Part shown: piece by piece, positions 1 to 64,000 of the stretch
Layout of the letters: every line of letters starts with the position of its first letter
Position numbering within the stretch: the stretch's first letter is position 1
NCBI RefSeq assembly: GCF_015565955.1
Contig: NZ_CP064760.1
Coordinates: forward strand, 2,232,001-2,296,000
Length of the DNA: 64,000 nt
Direction of reading: 5' to 3'
DNA from: Microbacterium schleiferi
GTDB taxonomy: Bacteria; Actinomycetota; Actinomycetes; Actinomycetales; Microbacteriaceae
The notes under the pieces: generated by a model
What the model was told of the DNA's origin: nothing
What the model saw: the letters and a program-made list of their open reading frames with translations, nothing else
The model's database searches: none
Position numbers and translations under genes: made by a program

Positions 1-199
1 TGCCTCCTTCATCGCGTCATTCGGCCCCGGGATGGCGTTGGCCGACACCTACCTCACCTCTGGCGCCGACCATTCGGGCTGGAGCTCCGTGCTGTATGGC
101 GTCAGCGCCCTCGCGCTCGCGGTCGCTGTTGTTCTGAGCATCATCCCTCAGCGCGACGCTGGGCGTCAGGAACTGAACCAGCCGAAGCTCGCTGACTGA
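1..199 (+). CDS. C-terminal end of a membrane protein, probably an MFS-type transporter (partial)
   Basis: The frame is open from base 2 to a TGA at 197-199 and gives the last 65 residues of a protein that begins before the window. The visible part has a Gly/Ala-rich stretch and one hydrophobic helix (LALAVAVVLSII) followed by a charged tail rich in Arg, Gln and Lys. This is how many 12-TM transporters of the major facilitator superfamily end. The family call is an inference from this topology, because no signature motif lies in the visible part. Its 3' end overlaps the convergent AAA+ ATPase gene by 34 bp. Confidence 0.4.
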   Translation, partial: ASFIASFGPGMALADTYLTSGADHSGWSSVLYGVSALALAVAVVLSIIPQRDAGRQELNQPKLAD

Positions 200-1593
200 T
201 CCTCGTGCGGCGGCTGGTCGGCGAGGTCGCCGTCACCGGAGCCGAGCATTGCACGGGTGAGTTTCTGGCGTGAGCCCAATAGACGCTCGAGTTCGGCGAC
301 GAGGTCGGCGTCGCCCGGCTCGCGCCCCTCGCCGATCGCGCGGAGCACCGTGCGCCTCATCAGTTCCTTCGCGAAGGAGCCGGTGGTTCCCTCGGCTCGG
401 TCAGCTGCCGCCGTCAGCGTCTCGTCGCTGAACGACAGGTCTCGGGCATACCGTCGGAAGAGGCTGCCACGCTCCTGCGCGGCAGGGAGGGGAATCTCGA
501 CCGCAAGATCCACACGCCCCGGGCGTTCGGCGAGGGCACGTTCGAGCACGTCGACACGGTTTGTCGTCATGACGAAGGCGACGTCGGCGTCCCCACCGAG
601 CCCATCGAGGGCATCGAGCACCTCAAAGAGCAACGGTTGTGGGGAGCCATGCCGCTGCATCGCGACGAGGTCGATATCTTCGAGAACGACGATCGCGGGC
701 TGGAAGGTCCGCGCGATCTCGGCAGCCGCGGTCACGAACTGGATGCTTGATCCTGTGAGCACGACAGCTGTGACATCCGGCGTTGCGGTGAGCAGGTGGC
801 GGACGGTCAGCGTCTTGCCCGTTCCGGGCGGACCGTACAACAACACGCCGCGCTTCAGGTGCTGCCCCGCGTCACGAAGTGCCGTGCTGCTGCGGCCGAT
901 ACCGATGACGTGCTGCGCGATCTCGTCAAGGACACCCTCGGCGAGCACGACCTCGTCGGCCGCGACAGTGGGGCGGGCGACGAACGTGGCACCGGCATCG
1001 CGGCCGAACTCGGTCGGCTGGAACGACAAGACCTGTCCGCGGAGCACGCTGTGTTCAACCATCAGACGACGCAGTGCGTCGAAGAACGAGGGAACAACGC
1101 TCTCGTCCGCGCACAGCACCTCCAGCTGCCCGGTCTGCCGCCCGAACTCGGGTGCGGCTGCTCGTTGCGCGACGACGATCGGTGTGCCCTCGAAGGTCAA
1201 CAGCCGTACGCCGAGCGACACCACCCGGGTACTCGTGTCCGGACCGGTTGCCCGTTCGATGTAGTCCACGGGACCGGGCGCGTAGCGTGCGTGCGGGTTC
1301 GTCACCCACTCAGCGAGCCCCTGGTGGTGTCGTTGATCGGCGCCGGTGACGCCGATCAGGCGCCCACCGGCCGCGCCCATCGCGTTCAATGCGAGATCCG
1401 CATCGACCATGCGGTGATCTGCGATCCGTTCGACCAGCACCGAGACCTGAGATGCATCAACGCCCAGGTGCTCGCTGACCACGTCACCGAGCGGTGTTCG
1501 CACCGAGAGCGCCTCACGACTACTCACCTCGTTCACGTGTCGGAGGTACTCAGATACAGCTCGCATCAGTTCGCGGTCATCGTCAGCCAACAT
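166..1593 (-). CDS. AAA+ family ATPase
   Basis: This is a 475-residue protein with a divergent N-terminal half and one AAA+ module. The module has Walker A GPPGTGKT near residue 254, a Walker B segment IVVLEDID about 50 residues later, and the sensor/arginine-finger stretch TTNRVDVLERAL followed by RPGRVD. These are typical of the classical AAA clade (Cdc48/FtsH-like), in which ATP hydrolysis drives remodelling of proteins. No protease or membrane segment is fused to it, so the substrate is unknown. I chose the ATG at 1593 because it is preceded by GAAAGAG at a good distance; longer readings add a low-complexity His/Arg stretch. It lies beside a transposon-disrupted HNH gene and shows no operon partner. 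Confidence 0.8.
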   Translation of the reverse strand: MLADDDRELMRAVSEYLRHVNEVSSREALSVRTPLGDVVSEHLGVDASQVSVLVERIADHRMVDADLALNAMGAAGGRLIGVTGADQRHHQGLAEWVTNPHARYAPGPVDYIERATGPDTSTRVVSLGVRLLTFEGTPIVVAQRAAAPEFGRQTGQLEVLCADESVVPSFFDALRRLMVEHSVLRGQVLSFQPTEFGRDAGATFVARPTVAADEVVLAEGVLDEIAQHVIGIGRSSTALRDAGQHLKRGVLLYGPPGTGKTLTVRHLLTATPDVTAVVLTGSSIQFVTAAAEIARTFQPAIVVLEDIDLVAMQRHGSPQPLLFEVLDALDGLGGDADVAFVMTTNRVDVLERALAERPGRVDLAVEIPLPAAQERGSLFRRYARDLSFSDETLTAAADRAEGTTGSFAKELMRRTVLRAIGEGREPGDADLVAELERLLGSRQKLTRAMLGSGDGDLADQPPHEDQSASFGWFSS

Positions 1594-1678
1594 GCCATCG
1601 ACTCTTTCACAGCCGTTGCGGTGGCGACGGTGGTGGCGGTCGTGACGGTGGTGACGGAGGTGAGGCGGCATCCCGCGT

Positions 1679-2255
1679 TCAGGCGGCGTTGGGGTAGAAG
1701 GTGGGCATCCGTCGCTCTGGGTGGACGATGTAGCGGCGCCCGTGCGGGGACACCCATTCCAGAGACCCGTCGCCGAGGTGGGTGATCACCCACCCGCCGT
1801 GATGTTTCACCGTGTGGTGCCCTTGGCACAGCGGTGCCGTGTTCGTCACGGATGTTTCACCACCGTCACTCCACGCGACCGTATGGTCGATCTGGCACTG
1901 GGAGGCGGGTTTCCCGCACCCCGGACCCATACACCGGTCAGCCCGCCACGTCACGAGCTTGGTCAGTTCCGGTGGTGGTCGGTACCGGGTGCGCCCGACG
2001 CTGACCACGGCACCGGTTTCGGGGTGGGTCAGTACCCGCATCCACCCCGACGCGTTACCGGCTAGTTCCCGGGCGGTCTCGATGGGGATCGGACCAACCC
2101 CTTCCACCTCCGCCGGATCGGTCACCCCCTCGACGCCGAGGAGCGCGAGGGCGGGGACGGTGACAACCACGGTTGCGCGGATCCCCCGCGCAGCTTTCGG
2201 GTGCTGGGCCACCGTCCCGTCAATCAGGAGGTCGCAGAACACGTCAGCACGAATC
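1679..2255 (-). pseudogene. DUF222/HNH endonuclease, 3' fragment (split by IS256-family element)
   Basis: This is the C-terminal part of a DUF222-HNH protein. It begins at IRADVFCDLLIDG and carries the HNH zinc-nuclease motif (CMGPGCGKPASQCQIDHT, then WSDGGETSVTN and CQGHHTVKHHGGW). The matching N-terminal part lies on the other side of the insertion at 3705-4485. Removing the element and one copy of the 8-bp duplication gives a single 1350-nt frame (449 aa), the usual size for this family. Such genes are multicopy in Microbacteriaceae and Mycobacteriales and are often linked to mobile DNA. Their role is not well established. As it stands the gene is broken and the nuclease domain has no start of its own. 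Confidence 0.88.
2248..2255 (+). repeat. 8-bp target site duplication, left copy (CACGAATC)
   Basis: CACGAATC directly precedes the left end of the IS256-family element. It is repeated exactly at 3705-3712 after the right end. An 8-bp duplication is the usual footprint of this family. Confidence 0.9.
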
Positions 2256-2284
2256 GGGGGTGTCAGATGGTCTGTGTGAGTGGG
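2256..2284 (+). repeat. Terminal inverted repeat, left end of IS256-family element
   Basis: The left repeat shares GGG, TGTCA, TCTGTGT and a GGG block with the reverse complement of 3676-3704, with mismatches between these blocks. Confidence 0.75.
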
Positions 2285-2306
2285 GTTCACCTCGAAGGAG
2301 AACATC

Positions 2307-3662
2307 ATGGAGACCATGGCTATCAGTCCGGAGCGCGAGGAGCGCAGGCGTCGGCAGAAGGAGCTCGCTGATCAGTTGAAGTCGTCGGGTGCGATGGATG
2401 AGATCTTCGCGAAGATCGATGCCGGCACCCCGCTGACGGGCGATCAGGGGCTGCTCGGTGGCATGCTGAAGGCCGCGCTGGAGCGGGGCCTGGACGCGGA
2501 GCTGACCGAGCACGTCGGGTACGAGCGTGGTGATGCGGAAGCGTCGCTGTATCCGAACTCCCGCAACGGCACGACGCCGAAGACGGTGTCGACCGAGATC
2601 GGTGAGATCGACCTATCGGTCCCGCGGGATCGGAACGGGTCGTTCACCCCGATGCTCGTCCCGAAGGGGCAGCGCCGGCTGGATGGGCTGGACGGGATGA
2701 TCATCTCGCTCTATGCCGGCGGGATGACCATCCGCGATATCCAGCATCATCTCGCGAACACGATCGGCACCGAGCTCAGCCATGAGACGATCTCGAAGAT
2801 CACCGACCAGGTCGCCGACGAGGTCCTCGCGTGGCAGACCCGCCCATTGGAAGCGTTGTATCCGGTGATCTATCTCGACGCGATCATCGTGAAGATCCGT
2901 GACGGCGGTCACGTGCGCAACAAGGCCGCGCATATCGCCGTCGGGGTCGACATGGACGGGATCAAGCACGTCCTGGGTATCTGGGTGCAGGCCACCGAAG
3001 GCGCGAAGTTCTGGGCATCGGTCTGCGCCGAGCTTGCCAACCGTGGCATCCGCGACGTGCTGATCGTCTGCACCGACGGGCTCACCGGATTTCCCGAGGC
3101 GGTCGCGGCGACGTGGCCGCAAGCGACCGTGCAGACCTGCGTGGTCCACCTGATCCGCGCGGCGATGCGGTTCGTGAACTACAAAGACCGCAAAGCCGTC
3201 GCCGCCGCGCTGAAACCGATTTACACCGCGGTGAACGAGGACGCCGCGCTCGAAGCGCTCGAGGCGTTCAGCGACTCCGAGCTCGGCCGCCGCTACCCCT
3301 CGGCGGTGAAGACGTTCCAGGACGCCTGGGACCGGTTCACCCCGTTCCTGGCGTTCCCGCCCGAGCTGCGCCGCGTGATCTACACCACCAACGCGATCGA
3401 GTCGCTGAACTACCAGCTGCGGAAAGTGACGAAATCGCGGGGTCACTTTCCCAACGACGCCGCCGCGGTCAAGCTGCTCTGGCTGGCGATCTGCGACATC
3501 GAAGACAAGCGCGCCCGAGAACGCGAGAAGGAACGCGGGCGCCCCTCCAGCCAGCGAAAAGCTTCCGGCCGACTCATCGAGGGCAACGTGACCACGAACT
3601 GGAAACAAGCCCTCGAACAACTCGCACTCGCCTACCCCGACCGCATCACCCCCTACCTCTAA
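2307..3662 (+). CDS. IS256-family (Mutator-type) transposase
   Basis: This 451-residue DDE transposase catalyses cut-and-paste or copy-out movement of the element. Catalytic landmarks are visible: the first Asp in YLDAIIVKIRD, the second in VCTDGLTGFPEA, and the Glu in TTNAIESLNYQLRK. The family signature containing CVVHLIRAAMRFV lies between the second Asp and the Glu. I chose the ATG at 2307 because AGGAG lies 6 nt upstream; a GTG at 2280 is in frame but lies almost within the terminal repeat and lacks a ribosome site. The protein ends at 3662, just inside the right inverted repeat. The frame is uninterrupted, so the transposase may be active. Confidence 0.96.
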   Translation: METMAISPEREERRRRQKELADQLKSSGAMDEIFAKIDAGTPLTGDQGLLGGMLKAALERGLDAELTEHVGYERGDAEASLYPNSRNGTTPKTVSTEIGEIDLSVPRDRNGSFTPMLVPKGQRRLDGLDGMIISLYAGGMTIRDIQHHLANTIGTELSHETISKITDQVADEVLAWQTRPLEALYPVIYLDAIIVKIRDGGHVRNKAAHIAVGVDMDGIKHVLGIWVQATEGAKFWASVCAELANRGIRDVLIVCTDGLTGFPEAVAATWPQATVQTCVVHLIRAAMRFVNYKDRKAVAAALKPIYTAVNEDAALEALEAFSDSELGRRYPSAVKTFQDAWDRFTPFLAFPPELRRVIYTTNAIESLNYQLRKVTKSRGHFPNDAAAVKLLWLAICDIEDKRAREREKERGRPSSQRKASGRLIEGNVTTNWKQALEQLALAYPDRITPYL

Positions 3663-3675
3663 CCACCAACACCAA

Positions 3676-3704
3676 CCCGCTTACACAGAAGACTTGACAA
3701 GCCC
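3676..3704 (-). repeat. Terminal inverted repeat, right end of IS256-family element
   Basis: Read on the minus strand this starts GGGCTTGTCAAGTC and matches the left end in the TGTCA and TCTGTGT blocks at identical offsets. Confidence 0.75.
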
Positions 3705-3712
3705 CACGAATC
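3705..3712 (+). repeat. 8-bp target site duplication, right copy (CACGAATC)
   Basis: Exact copy of 2248-2255, immediately after the right inverted repeat. Confidence 0.9.
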
Positions 3713-4485
3713 TCATCCAGAGTCCGTGCCGACCCGCCACCAGGTTCTCCGCCGCGGGTGGTGCCGCGGTCGTGGTCACGGATCACAACAGCCTGCTGTG
3801 TCACCCGGGTATAGATCGCGTGCGCCTCTACCGACGGAACCAACGCGTGCACCCACGACATGGAATCCCCGGCAGGTTCCACCAGGATCCGCCGGGCCCG
3901 CACCGCCACCTGGTGACGTTCGGTCAACGTCGGGGCGGTTTCCCGGTCAATCAACCGCCGTAGCGCCCGCCGAAACGACCCCACCGGCAAAGACTCCGCC
4001 AACCCCAAAGCCCGCCCCACCAGACCCTGCGCAACCACCGGGTCCAGAACATCCAGGTCATCGACCAGGATCTCCGCATGCCGCACCGTCACCCCCGCAT
4101 GAGACAGCGACTCCAACACGGTCGGGTACTGGTGAACGAGTGATTCGGCTCGGGAGAGCATCATCCCCGCGGCGTTCTCCGTGATCCGCAGAGCAGAGGC
4201 GAGCTCCAGGCGCAGGGAGCGCATTACCAACTCCCGGGACCCACCCCCGTACCGGGTGACATCATCCAAAGCCTCAAGCCGCAAAGCATCCACCCGGGCG
4301 AACCGTTGCGCGGCGAACACCGCCTCCAGATCAGCAACCTCAACAACAAGGGCAACAGCATCCGGCTGGGGCGGAACCCACCCGGCCTCACCATCGGCAT
4401 CGACCACGTCATGCTCATAGACAAACTCGCCAGCATCCAGAGCCTCAGGCCACCCGCCCGACCCACCCATGCCGACTGCTTCCAT
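3705..4485 (-). pseudogene. DUF222/HNH endonuclease, 5' fragment (split by IS256-family element)
   Basis: This is the N-terminal DUF222 part of the HNH gene, about 260 residues. The stretch from roughly residue 70 to the break at ARTLDEIR contains the family's helical region with HAEILVDDL and the Arg-rich FRRALRRLI. After the element's edge the frame runs on for only about 20 unrelated residues encoded by the inverted repeat. The fragment keeps its own start (ATG at 4485; an internal ATG at 4470 is an alternative) and could still express a truncated protein without the nuclease domain. The C-terminal half is at 1679-2255. Confidence 0.88.
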
Positions 4486-4593
4486 ACCCCGACACTACGA
4501 GGGGGTACGACATTGAGACCGCCCCTGCACCTCGTCGGTGATTGGCGTGGAACGTGAGTTTCAAGCCATGCCGTGTGGACGACATCACAAGGC

Positions 4594-5202
4594 CTACAGC
4601 GCGGGCCGCAGCTCCTGGATCATCGCCTTCAGCTCGCGGATCTCGTCGCGAAGCTCTTCGACCTGGGCCTCCGTCGCGTGGGTCTTTCGCTGAGTGTCGT
4701 CGGACACCCGCTCAACAATCCACGAAGCCAGCGTCGCTGTGACGACACCGATCAGGGCGATGCCACCGATCATGAGCCCGACAGCGACGACCCGACCCGT
4801 GAGCGTCACCGGGAAGTAGTCGCCATACCCAACGGTCGTGATCGTGACGAACGCCCACCACACTGCGTCTCCGACGTTCTGGATATCTCCGCCACTCCCC
4901 CGCTCGGCATCGAGCACCACGAGTCCTGCGAGAAGGACCAGCAGCACTGTTCCGCCGACGGTGTACACGACCACCTTTCCGCGAAGCCGAGTACCGGCGC
5001 CCCGATTCAACAGGGCAAGGATCGTGAGGAACCTCATCAGTCGCAGCGGGCGGAGCATCGGAAGCACCACTATCGCAAGGTCGATCAGATGCCGATAGAA
5101 CCATTTCCACCGGTTCTCGGCGATCACCAGACGCACCACGTAATCGATGGCGAACAGCCCCCACGTTATCCAGAGCGTCGCTTCCGCTGCCACGTCGACC
5201 AC
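4594..5202 (-). CDS. Potassium channel family protein, N-terminally truncated
   Basis: The protein has the potassium selectivity filter TVGYGDYFP in a pore loop between hydrophobic helices. Before it is a voltage-sensor-like segment (PMLRPLRLMRFLTIL), and the tail is a coiled-coil-like charged helix (EAQVEELRDEIRELKAM). This is the architecture of small bacterial 6-TM/Kv-like channels that pass K+ across the membrane. Recognisable channel sequence continues upstream of the GTG at 5202 to about 5235 (VAYAVKIVYRPTG). It then gives way to the integrase remnant, so the first helix is missing. The pore is intact, but function is doubtful without the N-terminus. The start given is only the first available GTG. 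Confidence 0.75.
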   Translation of the reverse strand: MVDVAAEATLWITWGLFAIDYVVRLVIAENRWKWFYRHLIDLAIVVLPMLRPLRLMRFLTILALLNRGAGTRLRGKVVVYTVGGTVLLVLLAGLVVLDAERGSGGDIQNVGDAVWWAFVTITTVGYGDYFPVTLTGRVVAVGLMIGGIALIGVVTATLASWIVERVSDDTQRKTHATEAQVEELRDEIRELKAMIQELRPAL

Positions 5203-5235
5203 ACCCGTTGGGCGATAGACGATCTTGACCGCGTA

Positions 5236-5763
5236 GGCAACCTCTACACGGGCACTGGCGCCCGGACGTCGGAGATCCTCGCGCTCCGGTGGCAGCTCGT
5301 CGACCTCGATGCGCTGCCCGCCTCATGGCACCGTCAGCATTGTCGGTACCGTCGCGCTCGACGCCTACGGCAAGGTCTTCATCCAGGAGCACCCCAAAAC
5401 CGACCCTTGGACGCGCACCCTGAAGCTTCCGGAGTACGCCGCCGACATCCTCACCCGGCGACGAGTCGACTCGTACGGCGAGCTCGTGTTCCCCTCATCG
5501 GTGGGAACGCTGCGGTGGCCACACAACCTGCGCCGCAATTGGCGCGAAGCGCTGGCCTGCACCGCTTACGCCGCGATCACGCCGAGGTTGCTGCGAAAGG
5601 CTGTTGCCACACGCCCTCGCGACGAGTACGGGATCGAGGTAGCCGGCGAACAGCTCGCCGCACGTCGGGAAGCACTGTCACCCGGAAGCACTACGTGCGG
5701 CCCCTCGCGATCGGGCCCGACGCGACCGGGGCGCTCGAAGCCTTCGGTGAGCGCAGCGGTTAG
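5236..5763 (+). pseudogene. Tyrosine recombinase (phage-type integrase) remnant
   Basis: Only the catalytic half remains, and it is spread over two reading frames. The first part reads YTGTGARTSEILALRW, the region of the first catalytic Arg. After a shift near 5310-5320 it reads TVALDAYGKVFIQEHPKT and ELVFPSSVGTLRWP. The second Arg region (PRLLRKAVAT) lacks the usual HxxR histidine. A second shift near 5660 leads to VTRKHYVRPLAIGPD with the catalytic Tyr, then a stop at 5761-5763. The N-terminal DNA-binding domain is absent and the 5' edge abuts truncated potassium-channel sequence. Some shifts could be base-call errors, but the missing half makes this a true remnant of a former integrated element. 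Confidence 0.8.
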
Positions 5764-5771
5764 GCGACACA

Positions 5772-5830
5772 CGAAAGCCCCCTCCTCCCGGCGACCACGA
5801 ATCGTGGGGTCTGGGCGGAGGGGGCTTTCG
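5772..5830. terminator. Bidirectional intrinsic terminator-like hairpin
   Basis: CGAAAGCCCCCTCC at 5772 pairs with GGAGGGGGCTTTCG ending at 5830. A second small palindrome, CCACGAATCGTGG, lies in the loop. It separates the plus-strand integrase remnant from the convergent small gene at 5840-6145. Confidence 0.7.
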
Positions 5831-5839
5831 CGTGGTTGC

Positions 5840-6145
5840 TCAGGCGAAGACGGCGACCTTGCTCGCAGTCAGCTCGTTCTTCTCGTTGACGACGTTCGGC
5901 CCCGCCGCGTCGGCAAAAGCCTTTTCCATCGCGTCCCTCGCAACATCCTCGGAGAATTCCTCGGACTCGAATGCGTTGTCGATGCCTAGCGTGAACCGAA
6001 TCTTCCCGGTCGCCTCGTCGACGAACATGTCGATGCTAACGATCGCCATGTTCTTCTCGAGGGAGATGTAGACGGCATCCAACCACTCGTCGGTGAACGG
6101 TACTGGCGGCTCGAACGTGACTTCGATACCGATGCCCTGGATCAT
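5840..6145 (-). CDS. Small acidic hypothetical protein (second gene of a two-gene cassette)
   Basis: This 101-residue protein is acidic with no signal peptide or membrane helix. It has alternating hydrophobic and charged strands (DAVYISLEKNMAIVSIDMFV) and ends in KVAVFA. I do not recognise a family. The ATG at 6145 overlaps the stop of the upstream gene by 4 bp (ATGA) and follows GGAGGGAAACG, so the two genes were translationally coupled. The upstream partner is now split by an IS30-family element, so this gene has probably lost its promoter. The compact pairing next to integrase and IS debris resembles toxin-antitoxin or effector-immunity cargo, but nothing in the sequence proves it. Confidence 0.6.
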   Translation of the reverse strand: MIQGIGIEVTFEPPVPFTDEWLDAVYISLEKNMAIVSIDMFVDEATGKIRFTLGIDNAFESEEFSEDVARDAMEKAFADAAGPNVVNEKNELTASKVAVFA

Positions 6146-6321
6146 CGTTTCCCTCCTTCGATCTCTATCTTCAACGGAAGTCCCGTGTGCTCACGGTAAC
6201 TATCAAGCTTATGCGCATTTAGCGGGTATCGGGTGTCCACAATGAACTGGCGTGCGCGGCCCTCGTCTGGCCAGAATCGGATGCCGTGGGAGCCGACACG
6301 CGTGCGCGCATACCACGCGGA
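6142..6321 (-). pseudogene. Small protein gene, 3' fragment (split by IS30-family element)
   Basis: The fragment encodes the last roughly 60 residues (AWYARTRVGSHGIRFWPDEG to the C-terminal EIEGGKR). Its stop overlaps the start of the 101-residue downstream gene by 4 bp. Its missing beginning is probably at 7807-7905, beyond the IS30-family element: joining the two gives 279 nt (92 aa) in one frame. I do not recognise the family. Confidence 0.6.
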
Positions 6322-6343
6322 TTCAACTGGTCGTCGCAACACC
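6322..6343 (+). repeat. Terminal inverted repeat, left end of IS30-family element
   Basis: This 22-bp repeat matches the reverse complement of 7785-7806 at 19 of 22 positions. Confidence 0.8.
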
Positions 6344-6365
6344 TTGATCATGGAGGTGTTGCGCG

Positions 6366-7805
6366 ATGGCGACGAAGTACTGGTCTGCGAAGACGAGCGA
6401 GGTTCCTGAAGGGGCTCGACGCCAGTGGCGCGCGGATCGCGCGTTACGGCCGCCGATGCGCTCGCCTGGGCGGCCTGAGCCGTCTCGGGCGGTGCAACGG
6501 CAGTTCTGGCGTCTGATCGCGACGGGCATCAACACGGCCGAGGCGGCACTGAAAGTGGGCGTGTCTGTGCCGGTGGGGAGCCGCTGGTTTCGCCACGCTG
6601 GCGGCATGCCACCGATCTCACTGGCCGAGCCCACCGGTCGTTACCTGTCCTTCGAGGAGCGCGAGGAGATCGCGCTGCTGCGCGCCAAGCAGATCGGGGT
6701 GCGTGAGATCGCACGCAGGATCGGCCGTGACCCGGGGACCATCTCCCGCGAGCTGCGCCGGAACGCGGCCACCCGTGGCGGGAAGCCGGAGTACCGGGCC
6801 TTGGTGGCGCAATGGAAGGCGCAGCAAGCGGCGAAGCGCCCGAAGACGGCGAGGCTCGCGACGAACGATAGGTTGCGCGAGTATGTCCAGGAGCGGCTCG
6901 CCGGCAAGGTCCGCAGGCCGGACGGCAGCATCGTCGTTGGGCCGGAACCGCCGGTATGGAAGGGGCTGAACAAACCGCACCGGCAGGACCGACGGTGGGC
7001 GACCGCGTGGAGCCCGGAGCAGATCTCGCACCGGCTGAAGGTCGACTTCCCGGATGATGAGTCCATGCGCATCAGTCACGAAGCGATCTACCAGTCGCTG
7101 TTCGTCCAGGGTCGTGGCGCGCTGGGGCGCGAGCTCGTCACCTGCCTGCGAACCGGCCGCGCACTCCGGCGGCCACGGGCTCGAGCACAGAACCGACCGC
7201 AAGGGCATGTCACCGCGGATGTCGTGTTCTCCGAACGGCCCGCGGAGGCCGCGGACCGCGCGGTTCCTGGGCACTGGGAGGGCGACTTGATCATCGGCAC
7301 GGGCCGGTCCGCGATCGGCACACTCGTTGAGCGCAAGAGCCGCTCGACCCTGCTGGTGCATCTGCCGCGGCTGGAAGGCTACGGCGAGACACCGCCGGTC
7401 AAGAACGGTCCCGCGCTGGGCGGCTACGGCGCTGTCGCGATGAACGCCGCGCTCATCGCGTCGATGACGAAGCTTCCCGAACAGCTCCGCAAGACACTCA
7501 CCTGGGACCGTGGCAAGGAACTCTCCGCGCACGCCCAGTTCGCGCTTGAGACGGGCACGAAGGTGTTCTTCGCCGACCCCCACTCGCCCTGGCAGCGGCC
7601 AACGAACGAGAACACGAACGGGTTGCTGCGTCAGTACTTCCCGAAGGGCACGGACCTCTCACGATGGTCAGCGGAAGACCTCGAAGCAGTCGCTCTCGCG
7701 TTGAACAACCGTCCCCGCAAGAGCCTCGACTGGAAGACCCCGGCCGAGGTGTTCGAGGAGCAGCTACGCTCGCTTCAACAACCCGGTGTTGCAACGACCG
7801 ATTGA
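6366..7805 (+). CDS. IS30-family transposase
   Basis: This 479-residue DDE transposase has an N-terminal helix-turn-helix typical of IS30 (YLSFEEREEIALLRAK, then IARRIGRDPGTISRELRRN). The catalytic core includes GHWEGDLIIGTGRSAIGTLV with the first Asp, TWDRGKELSAH with the second, and PHSPWQRPTNENTNGLLRQY with the Glu region. It is intact, and longer than many IS30 transposases because of an N-terminal extension with an extra HTH-like segment (INTAEAALKVGVSVPVGSRW). The start at 6366 follows GGAGG by about 9 nt. The stop falls within the right inverted repeat, so coding and terminus overlap. Confidence 0.95.
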   Translation: MATKYWSAKTSEVPEGARRQWRADRALRPPMRSPGRPEPSRAVQRQFWRLIATGINTAEAALKVGVSVPVGSRWFRHAGGMPPISLAEPTGRYLSFEEREEIALLRAKQIGVREIARRIGRDPGTISRELRRNAATRGGKPEYRALVAQWKAQQAAKRPKTARLATNDRLREYVQERLAGKVRRPDGSIVVGPEPPVWKGLNKPHRQDRRWATAWSPEQISHRLKVDFPDDESMRISHEAIYQSLFVQGRGALGRELVTCLRTGRALRRPRARAQNRPQGHVTADVVFSERPAEAADRAVPGHWEGDLIIGTGRSAIGTLVERKSRSTLLVHLPRLEGYGETPPVKNGPALGGYGAVAMNAALIASMTKLPEQLRKTLTWDRGKELSAHAQFALETGTKVFFADPHSPWQRPTNENTNGLLRQYFPKGTDLSRWSAEDLEAVALALNNRPRKSLDWKTPAEVFEEQLRSLQQPGVATTD

Positions 7806-7806
7806 A
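7785..7806 (-). repeat. Terminal inverted repeat, right end of IS30-family element
   Basis: Matches the left end at 19 of 22 positions and overlaps the last codons of the transposase gene. Confidence 0.8.
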
Positions 7807-7905
7807 CCCAGTCCATCCAGAACGTTCGAGTTCGTCGAACAATTCCGGAAGGCCGGCTGCAGGCTCGGTTTCTCGAAGCACCTCGCGCCAGGTCGCCCGC
7901 TCCAT
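7807..7905 (-). pseudogene. Small protein gene, 5' fragment (split by IS30-family element)
   Basis: From the ATG at 7905 the frame reads MERATWREVLRETEPAAGL and continues to ERSGWTG at the element edge, 33 residues in all. The rest of the gene is probably 6142-6321, since both fragments sit in the same frame when the element is removed. An alternative GTG six codons upstream (7923) is possible. The original product would have been about 92 residues, upstream of and coupled to the 101-residue gene. Confidence 0.5.
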
Positions 7906-8040
7906 GGGCACAGTATTGCACACGATGGCGAGTGGTTCCGGATGCCCCGAATCTCCGGATAAACAGCGAGTAAATAGCGAGTGGCCCCCGCCAGCAGAAG
8001 CCAGAGGGGCCGATAGCCCTTGAAATTACGGGGAATAGCA
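7906..8040. other. Non-coding stretch between cassette remnant and duplicated tRNA end
   Basis: I see no gene, RNA or convincing terminator here. It contains the upstream region of the split small gene and a short inverted pair GGCCCC/GGGGCC near 7983-8010, and is flanked by the 24-bp tRNA-derived repeat at 8041. Confidence 0.4.
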
Positions 8041-8064
8041 GTACCCCCGGTGGGACTCGAACCC
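8041..8064 (-). repeat. 24-bp duplicate of the tRNA-Leu 3' end (att-like)
   Basis: The 24 bp are identical to 8191-8214, which is the T-arm and acceptor 3' half of tRNA-Leu plus one flanking base. A lone copy of a tRNA 3' end, 150 bp from the intact tRNA and in the same orientation, is the classic mark of tyrosine-recombinase integration at a tRNA gene. A recombinase remnant lies about 2.3 kb away. Confidence 0.75.
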
Positions 8065-8151
8065 CGCCCCACCGCCACTCCACGCGCCGCTCCGCACCGC
8101 GCGGAGCCTCCGGCGGCGTGGGCCCGAGTGTGACTCTCGCCCACCAAAGCA

Positions 8152-8192
8152 ACACGGCACCCCGCCGCGCTGCGCGCGGCACGGTGCCGTGT
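8152..8192 (-). terminator. Hairpin downstream of tRNA-Leu, likely terminator
   Basis: ACACGGCAC and GTGCCGTGT form a perfect 9-bp stem with further G/C pairing inside. Read on the minus strand, the hairpin starts at the tRNA's last bases and is followed by TTGCTTTGG. This suits an intrinsic terminator, but it could instead belong to the 126-bp insert between the repeats. Confidence 0.5.
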
Positions 8193-8214
8193 ACCCCCGG
8201 TGGGACTCGAACCC
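8191..8214 (-). repeat. 24-bp repeat, copy within tRNA-Leu (att-like)
   Basis: Identical to 8041-8064 and covering the tRNA T-arm, acceptor strand and one base beyond the discriminator. Confidence 0.75.
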
Positions 8215-8264
8215 ACACTTGAGCGATTTTAAGTCGCCTGCCTCTGCCATTGGGCTACGGGGGC
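8192..8264 (-). tRNA. tRNA-Leu (anticodon UAA), short variable loop
   Basis: A full cloverleaf folds. The acceptor is GCCCCCG/CGGGGGT with a G1-U72 wobble. The D-stem is short, the anticodon stem is GGCGA/TCGCT around the loop CTTAAAA, the T-stem is GTGGG/CCCAC with loop TTCGAGT, and the discriminator is A. The anticodon TAA reads UUA, assigning leucine. The variable loop is only 5 nt (CAAGT), whereas bacterial tRNA-Leu normally has a long class II arm. A perfect 12-bp palindrome, GCCGATATCGGC, lies directly 5' of the gene (8265-8276). The 3' half is duplicated at 8041-8064. Confidence 0.88.
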
Positions 8265-8317
8265 GCCGATATCGGCGATCCCACGCTACCCCGCAAGGGC
8301 GCCGGCGATGGGCTGCG

Positions 8318-9700
8318 TCAGGACTTGGTGCCCGCGGGCGTCTTGACCGGTTCCGCCGATGCTGCCGGGGGCTTGGGGCGCGCCGCAAACTCCTCGAACA
8401 CGTAGCGCGGATGCTGCACAGTCGAGAGGTTCACGATGTCGCGACCGAGCCACAGGTTGTTCCACCAACCCCAGATGACGCGCCACTTGCGCTCCCACGA
8501 CGGCATCGCCAGGCCGTGGTAGCCGCGGTGCGCGAGCCAGGCGATGAAGCCCTTGAGCGCGAGCTTGCCCGACTGGAAGACACCGTTGTAGAGACCGAGA
8601 CCCGCGACGGCACCAAGGTTCTTGTGCACGTACTCGACCGGAAGCTCGCCGCGCAGGACAGCGGTGATGTTCTTGGCCATGAGCTTGGCCTGACGGACGG
8701 CGTGCTGCGCGTTGGGAACGCAGTATCCGCCGACGCCGGCGCCGGTGAGGTCAGGTACAGCCGCGACGTCACCCGCCGCCCACGCGCCCTCAACGATCTC
8801 CTCATCCGTGCCCACGCGCAGATCGGCACGCGTACGGATGCGGCCCCGCTCCTCGACCGGCAGGTCGCTGCCGCGCACGACAGTGGGGTTGGCCATGACG
8901 CCGGCGGTCCAGACGATGAGATCGCTCGGGATGACCTCACCCGTGGAGATCTCGACGTTGCCGCCGACCGCTCCCGTGACCTGGGTGTCGAGGTGGACGG
9001 CTGCGCCGCGCTCACCGAGCGACTTCATCACCCACTTGCTGGTCTCCAGCGACACCTCGGGCATGATTCGGCCCATCGCCTCAACGAGGTGGAAGTGGGT
9101 CTCCTCGAAGCTCAGCTCGGGGTACTTCTTCAGCAGGGCGGATGCGATGGAGCGCAGCTCCGCGAAAACTTCGATGCCTGCGAACCCGCCGCCCACGACG
9201 ACGACGGTGAGCAGGCGCTCCCGCTCCGGTCCGGGGGGAAGGGTCGCAGCCTTGTCGAAGTTCGAGAAGAGCTTGTCGCGGATCGCGACGGCTTCCTCGA
9301 TCGTCTTCAGGCCGATCGCGTTGTCCGCGATCCCGGGGATCGGGAAGGTCCGGGAGACGGCGCCGGCGGTGACGACGATCTGGTCGTACTCCTCCTGCCA
9401 CGGCTCGCCGATCGACGGCGTGATCGTCGCGACCTTGTTGGCGTGGTCGATGCCGGTGATCTTCGCGGTGACCACACGCGTGCGCTTGAGGTGGCGACGC
9501 AGCGACACCACCGAATGGCGCGCTTCGATGGAACCGGCAGCCACCTCGGGAAGGAACGGCTGGTAGGTCATGTACGGAAGCGGGTCGACGATCGTCACCT
9601 CTGCTTCGCCGCGGCGAAGATGCTTCTCGAGCTTCCAGGCCGTGTAGAAGCCGGCATACCCTCCGCCGACAATAAGGATCCTGGGCGTGGTGTTGCTCAC
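8318..9700 (-). CDS. ndh: Type II NADH dehydrogenase (NAD(P)/FAD-dependent oxidoreductase)
   Basis: This 460-residue flavoprotein would oxidise NADH and reduce quinone at the inner face of the membrane without pumping protons. The N-terminal FAD-binding Rossmann motif is ILIVGGGYAGFYTAWKLE. The second Rossmann fold for NADH is TVVVVGGGFAGIEVFAELR. The conserved FAD-contacting segment is EGAWAAGDVAAVPD, with the quinone-site stretch VPNAQHAVRQAKLMAKN after it. C-terminal aromatic residues (VIWGWWNNLWLG) suit membrane attachment. The subtilase gene lies 23 bp upstream on the same strand. Length and motifs are normal for actinobacterial NDH-2. Confidence 0.93.
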   Translation of the reverse strand: MSNTTPRILIVGGGYAGFYTAWKLEKHLRRGEAEVTIVDPLPYMTYQPFLPEVAAGSIEARHSVVSLRRHLKRTRVVTAKITGIDHANKVATITPSIGEPWQEEYDQIVVTAGAVSRTFPIPGIADNAIGLKTIEEAVAIRDKLFSNFDKAATLPPGPERERLLTVVVVGGGFAGIEVFAELRSIASALLKKYPELSFEETHFHLVEAMGRIMPEVSLETSKWVMKSLGERGAAVHLDTQVTGAVGGNVEISTGEVIPSDLIVWTAGVMANPTVVRGSDLPVEERGRIRTRADLRVGTDEEIVEGAWAAGDVAAVPDLTGAGVGGYCVPNAQHAVRQAKLMAKNITAVLRGELPVEYVHKNLGAVAGLGLYNGVFQSGKLALKGFIAWLAHRGYHGLAMPSWERKWRVIWGWWNNLWLGRDIVNLSTVQHPRYVFEEFAARPKPPAASAEPVKTPAGTKS

Positions 9701-9723
9701 GATGGGGAGAACTCCTGAGATGG

Positions 9724-11025
9724 TCAGCGGCGGGGCGCGCGGGACGCCAATCGGATGCGTCGGACAGCAGCGGTGACGCCGAGCGCCACCAGTATAGCCG
9801 CGACCGTCGCCGCCGTCAGCGGGACCGTCCCGTAAAGCAGGGAGTCCGTGCTCGGCAAGAGCGGCGAACCCGCAGCCTGCTGCTCAACCGGCGGCAGCGG
9901 TTCCACCGCGGCCGGCGGGACGGTCGGCTGCGGATCGGGGATGAGATTGGCTCGACGGTAGATGGTGATCCATTCCGCCAGATTGCCGAGGGGGTTTTCG
10001 TTGACGGCGGGCACGGATGCCGTCACCGCGGCCTCGGCATCCACCAGGCCGTACCCATAGAGCGGGTCGGGAAGGTCAGTAACCCCGGCCGGAGGTGTCG
10101 CGGTGCGGATGATGTGGTTGATGACATCGTCGGCATCCATGTCGGGATAGGCGGACCGCACGAGCGCGGCAACGCCCGCAACGATAGGCGCCGCGCCACT
10201 GGTGCCGTCCCACTGGACGACGGTGCCGTCGGCGGAAACCCCCAGGAGGTTCTCGCTGGGCGCGGCGACAGCGATCGTGATGCCCTGGGTCGAGGCATCC
10301 AGGCTTGCGCGCCCTCGCGGATCCACTCCGCCGACCACGAGCACGCCGGGAATCGTCGCCGGTGCGCCGACAACACCCGTGCCGCTCGCCCGGTTTCCCG
10401 CGGCCGCGACCACAACCACATCGTGGTCGAAGGCGTACATGAATGCGTCGTCCCAGCTGCGATCCCAGTCCGGGGTGTTCGTCGTGAACGAGAGGTTGAT
10501 GATGTCGGCACCGTTGTCGACTGCCCAATAGATCGCCTGAGCGATCTGCTCGGTGAAAGGCACGGATGCCGATACCCCGAACCCCACGGAGATCGACAGG
10601 AGCTCGGCATCCGGCGCCACACCGAGCATGCCGGTATCGGGACTCGTCCCCCGCGAGGCGGCAAGGGATGCCACCCAGCTCCCGTGATCGGGGTCGCGCG
10701 CACCGACGGGCGTACGCCCGTCCGGCGAGCCGAGACCGGAGACATCCGTGCCGCCGACGACTCCCGAGAACTCGGCGGGTCCTTTGCCGATCCCGGTGTC
10801 GATGATGGCGATCTTTACGCCGGCACCCGTGGAGGTTTGCCACGCGTCCCGGATGCCGTAATCGTCGAGCCAGTACTCCATCGCGCGCAGCGGATCGGAG
10901 ACCGAAGGCGACGGCGAAGGCGGGACGGTGAACCCCGGGAGGGCGAGCATCCCGGTGACCGCGACCGCGATCGCCGCCATACGAACGAGGGGGCGGCGGC
11001 GATGCGTTGCCACCGCGGCGCTCAC
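9724..11025 (-). CDS. Membrane-anchored subtilisin-like serine protease (S8, mycosin-like)
   Basis: This is a 433-residue exported peptidase. An N-terminal signal/anchor helix (MAAIAVAVTGMLALPGF) precedes the S8 domain, which carries the catalytic triad: Asp in IAIIDTGIG, His in DPDHGSWVASLAAS, and Ser in DGTSGAAPIVAGVAALV. A proline-rich linker and a C-terminal helix (TAATVAAILVALGVTAAV) with a basic tail anchor it to the membrane, as in mycosins. The GTG at 11025 overlaps the stop of the DUF501 gene (GTGA) and has GAGGAG just upstream, so I prefer it to a longer reading. No type VII secretion genes are in this window, so its substrate is unknown. Confidence 0.9.
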   Translation of the reverse strand: MSAAVATHRRRPLVRMAAIAVAVTGMLALPGFTVPPSPSPSVSDPLRAMEYWLDDYGIRDAWQTSTGAGVKIAIIDTGIGKGPAEFSGVVGGTDVSGLGSPDGRTPVGARDPDHGSWVASLAASRGTSPDTGMLGVAPDAELLSISVGFGVSASVPFTEQIAQAIYWAVDNGADIINLSFTTNTPDWDRSWDDAFMYAFDHDVVVVAAAGNRASGTGVVGAPATIPGVLVVGGVDPRGRASLDASTQGITIAVAAPSENLLGVSADGTVVQWDGTSGAAPIVAGVAALVRSAYPDMDADDVINHIIRTATPPAGVTDLPDPLYGYGLVDAEAAVTASVPAVNENPLGNLAEWITIYRRANLIPDPQPTVPPAAVEPLPPVEQQAAGSPLLPSTDSLLYGTVPLTAATVAAILVALGVTAAVRRIRLASRAPRR

Positions 11026-11573
11026 GCGAGCTCCTCGGAGACCGCGTCGACGGGACGAGACGCGGCGCCGGGGTCCGCGCATACGCATCGATCCGGCGAC
11101 CATTCCGAGAGCGCGAGCGCTCGGTCGCCGATGGGGTTCATCCCCGGTCCTGCCGCCAGGGAATGCGCCAGCACCGCGTGCAAGCACTTCACCCGTGTCG
11201 GCATCCCTCCCGCCGAGATTCCCGCGATCTCCTCGGGATCTCCATACTGTCCGCGATCAGCGAGGTAGCTCTCGTGGGCGTGACGGTAGGCGGCTGCGAG
11301 GTCCTCGTCAGCCTCGAGCTGATCGGCAAGCTCGTGCATGGTGTGGTCAGCCTCGAGCGCCGACATCGCCGCCGTGGCGCCCGGGTGAGTCAGGTAGTAA
11401 AAGGTCGGGAACGGCGTGCCGTCGGGAAGTCGCGGGGCTGTGGCGACGACGGTCGGATTTCCGCACGTGCACCGCGCGGCGATCCCGAGCACACCGCGGG
11501 CCGGACGACCCAGCTGCGTGCGCAGAACGGCGAGTTCGGCCTCGGTGACGGGAGCGTACGGAGGCCTGGACAC
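11022..11573 (-). CDS. DUF501 domain-containing protein
   Basis: This is a 183-residue protein of the actinobacterial DUF501 family. Landmarks include QLGRPARGVLGIAARC, CGNPTVVATAPRLPDGTPFP and TFYYLTHP, with conserved cysteines (ARCTCGNP, MPTRVKCLH, CVCADPG) that could bind metal. The function is unknown. The gene sits between an FtsB-like division gene and a subtilase, a conserved order in actinobacteria, and is translationally coupled to the subtilase (GTGA overlap). The GTG start at 11573 has GGAGGT almost touching it, so the exact start is slightly uncertain. Confidence 0.88.
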   Translation of the reverse strand: MSRPPYAPVTEAELAVLRTQLGRPARGVLGIAARCTCGNPTVVATAPRLPDGTPFPTFYYLTHPGATAAMSALEADHTMHELADQLEADEDLAAAYRHAHESYLADRGQYGDPEEIAGISAGGMPTRVKCLHAVLAHSLAAGPGMNPIGDRALALSEWSPDRCVCADPGAASRPVDAVSEELA

Positions 11574-11659
11574 ACCTCCAGGCTACCGACCCGGTGCTGA
11601 AGTCCGGCTGCGTGTCTGTCAGCGAGGCGGATCCGCGGGTTGTTTCCACCCAACGGTGA

Positions 11660-12193
11660 TCACGGCGTCGCCGGCGGCTCCGTCGGCTCGGGCGTGGGGT
11701 CGGGAACGCCGATGACCGGGAGGGCAGCGGTCTTCGCCAGACCCGCTGCCGTAATCGACCGGACCAGCTGCGACATCCAGTCGGTCGTGGTTTGCACGAC
11801 CTCGTCGCTCACCGGCGCCTGCTCGGCGGGTATCGCCGACTCGGGCAGGTCGTCGTCGACCAGGTAGACCACCTCGCCGGGGCGCACGTAGTAGAGCCGT
11901 TCACGAGCCTGCGTCGTGATGTAGGCCGGATCCTGCCAGCGGTCTTTCTCGGTCTCGAGCGCCGCGATCTCGTCTTCTGTGACCTGGACTGCCTGTTCGA
12001 GCGCGGCGATCCGCTGCCGCTGTTCGAGGTACGTGCCCACGGTGGGAACCAGCACGAAGGCGGCAAGAACCACGAGCCCCAGCATGATCACCATGAAGCC
12101 CGACAGCCGGATGCCACCGAGCCACCCGCGTACGTCGACGCGGCGCGCTGACCGAGACCGCGGGGAACGAGAACGGGGAGCCGGATTCGTCAT
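11660..12193 (-). CDS. FtsB/DivIC-like septum formation initiator protein
   Basis: This 177-residue bitopic membrane protein has a basic cytoplasmic N-terminus and one helix (LSGFMVIMLGLVVLAAFVLV). A periplasmic coiled coil follows (YLEQRQRIAALEQAVQ and ALETEKDRWQDP), then the FtsB-family signature AYITTQARERLYYVRPGE. The C-terminal tail is Pro/Thr-rich. Members join FtsL and FtsQ in the divisome and help activate septal wall synthesis. Placement just downstream of eno is the standard actinobacterial (and E. coli ftsB) neighbourhood. Confidence 0.92.
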   Translation of the reverse strand: MTNPAPRSRSPRSRSARRVDVRGWLGGIRLSGFMVIMLGLVVLAAFVLVPTVGTYLEQRQRIAALEQAVQVTEDEIAALETEKDRWQDPAYITTQARERLYYVRPGEVVYLVDDDLPESAIPAEQAPVSDEVVQTTTDWMSQLVRSITAAGLAKTAALPVIGVPDPTPEPTEPPATP

Positions 12194-12228
12194 CGCGGCT
12201 CCCCTCTCGTCAGGTCAGTTCGGGCGCA

Positions 12229-14285
<2,057 letters not shown>

Positions 14286-14348
14286 TCCTCCAGCAAATCG
14301 TGCCCGCGCCAGCCGGTCAATGGCAGTCGTTCGTGCGCCCTGCCCCGA

Positions 14349-15326
14349 TCAGGGCGTCGGGGCGGGGACCGTGGGTCTCGCGGGCGCCAGGGGAGGCTGA
14401 CGCCGGAACTGCCCCGTGACGGCGAGGATGACGGCGACCACGGCCAACACCACCCACGAGACGATACCGAGGGGCCCGACGATGCCCATGTCGGGAACAG
14501 CGCCGGCGGCGATCAGCAGGAAGACCAACCCGCCGACGGCGTTCAGCGAGCCGTGAGCCAAGACCGCCGGCCAGACCGATCCGCTGCGCAGCCGCAGCCA
14601 CCCGAACAGGATGCCCCAGGCGACGCATCCGCCGACCATGAGCGCGACCCCGACGAGGTCGGGCCGGTTGAAGTTGTAGCCCAGCAAGATGACCGGGCTG
14701 TGCCACAGTCCCCAGACGGCCCCCGTGATCAGGAGCGCCGGCCAGGTTCCGAGAGGCCGCAGTGAGGGCAGCAGCCAGCCGCGCCAGCCGAGTTCCTCCC
14801 CCGCCGCTGACACGCTGTTGGCGATTGCCCCGATCGGGATCGACACCAGTTGCGCGGCGAGCAGGATGCCGACGGGCGGCAGCGCCGTCCCCGCAGGCAC
14901 GGATGCGGCCAGCGCTGCCTGATATCCCGAGAGCCCGACGACGTCGAGCTGCACGAGGCCGAGTGCGCCGGAGATGGCGACGGTCACGGTCACCACGATG
15001 ATCGGTGCGACGAGCCCGATCAGCAGCATCAGGATGACGCGGCGGGCGGGCCGCAGCGGCCACATGCCCAGGAAGCGCAGCCGCTCTGTCGCCGGCGCGC
15101 GCCACACCAGCATCGTCACCACCATCGACAACGTCGGCGTGAACATCATGCCGATCAACATCACACCGATGAGCGGATGACGCAGTCCCTCCCCCGAGAT
15201 CCACGCCGGAAGCACAGTAAGCCACGCCAAGCCACAGGCAAGCAAAACGAAGGTGACGACGGGAGCCCATCTGACGCGTTCCGTAGGGCCTGCCGACGGG
15301 TGTCCGTCTTCCCGGATGATGTTCAC
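14349..15326 (-). CDS. CPBP family intramembrane metalloprotease
   Basis: This 325-residue integral membrane protein has about eight hydrophobic helices. The three CAAX/Abi signature motifs are present: EELGWRGWLLP (the catalytic EExxxR), FxxxH as WGLWHSPVILL, and AHGSLNAVGGL. Relatives cleave prenylated or other membrane substrates, and some give bacteriocin self-immunity. The gene starts with an ATGA overlap on the DUF1648 gene, the third cistron after a YtrA-type regulator. This suggests joint control, perhaps in the cell-envelope or antimicrobial-peptide response typical of YtrA operons. Confidence 0.9.
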   Translation of the reverse strand: MNIIREDGHPSAGPTERVRWAPVVTFVLLACGLAWLTVLPAWISGEGLRHPLIGVMLIGMMFTPTLSMVVTMLVWRAPATERLRFLGMWPLRPARRVILMLLIGLVAPIIVVTVTVAISGALGLVQLDVVGLSGYQAALAASVPAGTALPPVGILLAAQLVSIPIGAIANSVSAAGEELGWRGWLLPSLRPLGTWPALLITGAVWGLWHSPVILLGYNFNRPDLVGVALMVGGCVAWGILFGWLRLRSGSVWPAVLAHGSLNAVGGLVFLLIAAGAVPDMGIVGPLGIVSWVVLAVVAVILAVTGQFRRQPPLAPARPTVPAPTP

Positions 15327-16345
15327 TGTGCAACCTCCCCCGCGCGCACGCGCAGACCGTTCAGGACGTCTGATGCCGTTTGGGCATCGTCGACCATGAC
15401 GACGAACACGCGTCCGCCGTGCTGCGTCACTTCCAGCGCTTCGCCCCGCCGCAGCACGACTCCCCGGCGCCCATCGATCGCGATGCGAACCCCCCAGCCG
15501 CCGAAGTCGGCCATCGGACTCACGAAGACGGCGCGCGCCTCACTGACCGCAGCCAGGGGTATCCGGAACCGTGGGATGCCCAGGTAGCTGGTAACGCGAA
15601 GGCCCTCGTCATCGATTCGCACCCGAAACATCGTGGTCGCGGCGATCAGGCCGCCGAGAATCACCCCCACGACCAGCAGGATGATGGATACCTGCCCCGA
15701 GCCGACGAAGCCGACCGCGGCTGCGACGAACAACACGAGCACGAGTGCTACCAGCACGATCATCCCCGGCGCCGACATGGTGACGCTCCGAACCCACATG
15801 ATGCGCTCGTTCGGGCCGAGGGGTGCGAGCGTCGTCGCCGTACCGCGCGGAGGGGTTCCGCCACTGACGGTCAGAGCGGGCTGGGAGAACCAGGCGATGA
15901 GGCCGATCACCAGCCCCGCTCCCGCGGCACCCAGCACAGCGGGCAGGATATTCGGCGCATCGGTACCCGATTCCAGCCCGCGTTGCATCAGAAGCGACCA
16001 GGTCACCAGCGTCCCGATGCCGCCGACCGTCGCGGGTGTCATGGCGCCGAGGAATCGGAGCGTGGGCCCCCATTCCCCGTGTCGCGACCCGAGGAACGCG
16101 AACACCCCCAGCAACACGGTGAGAACTGCACCGAGCGTTGCCGTGAGAACCGGGACAACCCGGGCCGGGGCGAACCCGTCGGGCGTTCCCGCGCCGTCCC
16201 AGTGCATCGCGACGGGGTCGGGCAGCGACGGCAGCGCGATGAGCTGGATGCCGACGGCAACCGCCGTCATGACCAGGGGCGCAACGATCCCCCACACCAC
16301 GAAAGCGCGGCGAGCGCGCCGGAGTTCGGACGATGAATCGGTCAT
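15323..16345 (-). CDS. DUF1648 domain-containing membrane protein
   Basis: This 340-residue membrane protein has an N-terminal DUF1648 unit (LIALPSLPDPVAMHWDGAGT, with the conserved His-Trp). Paired hydrophobic helices follow, and then a soluble C-terminal part resembling a PH-like domain (VRIDDEGLRVTSYLGIPRFR). The family appears near GntR/YtrA regulators and has been linked to envelope stress and immunity functions, but its biochemistry is unknown. It overlaps both neighbours by 4 bp, so it is translationally coupled to the regulator upstream and the CPBP protease downstream. Confidence 0.85.
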   Translation of the reverse strand: MTDSSSELRRARRAFVVWGIVAPLVMTAVAVGIQLIALPSLPDPVAMHWDGAGTPDGFAPARVVPVLTATLGAVLTVLLGVFAFLGSRHGEWGPTLRFLGAMTPATVGGIGTLVTWSLLMQRGLESGTDAPNILPAVLGAAGAGLVIGLIAWFSQPALTVSGGTPPRGTATTLAPLGPNERIMWVRSVTMSAPGMIVLVALVLVLFVAAAVGFVGSGQVSIILLVVGVILGGLIAATTMFRVRIDDEGLRVTSYLGIPRFRIPLAAVSEARAVFVSPMADFGGWGVRIAIDGRRGVVLRRGEALEVTQHGGRVFVVMVDDAQTASDVLNGLRVRAGEVAQ

Positions 16346-16737
16346 GAGGTCTCCTCGGATGAGTCGGACAGGTCGTCGGCGCCGCCGTGCGTCTCGGCGT
16401 CAGCAAGCAGAGAGGCCAGCGCTCCCGGGGTGATCCCCCGACGCCGCGCACGAGCGGCCAGCGCACGCACATCGTCGTGGAGTTCGCGCAGCGCGCTCGC
16501 GGCATCCGTCACCACCGCTCCCCTCCCTCGGCGCAGATCCACCAGGCCTTCGTCGCGGAGCTGCTGGTAGGCGCGAAGGACGGTGTGCAGATTGAGGTCG
16601 AGCGATGCCGCCACCTCTCGAGCGGAGGGCAGGCGGTCACCGGCGCCGAGCCGCCCTGCCGCGATCGAGGAGCGCATCGATGCAGCGATCTGCTCCCACA
16701 GGGGAGTCTCGCGGGACGGATCGATGCGAATCAGCAC
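16342..16737 (-). CDS. GntR family transcriptional regulator, YtrA subfamily
   Basis: This 131-residue regulator has the GntR winged-helix at its N-terminus (LWEQIAASMRSSIAAGRLGA, then LPSAREVAASLDLNLHTVLRAYQQL) and a short helical tail of about 50 residues instead of a ligand-binding domain. That architecture defines the YtrA subfamily, usually auto-repressors of small membrane-protein operons induced by cell-wall stress. The next two genes fit that role. The GTG start lies only 6 nt from a good -10 box, so the mRNA is probably leaderless. Confidence 0.92.
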   Translation of the reverse strand: MLIRIDPSRETPLWEQIAASMRSSIAAGRLGAGDRLPSAREVAASLDLNLHTVLRAYQQLRDEGLVDLRRGRGAVVTDAASALRELHDDVRALAARARRRGITPGALASLLADAETHGGADDLSDSSEETS

Positions 16738-16743
16738 CCCATT

Positions 16744-16772
16744 ATTCTAGTTCACATAGAACAACTATGAAA
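16744..16772 (-). promoter_or_regulatory. Promoter and GntR/YtrA-type operator of the DUF1648-CPBP operon
   Basis: On the minus strand, TTTCAT (16767-16772) and TAGAAT (16744-16749) are spaced by 17 bp. The spacer holds GTTC-N5-GAAC (16750-16762) inside a wider TAGTT-N10-AACTA (16748-16767). A palindrome within the core promoter suits autorepression by the YtrA-like protein. Transcription would begin at or next to the GTG start. Confidence 0.65.
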
Positions 16773-16806
16773 GACGGGTGTCGTTTCTCGCGCGTGTCTT
16801 CTCCGT

Positions 16807-17640
16807 TCACACCGGCACCTCGACCCGCGGCTGGCGTGTTGCCGCGCTCATGCGGCCGTACCCGAGCGCTCCTGCAACGGCGGGAAGGAGCGCCTCGGCC
16901 GTGCGTCGGTAGCCGAGCGGACTGGGATGGAACCGGTCGAGACTGAACATCTCGTCGGGTTGTGAGATGAAGAACGGGCCCACGGCGTGGCGCAGCGACA
17001 CCGCGTACGCGCCAGCGTCGACCGCTGCCTGCTCCTGGGCATCCGCGAGTTGTCGCGACATCCGTGACCCGAGCGTCCGCAGCGGCTGCGGAACGGGGCG
17101 CAGCGCGCCGAGGTCGGGACAGCTGCCGACCACGACCTGCGCACCGCGCGCCCGCAACTGGTGAACCGCCTCGACGAGGTGTCGAACGGAGGTGGAGACC
17201 GGCACCCGATGAGTGATGTCGTTTCCACCCACCACGATCACCGCGACATCCGGTCGATAGTCGCCCGCCAATTCGGCCACCTGAGCGTGCAGCGCCGCAG
17301 ACTCTGACCCGACGACGGCAGCGGTGCGCAGCCGCACGGGACGCTTGGCCTTCTTGGCGAGCCCGATCGCGAGGCGCGCACCCAGCGTTTCTTTGCGCCG
17401 CTGGGCTCCCAACCCGGCGGCGATCGAATCGCCCAGCACGAGAAGGTCGATCGGGTCGCCCTCGAACTTCCGGCGCCAGATCCGATCGGCCTCGAGCGCA
17501 TCCTCGCCGAGCGGTTTGCCGATCACACGCCGCGCCTGCGCCGCCTGGCGATCGAGCACGAGACGCGCAGCGAGGGAGGCCGTGGCGATGGCGCCGAGCA
17601 TCGTGGCGACCACGAGGGCTCCGGTCGAGATCCGGCTCAT
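16807..17640 (-). CDS. SGNH/GDSL-type hydrolase, membrane-anchored or exported
   Basis: This 277-residue protein has an N-terminal hydrophobic helix (TGALVVATMLGAIATASLAA) without a lipobox. The SGNH blocks are complete: block I LLVLGDSIAAGLGAQ with the nucleophile Ser, block III VVGGNDITH with the oxyanion Asn, and block V DRFHPSPLGY with Asp/His. Such enzymes hydrolyse esters of lipids or acetylated wall polymers, and the substrate is unknown here. The gene follows hisS on the same strand with a 59-bp gap. Confidence 0.87.
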   Translation of the reverse strand: MSRISTGALVVATMLGAIATASLAARLVLDRQAAQARRVIGKPLGEDALEADRIWRRKFEGDPIDLLVLGDSIAAGLGAQRRKETLGARLAIGLAKKAKRPVRLRTAAVVGSESAALHAQVAELAGDYRPDVAVIVVGGNDITHRVPVSTSVRHLVEAVHQLRARGAQVVVGSCPDLGALRPVPQPLRTLGSRMSRQLADAQEQAAVDAGAYAVSLRHAVGPFFISQPDEMFSLDRFHPSPLGYRRTAEALLPAVAGALGYGRMSAATRQPRVEVPV

Positions 17641-17699
17641 GTCGCCATTTGACTGGCCCGAATTGAACCGCCGGTGAACGAACGAGCCCGCGTCGTGAA

Positions 17700-18977
17700 C
17701 TAGCCCAGCGGCTTGAACTCCAGCTCATCGAGCGAGGCGCCCGGGCGCACCACAGCGAAGTGCGTGTACCCGTCGGTGCTCGCCCGGTCCAAGAGGGTCT
17801 TGAGATTCTTCGGACGCTGTTCGAGCCGTACCCGGTCACCGCGCGCGACCAACGCCACCTTGAGCCCGACCAGCTCCGCCACCGGCATGTCACGGTCGTG
17901 CACGAGGACGACCGCGGAACTGTCCTCATCCGCCGCGTCGGGGACGAGGTCGACGAGTCGCTCGAAGCCGAGCGAGAACCCGACGGCGGGGACGTCCTGG
18001 CCGAGGAACCGGCCGATCATGCCGTCGTAGCGTCCGCCACCGCCCAGCGAGTACGAGACGAGCGGATGCGCGATCTCGAAGATCGTTCCGGTGTAGTAGC
18101 CCATGCCGCGCACGAGGAACGGGTCGAAGACGAGCGGCGCTTCGCCGCCGCGGGCCGCCTCCACGGCCGCGCCGATCGCAGCCAGCGATGTGATCGCCTC
18201 CCCCGCCAGCCCATCGGGCAGCGCCGCCCGGATCTGCCCCTCACCGAATCCGCTGACGGTTCCCTTCTCCCGCGCGAGAAACGCGGCGAACGCGTCAACC
18301 GCGACCGGCGTCGACGAGCGTTCCCGCAACTCCGCAGCCACGCCCTCGGCCCCGATCTTGTCGAGTTTGTCGATCGTGATCAGCACGCCGGGGCGTTCAT
18401 TCTCGGGGAATCCGAAGTGCTCGAGCATCGCGTCCAACAGGCGACGATCGTTCACACGCACGATTCCGCCCTCCAACCCGAGCGCGTCGAGGGCGTCGAG
18501 GGTTGCGGTGATGAGCTCGGCCTCGGCCCGCCCCGAGGCGTCGCCGATGATGTCGATGTCGCACTGGACGAACTGCCGGTATCGCCCCTTCTGCGGACGC
18601 TCCGCCCGCCAGACGGGTGCGATCTGCACGGCACGGAAGACGCCCGGGAGCTCAGCACGGTGGCTCGCGTAGAAGCGCGCGAGCGGAACCGTCAGGTCGT
18701 AGCGCAAGCCGAGGTCTGACAGCGCCGCCGGATCGTCGGCTGCAGCGCGGATGCCGTCGGCATCGAGCCCTCGGCGCAGCACGTTGTAGGCGAGCTTCTC
18801 GTTGTCACCGCCGATTCCGGCGTGGAGCCGCTCGTAGTCCTCGACGACCGGCGTCTCGATCTCGTCGAACCCGTGCGCGCGGTAACGCTCGCGGATGACA
18901 GCGAGCACACGCTCGCGACGGGCCTTGTCGGCGGGGAGGAAATCGCGCATGCCGCGCGGCGGGGTGACGGGTGGCAC
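17700..18977 (-). CDS. hisS: Histidyl-tRNA synthetase
   Basis: This 425-residue class II synthetase charges tRNA-His. It shows the N-terminal motif PPRGMRDFLP, motif 2 with FRAVQIAPVWRAERPQKGRY, the histidine-specific signature LVFDPFLVRGMGYYTGTIFE, motif 3 (FSLGFERL), and the anticodon-binding domain at the C-terminus. The GTG at 18977 lies 4 nt after the mazG stop, and a purine-rich GGAAGAA overlaps that stop. Longer readings give a Cys-rich sequence not found in HisRS. The order nhaA-mazG-hisS looks like one operon. Confidence 0.96.
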   Translation of the reverse strand: MPPVTPPRGMRDFLPADKARRERVLAVIRERYRAHGFDEIETPVVEDYERLHAGIGGDNEKLAYNVLRRGLDADGIRAAADDPAALSDLGLRYDLTVPLARFYASHRAELPGVFRAVQIAPVWRAERPQKGRYRQFVQCDIDIIGDASGRAEAELITATLDALDALGLEGGIVRVNDRRLLDAMLEHFGFPENERPGVLITIDKLDKIGAEGVAAELRERSSTPVAVDAFAAFLAREKGTVSGFGEGQIRAALPDGLAGEAITSLAAIGAAVEAARGGEAPLVFDPFLVRGMGYYTGTIFEIAHPLVSYSLGGGGRYDGMIGRFLGQDVPAVGFSLGFERLVDLVPDAADEDSSAVVLVHDRDMPVAELVGLKVALVARGDRVRLEQRPKNLKTLLDRASTDGYTHFAVVRPGASLDELEFKPLG

Positions 18978-18981
18978 CGGG

Positions 18982-19671
18982 CTATTCTTCCAGGTCGGCA
19001 GGTGCAGCTTCGGCAGTCCGGATGTCTGCTGACAGGACGCGCAGCCGCTCGCGCAGCGCGCGCTCGGCATCCCACCCCCGCTCGCGGGCGATCGCGACGA
19101 GGGCTAGGAGTGCGTCACCGAGCTCGGCCTCAGAGGTAGGGGCAGACGCCGAGTCCGCGCCGCCGCGAGCCGGAAGCACGGGCGAGCGCAGGGAGGCTGC
19201 CTTCCCCACCAGTTTCTGGGCGAGCGCGAGGCTCGGCATCCGCTCGCTCACGCCGTCCAAGACGCTGGTGCGCGCCTGCTTCTCCGTCGCTTTCGCGGCA
19301 TTCCACAGCACGAGCACCTGTTCGGGCGTCTCGGCCGTCTCACCGGCGAAGACGTGCGGATGCCGCCGCACCATCTTGTCGGTGAGAGTGCGGGCGACGT
19401 CGTCGATGTCGAAGGGATCGTCGGTGTCGCGAGAGGCGATCTCGGCGTGGAACAGCACCTGCCAGAGCACATCACCGAGTTCTTCCCGCAGGTCTGCTCG
19501 CGTGCCCGACTCGACGGCGTCGATCAGCTCGGCGCTCTCTTCGACCAGGTACGGGACGAGGTCGCGGTGGTCGATCTGCTGAGTCCACACGCACGTGTCG
19601 CGCACGGCTCGCATCGTGTCGGCGGCACGACGCAACGGGTCGGCGGCCTCCGATGCGTCGCGGTCACTCAC
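18982..19671 (-). CDS. mazG: MazG family nucleotide pyrophosphohydrolase
   Basis: This 229-residue enzyme hydrolyses (d)NTPs to monophosphates and pyrophosphate, which clears damaged or excess nucleotides. Metal-binding helices are visible as EESAELIDAVE and EELGDVLWQVLFH, followed by KMVRRHPHVFAGE. The usual second MazG-like half is shortened and carries an Ala/Ser insert before ELGDALLALVAIARERG. The GTG start overlaps the nhaA stop by 4 bp, and hisS begins 4 bp after this gene. Confidence 0.92.
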   Translation of the reverse strand: MSDRDASEAADPLRRAADTMRAVRDTCVWTQQIDHRDLVPYLVEESAELIDAVESGTRADLREELGDVLWQVLFHAEIASRDTDDPFDIDDVARTLTDKMVRRHPHVFAGETAETPEQVLVLWNAAKATEKQARTSVLDGVSERMPSLALAQKLVGKAASLRSPVLPARGGADSASAPTSEAELGDALLALVAIARERGWDAERALRERLRVLSADIRTAEAAPADLEE

Positions 19672-20843
19672 GACGCTTCCGCCTCCCCGGGCTGGGTGAG
19701 CGCGCTCGCCCGCCGCCGGTAGTGACGCGCACGCATCGACACCAGGATGCCGGCGATGACGACCGAGATGAGCGAGCCCGACAGCACACCGAGGACTGCT
19801 TCGTCGGTGAGGAGGTCATTGCCCTTAAAGGCGAGCTCCGACAGCAGCAGCGACACCGTGAATCCGATGCCGCCGAGTGCACCGGCGGCGAGGAGGTCGG
19901 CAAGCGGGAGCCGGGGCATCGCCGGATCGTGCGCGACCCGCTGGGAGATCCACCCGAACAGCGAGATTCCGAGGATCTTTCCGACTGGCAGCGCGATGAG
20001 GATACCGTAGAAGGCGGGGGTGAGCTCTTCGATGGACACCGCCGGGATCACGACGAGCGCCGACGAGAACGCGAACAGCGGCAGCACGATGACGTTGACC
20101 CACGGCTCCATCGCGTGCCGGGTGTGAAGCGCTGGCTGCTGGGCCATCGCGAGCCCCAGTGCCACGCCGGCGATCGTCGCGTGGACACCAGAGAGGTAGA
20201 CCAGCACCCACGTCGCGATCGCGAGCACGAGAAGGATCGGGATCACCACGGCACGTGCCCGAGTGTCGAGCTTTCGACTCAGGTAGCCGAACACCACGAC
20301 GATGACGGCTGCGGCGGCGAGCAGGGCGATGTTGACCCCGTCGGTGAAGAGCACGGCGATGAAGATGATGCCGACGATGTCGTCGAGGATCGCCAGCGCG
20401 AGAAGGAAGATCCGCACGCCCGAGGGCAGTCCTCGGCCGAACACCGCGAGGACGCCGAGGGCGAAGGCGATGTCTGTTGCGGTGGGAATCGGCCATCCGT
20501 CAGCGGAAGAGGTCCCCCATGCGAACGCGAGGTATACCGCGATCGGGACGATCACACCGCCGGCCGCAGCGATCGCCGGCTGCAGAGCCTTCCGAGCGGA
20601 GTTGAGCTGTCCGTTGGTCAGCTCGAACTGCAGTTCGACAGCGACGACGAAGAAGAACAGTGCGAGAAGCCCATCGGCGATCCAGTGCCCCACCGAGAGC
20701 TCGAAGACGCCGGGGATGCCGACGTAGGTGTGCTGAATCTCCTGCACACTGTGGCCGATCGGGGAGTTCGCGATGATGAGCCCCGCGGCGGCTGCAACCA
20801 GCAGCATGATGGCGGGAAAGCGCGCAGAACGAAGCAACGACAT
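19668..20843 (-). CDS. nhaA: Na+/H+ antiporter NhaA
   Basis: This 391-residue integral membrane antiporter exchanges internal Na+ for protons and supports pH and sodium homeostasis. The paired ion-binding aspartates are in LAILDDIVGIIF, and the conserved helix IV segment is PTATDIAFALGVLAVFG. Further NhaA landmarks are LFFFVVAVELQFEL and GALGGIGFTVSLLLSELAF. About 11-12 helices are predicted. The ATG at 20843 has AAGGA upstream. It is the first gene of the run nhaA-mazG-hisS and is divergent from ppc. Confidence 0.95.
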   Translation of the reverse strand: MSLLRSARFPAIMLLVAAAAGLIIANSPIGHSVQEIQHTYVGIPGVFELSVGHWIADGLLALFFFVVAVELQFELTNGQLNSARKALQPAIAAAGGVIVPIAVYLAFAWGTSSADGWPIPTATDIAFALGVLAVFGRGLPSGVRIFLLALAILDDIVGIIFIAVLFTDGVNIALLAAAAVIVVVFGYLSRKLDTRARAVVIPILLVLAIATWVLVYLSGVHATIAGVALGLAMAQQPALHTRHAMEPWVNVIVLPLFAFSSALVVIPAVSIEELTPAFYGILIALPVGKILGISLFGWISQRVAHDPAMPRLPLADLLAAGALGGIGFTVSLLLSELAFKGNDLLTDEAVLGVLSGSLISVVIAGILVSMRARHYRRRASALTQPGEAEAS

Positions 20844-21010
20844 GGAGTCCTTTCGGGGATGCGGCAGCCGACGCCGACCAGACTTCCCGGCTCTCCACCG
20901 CCTATCCTACCGGCGAGGCGCGGTGCGCTTCAGCGGCGGTGCGATTCGAGTGTCGTCTCGCGCCGTCATACGTCACCTCGATGAAACACCTGGCCGATAC
21001 GGTGGAATCC

Positions 21011-23698
<2,688 letters not shown>

Positions 23699-23757
23699 TC
23701 GGGCACGGACCGCGCGTCGCTGCCGGAGGTGTCGGTGGAGCGAGTTAACGTCTCGGC

Positions 23758-23976
23758 ATGGCGATCACGACGAAGACGACATCTGTGCGGGTCGCGTCGG
23801 TGATGCCGGACGTGGCCGCCGAAACCTGTCCGCTGTGCGGCACCGACGATGTCCGCGTCGAGGACGTGGCGTGGTTTGCCATCGAGTTCGAGCGCCGGTC
23901 CGACGTGCAGGATGAGCTCGACGTGCCCGATGCCGTCGTGTTCTTGTGCCGCGAGTGCGGCGTGAACTGGGACTGA
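23758..23976 (+). CDS. Small zinc-ribbon-like hypothetical protein
   Basis: This 72-residue protein has two CxxC-type knuckles, TCPLCGTDDV and LCRECGVNWD, that should bind one zinc ion. Between them lies an acidic segment (IEFERRSDVQDELDVPD). No catalytic motif is visible. It resembles small actinobacterial zinc-ribbon proteins of unknown function. It lies 59 bp after ppc and ends 4 bp before a convergent gene. Confidence 0.7.
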   Translation: MAITTKTTSVRVASVMPDVAAETCPLCGTDDVRVEDVAWFAIEFERRSDVQDELDVPDAVVFLCRECGVNWD

Positions 23977-23980
23977 CCGC

Positions 23981-24579
23981 TCAGTCGAGGCGAATGTCGT
24001 CGGCGTGGCGTGCGAGGCTGCGACCGTAGCGCTCGGTGAGCTGAACCATCAGGTCGGGCGTCTCCCGGTCGAGTCCGAAGACGTAGCCCGGAAAATCGAG
24101 GTCTTTCTGCGCTTCCCAGATCTCGTCGTGCCGATCGGGCGAGTACAGCTGCGGCGGGTTCCCGACGGCGACCCATCCGATCGGTACCACGGTTTCGGCG
24201 GGAAGAACGGTACTCAGGTGAACGACGGCGTTGATGCGGACCTCACTGCGCTCGCCGATGCGCGCGCCATTGAACACGCGCGTCCCGGTCGCCAGAAACA
24301 CCTCGTCGGCCACCGACGCACCCGAGATGCTGGCCATCGGCCCGACCAGCACGTGGTCGCCGACATGGACGGCGTCTGTCGCGCTCGCGCGGATCAGAGC
24401 GTTCTCCATCACGATGACGCTCTCGCCGATCGTGATAGGCCCGCCCTCCGCGGTAATGACCGCGCCGTGCAACACCTGCGAGTTCGCGCCGATGGTGACA
24501 TCCCCTGAAATCACGGCGCTTGGCGCAATGACGGCCGCGGGATGGATGCGGGGCTCTGCCCGAGGTGCTCGAACCGCAT
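23981..24579 (-). CDS. Left-handed beta-helix protein, gamma-carbonic anhydrase/transferase family (frameshifted in this sequence)
   Basis: The hexapeptide-repeat pattern of a left-handed beta helix is clear (GDVTIGANSQVLHGAVI and ITIGESVIVMENALI). Only part of the gamma-CA zinc-histidine set is seen: the usual GHxAxxHG motif is replaced by VGPMASISGA. An acyltransferase-like or scaffold role is therefore as likely as carbonic anhydrase. The best start is the ATG at 24579, with GAGGAGGAACG before it (MRFEHLGQSP). That frame hits a stop unless one C is restored to the CCCC run at 24550-24553. With it, the protein reads QSPRIHPAAVIAPSAVISGD and continues normally. Without correction, a GTG at 24514 yields 177 residues. 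Confidence 0.78.
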
Positions 24580-24657
24580 CGTTCCTCCTCGATCGGTGTC
24601 AGCGTACCGGCGACCGCCCGGTTCTCGAACGTCGCGAGCGCGGCTACCGTGGAGGAG

Positions 24658-25443
24658 ATGGCACTCTCCTCCCGAACCACGACCCGCGCACCCCGACCGA
24701 CGATCGAGTTCACCGTGCTCGAAACGACGTGGCTGAACCCGCACCTGGTGCGCGTGCGCCTCGGCGGGCCCGGCTTCGCGCAGTTCCAGAACCGGCCCGA
24801 GACCGATAAGTACGTGAAGCTGAAGTTCACGACTCCCAAACCCGAGTCGCACCCGGTGACACGCACGTACACGGTGCGCCGCGTCGACCAGGCAGCGCAA
24901 GCGATCGACGTCGACTTCGTCATCCATGGCGACGAGGGTCTCGCCGGCCCCTGGGCCGCAACGGTGAAGCCCGGCGCGACGATCAGCCTCATGGGTCCCG
25001 GCGGCGGTTACTCTCCCGACCCGGAGGCCGACTGGCACCTGTTCGCCGGCGATCTTTCGGCCGTCCCAGCCATTGCCGCGACGCTCGACGCGCTCCCCGC
25101 GCACGCCCAGGGCACGGCGGTCATCGAAGTCGACACCGAGAGCGACATCCTCGACCTCGAGCACCCTGCCGGCGTCGATCTCGTCTGGGTCCGCAACCCG
25201 GACCACCAGGTGGGCGCCCTCGCCGACGCCGTCCGAGCACTCGACTGGCGCGACGGCCGCGTCCAGGTCTTTGCCCACGGCGAGCGCGAAGCCATGAAAG
25301 AGCTGCGGCGCGTGTTCTTCGACGAGCGCTCTCTCGAGCGCGGGCAAGTCTCGCTCTCGGGATACTGGGCGCGCGGTCGCACAGAAGACCGGTTCCAGGC
25401 AGAAAAGCGCGAGCCGATCGGCCAGATCCTCCCGCCCGCCTAG
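24658..25443 (+). CDS. Siderophore-interacting protein (FAD-dependent ferric-siderophore reductase family)
   Basis: This 261-residue cytoplasmic flavoprotein belongs to the ViuB/SIP family, which releases iron from imported siderophores by reduction. The FAD-binding strand RTYTVRRVD is followed by the SIP-type NAD(P)H domain (LFAGDLSAVPAIAATLDALP). It ends with the family motif GYWARGRTEDRF. The start region has GGAGGAG directly before the ATG at 24658, so a GTG three codons upstream is possible. No siderophore transport genes are adjacent. It is divergent from the beta-helix gene. Confidence 0.9.
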   Translation: MALSSRTTTRAPRPTIEFTVLETTWLNPHLVRVRLGGPGFAQFQNRPETDKYVKLKFTTPKPESHPVTRTYTVRRVDQAAQAIDVDFVIHGDEGLAGPWAATVKPGATISLMGPGGGYSPDPEADWHLFAGDLSAVPAIAATLDALPAHAQGTAVIEVDTESDILDLEHPAGVDLVWVRNPDHQVGALADAVRALDWRDGRVQVFAHGEREAMKELRRVFFDERSLERGQVSLSGYWARGRTEDRFQAEKREPIGQILPPA

Positions 25444-25469
25444 ACCTGGGCCGCACGAGACCTGCCGCG

Positions 25470-28400
25470 CTAGTCCTGGGCTGCCGGGACTGCCGAGTCA
25501 GGGGCGACGGGTGCCGGCTCCGGCCACAGCTGCCCGAGGAGCGTGTCGACCCAGGCGATGAGGTCGGCATCGGCTAGCTGCTCACCGCCCGCCCGCGGCA
25601 ACGGCACGACGACCGCCTCGCCGCCGGCGAGAAGTTTCGCTGCGGGATACAGCCGCTGCAGACGGACGCGCATCGAATCCTCGAGTCGGGCCGGCGCGAT
25701 CCGCAGGTTCGGACCCATCGCGACGACATCCGTGAGGCCGGCGCGCGCGGCACGCCGCCGCAGCCGAGCCATCGACAGGAGCCCCGCAACGTCCGTGGGC
25801 GGCTCGCCGTACCGGTCGGTGAGTTCCTCGATGACCGCGTCGATCGCGTCATCCCCCGCCGTCGCGGATGCCGCGGCAGAAAGCTTCTGGTAGGCCTCGA
25901 GCCGGAGCCGCTCGCTGTCGATGTAGTCCTCGGGGATCCGGGCCTGGACCGGGAGCTCGAGCCGCAACTCGGCTGGCCCCTCGACATCCTCGCCGCGGAA
26001 CGTCGCGACGGCCTCGCCGATCATCCGCAGGTAGAGGTCGAACCCCACCCCGGCGATGTGGCCAGCTTGCTCGGCGCCCAGCAGGTTTCCGGCACCGCGG
26101 AGCTCGAGGTCCTTCAGGGCCACCTGCATCCCGCTGCCGAGATCGTTGTTGACGGCGATCGTCTCGAGCCGGTCGGCTGCCGTCTCCGAGAGCGGCTTCG
26201 CATCGTCGTAGAGGAAATAGGCATACGCGCGCTCACGACCACGCCCCACACGGCCGCGAAGCTGGTGCAGCTGCGACAGACCGTACTTGTCGGCACGGTC
26301 GATGATGATGGTGTTCGCGTTGGCGATGTCCAGGCCCGTCTCGATGATCGTCGTCGAGACGAGCACATCGGCCTTGCGCTCCCAGAAGTCGTCGACGACC
26401 TGCTCGAGCTGGTGTTCGCCCATCTGACCGTGAGCAACCACGACCCGCGCTTCCGGCACAAGTTCGGCGAGCTCGCTCGCGATCCGCTGGATCGAACTGA
26501 CCCGATTGTGGACGTAGAAGACCTGACCTTCCCGCAGCAACTCCCGGCGGATCGCCGCAGCGATCTGCTTGTCGTTGCGAGCGCCGACGTACGTGAGGAT
26601 CGGGTGCCGGTCTTCGGGCGGTGTCTGCAGAGTCGACATCTCCCGGATGCCGGTCACAGCCATCTCGAGCGTCCGAGGAATCGGGGTCGCGCTCATCGCC
26701 AGGATGTCGACATTGGTCTTGAGCTTCTTCAGGGCATCCTTGTGCTCAACCCCGAAGCGCTGCTCCTCATCGATGATCATGAGGCCGAGGTCCTTGAAGA
26801 TGACCTTCTCGGTGAGGATCCGGTGGGTGCCGATCACCATGTCGACGGTGCCGTCGGTGAGACCGGCAAGAGTCTCCCGCGCCTCCTTGTCGGTCTGGAA
26901 GCGCGAGAGCGCCTTGACCTTGACCGGGAACCCGGCAAAGCGCTCCGTGAACGTCTCGAGGTGCTGCTTGACCAGCAGCGTCGTCGGCACGAGCATCGCA
27001 ACCTGCTTGCCGTCTTGGATCGCCTTGAACGCGGCCCGCACGGCGACCTCGGTCTTGCCGAACCCGACATCCCCCGACAGCAGACGGTCCATCGGGATTG
27101 GCCGCTCCATATCGGCCTTGATCTCGTCGATCGTCTGCAGCTGGTCCATCGTCTCGGCAAACGGGAACGCCTCTTCGAGCTCGCGCTGCCACGGCGTGTC
27201 CGGCCCGAACGCGTACCCCTTCGCCGCCATCCGCGCCGAGTAGAGCTTCACGAGCTCGACGGCGATATCGCGCACCGCCTTGCGGGCGCGACCCTTCGCC
27301 TGCGCCCAGTCACTGCCGCCCATCTTCGAGAGGGTGGGAGCCTCACCGCCGACGTAACGCGACAGGAGGTCGAGCTGATCGGTGGGCACCATGAGCTTGT
27401 CGCCGGGGTATCCCCGCTTGGCTGGCGCGTACTCGAGCACGACGTATTCCCGCACGCTCTTGACGGGGTTGCGGCCACCCGACGACACCTCGCGCTTCGC
27501 GAGCTCGACAAATCGCCCGATCCCGTGGGTGGCATGCACGACGTGGTCGCCGGGCGTCAATTGCAGCGGGTCGACGACGTTGCGGCGCCGCGACGCGAGC
27601 TTCTTGACGACACGGCTGTCGCCGCCGATGGTGCGGCCATAGAACTCTGACTCCGTGAGCACCGCCAGGCGCGCGTCTTCGAGTTCGAATCCGCGCTCGA
27701 GCTGCGCGACCGCGAGCCAGACGCGTCCCGGCTCGGGTGCAGCATCCGCGTCGTCGACCAGCGCCGCCGCGATCTCGCGTTCGGCGAGCACATCGCTGGC
27801 ACGTTCGACCAGGCCCGTCCCGGATGCGGTGACCACGACGCTCCAGCCGGCGGCGACGAGGTCGCCGACATAGGCTGTCGCCCCGTCGACGTTGCCGTGA
27901 AACGACGGCACCGATCGCGCAGGAATACGCACGGGGGCCTCGCCCAGCACGTCATCGAGGTCGTCGGCGAGCAGCCCCTCGGCTGCCGCATCCGAGGCTC
28001 CCGAGTCAAAAGGACTGAGCGTCCACCAGATGCCGGCGCGGTCGTGCACAGCATCACGCAGCTGGGCGATCGTCAAGAAGTCGCCGCCAGCCAAATCGAC
28101 CGGTGTGCTCGCCCCAGCCGTCGCCGCACTCCACGCGGCTTCCAGGAACTCATGATTGGTCTCGGCGAGGGTGCGCGCGCGCGTCCGGCAGCGCTCGGGA
28201 TCGACGAGAGCCACCGCTGACTGCTCGGGCAAGTAGTCGATGAGGGAAGCCATGTGCGGCACGAGTGCCGGGGTCAGGGACTCCATGCCCTCGGCCGGGA
28301 TACCCTCGGCCATCTTCTCGAGCATCCCCTGCAAGCCCGCGAACTCGCCAGCCAACTGCCGAGCACGACTGCGGACGTCGGCGGTCAGCAGCAGCTCACG

Positions 28401-29099
28401 GCCGGGAAGGAGCTCCACGTGATCGACGGCACCGGGCAGGGAGCGCTGATCGGCGACCGAGAAGGTGCGGATCTGGTCGACCTCATCGCCGAAGAACTCG
28501 ATGCGATACGGGTGGTCGGCAACGGTCGGAAACACGTCCAGGATGCCGCCGCGCACCGCGAACTCCCCGCGCCGCGAGACCATGTCAACCCGGTGGTAAG
28601 CGAGCTCGACGAGCCGCTCGACGATCACTCCGAGATCGTGGCCGCGCTCGCCCGCGCGCAGCCGCACCGGTTCGACGTCCGCGAGCCCCGCGGCCAGCGG
28701 CTGCAGCGCGGCGCGTACAGAGGCGACGACGATCACCGGCGCGGGTCCGGACGAGGACGCGATGCGCGCGAGCGTCTCCAGCCGTCGCCCCACGGTCTCG
28801 GGACTCGGGCTGAGACGTTCGTGAGGCAGAGTCTCCCAGGCCGGGAAGGGCAGCACCGCGGCCTCGGGAAGCAGCGCACTCAGGGCTGGCATGAGGGACT
28901 CGACGCGACGACCGGTCGGGGCGATCACCAGCAGCACCGGCGGCTTGCCGGAGTCGCGACGTCGACGAACGAGCGCGCTCAGCAGCGGCGCATCAAGCCC
29001 GTCGACCACCGAGATATCGGCATCCACCGGCGCGGCCGCGACCGCGTCCCGGAAATGCTCGGAGCGGTCGAGGGCGCGCGAGATCCCGGGAAAAGCCAC
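25470..29099 (-). CDS. mfd: Transcription-repair coupling factor Mfd
   Basis: At 1209 residues this is a full-length Mfd. It removes stalled RNA polymerase and recruits UvrA. The order of domains is a UvrB-like N-terminus, the RNA-polymerase-interacting domain (VHATHGIGRFVELAKRE), then the RecG-like translocase. The translocase has Walker A GDVGFGKTEVAVRA, the DEEQ box IIDEEQRFGVEH, motif III MSATPIPRTLEM and motif VI QLRGRVGRG. A C-terminal TRCF domain with ELTDRYGEPP follows. The GTG start encodes MAFPGISRAL. pth lies 10 bp upstream on the same strand, so both may be co-transcribed. Confidence 0.97.
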   Translation of the reverse strand: MAFPGISRALDRSEHFRDAVAAAPVDADISVVDGLDAPLLSALVRRRRDSGKPPVLLVIAPTGRRVESLMPALSALLPEAAVLPFPAWETLPHERLSPSPETVGRRLETLARIASSSGPAPVIVVASVRAALQPLAAGLADVEPVRLRAGERGHDLGVIVERLVELAYHRVDMVSRRGEFAVRGGILDVFPTVADHPYRIEFFGDEVDQIRTFSVADQRSLPGAVDHVELLPGRELLLTADVRSRARQLAGEFAGLQGMLEKMAEGIPAEGMESLTPALVPHMASLIDYLPEQSAVALVDPERCRTRARTLAETNHEFLEAAWSAATAGASTPVDLAGGDFLTIAQLRDAVHDRAGIWWTLSPFDSGASDAAAEGLLADDLDDVLGEAPVRIPARSVPSFHGNVDGATAYVGDLVAAGWSVVVTASGTGLVERASDVLAEREIAAALVDDADAAPEPGRVWLAVAQLERGFELEDARLAVLTESEFYGRTIGGDSRVVKKLASRRRNVVDPLQLTPGDHVVHATHGIGRFVELAKREVSSGGRNPVKSVREYVVLEYAPAKRGYPGDKLMVPTDQLDLLSRYVGGEAPTLSKMGGSDWAQAKGRARKAVRDIAVELVKLYSARMAAKGYAFGPDTPWQRELEEAFPFAETMDQLQTIDEIKADMERPIPMDRLLSGDVGFGKTEVAVRAAFKAIQDGKQVAMLVPTTLLVKQHLETFTERFAGFPVKVKALSRFQTDKEARETLAGLTDGTVDMVIGTHRILTEKVIFKDLGLMIIDEEQRFGVEHKDALKKLKTNVDILAMSATPIPRTLEMAVTGIREMSTLQTPPEDRHPILTYVGARNDKQIAAAIRRELLREGQVFYVHNRVSSIQRIASELAELVPEARVVVAHGQMGEHQLEQVVDDFWERKADVLVSTTIIETGLDIANANTIIIDRADKYGLSQLHQLRGRVGRGRERAYAYFLYDDAKPLSETAADRLETIAVNNDLGSGMQVALKDLELRGAGNLLGAEQAGHIAGVGFDLYLRMIGEAVATFRGEDVEGPAELRLELPVQARIPEDYIDSERLRLEAYQKLSAAASATAGDDAIDAVIEELTDRYGEPPTDVAGLLSMARLRRRAARAGLTDVVAMGPNLRIAPARLEDSMRVRLQRLYPAAKLLAGGEAVVVPLPRAGGEQLADADLIAWVDTLLGQLWPEPAPVAPDSAVPAAQD

Positions 29100-29133
29100 C
29101 GGACGATTCTAGGCGCCCCGTGCGGGGCCGGGT

Positions 29134-29717
29134 TCACGGACGAGGGGCGTGATGCACCTGTTGGGCCGCGAGCAGGCCCTCATCGACGAGTCGTTCGACG
29201 GCATCCGCTGCATCCGAGACAGCCAGGGCGAGGTCTTCGCGGGCGGAGGCGGGGAAGGGCTGGAGGACCCAATCTGCGGGGTCCTGACGGCCCGGCGGAC
29301 GACCGATCCCCACGCGCACACGCGGGAACTCTGGGGTGCCCAGGGCCTTTGCCACGTCGCGTACGCCGTTGTGGCCCCCGTGCCCGCCGCCGACTTTGAG
29401 CCTGACGGCATCGAACGGGATGTCGAGCTCGTCGTGCACGACGACGACACGTTCGGGGGGAATCCCGTAGAACTGGGCGAGCCCAGCGACAGGCCCCCCG
29501 ACACGTTCATGAACGAGTTCGGCTTGGCGAGCACGACCTTGGGTCCGCCCGGGCGCAGCCACGCCTCGGCGACACGAGCGTTCGCCTTGTGGGCACGGAA
29601 GTTCTCACCGCGCCGGGACGCCAGCTCATCGACGACGAGCTGCCCGATGTTGTGACGGGTTCGCTCGTACTGTGGGCCGGGATTGCCCAGGCCCACGATG
29701 AGCCATGCGTCGCTCAC
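29134..29717 (-). CDS. pth: Peptidyl-tRNA hydrolase (frameshifted in this sequence)
   Basis: Pth recycles peptidyl-tRNAs that drop off ribosomes. The N-terminal half reads normally from the GTG at 29717 ([19 protein letters not shown] with the catalytic His, then [11 protein letters not shown]). The rest continues in another frame ([20 protein letters not shown] with the catalytic Asp, then [20 protein letters not shown] and the C-terminal helix). Adding one base to the six-G run (29494-29499 on plus as C) restores [14 protein letters not shown] and a product of about 194 residues, the normal length. Total length is 3n-1, as expected for one lost base. Pth is essential in most bacteria, so a base-call error is likelier than a mutation. 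Confidence 0.9.
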
Positions 29718-29752
29718 GACAGCGCCCTCCCGGCCCGATCAGTCCCGCGGAA

Positions 29753-30379
29753 TTACTCCGACTCGGTCGCAGCGTCGTCGGCAGCGCCGCTCGCGTCAGC
29801 GGCTGCCTCGTCCTCGGCGCCGGTCTCATCAGCGGATGCGGCGGCGGGAACCGAGATCGCAATGACGAGAACCTCGGGGTCGGTGAGCAGCACTGCGCCC
29901 TGGGGAAGGGTCAGTTCACCGGCCGTGATGCGGGCGCCCTCTTCCAGGCCCTCGACGTCGACCTCGACGTGCTGAGGGATGCTAATGGCTTCAACGTCGA
30001 GCGAAACGCTCTGGGCGTCCTGGTTCACGATGGTGCCGGAGAAGGACTCGCCGACGACGATGACGGGAACGTCGACCTGGACCTTCTCGCCCTTGTTGAT
30101 GACGACCAGGTCGATGTGCTCGATGATCTGGTTCACCGGGTCCTTCTGGACGTCCTTGACGAGGGCCAGCTGGGACTTGCCGGCGATGTCGAGCTCGATC
30201 AGTGCGTTCGCGTGGCGCACGAGCAGCAGCATCTGGTGGCCGGGCAGCGCGACGTGCACCGGGTCGGTGCCGTGGCCGTACAGCACGGCGGGGATCTTGC
30301 CGGCGGCGCGCAGACGGCGGGCGAAGCCCTTGCCGAAGTTCTCGCGGAGTTCGGCGTGGACGGTGGTGTCTTCAGACAT
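29753..30379 (-). CDS. rplY: 50S ribosomal protein L25/general stress protein Ctc
   Basis: This 208-residue L25/TL5/Ctc-family protein binds 5S rRNA. The N-terminal L25 domain (ELRENFGKGFARRLRAAGKI, PAVLYGHGTDPVHVAL) is followed by the TL5 beta domain (GEKVQVDVPVIVVGE, PQHVEVDVEGLEEG) and an Ala/Asp/Glu-rich acidic tail typical of actinobacterial versions. The ATG at 30379 has AAGGAG 7 nt upstream. It is followed by pth, a widely conserved pair. A strong hairpin lies about 115 nt upstream of the start. Confidence 0.95.
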   Translation of the reverse strand: MSEDTTVHAELRENFGKGFARRLRAAGKIPAVLYGHGTDPVHVALPGHQMLLLVRHANALIELDIAGKSQLALVKDVQKDPVNQIIEHIDLVVINKGEKVQVDVPVIVVGESFSGTIVNQDAQSVSLDVEAISIPQHVEVDVEGLEEGARITAGELTLPQGAVLLTDPEVLVIAISVPAAASADETGAEDEAAADASGAADDAATESE

Positions 30380-30491
30380 GTGCATTCTCCTTGGGCAGAG
30401 ACCGGGTGCTGATCTCAGCCCGGACGTCGGGGGATTCGACTCAACCGCGAGCGCGTGAGGAACCCTGAGGCCGCACACCCTCGTCGATAAC

Positions 30492-30530
30492 GGATGCTTG
30501 CCGCGGCGCTCAGCGCGCCGACGAGCATCC
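30492..30530 (-). promoter_or_regulatory. Hairpin upstream of rplY, possible structured leader
   Basis: GGATGCT pairs with AGCATCC over 39 bp, and an inner GGCGC/GCGCC stem lies inside. No T-run follows on the minus strand, so it is not a simple terminator. Candidate -10 boxes (TGTACT, TAGACT) lie just upstream on the minus strand, which would place the hairpin near the 5' end of the rplY mRNA. Confidence 0.35.
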
Positions 30531-30622
30531 CTCGCCGAAGTACAGTCCGCAAGTCTACCAGCGGCCCCGGTACGATGGTGACGGGCCGTGACGGGCCCGC
30601 TTCCCGAGAGCAAGGACGGTTC

Positions 30623-30745
30623 ATGGACGCCCAGGTCACCTCGAACATTCTCGTCGCCGTGATCGGCATCCTGACGCTGGGCACCCTCGTGGGTGTCGTT
30701 GCTGCGTTCTGGTCGATGGGGCGTTCGGCCTACCGCAAGGAGTGA
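30623..30745 (+). CDS. Small single-pass membrane protein, hypothetical
   Basis: This 40-residue protein begins MDAQVTSN. One hydrophobic helix (ILVAVIGILTLGTLVGVVAAF) is followed by a short basic tail (SMGRSAYRKE). The ATG at 30623 is preceded by AAGGA at 8 nt. I do not recognise a named family. It lies between the divergent rplY and gndA and is transcribed with gndA's orientation. Confidence 0.6.
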   Translation: MDAQVTSNILVAVIGILTLGTLVGVVAAFWSMGRSAYRKE

Positions 30746-30808
30746 CCCGCGACGTTCCCCTAGGCTGACTGCGGCAACCACCCGCAGAGCGACGCCCAGG
30801 GAGTGAAC

Positions 30809-32284
30809 GTGACGGATCAGGCAGCGACGAGCAGCGCGACAGCGAACATCGGAGTCGTGGGGCTCGCGGTCATGGGCTCCAATCTCGCCCGCAACCTCGC
30901 CAGCCGCGAGGGAAACACCGTTGCAATCTTCAACCGCAGTGCCGAGAAGACCGAGCACCTCGTCGCGGAGCATCCCGAAGCCGGCTTCGTCGCCACCTTC
31001 TCGTACGAAGAGTTCGCCGCTTCTCTCACGGCTCCCCGCACCGCGATCATCATGGTCAAGGCTGGCGCCGGGACAGATGCCGTCATCGACGAGCTCCTGC
31101 GTGTCTTCGAGCCCGGTGACATCATCGTCGACGGCGGCAACGCCCTGTTCACCGACACCATCCGCCGCGAGAAGGCCGTCCGCGAGACGGGGATCAACTT
31201 TGTCGGGATGGGCGTCTCCGGCGGTGAGGAGGGTGCCCTCCTCGGCCCGTCGCTCATGCCCGGTGGATCTGACGAGTCCTGGATCACGCTCGGCCCCATC
31301 CTGAAGACCATCGCCGCTGTCGCCGAGGGCGAGCCGTGCGTGACCCACATCGGCCACGACGGCGCAGGCCACTTCGTGAAGATGGTCCACAACGGCATCG
31401 AGTACGCCGACATGCAGGTCATCGCTGAGGCCTACGACCTCATCCGTCACGCGACCGGATACTCCCCCGCGCAGATCGCCGACGTGTTCGCCGAGTGGAA
31501 CCGTGGCGAGCTCGAGTCCTACCTCATCGAGATCACCGCGGAGGTGCTGCGCCAGGTCGACAGCGACACGGGGCTGCCGCTCGTGGATGTCGTGCTGGAC
31601 CAGGCCGGCGCGAAGGGCACCGGCGGCTGGACCGCCCAGACCGCGATCGATCTCGGCGTTCCGGCATCCGGCATCGCGGAGGCCGTGTTCGCCCGCTCGC
31701 TGTCCTCCCACCCCGAACAGCGCGCGACGGCCGGCATCCTGCCCGGCCCCGACGCCGATGCCGAAAGCTCGTTCGCCGACGACCCGGCTGCGTTTATCGA
31801 GAAGGTGCGCCGCGCCCTGTACGCGTCGAAGATCGTGGCGTACTCCCAGGGGTTCGACATCATTCGTGCGGGCGCCGCGCACTACGGCTGGAACATCGAC
31901 CTCGGCAACGTCGCGGCGATCTGGCGCGGCGGCTGCATCATCCGGGCACGCTTCCTCAATCGCATCACCGAGGCATACGCCGACACTGCCGACCTTCCGG
32001 TCCTGATGACCGCGCCGTTCTTCGTCGACGCGCTCGCCACCGCTCAGGATGCCTGGCGTGACGTCGTCGCCCACGCGGCGGCCACCGGGCTTCCGGCACC
32101 CGTGTTCTCGTCATCTCTGGCGTACTACGACGGGCTGCGCGCACGGCGCCTCCCGGCCGCGCTCATTCAGGGGCAGCGCGACTTCTTCGGCGCGCACACC
32201 TACAAGCGCGTCGACCGCGACGGCACGTTCCACACGCTGTGGTCCGGTGACCGGAGCGAGGTTGAGGCCGTCGATACCCACTGA
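30809..32284 (+). CDS. gndA: 6-phosphogluconate dehydrogenase (NADP-dependent, decarboxylating)
   Basis: This 491-residue enzyme of the oxidative pentose phosphate pathway converts 6-phosphogluconate to ribulose 5-phosphate, CO2 and NADPH. The Rossmann motif is IGVVGLAVMGSNLARNLA with the NADP-type NRS end (IFNRS). The active-site region is GEPCVTHIGHDGAGHFVKMV, with catalytic Lys and His. The C-terminal GAHTYKRVDRDGTFHTLW contributes to the substrate site of the partner subunit. I prefer the GTG at 30809 (GGGAG 6 nt upstream) to the GTG at 30803. Confidence 0.96.
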   Translation: MTDQAATSSATANIGVVGLAVMGSNLARNLASREGNTVAIFNRSAEKTEHLVAEHPEAGFVATFSYEEFAASLTAPRTAIIMVKAGAGTDAVIDELLRVFEPGDIIVDGGNALFTDTIRREKAVRETGINFVGMGVSGGEEGALLGPSLMPGGSDESWITLGPILKTIAAVAEGEPCVTHIGHDGAGHFVKMVHNGIEYADMQVIAEAYDLIRHATGYSPAQIADVFAEWNRGELESYLIEITAEVLRQVDSDTGLPLVDVVLDQAGAKGTGGWTAQTAIDLGVPASGIAEAVFARSLSSHPEQRATAGILPGPDADAESSFADDPAAFIEKVRRALYASKIVAYSQGFDIIRAGAAHYGWNIDLGNVAAIWRGGCIIRARFLNRITEAYADTADLPVLMTAPFFVDALATAQDAWRDVVAHAAATGLPAPVFSSSLAYYDGLRARRLPAALIQGQRDFFGAHTYKRVDRDGTFHTLWSGDRSEVEAVDTH

Positions 32285-32341
32285 CGCCCGCTGAGCAGCC
32301 CCGACGACGGGCGCGCAGGGTCATCGCATTCACAGACGGCA

Positions 32342-32370
32342 CATAGCTGCCTCCATAGGAAACGCATAGC
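32342..32370 (+). promoter_or_regulatory. Three CATAG direct repeats upstream of the response regulator
   Basis: CATAG occurs at 32342, 32354 and 32365, spaced 12 and 11 bp, one helical turn apart, just upstream of the ATG at 32391. OmpR-family regulators bind such tandem half-sites. The same motif, as a perfect palindrome, lies in front of the flavin operon at 37622-37635. Confidence 0.5.
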
Positions 32371-32390
32371 GTGCACCTCACAATGGGTGC

Positions 32391-33122
32391 ATGACATCTC
32401 CGGCACCCGCCCTGCGCCGACCCGACGGCTCGGCTGTGCGCATCCTCGTCGTCGATGACGAACAGATGCTCACCGACCTTCTCTCGATGGCCCTGCGCAT
32501 GGAGGGCTGGGATGTCCGCACAGCGGCATCCGGATTCGAGGCGCTGCAGGCGGTCCGAGACGTCGAGCCCGATGCGATGGTGCTCGACATCATGATGCCC
32601 GACCTCGATGGCATGGCAGTCCTCCACCGACTGCGGCAGTCGGGAAACGACGTTCCAGTACTGTTCCTGACCGCGAAGGATGCCGTCTCCGACCGTGTCG
32701 CGGGGCTGACCGCGGGCGGCGACGACTACGTCACGAAGCCGTTCAGCCTTGAGGAGGTCGTGGCGCGACTTCGCGGTCTGATGCGACGCGCGGGAACCGC
32801 CACGCAGAGCGAGGAAGAACCCATCCTGCGTGTGGGTGACCTCTCGCTGAACGAGGACAGCCACGAGGTTCAGCGAGGCGGCGACGAGATCGAGCTCACG
32901 GCAACCGAGTTCGAGCTCCTGCGCTATCTGATGCGCAACCAACGTCGCGTCGTCTCCAAGGCGCAGATCCTCGATCGGGTCTGGAACTACGACTTCGGTG
33001 GCCGGTCGAGCGTCGTCGAGCTCTACATCTCCTACCTGCGCAAGAAGATCGACCAGGGCAAGGAACCGCTCATCCACACTGTGCGCGGCGTCGGATACAT
33101 GATCAAGGCGCCAGCACAGTGA
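32391..33122 (+). CDS. Response regulator transcription factor, OmpR/PhoB family
   Basis: This 243-residue regulator has an N-terminal receiver domain (acidic pair VDDEQ near residue 22, phosphoacceptor Asp66 in MVLDIMMPDLDG, conserved Lys in YVTKPFSLEEV) and a C-terminal winged helix (ELTATEFELLRYLMRNQ, RVWNYDFGGRSSVVELYISY). The histidine kinase gene overlaps its stop by 4 bp (GTGA), so this is the partner pair. CATAG repeats in its promoter suggest autoregulation. Confidence 0.95.
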   Translation: MTSPAPALRRPDGSAVRILVVDDEQMLTDLLSMALRMEGWDVRTAASGFEALQAVRDVEPDAMVLDIMMPDLDGMAVLHRLRQSGNDVPVLFLTAKDAVSDRVAGLTAGGDDYVTKPFSLEEVVARLRGLMRRAGTATQSEEEPILRVGDLSLNEDSHEVQRGGDEIELTATEFELLRYLMRNQRRVVSKAQILDRVWNYDFGGRSSVVELYISYLRKKIDQGKEPLIHTVRGVGYMIKAPAQ

Positions 33123-34654
33123 GTGATGGCGCCCGCGTCGGATGGCGACCATGGGGACTCGAGGGGCGCCTGGTCGTGACGATCGTCGCGGTCGTGGCGC
33201 TGATCTTCGCGAGCGTGAGCATCGCAACCGGTGCGATCCTCGGATCGATCCTGCAATCCAATCTCGACAACGAGGTCACGGAAGCCACGGCGAAGGCACT
33301 GCGCACCGTCCATGATGCGCCCCAGGTTGCCGCCGGAACCGAGGATGCCGCAGCGTTGCTGGCATCGATGCCGTTCGAGCCGGGCTTCCTCCTCGTGGTC
33401 GAATCGGCCTTCGGATCGGTCACGGGCGGGTACATCGACGCCGACGGGACCGTATCGTCGCTCGATGACTCGCAGATGGCGCAGATCGTTCAACAGCTGA
33501 TCCAGCCGGGAGAGGGCGGCCCCGTCCGCGAGATCACGATCGACGGGGTCGGGACCTACCGGATGCTCGCGCTCGGCGGCGGCAGCTTCGCTATCGCCTC
33601 GGGCCTTCCCGCGAGTCAGGTGACCGCGACGCTCACGCAGATCGCGACGACCGTCGCCCTCCTCACCGCCGGCGGACTCGTCCTCCTGGGGCTCGCCGTG
33701 ACGGTGATCGTGCGCCGGAGCCTGCGCCCCCTTCGCGTGGTCGCCGACACGGCTGAGCGCGTTGCGAGCGTCCCGATGGCCGAAGGCGCCGTATCGATTG
33801 CCGACCGCGTCCCGGACTCGGAGATCGACGAGCACACCGAGATCGGCCGCGTCGGCCACGCCCTCAATACGCTGCTGGACCACGTCGACGCGTCCCTGGA
33901 GGCCCGCCAGCTCAACGAAGACCGGATGCGGCGCTTCGTCGCCGATGCGAGCCACGAACTGCGCACCCCGCTCGCCTCGATCCGGGGCTACTCGGAGCTC
34001 TCGCTGCGCGACCCGCTGCTCAGCGAGACAACCGAATCGGCACTCTCCAGAATCCAGGCGCAATCGCTGCGGATGACCCGACTCGTGGAGGACCTCCTGC
34101 TGCTGGCGCGGCTCGACGAGGGACAGGAGCTCGTCTACGGCGTCGTGGACCTCACGCAGCTCGGCGTGGAAGCTCTCGGCGATGCGCAGGTCGCCGGTCC
34201 CGAGCACGTCTGGCTGCTCGAGGTCGACGAGGAGCCGGTGACGGTTCCCGGTGACGCGGCCCGTCTGCAGCAAGTGCTCGTCAACATGCTCGCGAACGCA
34301 CGCACGCACACTCCCGCGGGAACCGAGGTCACGCTCACGGTCAGCCGCGAGCACTCCGTCGACGGCGCGCAGGGCGCGGATGCCGCGGTCATCAGCGTGC
34401 ACGACAACGGCCCGGGGATCGAGCCGGCTATCGCCGACGAACTGTTCGAGAGGTTTTCGCGGGCCGACAGGTCACGCGCTCGCCAGACCGGCGGCACCGG
34501 GCTCGGACTGTCAATCGCGCGCGCGATCGTCCGCGCGCATCACGGTGAGATCTCGGTTCAGAGCGCTCCCGGCGACACCACCTTCACGGTTCGCCTGCCG
34601 CTTCCCGCAGAGCAGGGTCGCGCCGAACCGGCAGCTGTGGGGTCGGCTCAGTAG
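33119..34654 (+). CDS. Sensor histidine kinase (HAMP-HisKA-HATPase)
   Basis: This 511-residue membrane kinase has a first helix (LVVTIVAVVALIFASVSIAT), an extracytoplasmic sensor of about 140 residues, a second helix (LTAGGLVLLGLAVTVIVRR) and a HAMP domain. The phosphorylated His279 is in DASHELRTPLASIRGYSE. The ATP-binding N, G1 and G2 boxes are MLANARTHTP, VHDNGPGIEP and GGTGLGLSIARAI. The sensor domain has no recognisable ligand fold. The gene ends 7 bp into the convergent flavoreductase gene, so kinase and flavin operon are immediate neighbours. Confidence 0.94.
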   Translation: MSDGARVGWRPWGLEGRLVVTIVAVVALIFASVSIATGAILGSILQSNLDNEVTEATAKALRTVHDAPQVAAGTEDAAALLASMPFEPGFLLVVESAFGSVTGGYIDADGTVSSLDDSQMAQIVQQLIQPGEGGPVREITIDGVGTYRMLALGGGSFAIASGLPASQVTATLTQIATTVALLTAGGLVLLGLAVTVIVRRSLRPLRVVADTAERVASVPMAEGAVSIADRVPDSEIDEHTEIGRVGHALNTLLDHVDASLEARQLNEDRMRRFVADASHELRTPLASIRGYSELSLRDPLLSETTESALSRIQAQSLRMTRLVEDLLLLARLDEGQELVYGVVDLTQLGVEALGDAQVAGPEHVWLLEVDEEPVTVPGDAARLQQVLVNMLANARTHTPAGTEVTLTVSREHSVDGAQGADAAVISVHDNGPGIEPAIADELFERFSRADRSRARQTGGTGLGLSIARAIVRAHHGEISVQSAPGDTTFTVRLPLPAEQGRAEPAAVGSAQ

Positions 34655-36222
34655 CCGCTGAACGCGTCGGTGGTCACCGACTTCGCCCGCTCGAGCGCCG
34701 GTGCGAGGTCGGCGATCAGTCGCGGCGGCCCCGAGATGGCGGCATGGCGGGTGTGCAGATCGGGCACGACCTGCAGCAGACCCGCGGCATCCAGACGCAC
34801 GCCGCGCGCCCACTGCCAGCTCTCGGGCAGCTGACCCGGATCGTCACGGGTGAACAACACAACCGGTACGCCCGATGCCGCGATGTCATCGCGGAAGGCG
34901 AGTTCGGCAGCTTCGGAGGCGACGTACACCAGAACGATGTCGCGGTGCTGTCCGCTGGCATGGAGGTGCCGCAGTTGCGACACGAACGGGGTGATGCCGA
35001 TTCCGGCGGCCACCATCAGGAGCGGGGTCTCTGCTCGACTCGGCAGGACGAAATCACCCCAGATTCCCGTGACTGCCAGCGAGGCTCCGGCATCGACCTC
35101 CGCGAGGGCCCGCTTGTAGGAGCTCGGAGCCGGACCGCCCGCACCCGCCGGGTACTCGCGAAACGCAATGCGGATCGTGGGGAGATCCTCGGGAGCCGAG
35201 GCGATGCTGAACTCGCGACGGGTGCCGCGGGCGTCCGGCCGGTGGTGGGGAACGTCCAGCTCGAGGTACTGGCCGGGAAGGAAGTGGATGCGGCGCTTGG
35301 CGCTGAAAGTCAGCATCCGCACCGTGGGCGTGATCATCTCGCGGGACTCCAGCGTCAACCGCACAGCGGCGCGCACCGAGAACGCAAAGGCGACGAGGTT
35401 TCCCACCAGGAGCGCGCGTTCCTGACCGAGCGTGATCTCACCGAGCGAGATCGGCCAGCCGGCGAGGACCCCGACCACGCCCGCGACGAGGAACTGCTGC
35501 CAGCGCCGCGGCGGGAGCGTCAACGGTTCCGAGAGCATGAAGACGCCCAGGAAGAGGAACGGCGAGGACCACAGCAGCGACCAGAAGATCGTTGCCGGCT
35601 CGACGACGAGGCCCGCCGACTGGTACTGCATCGTCGTCCGCACGAAGCCGACAGCCACGGCGACCAGCAGGAACACCAGCACCATGCGGATCTTCTCGGT
35701 GCGCCACAGCACCCCGAGTCCGAGAACGACGACGGGAGCCGCGAGCACCGGCGTGCCCACCCACCACGCCGACGCGCCGAGCGCCGGAATCCAGATGCTG
35801 ACGATCGTGAGGACGGCAGCGCCCACAGCAGCGGGGTTGAAGATGTGGCGACCGCGCCAGGCCAGCACGTACTTGGATGCCGCGGCCACGGCACCCGCCA
35901 GGGCGACACCCACCAGCGCGAGCGGGTCCAGGGTCGGCCGCAGCACGAACAGCAGGATGAACGCCGTGATCACCGACGATTCCAGGCGCAGTGACTGCGC
36001 GATGATCCGGTGCGCGATGACGTCGACCAGCCCCGAGGCAAGCGTCAGCACCACGAGGGTAGCGAGCATCTCCAGCGGTGTCGGCGCGACCAGTCCAAAA
36101 AATGACACGCCGAACGCGATGACCGTGAGCGTCAGCAGCGCCAGAAACACCATCCGGTACATCGAGACTTTGCCGAGCACCGCGAACACGCGATTCCAGC
36201 CGGCGGTCAAAAATCCGATCAT
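34648..36222 (-). CDS. Membrane flavoreductase: RnfD/NqrB-like transmembrane domain fused to FNR-type NAD(P)H:flavin reductase
   Basis: This is a 524-residue fusion. The first roughly 290 residues form about ten hydrophobic helices with RnfD/NqrB-like character (LESSVITAFILLFVLRPTLD, GRHIFNPAAVGAA). The C-terminal part is a ferredoxin-NADP reductase module: FAD-binding FLPGQYLELDVP and REFSIASAPED, and NAD(P)-binding PLLMVAAGIGITPFVSQLR. The predicted role is passing electrons from cytosolic NAD(P)H into the membrane. Its ATG overlaps the apbE stop (ATGA). With ApbE and an FMN-binding lipoprotein upstream, it fits an extracytosolic flavin electron-transfer route. Confidence 0.88.
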   Translation of the reverse strand: MIGFLTAGWNRVFAVLGKVSMYRMVFLALLTLTVIAFGVSFFGLVAPTPLEMLATLVVLTLASGLVDVIAHRIIAQSLRLESSVITAFILLFVLRPTLDPLALVGVALAGAVAAASKYVLAWRGRHIFNPAAVGAAVLTIVSIWIPALGASAWWVGTPVLAAPVVVLGLGVLWRTEKIRMVLVFLLVAVAVGFVRTTMQYQSAGLVVEPATIFWSLLWSSPFLFLGVFMLSEPLTLPPRRWQQFLVAGVVGVLAGWPISLGEITLGQERALLVGNLVAFAFSVRAAVRLTLESREMITPTVRMLTFSAKRRIHFLPGQYLELDVPHHRPDARGTRREFSIASAPEDLPTIRIAFREYPAGAGGPAPSSYKRALAEVDAGASLAVTGIWGDFVLPSRAETPLLMVAAGIGITPFVSQLRHLHASGQHRDIVLVYVASEAAELAFRDDIAASGVPVVLFTRDDPGQLPESWQWARGVRLDAAGLLQVVPDLHTRHAAISGPPRLIADLAPALERAKSVTTDAFSGY

Positions 36223-37118
36223 GTGAACAACTCTGCCTTACACCGCTCGGTCCCGAATCCGGGAGACCAGTCGACCTGTCCCGTCGTCATCATCCGCACC
36301 CACTCGACGCCCCAGCGGTGTGCGAGCTCCGGGCCTCCCTCGAAGAACAGCGCGGTTGCGGCGGCATCAGCGATCATCGCGGTGGGGGCAACTGCCCAGG
36401 TCGCCGCAACCGTCCGCACCGGCACGCCCGTCCTCGCGTCCAAAACGTGGTGAAGCCCGTCGCCCCAGGCTCGCCGATTCGTCGCCGAGGCGCACAGCGC
36501 CGCATCCGCGAGCTCGACGACGCCGAGGATCCGGGTCGCGTCGTAGGGATGCTCGAGCCCGACCCTCTCGGGAGCATGCGAGCACCGCAGGTCGCCGCCG
36601 GCGTCTACGACGAGGGTGCCGCGGGTGCGCGGTTCGAGGTGCTCGGACACGAGATCGACCAGACGCCCCTTCCCGATCGCGCCGACATCGATGACAGCCG
36701 GCCGCGACACCGAGAGCGTGCCCCTGTCGGTGGAGATAACCCCTCGCCAGTCTCGCGGGGCCCCGACGGGACCGCTCGTGCGCAGCGAGTAGGACCGGTC
36801 GTAGCCCAGCGCTTCCAGCGAGGCACCGATGAGCGGGCTCACAGCTCCGTCCGTCGCCGCGTCGAGGTCCGCGTAGACAGCGAACATCGCCTCAGCATCC
36901 GCGGGGAGGGCTCGGGAACCGCCCGAGGCGAGGGCGCTGACCGTGGAGTCCTCGCGGAACCGCGACCATTCCCGGTCGAAGCCGTCAATCAGAGCGAGCA
37001 CTGCGGCGCGCTCTGGCTCGCTCAGCGGTACGTCAGTGTCAACGGACCAGTGCGTGCCGATCGCCTCGAAGCGCCAGCTCGGCGATCGGCCCCGATCGAC
37101 GCGTGGTTCGCCGCTCAT
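36219..37118 (-). CDS. FAD:protein FMN transferase ApbE
   Basis: This 299-residue transferase attaches FMN by a phosphoester bond to Ser/Thr of target proteins, using FAD. ApbE motifs are visible: FEAIGTHWSVDTD at the start, DVGAIGKGRLVDLVSEHL for FAD binding, TLVVDAGGDLR, and the C-terminal VAPTAMIADAAATALFFEG with metal-binding residues. No signal peptide is obvious. It lies between the FMN-binding lipoprotein, its likely substrate, and the membrane flavoreductase, and is coupled to the latter by a 4-bp overlap. Confidence 0.92.
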   Translation of the reverse strand: MSGEPRVDRGRSPSWRFEAIGTHWSVDTDVPLSEPERAAVLALIDGFDREWSRFREDSTVSALASGGSRALPADAEAMFAVYADLDAATDGAVSPLIGASLEALGYDRSYSLRTSGPVGAPRDWRGVISTDRGTLSVSRPAVIDVGAIGKGRLVDLVSEHLEPRTRGTLVVDAGGDLRCSHAPERVGLEHPYDATRILGVVELADAALCASATNRRAWGDGLHHVLDARTGVPVRTVAATWAVAPTAMIADAAATALFFEGGPELAHRWGVEWVRMMTTGQVDWSPGFGTERCKAELFT

Positions 37119-37131
37119 TACGCCAACGAGA

Positions 37132-37577
37132 TCAGGCTGCAGCCTCGGCCTTGATGAGCTCGACGGCCTGCATGAAGCCGCCGCTGGTCAGCGACGATCC
37201 CGAGACGCGGCTGACCGAGACCTCGTCGAGGCGCTTGCCGACCACCTCGTTCTTGATGCCACCGATGAACTGGGACTGGTACTGCTCGGACTCGCGCGCC
37301 TGGGGGTTCCCCGTGACCTCGACCTCCGTGACGACATCATCGGCAAGCGTCAGGGTCACCGTGACCGTCTCGACCGATTCGGGCGTCGCGTAGGAGCCTT
37401 CCGCCGTGTAGGTGCCATCGGCGTAGCCGTCGGCAGAGGTCGATCCGGAGCCTGCGCCGGCATCCGTCTGCCCGGCGCCCGTGTCGGCTGTGGCGCCGCA
37501 TCCGGCGAGGCTGAGAGCACCGGCGACACCGACGAGGGCGACACCGACACGTACGGGGCGGGAGGGGTGCGAGTCAT
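37132..37577 (-). CDS. FMN-binding domain lipoprotein (frameshifted in this sequence)
   Basis: The main frame encodes a lipoprotein signal (VGVALVGVAGALSLAGCGA, lipobox LAGC), a Gly/Ser/Thr linker, and an FMN-binding domain. That domain has GYADGTYTAEGSY at its start and ends in the flavinylation-type motif SGSSLTSGGFMQAVE. The ATG with a good ribosome site (AAGGACTGCTC) is at 37577 but in another frame. Restoring one C to the run at 37564-37567 joins MTRTPSRPVRVGVALVG in frame, and total length is 3n-1 as expected. The product would be about 148 residues, lipid-anchored outside the membrane and flavinylated by the downstream ApbE. Confidence 0.85.
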
Positions 37578-37621
37578 GAGCAGTCCTTCCTAGGGATCGT
37601 CTCCACCATCCTCGCTTCCAT

Positions 37622-37635
37622 GCCTATGCATAGGC
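37622..37635. promoter_or_regulatory. Perfect 14-bp palindrome upstream of the flavin operon (GCCTATGCATAGGC)
   Basis: The palindrome lies 45 bp upstream of the lipoprotein start. Its half-site CATAGG matches the CATAG repeats before the two-component system gene. It is a candidate binding site for the neighbouring response regulator. Confidence 0.5.
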
Positions 37636-37669
37636 TTTGAGGCGGCAGCGAGCGGGGAGGATGTCGAGG

Positions 37670-38704
37670 TCAGGCCGCGCCGTCGAACATGCTCGTGACC
37701 GAACCGTCTTCGAAGACCTCGCGGATCGCGCGGGCCAGCAGCGGCGCGATGGGGAGCACGGTGAGCGACTCCCACCGCTTGCGATCGGGAATCGGAATGG
37801 TGTCGGTCACCACGACCTCGTCGATCGCGGCATCCTGCAGCCGTTCGCTGGCCGGATCGCTGAAGACCGCATGCGTGGCCGCGACGATGACGCGCTCCGC
37901 CCCGCTCTTCTTGAGCGCCTGGGCTGCCTTGACGATCGTGCCACCCGTGTCGATCATGTCGTCGACGAGGAGGCACACCCGCCCGTCGACCTGACCGACG
38001 ATCTCGCTCACGGTGACCTGGTTGGCAACGTTCGGATCGCGGCGCTTGTGGATGATCGCCAGCGGCGCGCCGAGGCTGTCGGACCACGTGTCGGCAACCC
38101 GGACGCGTCCGGTGTCGGGCGAAACGACGGTCAGCTTGTCGCGATCCTCGGGCGAGAGATTCTTCTCGAAGTAGTCCAGCAGGACCGGCTTGGCGAAGAG
38201 GTGATCGACCGGTCCGTCGAAGAAGCCCTGAATCTGCGCGGCGTGCAGGTCCACGCTCATGACGCGGTCTGCTCCTGCCGTCTTGAGAAGGTCGGCGACG
38301 AGGCGAGCACTGATGGGCTCACGCCCACGGCCCTTCTTGTCCTGGCGCGAATACGGGAAGTACGGGGCGACGACGGTGATGCGCTTCGCGGATGCGCGCT
38401 TGGCGGCATCCAACATGATGAGAAGCTCCATCATCCACTCGTTGACCGGAGGGCCGAACGACTGGATGAGGAAGAGGTCGCAGCCGCGGATCGAAACCTC
38501 GAACCGGGTCAGGATCTCGCCGGACGCGAAGGTCCGGTACTCGGTCGGAACGAGGTTCGTGCCGAGCGCTGTCGCGACGTCGTCGGCAAGGCTCGGGTGA
38601 GAGCGGCCGGATGCGACCACCAGGCGCTTCTTGGTCTTGGCGACCAGGCCCGGAGCGATCCCGCTCTCTTTGTCGAGATCAACCGTCTTGTTCTTGCGCG
38701 CCAT
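37670..38704 (-). CDS. prs: Ribose-phosphate pyrophosphokinase (PRPP synthetase)
   Basis: This 344-residue enzyme makes PRPP from ribose 5-phosphate and ATP for nucleotide, His and Trp synthesis. The class I features are present: [15 protein letters not shown] at the N-terminus, the ATP/Mg flexible loop [20 protein letters not shown], and the PRPP loop [19 protein letters not shown]. The ATG at 38704 overlaps the corrected 3' end of glmU by 26 bp, giving the standard glmU-prs operon. The FMN lipoprotein gene follows 93 bp downstream. Confidence 0.97.
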
Positions 38705-40144
38705 TGTCCGCTTCCTGTGCGGACCGGGCCCGCGCAGCGACGTCGGCGGCGGCTGTTCCCGGTCTGTTGTTCTCGACCCACCCCTCGATGTTTCGCTGAG
38801 GGGCCACGCTCAGAGCCAGCGCACCGGGGGGACATCCTTGCGGATGACGGCACCGGCGCCGGTCTTCGCACCGTCTCCGATCCTAACGGGCGCGACGAAG
38901 ACGTTGTGCGACCCGGAGTGGACCTCATCGCCGATCTCGGTGCGGTGCTTGGCGAGATCGTCGTAATTGGCCGTGATCGCTCCGGCGCCGAGGTTGACGC
39001 CGCGACCGATCGTGGTGTCACCGATGTAGGACAGGTGCGGCACCTTGCTGCGCTCGCCGATCGTCGAGTTCTTCACTTCGACGAACGTGCCGACCTTGCT
39101 CTGCGCCTCCAGCGTCGCGCCCGGCCGCAGATAGGCGAAGGGGCCGACCGTCGCGCCGCGACCGATGACGGCGAGCGTGGCATCCGTGCGTGTGACCGTG
39201 GCGTTCTCCCCCACCTCGCAGTCGACCAGCGACGTGTCGGGGCCGACTGTCGCACCCTGTTCGATCGTCGTCGCCCGCAGGATGTGCGTGTTCGGCAGCA
39301 CCGTTACGTCGGGGGCGAGGGTTGCCGTCACGTCGATCCAGGTCGTGGCGGGGTCGAGGATCGTCGCGCCCTCGAGCTGCCACCGACGCACGGTTCGCGC
39401 GTTGAGCGTGCGCGCGGCCTCGGACAGCTGGACCCGGTCGTTCACGCCGAGCGCGTCCTGCGCGGCAGGCGCCTCCGCTGCCGCGACCACCTCGCCGGCG
39501 CTGCGCAGGATGCCGATGACATCAGTGAGGTACTTCTCGCCCTGGGCGTTGGCCGTGCCGACGGCGGCGAGACTCGTGCGCAACTCGGCGGCGCGGAACA
39601 CGTAGATGCCCGTATTGATCTCACGCACCGACAGCTCGTGGGCCGTGGCATCCTTCTGCTCGACGATGCGCTCGACGGCCCCATCAGCGCCTCGAATGAC
39701 GCGACCGTACCCCGTGGCGTCGTCCAGCGTTGCGCACAACAGCGTCGCGCGTGCGGCGGCGGCGCGGTGGCGCGAGAGCAGTGCCTCGACAACGCCGACC
39801 TCGACGAGGGGGACATCGCCGCTGAGGACGAGCACATCGCCATCGAAACCGTGCAGAGCTCCGAGAGCCAGTTCGACAGCGCGACCGGTGCCGGGAATCT
39901 CGTCCTGGTCGACGATGTCGACTCCGGGGAGCAGGCCGCTCACAGCATCCGCCACGAGGTCCCGCTCGTGACGGACCACGACGACAGTACGCTCCGGGGC
40001 CAGCGCCGACGCGGTACGCAGCACGTGTCCGATCAGCGGAAGACCGCCGATCTGGTGAAGGACTTTGGGTGTCGCGGACTTCATCCGCGTTCCCTGACCC
40101 GCCGCCAGAATCACGACGGCGACGGGTGTGGTGATCTCAGCCAT
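38679..40144 (-). CDS. glmU: Bifunctional GlmU: N-acetylglucosamine-1-phosphate uridyltransferase/glucosamine-1-phosphate acetyltransferase (frameshifted near the 3' end)
   Basis: GlmU makes UDP-GlcNAc for peptidoglycan. The N-terminal uridyltransferase motif is [13 protein letters not shown], with metal-site residues in [10 protein letters not shown]. The C-terminal half is a left-handed beta helix ([31 protein letters not shown]). As written, the frame ends at 38810 ([10 protein letters not shown]). Adding one C to the run at 38826-38831 continues it as [19 protein letters not shown] to a TGA at 38679-38681, a tail typical of GlmU. The ATG lies one base from the 3' end of tRNA-Gln, leaving no room for a separate leader. 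The residue total is then about 488. Confidence 0.93.
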
Positions 40145-40145
40145 G

Positions 40146-40217
40146 CTCCGCCGCCAGGACTCGAACCTAGACTTCACAGCTCCAAAGGCTGTCGTGCTGC
40201 CATTACACCACGGCGGA
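40146..40217 (-). tRNA. tRNA-Gln (anticodon UUG)
   Basis: A 72-nt cloverleaf folds. The acceptor is TCCGCCG/CGGCGGA, the anticodon stem ACAGC/GCTGT encloses loop CTTTGGA (anticodon TTG, reading CAA), the T-loop is TTCGAGT, and the discriminator is G, as is usual for glutamine. No CCA is encoded. The glmU start codon begins two bases after the discriminator, so both are very probably on one transcript. Confidence 0.95.
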
Positions 40218-40299
40218 CCGGCGCGTACGCGGCCGCGCTCCAGTCTGCCAGAGGACGTCGCAGCCCGGATAATGGCGCAGTCCCCGGGATAATGGGTCA

Positions 40300-40797
40300 G
40301 TGCCCGCTGAATCCGACGAAGTCGACCGCATCGTCGGCGCGTGGAGCGCCCAGCGGCCGGACCTGGATTTCTCACCGCTCGAGGTACTCTCGCGCGTCGA
40401 CCGCCTCTCGCGCCACCTCGACCGGGCACGCCGCGAAGCCTTCCGCCGCTCGGAGCTCGAGCCCTGGGAGTGGGACGTGCTGTCTGCCCTGCGGCGGGCG
40501 GGCGAGCCGTTTCAGCTCAGCCCGAAGCAACTGCTGCAGCAGACGCTGGTCTCCTCGGGCACGATGACCAACCGCATCGACAGGCTCGTGGGCCGCCGAC
40601 TGGTGCGTCGCGAGTCCGACCCCGGCGACGGACGCGGCATCCTGGTGACCCTCACCGACGAGGGAAAGACCCGCGTGGATGCCGCCATCACTCGACTCGT
40701 GGATGCCGAAGCGGTGCTCCTGGACAGCCTGTCCCGCCCTGACCGCGACCGTCTCGCAGCCCTCCTGCGAAAGCTCTCCCTGGGATTCGACGCATGA
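40300..40797 (+). CDS. MarR family transcriptional regulator
   Basis: This 165-residue winged-helix protein has helical ends for dimerisation, the recognition-helix region LLQQTLVSSGTMTNRIDRLV and the wing RRESDPGDGRGILVTLTDEG, which is the MarR signature. The ligand is unknown. The GTG at 40300 is the only suitable start, and the ribosome site is weak. The next gene, a membrane protein, overlaps its stop by 4 bp and may be its target. Confidence 0.92.
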   Translation: MPAESDEVDRIVGAWSAQRPDLDFSPLEVLSRVDRLSRHLDRARREAFRRSELEPWEWDVLSALRRAGEPFQLSPKQLLQQTLVSSGTMTNRIDRLVGRRLVRRESDPGDGRGILVTLTDEGKTRVDAAITRLVDAEAVLLDSLSRPDRDRLAALLRKLSLGFDA

Positions 40798-41354
40798 CCG
40801 ACACCGACGATGGATTCATGGACGCCGGATCCCCGGATCCACGGGAGGATTCGGTTGCCGAAAGCGCCGGATCGCGCCGGTGGCACGACTGGTTCGACGT
40901 GCGCTTTCGCACTCCCGCCGCCGTGTACGGGCTCATCGTGTACTCGGCGCTGCTGATGATCACCGCCGACCACTACACCGACGTGACCGACGTGGTCGTT
41001 TCGTCGGTGGCCACACTCATCGTGTTCTTCATCGCGCATGTGTTCGCCTACACCCTCGCCGATCATGGCAAGCACCCGCTGGGCCGCGCCACGCGCTACG
41101 CGCTGACTCACTCGTCAGGGATGCTGTGGGCTGCCCTGCCTCCGACACTCGCGATGATCATCGCCGGCGCCTCGGGGCTGCAGGCTGAGGAGGCGTCGGG
41201 CTATGCGTTGTGGGCAACCATGGCGGTCCTCGCTTTCCTCGGATACGTCGCGTACTCGCGGACGGGAGCCGGCATCGCCCGGCGCATCCTCGGCGCCACG
41301 GGCACAGCCCTGCTGGGGGCATTCGTCGCGATCCTCGAGTACGCGTTCCACTGA
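40794..41354 (+). CDS. Hypothetical four-helix membrane protein
   Basis: This 186-residue protein has a hydrophilic acidic N-terminus of about 45 residues and then four hydrophobic segments (AVYGLIVYSALLMITA, VATLIVFFIAHVFAYTLA, MLWAALPPTLAMIIAGASG, TGTALLGAFVAILEYAF). I do not recognise a named family. It is translationally coupled to the MarR gene (ATGA overlap), so it may be part of a small stress-response or efflux-related unit, but nothing shows its function. Confidence 0.75.
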   Translation: MTDTDDGFMDAGSPDPREDSVAESAGSRRWHDWFDVRFRTPAAVYGLIVYSALLMITADHYTDVTDVVVSSVATLIVFFIAHVFAYTLADHGKHPLGRATRYALTHSSGMLWAALPPTLAMIIAGASGLQAEEASGYALWATMAVLAFLGYVAYSRTGAGIARRILGATGTALLGAFVAILEYAFH

Positions 41355-41418
41355 GCTCCGCCCGCCAAGCTCCTGTCGTCCGACGGGCGATGTCGAGGGG
41401 TACGCGTAGCGTGGAGGG

Positions 41419-42735
41419 ATGATGAGTGACCGTCCGCAGCCTTTCCATGACGCTCCCCTCGACGCCGCAATGTCGGATGCTCTCGTGCAGCAGGGACTTG
41501 CCGTCGAGCGGGTCGACAATGCCGCGAGGGCGGAAAACGATCCGTGGTTGTCTGCCGTCGCGCGCGGATTTCTCGAAGAGGAGCCGGGAGAAGTTCGCCG
41601 CGAGGCATTCGTCGGGCACACCGCGCACCGCCGCAAGCTCGGCGTCTACGACGCCACCTCCCCGCAGCCCGAGATTCCCGTCGCGACGTTCGCGTCCTGG
41701 CCGAGCGAACTCACCGTGCCGGGCGGCAGCGTGGCAGCCAGCGCTATCAGCGCGGTCACTGTCGCGCCGACGCATCGGCGACGCGGCATCCTTCGCGCCC
41801 TGATGGCTGGAGAGTTGCGCACCGCCGCCGCGCTCGGGCTTCCGGTCGCAGTGCTCACCGTCAGCGAATCGACGATCTACGGCCGGTTCGGGTTCGGTTC
41901 GGCGGCCACGGTGGCGAACTGGGACATCCGGGTTCGCCGCGCCGGCTGGATCGGGCCCGAGGCGCCCGGCCGCGTGGACTTCATCTCGCGCGAACAGGCG
42001 CGGGAGCTCGCCGAAGCCCTCCACGAGCGCGTGCGCGCCTCGTCCGCGGGAGAGATCGCCCTTCCGGAAGGGCACCTCAATCGCTTCTTCGGCACGAGCC
42101 CGGATGCCGAGAAGGCCGAGCGACTGCGCACCATCCAGTACCGCTCGCCCGCAGGAGAGGTCGATGGCATCGCCGTCTATCGCGTCGTGGAGAACCCCGA
42201 CGACTTCAGCGAATCCACGCTCGAGCTCTCGTGGCTACTGGCCGCCACCGACGACGCCTATGCCGGCCTGTGGCGCTTCCTTCTCGAGATGGATCTCATC
42301 GGGCGCCTCCGCGCCTCCGAGCTCGCCGTCGACGAGCCCCTGTGGTGGATGATCGCCGACCAGCGAGCCGCCACGATCACCATCACCGACCACGAGTACG
42401 TCCGCATCCTCGACGTGCCCGGCGCGCTCGCCAGCCGTCGCTTCGGGGCCGCTGACACGATCGCGCTCGAGGTGGACGACCCGCTCGGGATCGCCGGTGG
42501 CACGTTCGTGCTGACGACGGATGCCGACGGTGGCGCGGTCGTCGACGCGGTCGAGGCTCCCCCCGCGAACGCACCCGTGGTGCGTCTCGGTATCCGGGAG
42601 CTGTCGTCACTGCTGCTGGGTACAGTATCGGCGGTGACCCTTGCTCGGGCCGGTCGCATCGAGGCGGATGATCCGACGCGGATCGCGCGCGTGTTCCAGA
42701 CGACCGAGGCCCCGCGATTGAGCTTCTGGTACTGA
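41419..42735 (+). CDS. Eis-like GNAT family N-acetyltransferase
   Basis: This 438-residue protein has the tripartite Eis architecture. The N-terminal GNAT domain has the acetyl-CoA motif VAPTHRRRGILRALM and the catalytic Tyr region VSESTIYGRFGFG. A second GNAT-like region follows, and the end is an SCP2-like domain. It finishes LSFWY, and in Eis the free C-terminal carboxylate acts as the general base. Homologues acetylate amines at several positions, including aminoglycosides or protein lysines; the substrate here is unknown. GGAGG directly precedes tandem ATG codons at 41419 and 41422, and the second may be the true start. Confidence 0.88.
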   Translation: MMSDRPQPFHDAPLDAAMSDALVQQGLAVERVDNAARAENDPWLSAVARGFLEEEPGEVRREAFVGHTAHRRKLGVYDATSPQPEIPVATFASWPSELTVPGGSVAASAISAVTVAPTHRRRGILRALMAGELRTAAALGLPVAVLTVSESTIYGRFGFGSAATVANWDIRVRRAGWIGPEAPGRVDFISREQARELAEALHERVRASSAGEIALPEGHLNRFFGTSPDAEKAERLRTIQYRSPAGEVDGIAVYRVVENPDDFSESTLELSWLLAATDDAYAGLWRFLLEMDLIGRLRASELAVDEPLWWMIADQRAATITITDHEYVRILDVPGALASRRFGAADTIALEVDDPLGIAGGTFVLTTDADGGAVVDAVEAPPANAPVVRLGIRELSSLLLGTVSAVTLARAGRIEADDPTRIARVFQTTEAPRLSFWY

Positions 42736-42774
42736 CGCGCAGCCGACCCTCCCGCGGCGCCTAGCCTGGAGGGG

Positions 42775-44607
42775 ATGGCACATCTTCTCGGCGCCGAAGC
42801 GCTGCATCTCGAGTTCCCCACGAAAGTGGTCTTCGATTCCGTCACGCTCGGCATCGCCGAAGGCGACCGGATCGGGATCGTCGGTCGCAACGGTGACGGC
42901 AAGTCCAGCCTGCTCGCGATGATCGCTGGTCGTCTCGAGCCGGATGCCGGCAAGGTCACGGTGCGCGGCGGCACTCACATCGGCGTCGTCGACCAGCAGG
43001 ACACGCTCGACGATGACCAAACGGTGGGACGGGCGATCGTCGGAGACCTCGACGAACACGAATGGGCAGGTGATGCCCGCATCCGAGACGTGCTCGCGGG
43101 CCTGGTCGCTGATCTCGACTGGGATGCTCCCCTCTCCACCCTCTCGGGCGGTCAACGGCGCCGTGTGTCCCTCGCCGCAGTGCTCATCGGCGACTGGGAC
43201 ATCCTGATCCTCGACGAGCCCACCAACCACCTGGATGTCGAGGGGATCGCCTGGCTCGCCGCCCACCTGAAGAAGCGGTGGGCAGCGAACGCGGGAGCAC
43301 TGCTGGTCGTCACCCACGACCGGTGGTTCCTCGACGAGGTGTGCACGCTGACCTGGGAGGTGCACGACCGGATCGTCGAGCCGTTCGAGGGCGGCTACGC
43401 CGCCTACATCCTGCAGCGGGTCGAACGCGACCGCCAGGCAGCCGCAACCGAGGCGCGGCGGCAGAACCTCGCACGCAAAGAACTCGCCTGGCTGCGCCGC
43501 GGTGCTCCGGCGCGAACCTCGAAGCCGAAGTTCCGCATCGATGCCGCGAACGCACTCATCGAAGATGTCCCCGAGATCCGCAACAGAACGGAACTGCAGT
43601 CACTGGCCGTCACCCGCTTGGGTAAGGATGTGGTCGACCTGCTGGATGCCTCGGTCGCCTTCGATGGCCGCGAGATCCTCCACGACATCGAGTGGCGCAT
43701 CGCTCCGGGCGAGCGCACGGGAATCCTCGGCGTCAACGGTGCCGGAAAGTCCACGCTGCTCGGGCTCGTGGATGGCAGCGTTTCTCCCACGGGCGGACGG
43801 GTCAAGCGGGGCAAGACGGTTCGGGTGGCGACCCTCACCCAGCGCCTCGACGAGCTCGAGGAACACCTGAACGATCCCGTACGGGTCGTGATAGGTGGGC
43901 TCCGCACGAGCTACACGATCGGTTCCGGCTCGAAAGCCCAAGAGCTCACCCCCGGCCAGCTGCTCGAGCGCCTCGGCTTCTCGTCCGCGCAGCTGTCTAC
44001 CCCGGTGCGCGACCTCTCGGGAGGCCAGAAGCGCCGGCTGCAACTGCTGTTGATCCTGCTGGACCAGCCGAACGTCCTCATTCTGGATGAGCCGACCAAC
44101 GACCTCGACACCGACATGCTCGCGGCGATGGAGGACCTCCTGGACTCGTGGCCCGGCACCCTCCTTGTCGTCTCGCACGACCGGTACTTCCTGGAGCGCG
44201 TCACCGACCAGCAGTACGCGATTCTGCCGGGACCCGGCGGCGCGGGACTGCTGCGGCACCTTCCGGGTGGGGTGGATGAGTATCTACGCCTGCGTCACGG
44301 GCAGATCGCGGATGCCGAACGCGGGGCATCCGCTCGGTCTGGCGGGTCATCGTCCGCGGCACCGTCCTCGGCAGCTCCCCCGACGGGCGCCGAAGCTCGA
44401 GCAGCGCAGAAGGAGATGGCGGCGCTGGAGCGGCGCATCGCGCGCCTGACCGAGCAGATCGACGCGGCACGCACAGCGCTGGCCGAACACGACCAGTCCG
44501 ACTACTCGGGACTCACTGCCGAGATGACGCGGATCGGCGGCCTCGAGGCAGAGCGCGACGAACTCGAGCACCGCTGGTACGCGTTCGGCGAGCTCCTAGA
44601 GTCCTAG
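42775..44607 (+). CDS. ABC-F family ATP-binding protein (Uup-like)
   Basis: This 610-residue protein has two ABC domains and no membrane segments. Domain 1 has Walker A GIVGRNGDGKSS, signature LSGGQRRRVSL and Walker B ILILDEPTNHLD. Domain 2 has GVNGAGKSTLLGL, LSGGQKRRLQLL and LILDEPTNDLDT. The linker and a C-terminal coiled coil (KEMAALERRIARLTEQID) match Uup rather than EttA. ABC-F proteins act at the ribosome, resolving stalls or protecting from antibiotics. GGAGGGG sits directly before the ATG. Confidence 0.93.
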   Translation: MAHLLGAEALHLEFPTKVVFDSVTLGIAEGDRIGIVGRNGDGKSSLLAMIAGRLEPDAGKVTVRGGTHIGVVDQQDTLDDDQTVGRAIVGDLDEHEWAGDARIRDVLAGLVADLDWDAPLSTLSGGQRRRVSLAAVLIGDWDILILDEPTNHLDVEGIAWLAAHLKKRWAANAGALLVVTHDRWFLDEVCTLTWEVHDRIVEPFEGGYAAYILQRVERDRQAAATEARRQNLARKELAWLRRGAPARTSKPKFRIDAANALIEDVPEIRNRTELQSLAVTRLGKDVVDLLDASVAFDGREILHDIEWRIAPGERTGILGVNGAGKSTLLGLVDGSVSPTGGRVKRGKTVRVATLTQRLDELEEHLNDPVRVVIGGLRTSYTIGSGSKAQELTPGQLLERLGFSSAQLSTPVRDLSGGQKRRLQLLLILLDQPNVLILDEPTNDLDTDMLAAMEDLLDSWPGTLLVVSHDRYFLERVTDQQYAILPGPGGAGLLRHLPGGVDEYLRLRHGQIADAERGASARSGGSSSAAPSSAAPPTGAEARAAQKEMAALERRIARLTEQIDAARTALAEHDQSDYSGLTAEMTRIGGLEAERDELEHRWYAFGELLES

Positions 44608-44675
44608 CGACCGGGTCAGGGGTGCTTAGCAAGCCCCTTCGTCAGCCGGTCAACCGCGTTGCGCGCACCTCACGA

Positions 44676-44705
44676 TTGCGACGCTTATACCCCCAGGGGT
44701 ATAGT
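44676..44705 (+). promoter_or_regulatory. CsoR/CstR-type operator overlapping the promoter of the CoADR-cstR operon
   Basis: TATACCCC-CA-GGGGTATA (44686-44703) is a perfect 8+2+8 palindrome of the G-tract type bound by CsoR-family repressors. It overlaps -10 TATAGT (44700-44705), with -35 TTGCGA (44676-44681) 18 bp upstream. The second gene of the operon encodes a CsoR-family repressor, so autoregulation is expected. Confidence 0.85.
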
Positions 44706-44745
44706 AGAGTCGTCTTCGAATAGCAGACCCGACAAGAGGAGTTTC

Positions 44746-46429
44746 ATGCGCATCGTCATCGTAGGCGGCGTCGCCGCCGGCATGAGCGCCGCAGCCCGCG
44801 CACGCCGTCACGACGAGTCAGCCGAGATCATCGTGCTTGAGCGCGGTCCCGAGGTATCGTTCGCGAACTGCGGTCTCCCGTACCACGTCGGCGGTGAGAT
44901 CCCCACGAAGGATCACTGCTGCTCCACACTCCCGAAACGCTGCGCGCGAGCCTCAACCTCGACGTCCGCACGGGCCACGACGTCACAGCCATCGACACCG
45001 CAGCCAAGACCGTCACTGTCGCCTCAGCATCCGGGGTCGAAGAGATGAGCTACGACGCGCTCGTGCTCGCTCCCGGCGCCGTCGCGATCAGGCCACCGCT
45101 GCCCGGCCTCGACTCCCCCGGGTTCGAACCCTTCGCACGGTCTCCGACGCCGTGACCCTCAAGAAGTGGGTGGATGACGGCGCCACGCGCGGCGTCGTGC
45201 TCGGCGCCGGCTTCATCGGACTCGAGGCCGCGGAGGCGCTGCGCCACCGCGGGCTGGAGGTCGATGTCGTCGAGCTGGCCCCGCACGTTCTTCCGCCGCT
45301 CGAGCGCGAACTGGCCTCCGTCGTCACCACGCAGCTGCGAAACCTCGGCATCCGCGTTCACGACGGCGTCGCCGCCGAGAGCGTCGACGTCGGCGACGAG
45401 TCCGATGTGGTGGTGCTCTCGGACGGCACGCGCATCCCGACCGATCTCGTGGTCCTCTCGGTCGGCGTCCGCCCCGACACCGCCTTTGTGGAAGCGGCCG
45501 GCATTGAGACTGCTCGCGGCGCGATCGTCGTCGACGATCGCGGACGCACGTCCGCCGAGGGGGTCTGGGCCGCCGGTGATGCCGTTACCAGCACGGATGC
45601 CGTCACCGGCGTCCAGCGCCCGGTTCCCCTGGCAGGCCCCGCGAACCGTGCCGGCAGGCTCATCGCCGACGACATCTTCGGGATGGCGCAGGCGCGGCCG
45701 ATCCCGCATCCGATCGGAACCGCGATCGTGCGGGTGGGCGAGATCACGGCGGCGATGACCGGTGCCAACCGAGCGAGCCTGGATGCCGCCGGGATGGACT
45801 ACACAACGATCCACCTGCACCCGATGCAGCATGCGGGCTACTTCCCCGGCGCATCGACGGTCCACATGATCGTGCACGTCTCCCAGCGCGACGGTCGGAT
45901 CCTCGGAGCCCAAGCAGTCGGCTACGAAGGAGTAGACAAGCGTATCGACGTGCTCGCTACCGCGATCCGCGCCGGCCTGCCCGCGGCAGACCTCATGGAC
46001 CTCGACCTGGCCTACTCCCCGCCCTACGGCCAGGCCAAGGATGCCGTGAACCTCGTCGGCATGATCGCCGAGAACGTCGAGAACGGTCGACTCAAGCTCT
46101 GGTACGCCGACGAGCTCGATCGGATGCGCGAATCCGCGCTGATCCTCGACGTCCGCACGCCCCGCGAGTACAACAGCGGCCATATCGAAGGTTCGCTGAA
46201 CATCCCCCACACGGAACTTCGCGATCGCCTCGACGAGGTGCGCGAGGCAGCGCAGGGTCGCCCGATCGCGGCTCTGTGCGCGGCGGGCGTCCGATCGAAC
46301 ATCGCGTACCGCATCCTGGTAGGCAACGGTTTCGACGCAGCATCCCTCTCCGGGGGCACGCAGACCCTCCGCCAGTGGTGGGGCGATCAGGCCGCCAGCA
46401 TCCTTGTCAGAGAAGAGGTCCACGCATGA
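44746..46429 (+). CDS. CoA-disulfide reductase with C-terminal rhodanese domain (two frameshifts in this sequence)
   Basis: The protein is a flavin disulfide reductase: FAD motif VIVGGVAAGMSAAARAR, active-site Cys in FANCGLPYHVGG, NAD(P)H motif GVVLGAGFIGLEAAEAL, and EGVWAAGDAVTST. A C-terminal rhodanese domain follows with Cys in AALCAAGVRSNIAYRIL. Such CoADR-Rhd enzymes reduce CoA persulfide, polysulfide or disulfide. The sequence crosses three frames. One C is missing at 44901-44904 (GEIPHEGSLLLHTPETL when restored) and one at 45115-45119 (GLDSPRVRTLRTV). Total length is 3n-2, matching two lost bases. The repressor gene overlaps its stop by 4 bp. Confidence 0.9.
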
Positions 46430-46716
46430 TGATCACCGGCACCCCCGAGGAGCAGGCGGCAACCCGCAAGCGCATCACGAACCGGCTCAAGCGCGCGCAG
46501 GGTCAGCTCAACGCCGTCATCGCGTCAGTCGAGGCCGGCGACACCTGCCGCGACATCGTGACGCAGCTTTCCGCCGTCACCAGCGCGCTGGACCGTGCCG
46601 GGTTCGCCATCATCTCGGCAGCGATGCGTGACTGCGTCGCCGACCCGGACGGCACCGCCGAAGCCGAGGGCTTGACGCAGGAGGAGCTGGAAAAGCTCTT
46701 CCTCTCGCTCGCCTGA
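46426..46716 (+). CDS. CsoR-family metal-sensitive/persulfide-sensing repressor, CstR-like
   Basis: This 96-residue all-helical repressor has the DUF156/CsoR core RKRITNRLKRAQGQLNAVI. The two sensor cysteines are in DTCRDIVTQLSAV and MRDCVAD. The His that Cu-sensing CsoR uses four residues before the second Cys is Ala here (AMRDC). This argues against copper and for persulfide sensing as in CstR. The adjacent CoA-disulfide reductase/rhodanese supports this. A tandem ATG at 46426/46429 overlaps the reductase stop. The palindrome at 44686-44703 is the expected operator. Confidence 0.88.
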   Translation: MMITGTPEEQAATRKRITNRLKRAQGQLNAVIASVEAGDTCRDIVTQLSAVTSALDRAGFAIISAAMRDCVADPDGTAEAEGLTQEELEKLFLSLA

Positions 46717-46802
46717 GCCGCATCCGCTGACATTCATCACCCGGACCGTCGCCGTGACGGACCGCTATTCGTGCTGCCCGGGCAGCCACCGAAGGAGACA
46801 TC

Positions 46803-46964
46803 ATGTGCTATCAGACGACGTGCCGGAAGTGCGGCAAGGTCACGTGGGGCGGATGCGGCCAGCACGTGCAGCAGGCCCTCGCCGGAGTCCCCAAAGCCCA
46901 GCGTTGCGCGGGGCACGAGAACGAGCCGTCGAAGGGGTTCTTCGCGAGCCTGTTCGGTCGCTAA
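46803..46964 (+). CDS. Small Cys-rich (zinc-ribbon-like) hypothetical protein
   Basis: This 53-residue protein starts MCYQTTCRKCGKVTWGGCG and has a further Cys-His pair (QRCAGHENE) that could complete a zinc site. It ends with KGFFASLFGR. AGGAG lies 6 nt before the ATG at 46803. Similar small proteins with the CPxCGKxTWxGCG pattern are widespread in actinobacteria, without known function. It follows the CstR-like gene by 86 bp and precedes a strong terminator, so it may be the last gene of that transcript. Confidence 0.75.
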   Translation: MCYQTTCRKCGKVTWGGCGQHVQQALAGVPKAQRCAGHENEPSKGFFASLFGR

Positions 46965-46987
46965 GTCACGCCAACCCACCGAACGCT

Positions 46988-47023
46988 GAAGCGGCTGCCA
47001 CCCTCTCGGGTAGCAGCCGCTTC
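46988..47023. terminator. Bidirectional intrinsic terminator-like hairpin
   Basis: GAAGCGGCTGC (46988-46998) pairs perfectly with GCAGCCGCTTC (47013-47023) around a 14-nt loop. It lies between the plus-strand small Cys-rich gene and the convergent substrate-binding protein gene. Confidence 0.8.
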
Positions 47024-47039
47024 ACTGTCGCTGGGGTCG

Positions 47040-47954
47040 TTAGCTCAGGCCATTTTCCTGGAGCCACTGCGACGCGATGTCTTCGGGAGACATCTCGTCG
47101 ACGAAGCTCTGAACGTTGAGGGCGACCAGACCCTGGGGGGTGAGGGCAGCGCTCACGGCGTTGATGACGTCGGCGATCTCGTCGGCGACATCCGCGTTCA
47201 CAACCGGAACAACGTTCGATGCGAGGAAGAGCCCCTCGGGGTCTTCCAGGACGACGAGATCGGATGTCTGGATCCGCGGGTCGGCCGTGTAGATATTGGC
47301 GAGGTTGATCGTGCCTGCCTCCAGGTCCTCGAACGTCGTGTCACCCGTTGCGGAGAACCCGACGTCGATGCCGTACACATCGGCGAGGCCCATCGGCCCG
47401 TAGGGACGTTCGGCCAGCTCCGGCGGGCCACCCAGCGTGAGGGGCTCGGTGACACCGGCCAGGTCTGCGATGGAAACAAGACCGAACTGGTCGGCGAATG
47501 CCGAGGTCACGGTGTAGGAGTCCTGATCGGTCGCACTGGACTGATCGAGCACGACGAGGCCCTCCGGAAGTGCATCCGGGAGCGCCGCGTAGACCTCATC
47601 GGAGGTGCGCGCCGTCGTTTCGGGGTCGAAGTACTGCAGGAGGTTTCCGGTGTACTCCGGGAACAGCGTCACCTCGCCGCTCTCGAGCGCCGGGATGTAG
47701 GCATCCCGCTGGCCGATGTTGAACTGACGCTCGACATCGAAACCGGCGTTCTCGAGCGCCTGGGCGTAGATCTCGGCGATGATCTCGTTGGAGTAGTACG
47801 CCTGCGAGCCGACGACAATCGTGTCGGACGTCATCTCGCCGCTGCCACTACCGTCGGTTGGTTCGTCGAGCGGGTTGCTCGACGCGCAGCCGGCCAACAG
47901 CAGCGCTGCGGCGCCGGTGAGCGCGGCGGCGCGGAGGGTGCGTGTGATGGTCAT
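47040..47954 (-). CDS. Glycine betaine/osmoprotectant ABC transporter substrate-binding lipoprotein
   Basis: This 304-residue lipoprotein has a signal peptide and lipobox (ALTGAAALLLAGCASS). The OpuC/ProX-type ligand-binding fold follows (IVVGSQAYYSNEIIAEIYAQ, SGEVTLFPEYTGNLLQYFD, NLANIYTADPRIQTSDLVVL). It would capture betaine, choline or related compatible solutes outside the membrane. It is the last gene of the four-gene operon that starts at 50292, which also encodes the ATPase and two permeases. Confidence 0.93.
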   Translation of the reverse strand: MTITRTLRAAALTGAAALLLAGCASSNPLDEPTDGSGSGEMTSDTIVVGSQAYYSNEIIAEIYAQALENAGFDVERQFNIGQRDAYIPALESGEVTLFPEYTGNLLQYFDPETTARTSDEVYAALPDALPEGLVVLDQSSATDQDSYTVTSAFADQFGLVSIADLAGVTEPLTLGGPPELAERPYGPMGLADVYGIDVGFSATGDTTFEDLEAGTINLANIYTADPRIQTSDLVVLEDPEGLFLASNVVPVVNADVADEIADVINAVSAALTPQGLVALNVQSFVDEMSPEDIASQWLQENGLS

Positions 47955-48008
47955 GGTGCCTCTTTCTCTTTCTGGTGGTGCGGGGTCTGTGGTTGTGGGG
48001 TGGTGCTC

Positions 48009-48770
48009 TCAGCTGGACGAACTGGACGCGAAAGTGTCTGGAATTCGCGGCGGAATCTTGTCGAACCGCGGTTCGGCGTCTGCCGGCGGGGCGCTGCGAG
48101 GCGCACCCCGCAGGCCACGAGGCACAGCAGCACGCTGCGCGAGCGCGAGCAGGCCGTCGAGCACCAGGGCGAGAGCTGCGACGAGCACGGCGCCCGCGAG
48201 GACCTGATCGAAACGGCCGAGAGGGATGCCCTGGATGATCGGCCATCCGAGACCACCGAGATTGACGTAGGCGGCGATCGTCACGGTAGCGACCACCTGC
48301 AGCGTGGCAGTCCGGAGACCTCCCATGAGGAGAGGAAGGCCGAGCGGAATCTCCACGCGCCACAGGACCTGCCAGCGCGTCATACCGACAGCGCGAGCTG
48401 CGTCGATCGTCGCCCGATCAATGGCCTGGATACCGGTGTAGGCGCCGGCGAGCAGCGATGGAATCGCCAGGAGCACGAAGGTGATGAGCGCCGCCTCGGG
48501 TCGACGTGTCACGCCGAGCACGAGCAGGAGCAGGATGAGAAGCCCGAAAGACGGAATAGCGCGCGCCGCGCCCGAGATCGCTACCGCGATCTCCCGGCCT
48601 TTTCCGGTGTGGCCGATCGCCCATCCGACCGGGACGGCGACGAGTGTCGCGATGCCCACCGCCGCAAACGTGAAGCCGATCTGCTGGAGGAAGAGGATCG
48701 GGAGGGCGTAGTTGCCCGTCCATTGCTCGGGCGCGATGATCCAGAGCCACGCATCGATGATGAGATTCAT
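48009..48770 (-). CDS. Osmoprotectant ABC transporter permease (second)
   Basis: This 253-residue permease has about six helices and the binding-protein-dependent transport EAA-type motif (IDAARAVGMTRWQVLWRVEIP, loop ending LPLLMGGLRTA), which docks with the ATPase. The C-terminal extension is rich in Pro, Ala and Ser. The ATG at 48770 overlaps the stop of the first permease (ATGA). The start 22 codons upstream lies within the other permease gene and adds a non-hydrophobic stretch, so I reject it. Confidence 0.92.
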   Translation of the reverse strand: MNLIIDAWLWIIAPEQWTGNYALPILFLQQIGFTFAAVGIATLVAVPVGWAIGHTGKGREIAVAISGAARAIPSFGLLILLLLVLGVTRRPEAALITFVLLAIPSLLAGAYTGIQAIDRATIDAARAVGMTRWQVLWRVEIPLGLPLLMGGLRTATLQVVATVTIAAYVNLGGLGWPIIQGIPLGRFDQVLAGAVLVAALALVLDGLLALAQRAAVPRGLRGAPRSAPPADAEPRFDKIPPRIPDTFASSSSS

Positions 48771-49453
48771 GCGCTTGCTCCCACCGACGTTGCGGGAGCC
48801 GCCGTGCGCGACCCGATTCGACTCCGGCGGTTCCACGGCATGAGCAGTCTTCCGGCGAGCACGAGGATGACGTCAATAACGAGAGCGAGGATGACGACGG
48901 CGACCACACCCGAAAGCACCTCGGGGATGATCCGCCGCTGCAGACCGTTCGTGAACAGATAGCCGAGGTTTGTTACTCCGACGAGGATTCCGACCGTGGC
49001 CAGCGAAATCGTGCTCACCGATGCCACGCGAAGCCCCGCCAGGATGACAGGTCCCGCGAGCGGGAACTCAACGCCGAAGAAACGCCGCGTACCCGAAAAC
49101 CCCATAGCCGTCGCAGCCCCCCGGACGCCCGTGTCGACGGAGTCGAGACCGTCCACCACCGATCGAACCATGATCGCGATCGCATAGAGGGTCAACGCGA
49201 TGATCAGGTTGGCATCGCTCAGCGCGCTGTAGCCGAACACTGTCGGCAGCAGGATGAGCAGGGCAAGCGAGGGGATCGTGTACAGCATCCCCGTGATCGT
49301 GATGACCCAGCCGCGCAGCAGTCCGAAGCGCCACGCGATGTAGCCGAGCGGAATCGACAGGACGAAGCCCAACACGATCGCGATGATGCACTGACGGAGG
49401 TGTTCCAGCGTCAGCTGCAGGATCAGGTCGAGGTTGTCGAGAATCCACGTCAT
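48767..49453 (-). CDS. Osmoprotectant ABC transporter permease (first)
   Basis: This 228-residue permease of the OpuCB/OpuCD type has about six helices (IIAIVLGFVLSIPLGYIAW, LYTIPSLALLILLPTVFGYS) and the cytoplasmic coupling loop GVRGAATAMGFSGTRRFFGV. With the second permease it forms the membrane channel. Its ATG overlaps the ATPase stop, and the second permease overlaps its own stop, so the operon is tightly coupled. Confidence 0.93.
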   Translation of the reverse strand: MTWILDNLDLILQLTLEHLRQCIIAIVLGFVLSIPLGYIAWRFGLLRGWVITITGMLYTIPSLALLILLPTVFGYSALSDANLIIALTLYAIAIMVRSVVDGLDSVDTGVRGAATAMGFSGTRRFFGVEFPLAGPVILAGLRVASVSTISLATVGILVGVTNLGYLFTNGLQRRIIPEVLSGVVAVVILALVIDVILVLAGRLLMPWNRRSRIGSRTAAPATSVGASA

Positions 49454-50292
49454 GGAGAATCGCCCCGCGTGTCGCTGCCCGCGTCATCCAGCATGCCCTG
49501 CGTTCTTCCGGTGCCGTCGACGACCGCGGTGCCCGTCGCTGTCTTCTTCAGGTGCAGCGCACGTTTCCCGTGGTCGGACCCGATGAAGGATGCGACGAAC
49601 TCGGACGCCGGATTCTCAAGGATCTCACTGGGCGTCCCGACCTGGGCGATGTGGGCACCCTTCTCGAGGATGACGACCTGATCTCCGAGGAGGAACGCCT
49701 CGTCGATGTCGTGCGTGACGAAGACGATCGTCTTGTCGACCTCATCTTGCAGGCGCAGCAGCTCCTGCTGCAGCTCCGCGCGCACGATGGGATCGACGGC
49801 TCCGAAGGGCTCGTCCATGAGCAGGATGTTCGGGTCTGCCGCAAGGCCGCGGGCCACACCGACCCGCTGCTGCTGGCCACCGGAGAGCTGACTCGGGTAG
49901 CGCTTGGCGAACGAACGGTCCAGGCCCACCGTGTCCATGAGCTCGAGGCCGCGCTCGCGGGCCTGCGCTCGAGAGACCCCCTGCAGCACGGGGACCGTCG
50001 CGATGTTGTCGATGACGGTGTAATGCGGCAGCAGGCCGGAGTTCTGCATGACGTAGCCGATGCCGCGGCGCAGCTTGACGGGGTCCTTGCCTGCGATGTC
50101 TTCGCCATCGATCGACACAACACCCGCCGACGGCTCGACCATGCGGTTGATCATGCGCAGCAGGGTCGTCTTGCCGCATCCGGATGACCCGACGAAGACC
50201 GTGGTCTTGTGCGCGGGCAAGGTCAGACTGAACCCGTCGACAGCGCGGGTTCCGTCGGGAAACTGCTTCGTGACGTCGTCGAAGATGATCAC
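49450..50292 (-). CDS. Osmoprotectant ABC transporter ATP-binding protein
   Basis: This 280-residue ATPase has Walker A VGSSGCGKTTLLRM, the signature LSGGQQQRVGVARGLA, Walker B ILLMDEPFGAVDP and the switch His in IVFVTHDIDEA. It lacks the CBS pair present in many betaine ATPases, so osmotic gating would need another element. It is the first gene of the betaine-type uptake operon. It begins only 12 bp after the DUF427 gene and could share its promoter. Confidence 0.94.
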   Translation of the reverse strand: MIIFDDVTKQFPDGTRAVDGFSLTLPAHKTTVFVGSSGCGKTTLLRMINRMVEPSAGVVSIDGEDIAGKDPVKLRRGIGYVMQNSGLLPHYTVIDNIATVPVLQGVSRAQARERGLELMDTVGLDRSFAKRYPSQLSGGQQQRVGVARGLAADPNILLMDEPFGAVDPIVRAELQQELLRLQDEVDKTIVFVTHDIDEAFLLGDQVVILEKGAHIAQVGTPSEILENPASEFVASFIGSDHGKRALHLKKTATGTAVVDGTGRTQGMLDDAGSDTRGDSP

Positions 50293-50304
50293 GGCGGCAC
50301 CGGG

Positions 50305-50607
50305 TCAGTCGATGACCGACACGTCCCTTCCGAAGGCGACATAGCCCGAGAAGTCCGCCCCGACGCGGTCGAACGCGCTCGGGTACGGCGTCGGGTACGC
50401 CCAGGCCCCGTCGGAGTGCGTCACCCCGTCGGCGACGACATGGTAGTACTGGCAGACGCCCTTCCACGGGCAGGTGTAGGGAGTCGGACTCTCGACCAGC
50501 GCTCCCTCGGCGATGCTGCTCGGAGGAAAGTACCAGTTGCCCTCGATCGAGAGGAGTTCATCGCGAGGCGCTTCCGCGATGACGACGTTGTCAATAACAG
50601 CCTTCAT
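50305..50607 (-). CDS. DUF427 domain-containing protein
   Basis: This 100-residue protein has the DUF427 landmarks ESPTPYTCPWKGVCQYYHV and PYPSAFDRVGADFSGYVAF. The family is a small beta-rich fold of unknown function, with a conserved Cys-Pro-Trp-Lys-Gly stretch that may bind a ligand or metal. The ATG at 50607 follows GGAG. It precedes the osmoprotectant operon on the same strand. Confidence 0.92.
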   Translation of the reverse strand: MKAVIDNVVIAEAPRDELLSIEGNWYFPPSSIAEGALVESPTPYTCPWKGVCQYYHVVADGVTHSDGAWAYPTPYPSAFDRVGADFSGYVAFGRDVSVID

Positions 50608-50728
50608 GGTTCTCCGTTCGTCGGGACGGCCGATTCGGCTTCGAATTACGCTACCGGAGGCCAGGGACACTGCGGGCGGTTGTAGCCGAAGCGGAATGCG
50701 CGCGGTAATATCCGCGACCGCTGCCGAT

Positions 50729-51703
50729 TCAGATCAGACGCGCACCCGGCACGGGTCCGTGCACGTGCAGCGCCGAGTATCCCGCCGCTGACAGCGTCAC
50801 CTGCAGTTCGAGGGCCGACTCGAGATCCGCGGCCAGGAAGGCAACCGTTGGACCCGACCCCGACACGATCCCGGCGAGCGCGCCTGCCCGGTCGCCGAGG
50901 TCGAGAACGTCGCTGAGCTCGGGTCGCAGTGACAGTGCAGCCTCCTGCAGGTCGTTGTGCAGGTGACCGGCCAGATCCTCGGCGTCACCGGCTCGGAGAG
51001 CATGCAGGACACCGGTCGCGACAACCGGGTCGGCATCGTCGTCGTGGGGTCCAGCGGTCGGGGCGAGCCGGATGGCGCCGGTCGACGGATGCCCGATCGC
51101 CGCCGACCGGGTGCGCAGTCGGTCGAGTTCGCGGTACACGGCCGGGGTCGACAGCCCGCCCTCGGCGAGCACGATGACCCACTCGAAGCGGCCGGTGGCA
51201 AGCGCGGGGCTCAGCCGATCTCCTCGCCCGAGGCCGACAGCGGTTCCGCCCATCAGGGCGAACGGGACGTCTGCGCCGAGCCGCGCAGCGAGGCGCTGCA
51301 ACTCCGCGGATCCCACCTCGGTACCCCAGAGCGCATCGCACGCGACGAGGACGGCAGCAGCATCCGCCGAGCCGCCGCCCATTCCGCCCGCGACCGGAAC
51401 GTGCTTGTCGATGGTGAGGTGCACCCCACCCTCGTACCCGGTGTGTTGAGCGAGAATACGGGCGGCCCGCAGCGCGAGGTTGCGATCATCAAGGGGGACG
51501 GCGGAGACATCCACCGATCCGATGACCTCGAGTCGGAAGTCATTCGCCGGCACAGCCCAGACGTCTTCGAACAGCGACACCGCCTGGTAGGCCGACGCGA
51601 CAGCGTGGTAGCCGTCATCGAGCAGCGGGCCGACTTCGAAGTAGACGTTGAGTTTACCCGGTGCCCGCACCCGGACCGCGTCGGAGCGAAGCGGTGCCGT
51701 CAC
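50729..51703 (-). CDS. ispE: 4-diphosphocytidyl-2-C-methyl-D-erythritol kinase
   Basis: This 324-residue GHMP kinase phosphorylates CDP-ME in the MEP pathway for isoprenoids. The N-terminal [16 protein letters not shown] carries the catalytic Lys, the ATP motif is [20 protein letters not shown], and the C-terminal motif is [14 protein letters not shown]. The GTG start overlaps the aldo/keto reductase stop by 4 bp. In many actinobacteria ispE follows rsmA directly; here an aldo/keto reductase gene lies between them. Confidence 0.95.
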
Positions 51704-52779
51704 GATGCCGCGGAATCCGCCCAGATCGGGCCAGACGGTGAGAGATCCACGCCGTCGGTGAGAGCGTCGATCTGCTCCAGCTCCTCGGTGTCGAAGGCCG
51801 GGCCCGCGACCGCGGCGAGGTTCTCGTCGAGCTGAGACGGACGCGACGCACCGATGAGCGCCGAGGTGACGACCGAGTCACGCAGCACCCACTGGATCGC
51901 CATCTGCGCAAGACTCTGGCCCCGCTGCCGCGCGATCTCATTGAGGCTTCCCAAGAGCGAGCTGCCGCGCTCTGACACACGATCCGCGGGGACGGAGTTG
52001 CGGTTCTGCGCGCGGTCGGCGGCCGCGCCGCCGAGGTACTTGTCGGTGAGGAGGCCCTGCGCGAGAGGCGTGAAGGCGATCGCGCCCAATCCTTCTTGAC
52101 GCAGGACGCCGGTCAAGCCGTCCTCGACCCAGCGGTTGAGCATCGAGTACGACGGCTGGTGGATGACCAGTGGCGTCCCGAGGCTGCGAGCTACCGCGAC
52201 GGCGATGGCGGTCTGCTCGGCCGAGTACGACGAGATTCCGACGTAGAGGGCCTTTCCTTGACGGACGAGCGTGTCGAGCGCTGCGATCGTTTCCTCGACG
52301 GGGGTCACCGGATCCATGCGGTGCGAGTAGAAGATGTCGACGTAGTCGAGTCCCATGCGCTGCAGCGACTGTTCGGCGCTCGCGAGGATGTATTTGCGGG
52401 ATCCATAGTCACCGTAGGGCCCCGGCCACATGTCGTATCCGGCCTTCGACGAGATGATCAGCTCATCGCGGTAGCGCGCGAAGTCCTCGCGCATCATGCG
52501 GCCGAAGTTCGTCTCAGCAGACCCGTACGGCGGGCCGTAGTTGTTCGCCAGGTCGAAGTGGGTGATTCCCGAATCGAACGCGTGCCGCAGCAGCGCCCGC
52601 TGATTGTCGAATGGGATGTTGTCACCGAAGTTCCACCACAGCCCGAGCGAGATCGGCGGGAGGTAGAGACCCGAGGTACCCACCTGCCGATAGCCGGTGG
52701 TTGAGTAGCGGTCCTCGGATGCCGAGTAGGGGCGGTGAAGGTCGTTTCGGCTGCGCGAGAATCGCTGCTCTTCGGTCAT
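51700..52779 (-). CDS. Aldo/keto reductase (glyceraldehyde-3-phosphate reductase/YghZ-like)
   Basis: This 359-residue NADPH-dependent reductase has the AKR catalytic residues in [15 protein letters not shown] (Asp, Tyr), a Lys in [14 protein letters not shown], and a His in [12 protein letters not shown]. The residues [15 protein letters not shown] contact the cofactor. Its pattern of [11 protein letters not shown] and [20 protein letters not shown] matches the YghZ/AKR14-type enzymes that reduce L-glyceraldehyde 3-phosphate or methylglyoxal. It lies between rsmA and ispE and overlaps ispE by 4 bp, so it may be co-expressed with isoprenoid synthesis. Confidence 0.92.
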
Positions 52780-52788
52780 GCTTCGAGG

Positions 52789-53643
52789 CTAGCGCGGCGC
52801 CGGGGAGGTTGCTCTCGCGATGCCCAGGAACTGCGTAGCCGTCAGCTCCTCGCCGCGAGCGGTCGGCGCGATTCCGGCACGTTCGAGCACGGCGGATGCC
52901 TCAGCCGCCGTGCCGCCGAGAACGCCGGCAAGCGCCTGACGCAGCATCTTGCGGCGCTGCTGGAACGCGGCGTCGATGATGCGGAAGGTCAGCATCCGTT
53001 CGTCTTCTGAGCCCAGCGGCTCGGCGCGTTCGAAGCCGACGAGCACGCTGTCGACGTTGGGCACGGGCCAGAAGACCTGCCGTGAGACCGTCCCGGCAAG
53101 CCGCCACGTCCCCCACCACGCCGCTTTGGCACTCGGCGCCCCGTACACCTTCGACCCCGGCGCGGCGGCAAGCCTCTCCCCTACTTCGGCCTGAACCATC
53201 ACAACGCCGCGTGCGATGGAGCGGAAGGTCTCGAGGAAGTGCAGCAGCACCGGCACCGACACGTTGTACGGCAGGTTTGCCACGAGCACGGCGGGGTCTC
53301 CGGGCAGTTCGGTGACCCGCAGGGCATCCTGATCGAGGACCCGCAGCGCGCCGTCCGGCACGCCGTGCGCGGCCGCCGTTGCGGGCAGACGCTCGGCGAG
53401 GCGATGGTCGATCTCGACGGCGGTGACCTCGGCGCCGGTCTCGAGAATCGCGAGCGTCAGAGAGCCGAGACCGGGACCGACCTCGACGACGTGCTCGCCC
53501 TCCCGTACCCGGGCGAGGTGGACGATCTTGCGGACCGTGTTGGCGTCGACGACGAAGTTCTGTCCGAGTTTCTTCGTCGGGGTCATGTCGAGGTCTGCGG
53601 CAAGCGCCCGCACTTCCGCGGCGCCCAGGAGGGAGACGGGCAT
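52789..53643 (-). CDS. rsmA: 16S rRNA (adenine(1518)-N(6)/adenine(1519)-N(6))-dimethyltransferase
   Basis: This 284-residue enzyme (KsgA) dimethylates two adenines of helix 45 in 16S rRNA. It shows the N-terminal KKLGQNFVVDANTVRKIV, the SAM motif VVEVGPGLGSLTLAI, the catalytic NLPYNVSVPVLLHFL, and the FWPVPNVDSVLVGFE segment. The ATG at 53643 begins MPVSLLGAAEV. Longer readings run into the divergent transporter's promoter region and are rejected. The downstream neighbours are the aldo/keto reductase and ispE. Confidence 0.95.
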   Translation of the reverse strand: MPVSLLGAAEVRALAADLDMTPTKKLGQNFVVDANTVRKIVHLARVREGEHVVEVGPGLGSLTLAILETGAEVTAVEIDHRLAERLPATAAAHGVPDGALRVLDQDALRVTELPGDPAVLVANLPYNVSVPVLLHFLETFRSIARGVVMVQAEVGERLAAAPGSKVYGAPSAKAAWWGTWRLAGTVSRQVFWPVPNVDSVLVGFERAEPLGSEDERMLTFRIIDAAFQQRRKMLRQALAGVLGGTAAEASAVLERAGIAPTARGEELTATQFLGIARATSPAPR

Positions 53644-53715
53644 GCGTTCACTGTAGTTCGCCGGCGACGACGCGAGGCGACAGGTTCTCCCGCCCAAGGC
53701 TCTCCCGGGAGTACG

Positions 53716-55179
53716 GTGAGTCGCGTGACATCCTCATCTGACGCGCTCCCCACGGGGACGTTCTCTCTCAACAGTCCCTATGGTCGCCGGGCTATCGGCC
53801 TGTCCATCGCCGCTGCTGTCGGTGGATTCCTGTTCGGCTTCGATTCCTCGGTCGTCAATGGCGCGGTCGAGTCCATCCAGTCCGACTTCGCTCTCAACGA
53901 TTTCGTGACCGGGTTCATCGTCGCCGTCGCCCTGTTGGGCTGCGCGGTCGGCGCCCTGACCGCCGGCAACCTCGCCGACAGGTGGGGGCGCCTGCGGGTG
54001 ATGTTCCTCGGCGCCGTGATGTTCTTCATCAGCGCGATCGGTACCGGCCTCGCCTTCTCGGTGTGGGATCTGGGTCTGTGGCGCGTCGTCGGCGGTATCG
54101 GCATCGGCATCGCGTCCGTCGTCGCGCCCGCCTACATCGCCGAGGTCGCCCCTCGACAGATCCGCGGTGGCCTCGCGTCGCTGCAGCAGCTGGCGATCAC
54201 GATCGGTATCTTCGCGGCGCTGCTCTCCGACGCCATGCTCGAGGGCATCGCGGGAGGCGCCGACAACGTCCTCTGGCTCGGTCTCGAGGCCTGGCGCTGG
54301 ATGTTCCTGGTCGCTGTGATCCCCGCCGCCGTGTACGGCATCCTCTCGTTCACGGTGCCCGAGTCACCCCGCTACCTGATCAGCAAGGGCCGCAACGACG
54401 AGGCTCGGGCGATCTTCGCGAGACTCGTCCCGGCCGTCGACCTTGACAAGACGATGAACGATCTCATCACGGCGATCGAGACCGACAAGAAGAACGCGGG
54501 AGTCTCCATCCGCGGAAAGGCCCTGGGGCTGCAGCCGATCGTCTGGATCGGCATCATCCTGTCGGTGTTCCAACAGTTCGTCGGCATCAACGTGATCTTC
54601 TACTACTCGACGAGCCTGTGGAACTCGGTCGGCATGACCAACGCGCCCCTCATCAGCGTCTTCACGAGCGTCACGAACGTGCTGGTCACCCTGATCGCGA
54701 TCTTCCTCGTCGACCGGGTCGGCCGAAAGCCGATCCTGTTGACGGGGTCCGTGCTCATGACCGTGTCGCTCGGCACGATGGCACTCGCGTTCACGTTCTC
54801 CGAGACGGTCAACGGCGAGGTCACGCTCCCCGGTGCGTGGGGTCCGCTCGCGCTCGTGGCCGCAAACCTGTTCGTGGTCGGCTTCGGCGCCTCGTGGGGG
54901 CCGCTCGTGTGGGTGCTGCTGGGCGAGATCTTCCCGAGCCGCATCCGCGGCAAGGCGCTCGGTGTCGCAGCCGGTGCGCAGTGGATCGCGAACTTCCTCA
55001 TCACGATGAGCTTCCCCGTGATGTCGAGCTGGTCGCTGCCGCTCACCTACGGCATGTACGCGACCTTCGCCGCCCTCTCGTTCTTCTTTGTGTGGCTGCG
55101 CATCCCCGAGACCAAGGGGATGGAGCTCGAGCAGACCGAGACCCTCTTCACGCGGCCCAAGGCAAAGGCCAAGGCCTAG
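53716..55179 (+). CDS. Sugar porter family MFS transporter
   Basis: This 487-residue 12-TM transporter has sugar-porter signatures: GGFLFGFDSSVVNGAVES in helix 1, RWGRLR in loop 2-3, the PESPRYL motif after helix 6, QQFVGINVIFYYS in helix 7, DRVGRK in loop 8-9, and PETKG at the end. It resembles XylE/GlcP-type H+/sugar symporters; the substrate is not certain. The GTG at 53716 follows GGGAG; a second GTG at 53725 is possible. It ends 6 bp from the convergent hemL. Confidence 0.93.
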   Translation: MSRVTSSSDALPTGTFSLNSPYGRRAIGLSIAAAVGGFLFGFDSSVVNGAVESIQSDFALNDFVTGFIVAVALLGCAVGALTAGNLADRWGRLRVMFLGAVMFFISAIGTGLAFSVWDLGLWRVVGGIGIGIASVVAPAYIAEVAPRQIRGGLASLQQLAITIGIFAALLSDAMLEGIAGGADNVLWLGLEAWRWMFLVAVIPAAVYGILSFTVPESPRYLISKGRNDEARAIFARLVPAVDLDKTMNDLITAIETDKKNAGVSIRGKALGLQPIVWIGIILSVFQQFVGINVIFYYSTSLWNSVGMTNAPLISVFTSVTNVLVTLIAIFLVDRVGRKPILLTGSVLMTVSLGTMALAFTFSETVNGEVTLPGAWGPLALVAANLFVVGFGASWGPLVWVLLGEIFPSRIRGKALGVAAGAQWIANFLITMSFPVMSSWSLPLTYGMYATFAALSFFFVWLRIPETKGMELEQTETLFTRPKAKAKA

Positions 55180-55185
55180 GTACCG

Positions 55186-56517
55186 TCAGGCGCGGGCTGC
55201 TGCGGCGGCCCGCGCTGCGGCGGGTAGGGCATCGAGGATGCGGTTCAGTGCCGCGTCATCGTGAGCTGCAGTGAGGAACCAGGCCTCGAACGCGGACGGC
55301 GGGAGAGAGACTCCCGCGTCGAGCATGGCGTGGAAGAAGGCCCGGTAGCGGAAGGATTCCTGTCGCACGGCGGTCTCATAGTTCTCGACGCCATCGGCCA
55401 CCGGCTCGCCCCAGAACACACTGAACAGGTTCCCCGCGTGCTGGATGGCGTGCGGCACGCTTTCCCGGGTCAGCGCGTCGGCGACCGCGGTCGACAACTG
55501 CGCGGAGGCGGCGTCGAGCCGGGCGTAGACGTCGGCATCCGCGTGGCGCATCGTCTCAAGGCCGGCCGCGACCGCGACGGGGTTTCCCGAGAGCGTCCCG
55601 GCCTGATAGACGGGTCCGAGCGGTGCAAGCATGTCCATGACCTCGGCGCGACCGGACACGGCGGCGACGGGCAGTCCCCCGCCGACGACCTTTCCGAACG
55701 TGAACAGGTCGGGGGTGTACTGCTCGCCCACGGCGTCCTGGAGGCCCCAGAATCCGGCGGGGCCCACCCGGAAGCCCGTGAGCACCTCGTCGAGGATGAG
55801 CAGGGCGCCGTGCTCGTGGCAGGTGCGCGCCAGGAGCGCGTTGAAGCCTGGCTGCGGCGGCACGACGCCCATGTTGGCGGCCGCCGCCTCGGTGATGACG
55901 GCGGCGATGCGATCCGGATGCTGCGCGAACACTGCGGCGAGCGCCTCCGGGTCGTTGTAGGGGATGACGACGGTCTGCGCGGCAATCGCCTCGGGAACGC
56001 CCGCGGAGCCCGGAAGGGCGAGCGTGGCCAGGCCCGAACCGGCCTGCGCGAGGAGGCCGTCGGAGTGGCCGTGATAGTGGCCCGAGAACTTCACGACGAG
56101 GTCGCGGCGGGTGTATCCGCGGGCAAGGCGCACGGCGGTCATGGTCGCCTCGGTGCCGGTGGATACCAGACGCACGCGCTCGACGGCGGAGACACGGCCC
56201 GCGATGTGCTCGGCCAGCTCCGTCTCAGCCGGTGTGCTCGCTCCGAACGAGAGCCCTCGGGCGGCGGCAGCGGTGACGGCCTCGATCACGGCCGGATGGG
56301 CGTGGCCGAGGATCGCCGGGCCCCAGCTGGCGACGAGGTCCACGTACTCGCGGCCATCGGCATCCGTCACGTACGGCCCGCGGGCCGACACGAAGAACCG
56401 GGGCGTGCCGCCGACCGAGCCGAACGCGCGCACGGGCGAGTTGACGCCGCCCGGCATCGCGGCGCGGGCGCGGTCGAAGAGAGCGTCGTTGCCGGTGAGG
56501 GTGGATGCGTCGGTCAT
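55186..56517 (-). CDS. hemL: Glutamate-1-semialdehyde 2,1-aminomutase
   Basis: This 443-residue PLP enzyme converts glutamate-1-semialdehyde to 5-aminolevulinate. The PLP lysine is in [18 protein letters not shown]. Other family motifs are [33 protein letters not shown] and [12 protein letters not shown]. It is the last gene of the haem operon, and its start overlaps the hemB stop by 4 bp. The tail is Ala-rich. Confidence 0.97.
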
Positions 56518-57521
56518 GCGTGGGCCTCCGGTGCGGTGGGGTGGGCGCTTCGCAGGCGGGCGGCGATCTCGAGGGCCCAGTAGGTGAGGATCGCGTCGGC
56601 GCCCGCGCGACGGATGCCGAGGACGGACTCCATGATGGCGCGGTCGCGGTCGATCGCCCCGGCCGCAGCGGCCAGCTCGATCATCGCGTACTCCCCCGAC
56701 ACCTGGTACGCCCAGACCGGCACGGACGAGCGCGCCGCAACCTCCGAGAGCACGTCGAGGTAGGGGCCGGCGGGCTTGACCATGACGATGTCGGCGCCCT
56801 CCTGGATGTCGATGGTCGCCTCAAGCACGCCTTCGCGGGCGTTGGCCGGGTCGAGCTGGTAGGTCTTGCGGTCACCGACGAGCGTGGACTCGACGGCGTC
56901 GCGGAACGGACCGTAAAACGCCGAGGCGTACTTGGCGGAGTATGCCAAGAGCACGACGTCGTCGCGGCCTGCGGCATCCAGCGCCGCCCGCACCGCCGCG
57001 ACCTGACCGTCCATCATTCCCGACAGTCCGAGGATCTCCGCGCCGGCCTCTGCCTGCGCGAGCGCCATATCGGCGTAGCGTGCGAGGGTCGCGTCGTTGT
57101 CGACGCCACCGTGCGCGTCGAGGACGCCACAGTGGCCGTGGTCGGTGAATTCGTCGAGGCACAGATCCGCCTGGACCGTGAGGCGCCCGGCCGATGCGCG
57201 CGCGGCGACCCGGATGGCGCGGTTGAGGATGCCGTCAGGTTCCGTGGCCCCCGACCCCGTGGCATCCCGAGTCAGCGGCACGCCGAAGAGCATGATGCCG
57301 CCGATGCCGGCATCCGCTGCCGCATCCACGACCGCCGGCAGCGTGTCGAGGGTCTCTTGCCGTACCCCGGGCATCGTCGCGATCGGCTGCGGTTCGGCGC
57401 GCTCGGTGACGAACACGGGGAGGATGAGTGCGGATGCCGACAGCGTGTGCTCGGCGACAAGGCGGCGCATCGCCGGGCTCTGCCGCAACCGGCGCGGGCG
57501 GTGCGTGGGGAACGTGCTCAT
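56514..57521 (-). CDS. hemB: Delta-aminolevulinic acid dehydratase (porphobilinogen synthase)
   Basis: This 335-residue enzyme condenses two 5-aminolevulinates into porphobilinogen. The two active-site lysines are in [17 protein letters not shown] and [12 protein letters not shown]. The metal-site segment reads [13 protein letters not shown]: the outer cysteines of the zinc-type CxC...C site are kept, but the middle one is Asp. The ATG at 57521 gives the family N-terminus ([18 protein letters not shown]). A 59-bp gap containing a 20-bp tandem repeat separates it from hemD. Confidence 0.96.
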
Positions 57522-57536
57522 GGGCGGAACTCCAGA

Positions 57537-57576
57537 GGGACAGGTCGGCGGCGGGAGGGACAGGTCGGCGGCGGGA
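57537..57576 (-). repeat. Perfect 20-bp tandem duplication between hemD and hemB
   Basis: GGGACAGGTCGGCGGCGGGA occurs twice without a gap at 57537-57556 and 57557-57576, in the only long intercistronic gap of the haem operon. Translated on neither strand. Confidence 0.85.
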
Positions 57577-57580
57577 GGGG

Positions 57581-58357
57581 TCAGGTTGGGGGGAGAGCCA
57601 GGATGAGGGACTCTATTGACTGGTCGGGGGATGTCAGGGTGACGGGGAAGCCTCGGCGTTCGGCATCCTTCGTTGTGCCGGGGCCGAGAGACGCCAGCAC
57701 CGCGTGCGGGGGGAACGTGCCGATCTGGTGAGCCAGTTCCCGCGCCACGCTCGTCGAGGTGATCAGCACCGTGTCGATCTCCCCCGATCGCACGCGGTCC
57801 CGCACCGCGGGGTCGAGGTCCACACCCACCGTGCGGTAGGCGATGCACACCTCGAGATCGTAGCCGCGCACCTCAAGCTCGTCGCTGACGACGGCCATCG
57901 CCAGGTCCGACCGCAGCACGAGGCACCGGCCCGTGCGCGTCGGATCGTGGAGCGCGCACCACTGATCGATCATGGTGGCCGCCGACGAACGGCCGGCAGG
58001 GACGAAATCGACGTCGTATCCGGCATCGATCACCGCCCGCGCGGTCGCACGCCCCACCGCGGCGATGTGCGTCCCCGCCGAGATGTCCACGCCCGCCGCG
58101 TGCAACTGCTCGACGCTGGCGGCACTCGTGAGAAACACCCACTCGTACGCCCCCTCAGCGACCCCCGCGAAGGCGCGGTCCCGAGCAGCGAGGTCGCGCG
58201 GGTCGGTCGTGCGGATGAGCGGGGCGATGACGGGCGTCGCGCCGCGGCCTGCGAGGAGGCGCGCCACGCGCTCCCCCCACGCGCCACCCCGAGGCACGAG
58301 GACACACCGTCCCGCCAGCGCCGCGGCGCCATCGTCCGCCGGCATTGGGGTGGTCAC
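57581..58357 (-). CDS. hemD: Uroporphyrinogen-III synthase
   Basis: This 258-residue enzyme cyclises hydroxymethylbilane with inversion of ring D. HemD is poorly conserved. Recognition rests on the two-lobed fold pattern ([77 protein letters not shown]) and on its place directly after hemC. The GTG at 58357 overlaps the hemC stop (GTGA). Confidence 0.93.
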
Positions 58358-59301
58358 GAGAATGTCCCGCCCTCCGCCAGCTCGTCGACGCCGCGGGCGC
58401 GCAGTTCCGCCACGATGCGGGCGGCGAACGCGGCTCGTCCCGCCGGCTCGGCGACGAGGGATGCGGGAACAACATCCTCGACACGGATGCTGTGCCCACC
58501 GTCGTGGCGATACACCTGCGCGAGGAGCGCGACGGCGTCGCCGCCCTCTCGGGCGGATATCCCGACAGGGGCCGCGCAGCCGGCCTCCAGCTCGGCGAGC
58601 ACGGCGCGTTCCACGAGAGCGGTCAGCTCCGCGTGAGGGTCGTTGAGTGCCCGCAGGAGCGTGCCGAGCTCGGCGGCGAGCTGGTCGGTGCGCATCTCGA
58701 TCGCCAGGGCTCCCTGACCGGCAGAGCTCGGCCACTGGCCCAGATCGAAGGTCTCGCGGATCTCGCCGTCGCGACCGATGCGTCGCAGCCCCGCCTCCGC
58801 AAGCACGATGGCGTCGTAGTCGCCGTCCGCGACCTTCCGCAGTCGCGTGTCGACGTTGCCGCGGATGTCGGTGACGACGAGGTCGGGGCGGCGGCTGAGA
58901 ACCTGAGCTGCCCGGCGCGGAGAGCCGGTGCCGACGCGCGCGCCGGCGGGAAGCGCCGCGAGGCCCGCAGCATCCTGCGTGCACAGGGCATCACGGGCAC
59001 TCTCGCGCTCGGGCACCGCGATCAACGTGATCCCGGGATACGCCGCATTCGGGAGGTCCTTCAGGGAGTGGACGATGAAGTCGCACTCCCCCGCCAGCAG
59101 CGACTCGCGCAGGGCCGTCGCAAACACCCCGGTCCCGCCGAGGGAAGCCAGGGGCCCTGTCGCGGTGTCGCCGTGCGTCGTCACGGAAACGAGCTCGACG
59201 GGACGACCCGAGGCTGACCTCAGCAGCTCGGCAACCGTCCCCGACTGGGTCATTGCGAGCGCGCTGCCGCGGGTTCCGAGCCGCAGCGGTGCGCCCGTCA
59301 C
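58354..59301 (-). CDS. hemC: Porphobilinogen deaminase (hydroxymethylbilane synthase)
   Basis: This 315-residue enzyme polymerises four porphobilinogens on a dipyrromethane cofactor. The cofactor-binding Cys is in LEAGCAAPVG. Other signatures are RLGTRGSALAMTQ, DFIVHSLKDLPN and RVGTGSPRRAAQ. The GTG at 59301 overlaps the hemH stop. Longer readings only extend into hemH and are rejected. Confidence 0.96.
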   Translation of the reverse strand: MTGAPLRLGTRGSALAMTQSGTVAELLRSASGRPVELVSVTTHGDTATGPLASLGGTGVFATALRESLLAGECDFIVHSLKDLPNAAYPGITLIAVPERESARDALCTQDAAGLAALPAGARVGTGSPRRAAQVLSRRPDLVVTDIRGNVDTRLRKVADGDYDAIVLAEAGLRRIGRDGEIRETFDLGQWPSSAGQGALAIEMRTDQLAAELGTLLRALNDPHAELTALVERAVLAELEAGCAAPVGISAREGGDAVALLAQVYRHDGGHSIRVEDVVPASLVAEPAGRAAFAARIVAELRARGVDELAEGGTFS

Positions 59302-60512
59302 GGTGCCAGCCCCGCGAGAGCGGGCCGGAAGCCCAGGCGGGCGTTCTCGCAGCATCCGGGGCGGCACACATCGAACCAGGGCCCGAGGGATGTCGCACGC
59401 TGGCGCTCGATCGCGGGAGTCCCTTCGAGACGCTCGCGGACCAGGTCTACCAGCCCCGCCACATACAGGGGCGAGATGCCGGGCGTCGCGGTGCGCACCG
59501 GAACGAGACCGACCTCCTGCGCGGTCTCGACAGCTTCGGTGTCGAGGTCCCACATGACCTCCATGTGGTCGCTCACGAACCCGAGCGGCACGATGAGCAC
59601 CCCGCGTCGCCCCTTCTCGGGGAGCGTCCGGATCGCATCGTTCACGTCAGGCTCAAGCCACGGCATCGACGGCGGTCCCGACCGGCTCTGATACACCAGC
59701 TGCCACGACGTGTCGATGCCCAGGCGCCGCACGATCTGCTCGGCGACGGCCAGGTGCTGGGCAGCGTACGCGCCGCCGTGACCGAAGTCGCGGTCGCGAG
59801 GGCCAGAGCGCTCGGCATCCGCAGCGGGAATCGAGTGGGTGGAGAAGAGGATCTCGATCTCGGCGGGGTCCTCGATCCCCTGCGCGCGCAGGTGTCCCAG
59901 TCCGTCACGGATCCCGTCGACGAAGGAATCCACGAACCCGGGGTGGTCGAAGAACTGGCCGATCTTGTCGATCTGCAGCTCTTCCCCGAGGCCCGTCGCC
60001 TCGAGCGCGTCGGCGAGGTCTTCGCGGTATTGCCGGCACGAGGAGTACGAGCTGTAGGCACTGGTGGCAAGGGCCAGGATGCGGCGATGTCCGTCGGCGT
60101 GCAGCTGCGTTACCGCGTCGGCAACGTACGGCATCCAGTTGCGATTTCCCCCGTACACGGGCAGGTCGATGCCGCGATCGGCGAGCTCGGCTTCGAGAGC
60201 CGCGACGAGCGCCCGGTTCTGCGCGTTGATGGGCGAGACACCGCCGAAGTGGCGGTAGTGGTGGGCGACCTCCTCGAGCCGCTCATCGGGGATCCCGCGC
60301 CCGGCGGTCACGTTGCGAAGGAACGGGATGACGTCCTCTTGTCCCTCCGGGCCCCCGAAGCCCAGGAGCAGCAGCGCGTCGTAGGGGACGGGCTCCTCGA
60401 CGTGGGCGGGTCCGCTGGCCGCGGCGGGCGTTGCCCCGCACACCGCCGCGCCCGGCGCGCAGTAGGCCCCGGCCGCGTGCGGGGGCTTAGGTCGGAAGGT
60501 CTGCTCAGTCAT
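59298..60512 (-). CDS. hemH: Ferrochelatase (coproporphyrin type, CpfC)
   Basis: This 404-residue enzyme inserts Fe(II) into coproporphyrin III in the actinobacterial pathway. The substrate-site motifs are LLLLGFGGPEGQEDV, LALATSAYSSYSSCRQYRED, ILFSTHSIPAADAE with the catalytic His, and VPLGFVSDHMEVMWDLD with the catalytic Glu. Four cysteines (in SSCRQY and in FDVCRPGCCEN) match the ligand pattern of the [2Fe-2S] cluster of actinobacterial ferrochelatases. The N-terminus has a roughly 40-residue Ala/Pro extension of unclear role. It overlaps hemQ and hemC by 4 bp each. Confidence 0.95.
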   Translation of the reverse strand: MTEQTFRPKPPHAAGAYCAPGAAVCGATPAAASGPAHVEEPVPYDALLLLGFGGPEGQEDVIPFLRNVTAGRGIPDERLEEVAHHYRHFGGVSPINAQNRALVAALEAELADRGIDLPVYGGNRNWMPYVADAVTQLHADGHRRILALATSAYSSYSSCRQYREDLADALEATGLGEELQIDKIGQFFDHPGFVDSFVDGIRDGLGHLRAQGIEDPAEIEILFSTHSIPAADAERSGPRDRDFGHGGAYAAQHLAVAEQIVRRLGIDTSWQLVYQSRSGPPSMPWLEPDVNDAIRTLPEKGRRGVLIVPLGFVSDHMEVMWDLDTEAVETAQEVGLVPVRTATPGISPLYVAGLVDLVRERLEGTPAIERQRATSLGPWFDVCRPGCCENARLGFRPALAGLAP

Positions 60513-61234
60513 GAGAGCACCTCCAGCAGCTCCTCGACCTCGACGCGGCGGCCCGTGTAGAACGGCACCTCTTCGCGCACGTGACGGCGGGCGTCGGTGG
60601 CGCGAAGATCGCGCATCAGGTCCACAAGGCTCAGGAGGTTGTCGCTCTCGAGCGGCAGCAGCCACTCGTAGTCGCTGAGCGCGAAGGTCGAGACCGTGTT
60701 GGCGACGACATCGCGGAACACGCTGCCCTTACGGCCGTGCTCGGCGAGCATCGCGGAGCGCTCCTCCTCCGGCAGCAGGTACCACTCGTAGCTGCGCACG
60801 AACGGATACAGGCACAGCCACGCGCGCGGGCTCTCACCGCGCAGGTACCCGGGCACGTGGCGCTTGTTGAACTCCGCCTCGCGGTGCACACCCATCGCAC
60901 TCCACACCAGGTGGGCGTCCCAGAGCGGCTCTGTCCGGCGCAGCCGGCGCAGCGCCGCTTGCACCGCCGCGGGGTCTTCGCCGTGCAGCCACACCATCAG
61001 GTCGGCGTCCGCGCGCATGCCGGTCACGTCATAGAGGCCGCGGAGGGTCACACCGCTGCCGGGGAGCGTCTCGATGGCCGCGGCGAGATCGGACACGTCG
61101 CTGCGCTGCAGGCGCGGCACCGACAACACCGCGAACAGCGTGTAGCCCAATCCGATCTGCGAAGCCTCGTCGGCGGAGTGGGAGTCGGATGCGGGTGCCG
61201 CGGCGGGGGCGGTCACGGGTTCGGATGCGGTCAC
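60509..61234 (-). CDS. hemQ: Coproheme decarboxylase HemQ (chlorite dismutase-like)
   Basis: This 241-residue enzyme decarboxylates coproheme to haem b, the last step of the coproporphyrin-dependent route. It has the Cld-family ferredoxin-like fold with YTLFAVLSVPRLQ, DLMVWLHGEDPAAVQ, WLCLYPFVRSYEWYLLP and FALSDYEWLLPLESDN. I prefer the GTG at 61234, with GGAGGAACC directly before it, to the ORF start at 61294, which lies inside the hemG coding sequence. The N-terminus is a short Ala/Pro-rich segment. Confidence 0.94.
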   Translation of the reverse strand: MTASEPVTAPAAAPASDSHSADEASQIGLGYTLFAVLSVPRLQRSDVSDLAAAIETLPGSGVTLRGLYDVTGMRADADLMVWLHGEDPAAVQAALRRLRRTEPLWDAHLVWSAMGVHREAEFNKRHVPGYLRGESPRAWLCLYPFVRSYEWYLLPEEERSAMLAEHGRKGSVFRDVVANTVSTFALSDYEWLLPLESDNLLSLVDLMRDLRATDARRHVREEVPFYTGRRVEVEELLEVLS

Positions 61235-61277
61235 GGTTCCTCCTGTCGGATTGGTCGGTGTCACGGTTCGGTGGACG

Positions 61278-62624
61278 TCAGTGGGCGGGGGCAAGGGCGT
61301 GCGCGGCGATCACATCGGCGGCGACGGCGCGGGCGTGCGGGATGACGGCGGCAAGTCCCGTCCCGGCGACGGCAGCGCCAGTCAGGTGCACGCCGGGGCG
61401 TGGTGCCGGCGGCTCTGCGCCGGAGGCGGATGCCGCATCCCAGCGACCCACGCGAAGTTCACGGATCGACCCCGGCGCAAGAGACACGCCCGTGATCCGG
61501 CTCGCGTCCGCGGCGACGCTCTCTTCGTCGAAGCGTGCGGTCTCGGCGTCGCGTGCCGACACCCTCACGAGATGCTCATGGGGCGGGAGCGCCTCATCGA
61601 GCCACTCCCACTTCGCGTTTGCGTGGGTCATGGCCTTCGTCTGCCCCGGCACCGCGTCGGCGACGAGAGCACCGGTGCCGACCGGATGCCGATCCAGCGC
61701 GGGAGCGTGGAGGCGGGCGATTGCGAGATGCACGGGAGCCTGCGGCGCGCTCTGCCCGTCGCCGGTCAGGCGATCGATCTCTGCGCGACCTGTCGCCAGC
61801 ACCAAGGCACCGGCGCGCACGGTTCCGTGCATGGTGCGCACCGTGACGCCGGAGTCGGCGCTGTCGATCTGGGCGACGGTCGTCTCCGTCTCGATCATCA
61901 CCCCCTGCGCGCGGGCGCGGGCCGCGAGCGCGTCGGCGAGGCGCCACAGACCGCCGCGGATACCGGCGACGGCGCTGCCCGGCCGCGCACCGGTGGTGAC
62001 GAGATCGGCCACGGCGGCGGTGAGTGAACCGCTCTGCTGGAACCTCGCCCACAGCTGCGGGTGAATGCGGGACAACTGCAGCCTGTCGGCCGGCGTCGAG
62101 TACACGCCCCGGCACACGGTGTCCACGATGGTGGCCGCCAGCGGTGCGCCGAGACGGTCGGCGACGAGCGCGTGGAAGGAGGGTTCGGACGCGGGCACGG
62201 GGAGGATTTTCTCTGTCGCCCCGGGGACGAGTGCTCGAACATCCTCGGCAGCGGGGTCGGCGGGGATGCCGAGGATGCTCCGACTCGGCAGCGGAGCGCG
62301 ACGCACGGCGCCTCCCTCATCGGACACGACCAGCCAGGCGCCGGTCGGATCGGGTTCGACGATCTCCACCGGCAGCGACAACTGTGCGATGAGCGCGGGA
62401 ACCGCGTCGGTGCGGGTCGCAAAGGACTCCGCACCCGCGTCGACGAGGATGCCGTCCCCGACGGCCGCGGGCGCGAGCATCCCGCCGACCCGCGCGGACC
62501 GCTCGAGGACGACGGTGCGAAGCCCCGCCGCGCTCGCCTCGACGGCCACCACGAGCCCGGCGATGCCGCCGCCGACGATGCAGAGGTCGACGTCGGCGGC
62601 AGCCTCGGCGTGGGGGTTGCTCAT
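61278..62624 (-). CDS. hemG: Coproporphyrinogen III/protoporphyrinogen oxidase (HemY type, CgoX)
   Basis: This 448-residue flavoprotein oxidises coproporphyrinogen III to coproporphyrin III with oxygen. The FAD motif is CIVGGGIAGLVVAVEASAAG with the Glu of VVLERSARVGGML. Other HemY-type features are LVDAGAESFATRTDAVP and FHALVADRLGAPLAATIVD. The C-terminal FAD-contact region is GVHLTGAAVAGTGLAAVI. Although often named hemG or hemY, its place beside hemQ and hemH marks it as the coproporphyrin-pathway enzyme. The start overlaps the hemE stop by 4 bp. Confidence 0.92.
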   Translation of the reverse strand: MSNPHAEAAADVDLCIVGGGIAGLVVAVEASAAGLRTVVLERSARVGGMLAPAAVGDGILVDAGAESFATRTDAVPALIAQLSLPVEIVEPDPTGAWLVVSDEGGAVRRAPLPSRSILGIPADPAAEDVRALVPGATEKILPVPASEPSFHALVADRLGAPLAATIVDTVCRGVYSTPADRLQLSRIHPQLWARFQQSGSLTAAVADLVTTGARPGSAVAGIRGGLWRLADALAARARAQGVMIETETTVAQIDSADSGVTVRTMHGTVRAGALVLATGRAEIDRLTGDGQSAPQAPVHLAIARLHAPALDRHPVGTGALVADAVPGQTKAMTHANAKWEWLDEALPPHEHLVRVSARDAETARFDEESVAADASRITGVSLAPGSIRELRVGRWDAASASGAEPPAPRPGVHLTGAAVAGTGLAAVIPHARAVAADVIAAHALAPAH

Positions 62625-63751
62625 GCGGCATCCGTGCGCTCGTGCACGCGGCGCACGAGTCGGGTGAGCACGTCGGGGTCGGTCTCGGGAGGGACCCCGT
62701 GACCCAGGTTGAAAATGTGCGCCCGCGCGGCGCGCCCCTCTTCCAGAATGCGGTCGGTGGCCTCGTCCAGGACCGCGGGCGGGGCGAACAGCAGCGCGGG
62801 GTCGAGGTTGCCCTGCACGGTGACGTCGGCATCCAGGCGCGTCAGGGCGTCATCGAGCGCGACGCGGTGATCGATGCCCACGATGTCAAGATCGAGGGTC
62901 GCGATGTCGGCGAGCAGGTCACCGGTTCCCACGCCGAAGTGCGCGAGCGGAATGTGGGCGAGGCCCGATCCCGCGGGCGGGCGGACGGCGCGCACGTGGT
63001 CGAGGGTCGCGCGAGAGGCGGGGAGCGCCGCCGCCCGATAGACCGAGGGAGCAAGAGATCCGGCCCAGGAGTCGAACAACTGCACGCTGCTCGCCCCGGC
63101 TGCCACCTGCACCTGGAGGAAGACGCCACTGATCTGGGCGAGCCACGCGGTGAGGTCCGCCCATGCGGCCGGATCCTCGTGAATAAGGCGGCGAGCGCGC
63201 AGGTGGTCCTTGGACGGCCCGCCTTCGACGAGGTAGGCGGCGAGGGTGAACGGCGCGCCGGCGAACCCGATGAGCGGGATCGGCTCGCCCCACGAGGCGC
63301 TCTCCTGCGCGAGCATCTCCGTCGTGCGGGCAACGGCATCCGCGATGGGCTCTGACCGCTCGCGGATGCGCTCGGGATCGATGGCGGTGAGCTGCGCGAC
63401 CTGCGCGGCGGTGCGCACCGGGTCGGTGAACACCGGGCCCCGCCCGGGAACGATCTGGACGTCGACTCCCGCGAGCACGAGGGGCACGACGATGTCGCTG
63501 AAGAAGATCGCGGCATCCACCCCGTGCCGGCGCACCGGCTGGAGCGTGATCTCGCTCACGAGGGCGGGATCCAGGCACGCGTCGAGCATGGACTGCCCCT
63601 GCCGCAGCGCGCGGTACTCGGGCAGCGAGCGGCCGGCTTGCCGCATGAACCAGACGGGGGTGACATCCGGCCGGTCGCCGAGGCTCGCGCGAAGGAGACG
63701 GGAGCTCCGGGTCGCGTGCGCAACGAGCGGATGCTGATCACTGAGCTGCAT
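62621..63751 (-). CDS. hemE: Uroporphyrinogen decarboxylase
   Basis: This 376-residue enzyme removes four acetate carboxyls from uroporphyrinogen III. The signatures are PVWFMRQAGRSLPEYRALR, the catalytic Asp region FFSDIVVPL, and LIGFAGAPFTLAAYLVEGG. The C-terminal segment is GNLDPALLFAPP. The ATG at 63751 has GAGGGACC before it. It is the first gene of the eight-gene haem operon and is divergent from hemA. Confidence 0.96.
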   Translation of the reverse strand: MQLSDQHPLVAHATRSSRLLRASLGDRPDVTPVWFMRQAGRSLPEYRALRQGQSMLDACLDPALVSEITLQPVRRHGVDAAIFFSDIVVPLVLAGVDVQIVPGRGPVFTDPVRTAAQVAQLTAIDPERIRERSEPIADAVARTTEMLAQESASWGEPIPLIGFAGAPFTLAAYLVEGGPSKDHLRARRLIHEDPAAWADLTAWLAQISGVFLQVQVAAGASSVQLFDSWAGSLAPSVYRAAALPASRATLDHVRAVRPPAGSGLAHIPLAHFGVGTGDLLADIATLDLDIVGIDHRVALDDALTRLDADVTVQGNLDPALLFAPPAVLDEATDRILEEGRAARAHIFNLGHGVPPETDPDVLTRLVRRVHERTDAA

Positions 63752-63793
63752 AGGTCCCTCACCGGCAGAAAGCACGGCTGGTCGTCGATGGCG

Positions 63794-63831
63794 GGCGCGG
63801 ATCCGCGCCGGAGTTAATCGATATACTAACT
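63794..63831. promoter_or_regulatory. Divergent hemA-hemE control region with two inverted repeats
   Basis: A perfect 16-bp palindrome GGCGCGGATCCGCGCC (63794-63809) lies next to AGTTA-N10-TAACT (63812-63831). The second holds a -10 box TATACT for hemA (63822-63827) and, on the other strand, TAGTAT for hemE. The arrangement suggests one operator controlling both directions, perhaps by iron or haem. Confidence 0.55.
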
Positions 63832-63899
63832 GCTGGTCACGCTGCCGGGCACTCGGCTGGGCACGACGACCGAGACGCGCGAACGAAAGGGGAATGCCG

Positions 63900-64000
63900 G
63901 TGCTGGTCTGCCTTTCGGCGAATCATCGGGCGACACCCTTCGACGCCCTCGAGCGACTCTCGTCCGTCGGCGAAGACCTCCGCGAGGGCGTGCCGCTGGC
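63900..64000 (+). CDS. hemA: Glutamyl-tRNA reductase, N-terminal part (partial)
   Basis: The first 33 codons are visible; the frame starts MLVCLSANHRATPFDALERL and runs off the window. GluTR proteins begin with this pattern (LCLSxxHR...LERLS). The enzyme reduces glutamyl-tRNA to glutamate-1-semialdehyde, the first committed step, for HemL. I choose the GTG at 63900, which has AAGGGG about 7 nt upstream; the ATG at 63894 lies too close to that site. It is divergent from the rest of the haem operon. Confidence 0.92.
   Translation, partial: MLVCLSANHRATPFDALERLSSVGEDLREGVPL

Follow-up and report, generated by a model that had tools for sequence, protein, structure and literature searches.

We identified a two-component system and a flavin gene cluster facing each other in the window, the 64-kb stretch of Microbacterium schleiferi DNA analysed here, which belongs to a genome of 3.30 Mb in a single contig. 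The plus strand encodes a PhoP-like response regulator of the OmpR/PhoB type (32391–33122; Pfam Response_reg and Trans_reg_C) and a membrane histidine kinase (33119–34654; Pfam HAMP, HisKA and HATPase_c). The kinase has two hydrophobic segments (residues 11–47 and 171–200), and the stretch between them is probably extracytoplasmic. The minus strand encodes a membrane electron-transfer protein that fuses an NqrB/RnfD-like domain to an FNR domain (34648–36222), an ApbE-type FAD:protein FMN transferase (36219–37118; Pfam ApbE, 116.6 bits) and a lipoprotein with a lipobox, a GSSLTS motif and a Pfam FMN_bind domain (about 37577 to 37132), whose frame is broken near the start. The FMN_bind stop and the apbE start are 13 bp apart, the apbE end and the fusion gene start overlap by 4 bp, and the last 7 bp of the kinase gene are shared with the end of the convergent fusion gene. 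The genes and strands are those of the coupled operon in the original prediction, which had also placed it, correctly, convergent with an OmpR-type regulator and its kinase.

Both units are preceded by copies of an 11-bp direct repeat (CAnAG-N6-CAnAG). This pattern has only three matches in the 64-kb window, two of them on the plus strand upstream of the regulator gene (CACAG-N6-CATAG at 32331–32346 and CATAG-N6-CATAG at 32354–32369, the second starting 23 bp past the start of the first) and one on the minus strand upstream of the flavin operon (CAAAG-N6-CATAG at 37624–37639).

The electron-transfer module

The fusion protein (524 amino acids) has an N-terminal NqrB/RnfD-like domain and a C-terminal FAD/NAD(P)H reductase domain; its closest named relative is from M. 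schleiferi FXH-192 (93% identity). The Pfam NqrB/RnfD family does not match the window protein at E 0.01 and is found in 31 of the 48 members of its alignment. The C-terminal NAD-binding domain (PF00175) scores 24.4 bits in the window protein (cut-off, 22) and is present in 44 of the 48. The fold predicted from the 48 sequences (mean pLDDT, 89.8) aligns with RnfD and NqrB in a realigned structure list, and its reductase part aligns with the FAD domain of NqrF. Foldseek's own best 50 matches for this model were to the reductase domain only, the NqrB and RnfD matches emerging after realignment. An earlier model built from 15 sequences was discarded; its membrane part was poor (mean pLDDT, 72.1) and the realigned search returned the reductase domain. 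The covalent flavin motif [ST]GA[ST] is absent from the first 285 residues of all 48 alignment members. The PF00175 domain, the clustering with ApbE and FMN-binding genes and a membrane subunit without a covalent flavin site are traits of the NQR/RNF-like class, and the flavin genes fit a coupled electron-transfer operon of this known class (PMC8238504). Hence, the expectation of an extracytosolic flavinylation system of a known kind was borne out at the level of genes, domains and predicted fold.

The lipobox cysteine is present in 76 of 77 relatives of the lipoprotein, its position falling outside the alignment in the remaining one. The acceptor-motif position reads GSSLTS in all 77 and at all 20 operon loci outside the genus. 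The described consensus for FMN acceptors is [S/T]GA[S/T]-like (PMC8238504). A serine of GSSLTS could be the FMN acceptor, though the GA of the consensus reads GS here. A simple hydropathy window detected no signal-like hydrophobic stretch in the window ApbE and none before the AIGT motif in the 73 ApbE relatives having this motif. Most characterised ApbEs are secreted lipoproteins, and a cytosolic ApbE is given as an exception (PMC12052999). Because the acceptor motif departs from the consensus and ApbE has no evident signal peptide, flavinylation of the exported lipoprotein is not assured. We considered a 798-amino-acid ApbE-fusion protein (P0204) as a sign of a cytosolic ApbE and dropped it, as its ApbE part seemingly ends out of register (by eye).

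The lipobox and the FMN_bind domain are read in a different frame from the ATG at 37577, and no ATG, GTG or TTG in their frame lies upstream of the lipobox, which is itself present. The frame is intact through the lipoprotein start region in the three closest relatives. We judge a sequencing error in the assembly to be the likeliest cause of the break, which may alternatively be a real loss in this strain.

Promoter boxes and their likely reader

The direct repeat is common to many promoters of the genus upstream of the lipoprotein gene. Among 80 named loci (L260–L339, nearly all from Microbacterium), it occurs in every one of the 74 regulator promoters and in 45 of the 77 operon promoters scored. 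We controlled for spacing by varying the spacer from 0 to 13 bp and scoring same-strand matches. With the 6-bp spacer, matches were found in 13 of 22 operon promoters of the genus and at 8 of 20 operons outside it, where the linkage described below fails. The same spacer matched 25 of 25 regulator promoters of the genus and 21 of 27 from other genera, these 27 loci being the best-scoring ones rather than a random draw. Spacer 7 matched 18 of the 25 regulator promoters of the genus because it spans the place where two tandem boxes meet; the remaining spacings gave 0 or 1 match in each of the four promoter sets. The strict box is absent from 32 of 77 named, 9 of 22 genus and 12 of 20 outside-genus operon promoters, several of which keep one good half-site (by eye). 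The named loci and the numbered genomes (G000 and following) share organisms, and the counts include related, non-independent genomes.

The boxes have a regular position relative to a putative promoter element. In a column profile of the 74 named-set regulator promoters, a conserved -10-like sequence (CACAAT) starts 9 bp downstream of the last box, and the operon promoters have a weaker -10-like signal at a similar distance. A TAnnnT -10 element is almost absent from the regulator promoters. At 9 bp from CACAAT the box would cover the -35 region, an arrangement that fits activation and is no proof of it. The lipoprotein gene is also preceded by a 14-bp palindrome (GCCTATGCATAGGC), which we considered as the operator and rejected because, judged by eye, promoters of the genus do not generally contain it; the direct repeat that overlaps it recurs.

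The best PDB match of the window regulator is PhoP from Mycobacterium tuberculosis (273.6 bits versus 204.6 for PrrA). PhoP binds as a tandem dimer to TCACAGC-N4-TCACAGC with a strict 4-bp spacer and, hence, an 11-bp period (PMC4832192). Six residues of its recognition helix are named as DNA contacts (PMC4832192), and four of them (Val213, Glu215, Tyr217 and Tyr220, read off the alignment) are kept in the window regulator; the other two are changed (Asn212 to Ser and Ser216 to Leu). The PhoP-type target, a 7-bp direct repeat with a 4-bp spacer, is matched at the sequence level by the 11-bp period and the outcome of the spacing control. Likeness to PhoP and the presence of boxes in its own promoter make the neighbouring regulator the likely, if uncertain, reader of the box. 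It probably controls the flavin operon through the conserved boxes.

There is a small but real chance that one or more different OmpR-type regulators read the boxes and that the neighbour is incidental. OmpR-type regulators are numerous, a first look giving as many as 49 candidates in one genome, and direct repeats with a similar period are recognised by many of them (PMC4832192). Yet no promoter set has the box as constantly as the neighbour's own, as autoregulation predicts, and the closest match of this regulator is the very protein whose box resembles CAnAG-N6-CAnAG.

Gene linkage and the wider candidate regulon

All five genes occur in the same order in 71 of the 80 named loci. Seven others are cut by contig ends (L274, L282, L296, L313, L320, L329 and L333), the L301 sequence stops 2 kb beyond the fusion gene and no kinase was found in it, and L339 has no FMN_bind gene above threshold. 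The fusion gene is also present in 21 of 22 same-genus genomes (G001–G022), and the regulator and kinase adjoin it convergently in all 21, with one locus cut before the FMN_bind gene. Linkage within the genus is more than chance and is a genus trait. The gap between kinase and fusion gene ranges from none to 2.8 kb, and other genes are inserted in the six wide-gap loci examined. P-type-ATPase-like genes (by eye) are inserted at the locus in some relatives (L038, 4761–7523; L190, 11569–13689).

Across the family, the fusion is present in 79 of 199 genomes and 38 of 85 genera (E ≤ 1e-50) and a regulator orthologue in 180 of 199 genomes (E ≤ 1e-85). Two same-genus genomes, G004 and G201, have the regulator and no fusion. 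The two-component pair of G004 lies between a 6-phosphogluconate-dehydrogenase-like gene and genes that we take from their sequence to be prs- and glmU-like, with a P-type-ATPase-like gene in between (names by eye). Outside the genus, the regulator was near the operon in none of 20 loci within the 14–19 kb looked at, one of these loci being outside the family; a kinase match lies 7 kb from the operon in one of them (G167). The regulator and fusion are within about 10 kb of each other in at least two genomes of one other genus (G167 and G103), with nine predicted genes between them in G167. The original prediction had asked for a check of the linkage across Microbacteriaceae; it was found within the genus, and beyond it the two units mostly lie apart. 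Independent occurrence, which had been named as evidence against the prediction, was observed both ways (G004 and G201 for the regulator; 20 of 20 outside loci for the operon). Because regulator and operon genes are separable, linkage alone proves little, and we rejected it as evidence of function.

A second explanation is that the two units adjoin by inherited Microbacterium gene order only and have no regulatory tie. The confinement of the linkage to the genus in the loci looked at, the variable and gene-interrupted gap and the G004 pair without the operon agree with it. What it leaves unexplained is a box of fixed spacing that is common to both promoters, also where the operon lies elsewhere, and we regard this explanation as improbable.

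The box also recurs at other genes. The pattern CAnAGN6CATAG has 87 matches in 14 same-genus genomes (G000–G013), compared with 32 for spacer 7; the regulator accounts for 11 of these 32. The raw count does not exceed that of the pattern read backwards, which has 100 matches in these genomes; for spacer 7 the backwards pattern has 92, far above the 32. A looser pattern in the window's own genome gave 26 matches versus 58 backwards. The excess over spacer 7 was not seen in the seven more distant genomes of the same searches, with 24 matches versus 39 for spacer 7, ten of the 39 being one repeat in G024. Because raw counts are no higher than those of the backwards-read control, the case for a regulon rests on spacing, position and recurrence.

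As regards position, G001–G013 contain 81 matches, 25 of them at regulator or flavin promoters and 56 elsewhere. We examined 41 of the 56 (39 loci), the 15 left out including five extra G004 sites and nine that begin CAGAG. Site regions were picked before gene calls, not at random, and genes were called by a simple codon-bias script with approximate starts. Of the 41, 33 were intergenic and had a gene starting on the same strand at -40 to 130 bp, and three were inside genes. In contrast, only two of 12 spacer-7 control sites (from 21 non-regulator ones) were intergenic before a same-strand start and eight were inside genes. Looser sites in the own genome preceded a same-strand gene in only 12 of 28 cases (some counted twice).

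Target families were assigned from a Pfam scan of one member each. The most recurrent is a gene we take from its sequence to be ftsH, with a box in seven relatives and a one-mismatch site (by eye) at the copy in the window genome. A Dioxygenase_C-like lipoprotein gene has the box in three genomes, perhaps four, and genes for DUF4956 and PLDc_N proteins in two each (second member by eye). Genes for VKOR, DsbA-like and Cthe_2159 proteins have it once each. The looser pattern precedes a trypsin/PDZ protease gene of the window genome, presumably HtrA-like. One relative has an opposite-strand site at a ferric-reductase-like gene. Membrane and exported proteins are the theme of these genes, though not all targets fit it; an amino-acid-type ABC ATPase and a MerR-like gene (by eye) are off theme.

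We also noted a membrane protein of about 150 amino acids with a box in five genomes, the window genome included (L150, L192, L194, L200 and L209). A Pfam scan of one member (L192) gave no family at E 0.001. In two genomes of the genus, one being the window genome, the box lies 46 bp upstream of a PMT_2 glycosyltransferase gene (L151, for which the family was scanned, and L218, by eye). In L227 and L228, three tandem half-sites with an 11-bp period, an arrangement that would suit a regulator trimer, precede a dioxygenase-like gene (by eye) and a Cthe_2159 lipoprotein gene.

Because copies of the box precede ftsH, VKOR, DsbA-like, glycosyltransferase and other genes, control is not dedicated, contrary to the suggestion of a dedicated kinase in the original prediction. 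Despite adjacency in the 71 named loci, a sensor serving the flavin operon alone is very improbable given these other boxes, a regulator more than twice as widespread as the fusion (180 versus 79 of 199 family genomes) and its presence without the fusion in G004 and G201.

Proposed control and comparison with known systems

We consider it likely that an autoregulated PhoP-like two-component system controls an NQR/RNF-like electron-export operon within a broader, non-dedicated regulon. The reading draws on computed gene order, domains, fold matches, box conservation and spacing, unlinked loci included, and recurrence of the box at other genes. A presumed envelope signal would act on the kinase, and the phosphorylated regulator, the putative binder, would occupy, as a tandem dimer, the 11-bp direct repeats that lie shortly before the -10-like element. 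Bound at its own promoter and at that of the flavin operon, it would activate rather than repress transcription. Electrons would then flow outwards, from NAD(P)H to FAD in the C-terminal domain of the fusion protein and across the membrane via the NqrB/RnfD-like domain to FMN attached by ApbE to the surface lipoprotein, which would pass them to a putative acceptor outside. The regulator would also govern mostly membrane and exported functions (FtsH, VKOR, DsbA-like protein, PMT-type glycosyltransferase, dioxygenase-like lipoprotein and others).

A more speculative extension, which we view as rather doubtful, is that throughout Microbacteriaceae the PhoP-like regulator responds to envelope stress and combines flavin-mediated NAD(P)H electron export with FtsH, an HtrA-like protease and the disulfide machinery (VKOR/DsbA) in one repair programme. 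The role of the exported electrons might then be to maintain the redox state of the cell surface, not to support respiration or iron uptake, and cytosolic ApbE might flavinylate the lipoprotein at the GSS serine either before the lipoprotein is exported or in the course of its export.

Extracytosolic flavinylation systems are common, and for many of them cues and acceptors have yet to be assigned. The electron module described here is of a known kind; what is new is its probable PhoP-like control through a conserved operator in a broader regulon. Searches of open papers for the control of such flavin operons or for the window regulator found none on this subject. The fixed-spacing operator would tie one flavinylation system to an identifiable regulator and to other probable targets. 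This offers a direct handle (one mutant, one operator and one co-regulated set) on the conditions and the purpose of electron export by the cell. Furthermore, the pairing of a signal-less ApbE with a lipobox lipoprotein poses a concrete question about the site of flavinylation.

Like the NQR/RNF-like systems, described mainly from Actinobacteria and the candidate phyla radiation (PMC8238504, 2021; PMC11334425, 2024), the module has an NqrB/RnfD-like membrane domain fused to a NAD-binding reductase, apbE, an exported FMN-binding subunit and a membrane subunit without the covalent-flavin motif (PMC8238504; PMC11334425). The window locus differs in its ApbE without signal peptide, its GSSLTS acceptor motif and its position beside a PhoP-like two-component system that probably controls it. 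The passages on these systems in PMC8238504 and PMC11334425 make no mention of such control; Fur control is mentioned there for the PepSY-like flavinylation class. The regulator shares with M. tuberculosis PhoP the OmpR/PhoB architecture, the 11-bp CAnAG direct repeat and four of the six named contact residues (PMC4832192). Here, however, the second half-site is mostly CATAG rather than CACAG and other genes lie behind the boxes; the likeness is that of a best structure match. MsrQ-like systems follow the same logic, from NAD(P)H to extracytosolic FMN with ApbE and FMN_bind, but use a ferric-reductase-like membrane domain instead of NqrB/RnfD (PMC8238504).

The window's own genome has an MsrQ-like cluster (C1:1344000-1363000, L055, 7361–11832) that encodes a ferric-reductase-like protein, an FMN_bind protein with the canonical SGAT and ApbE. 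This cluster is also convergent with a two-component pair, a different one. The flavin-based extracellular electron transfer of the Gram-positive Listeria likewise moves electrons from NADH to a flavinylated surface lipoprotein, but through other membrane subunits and a quinone step.
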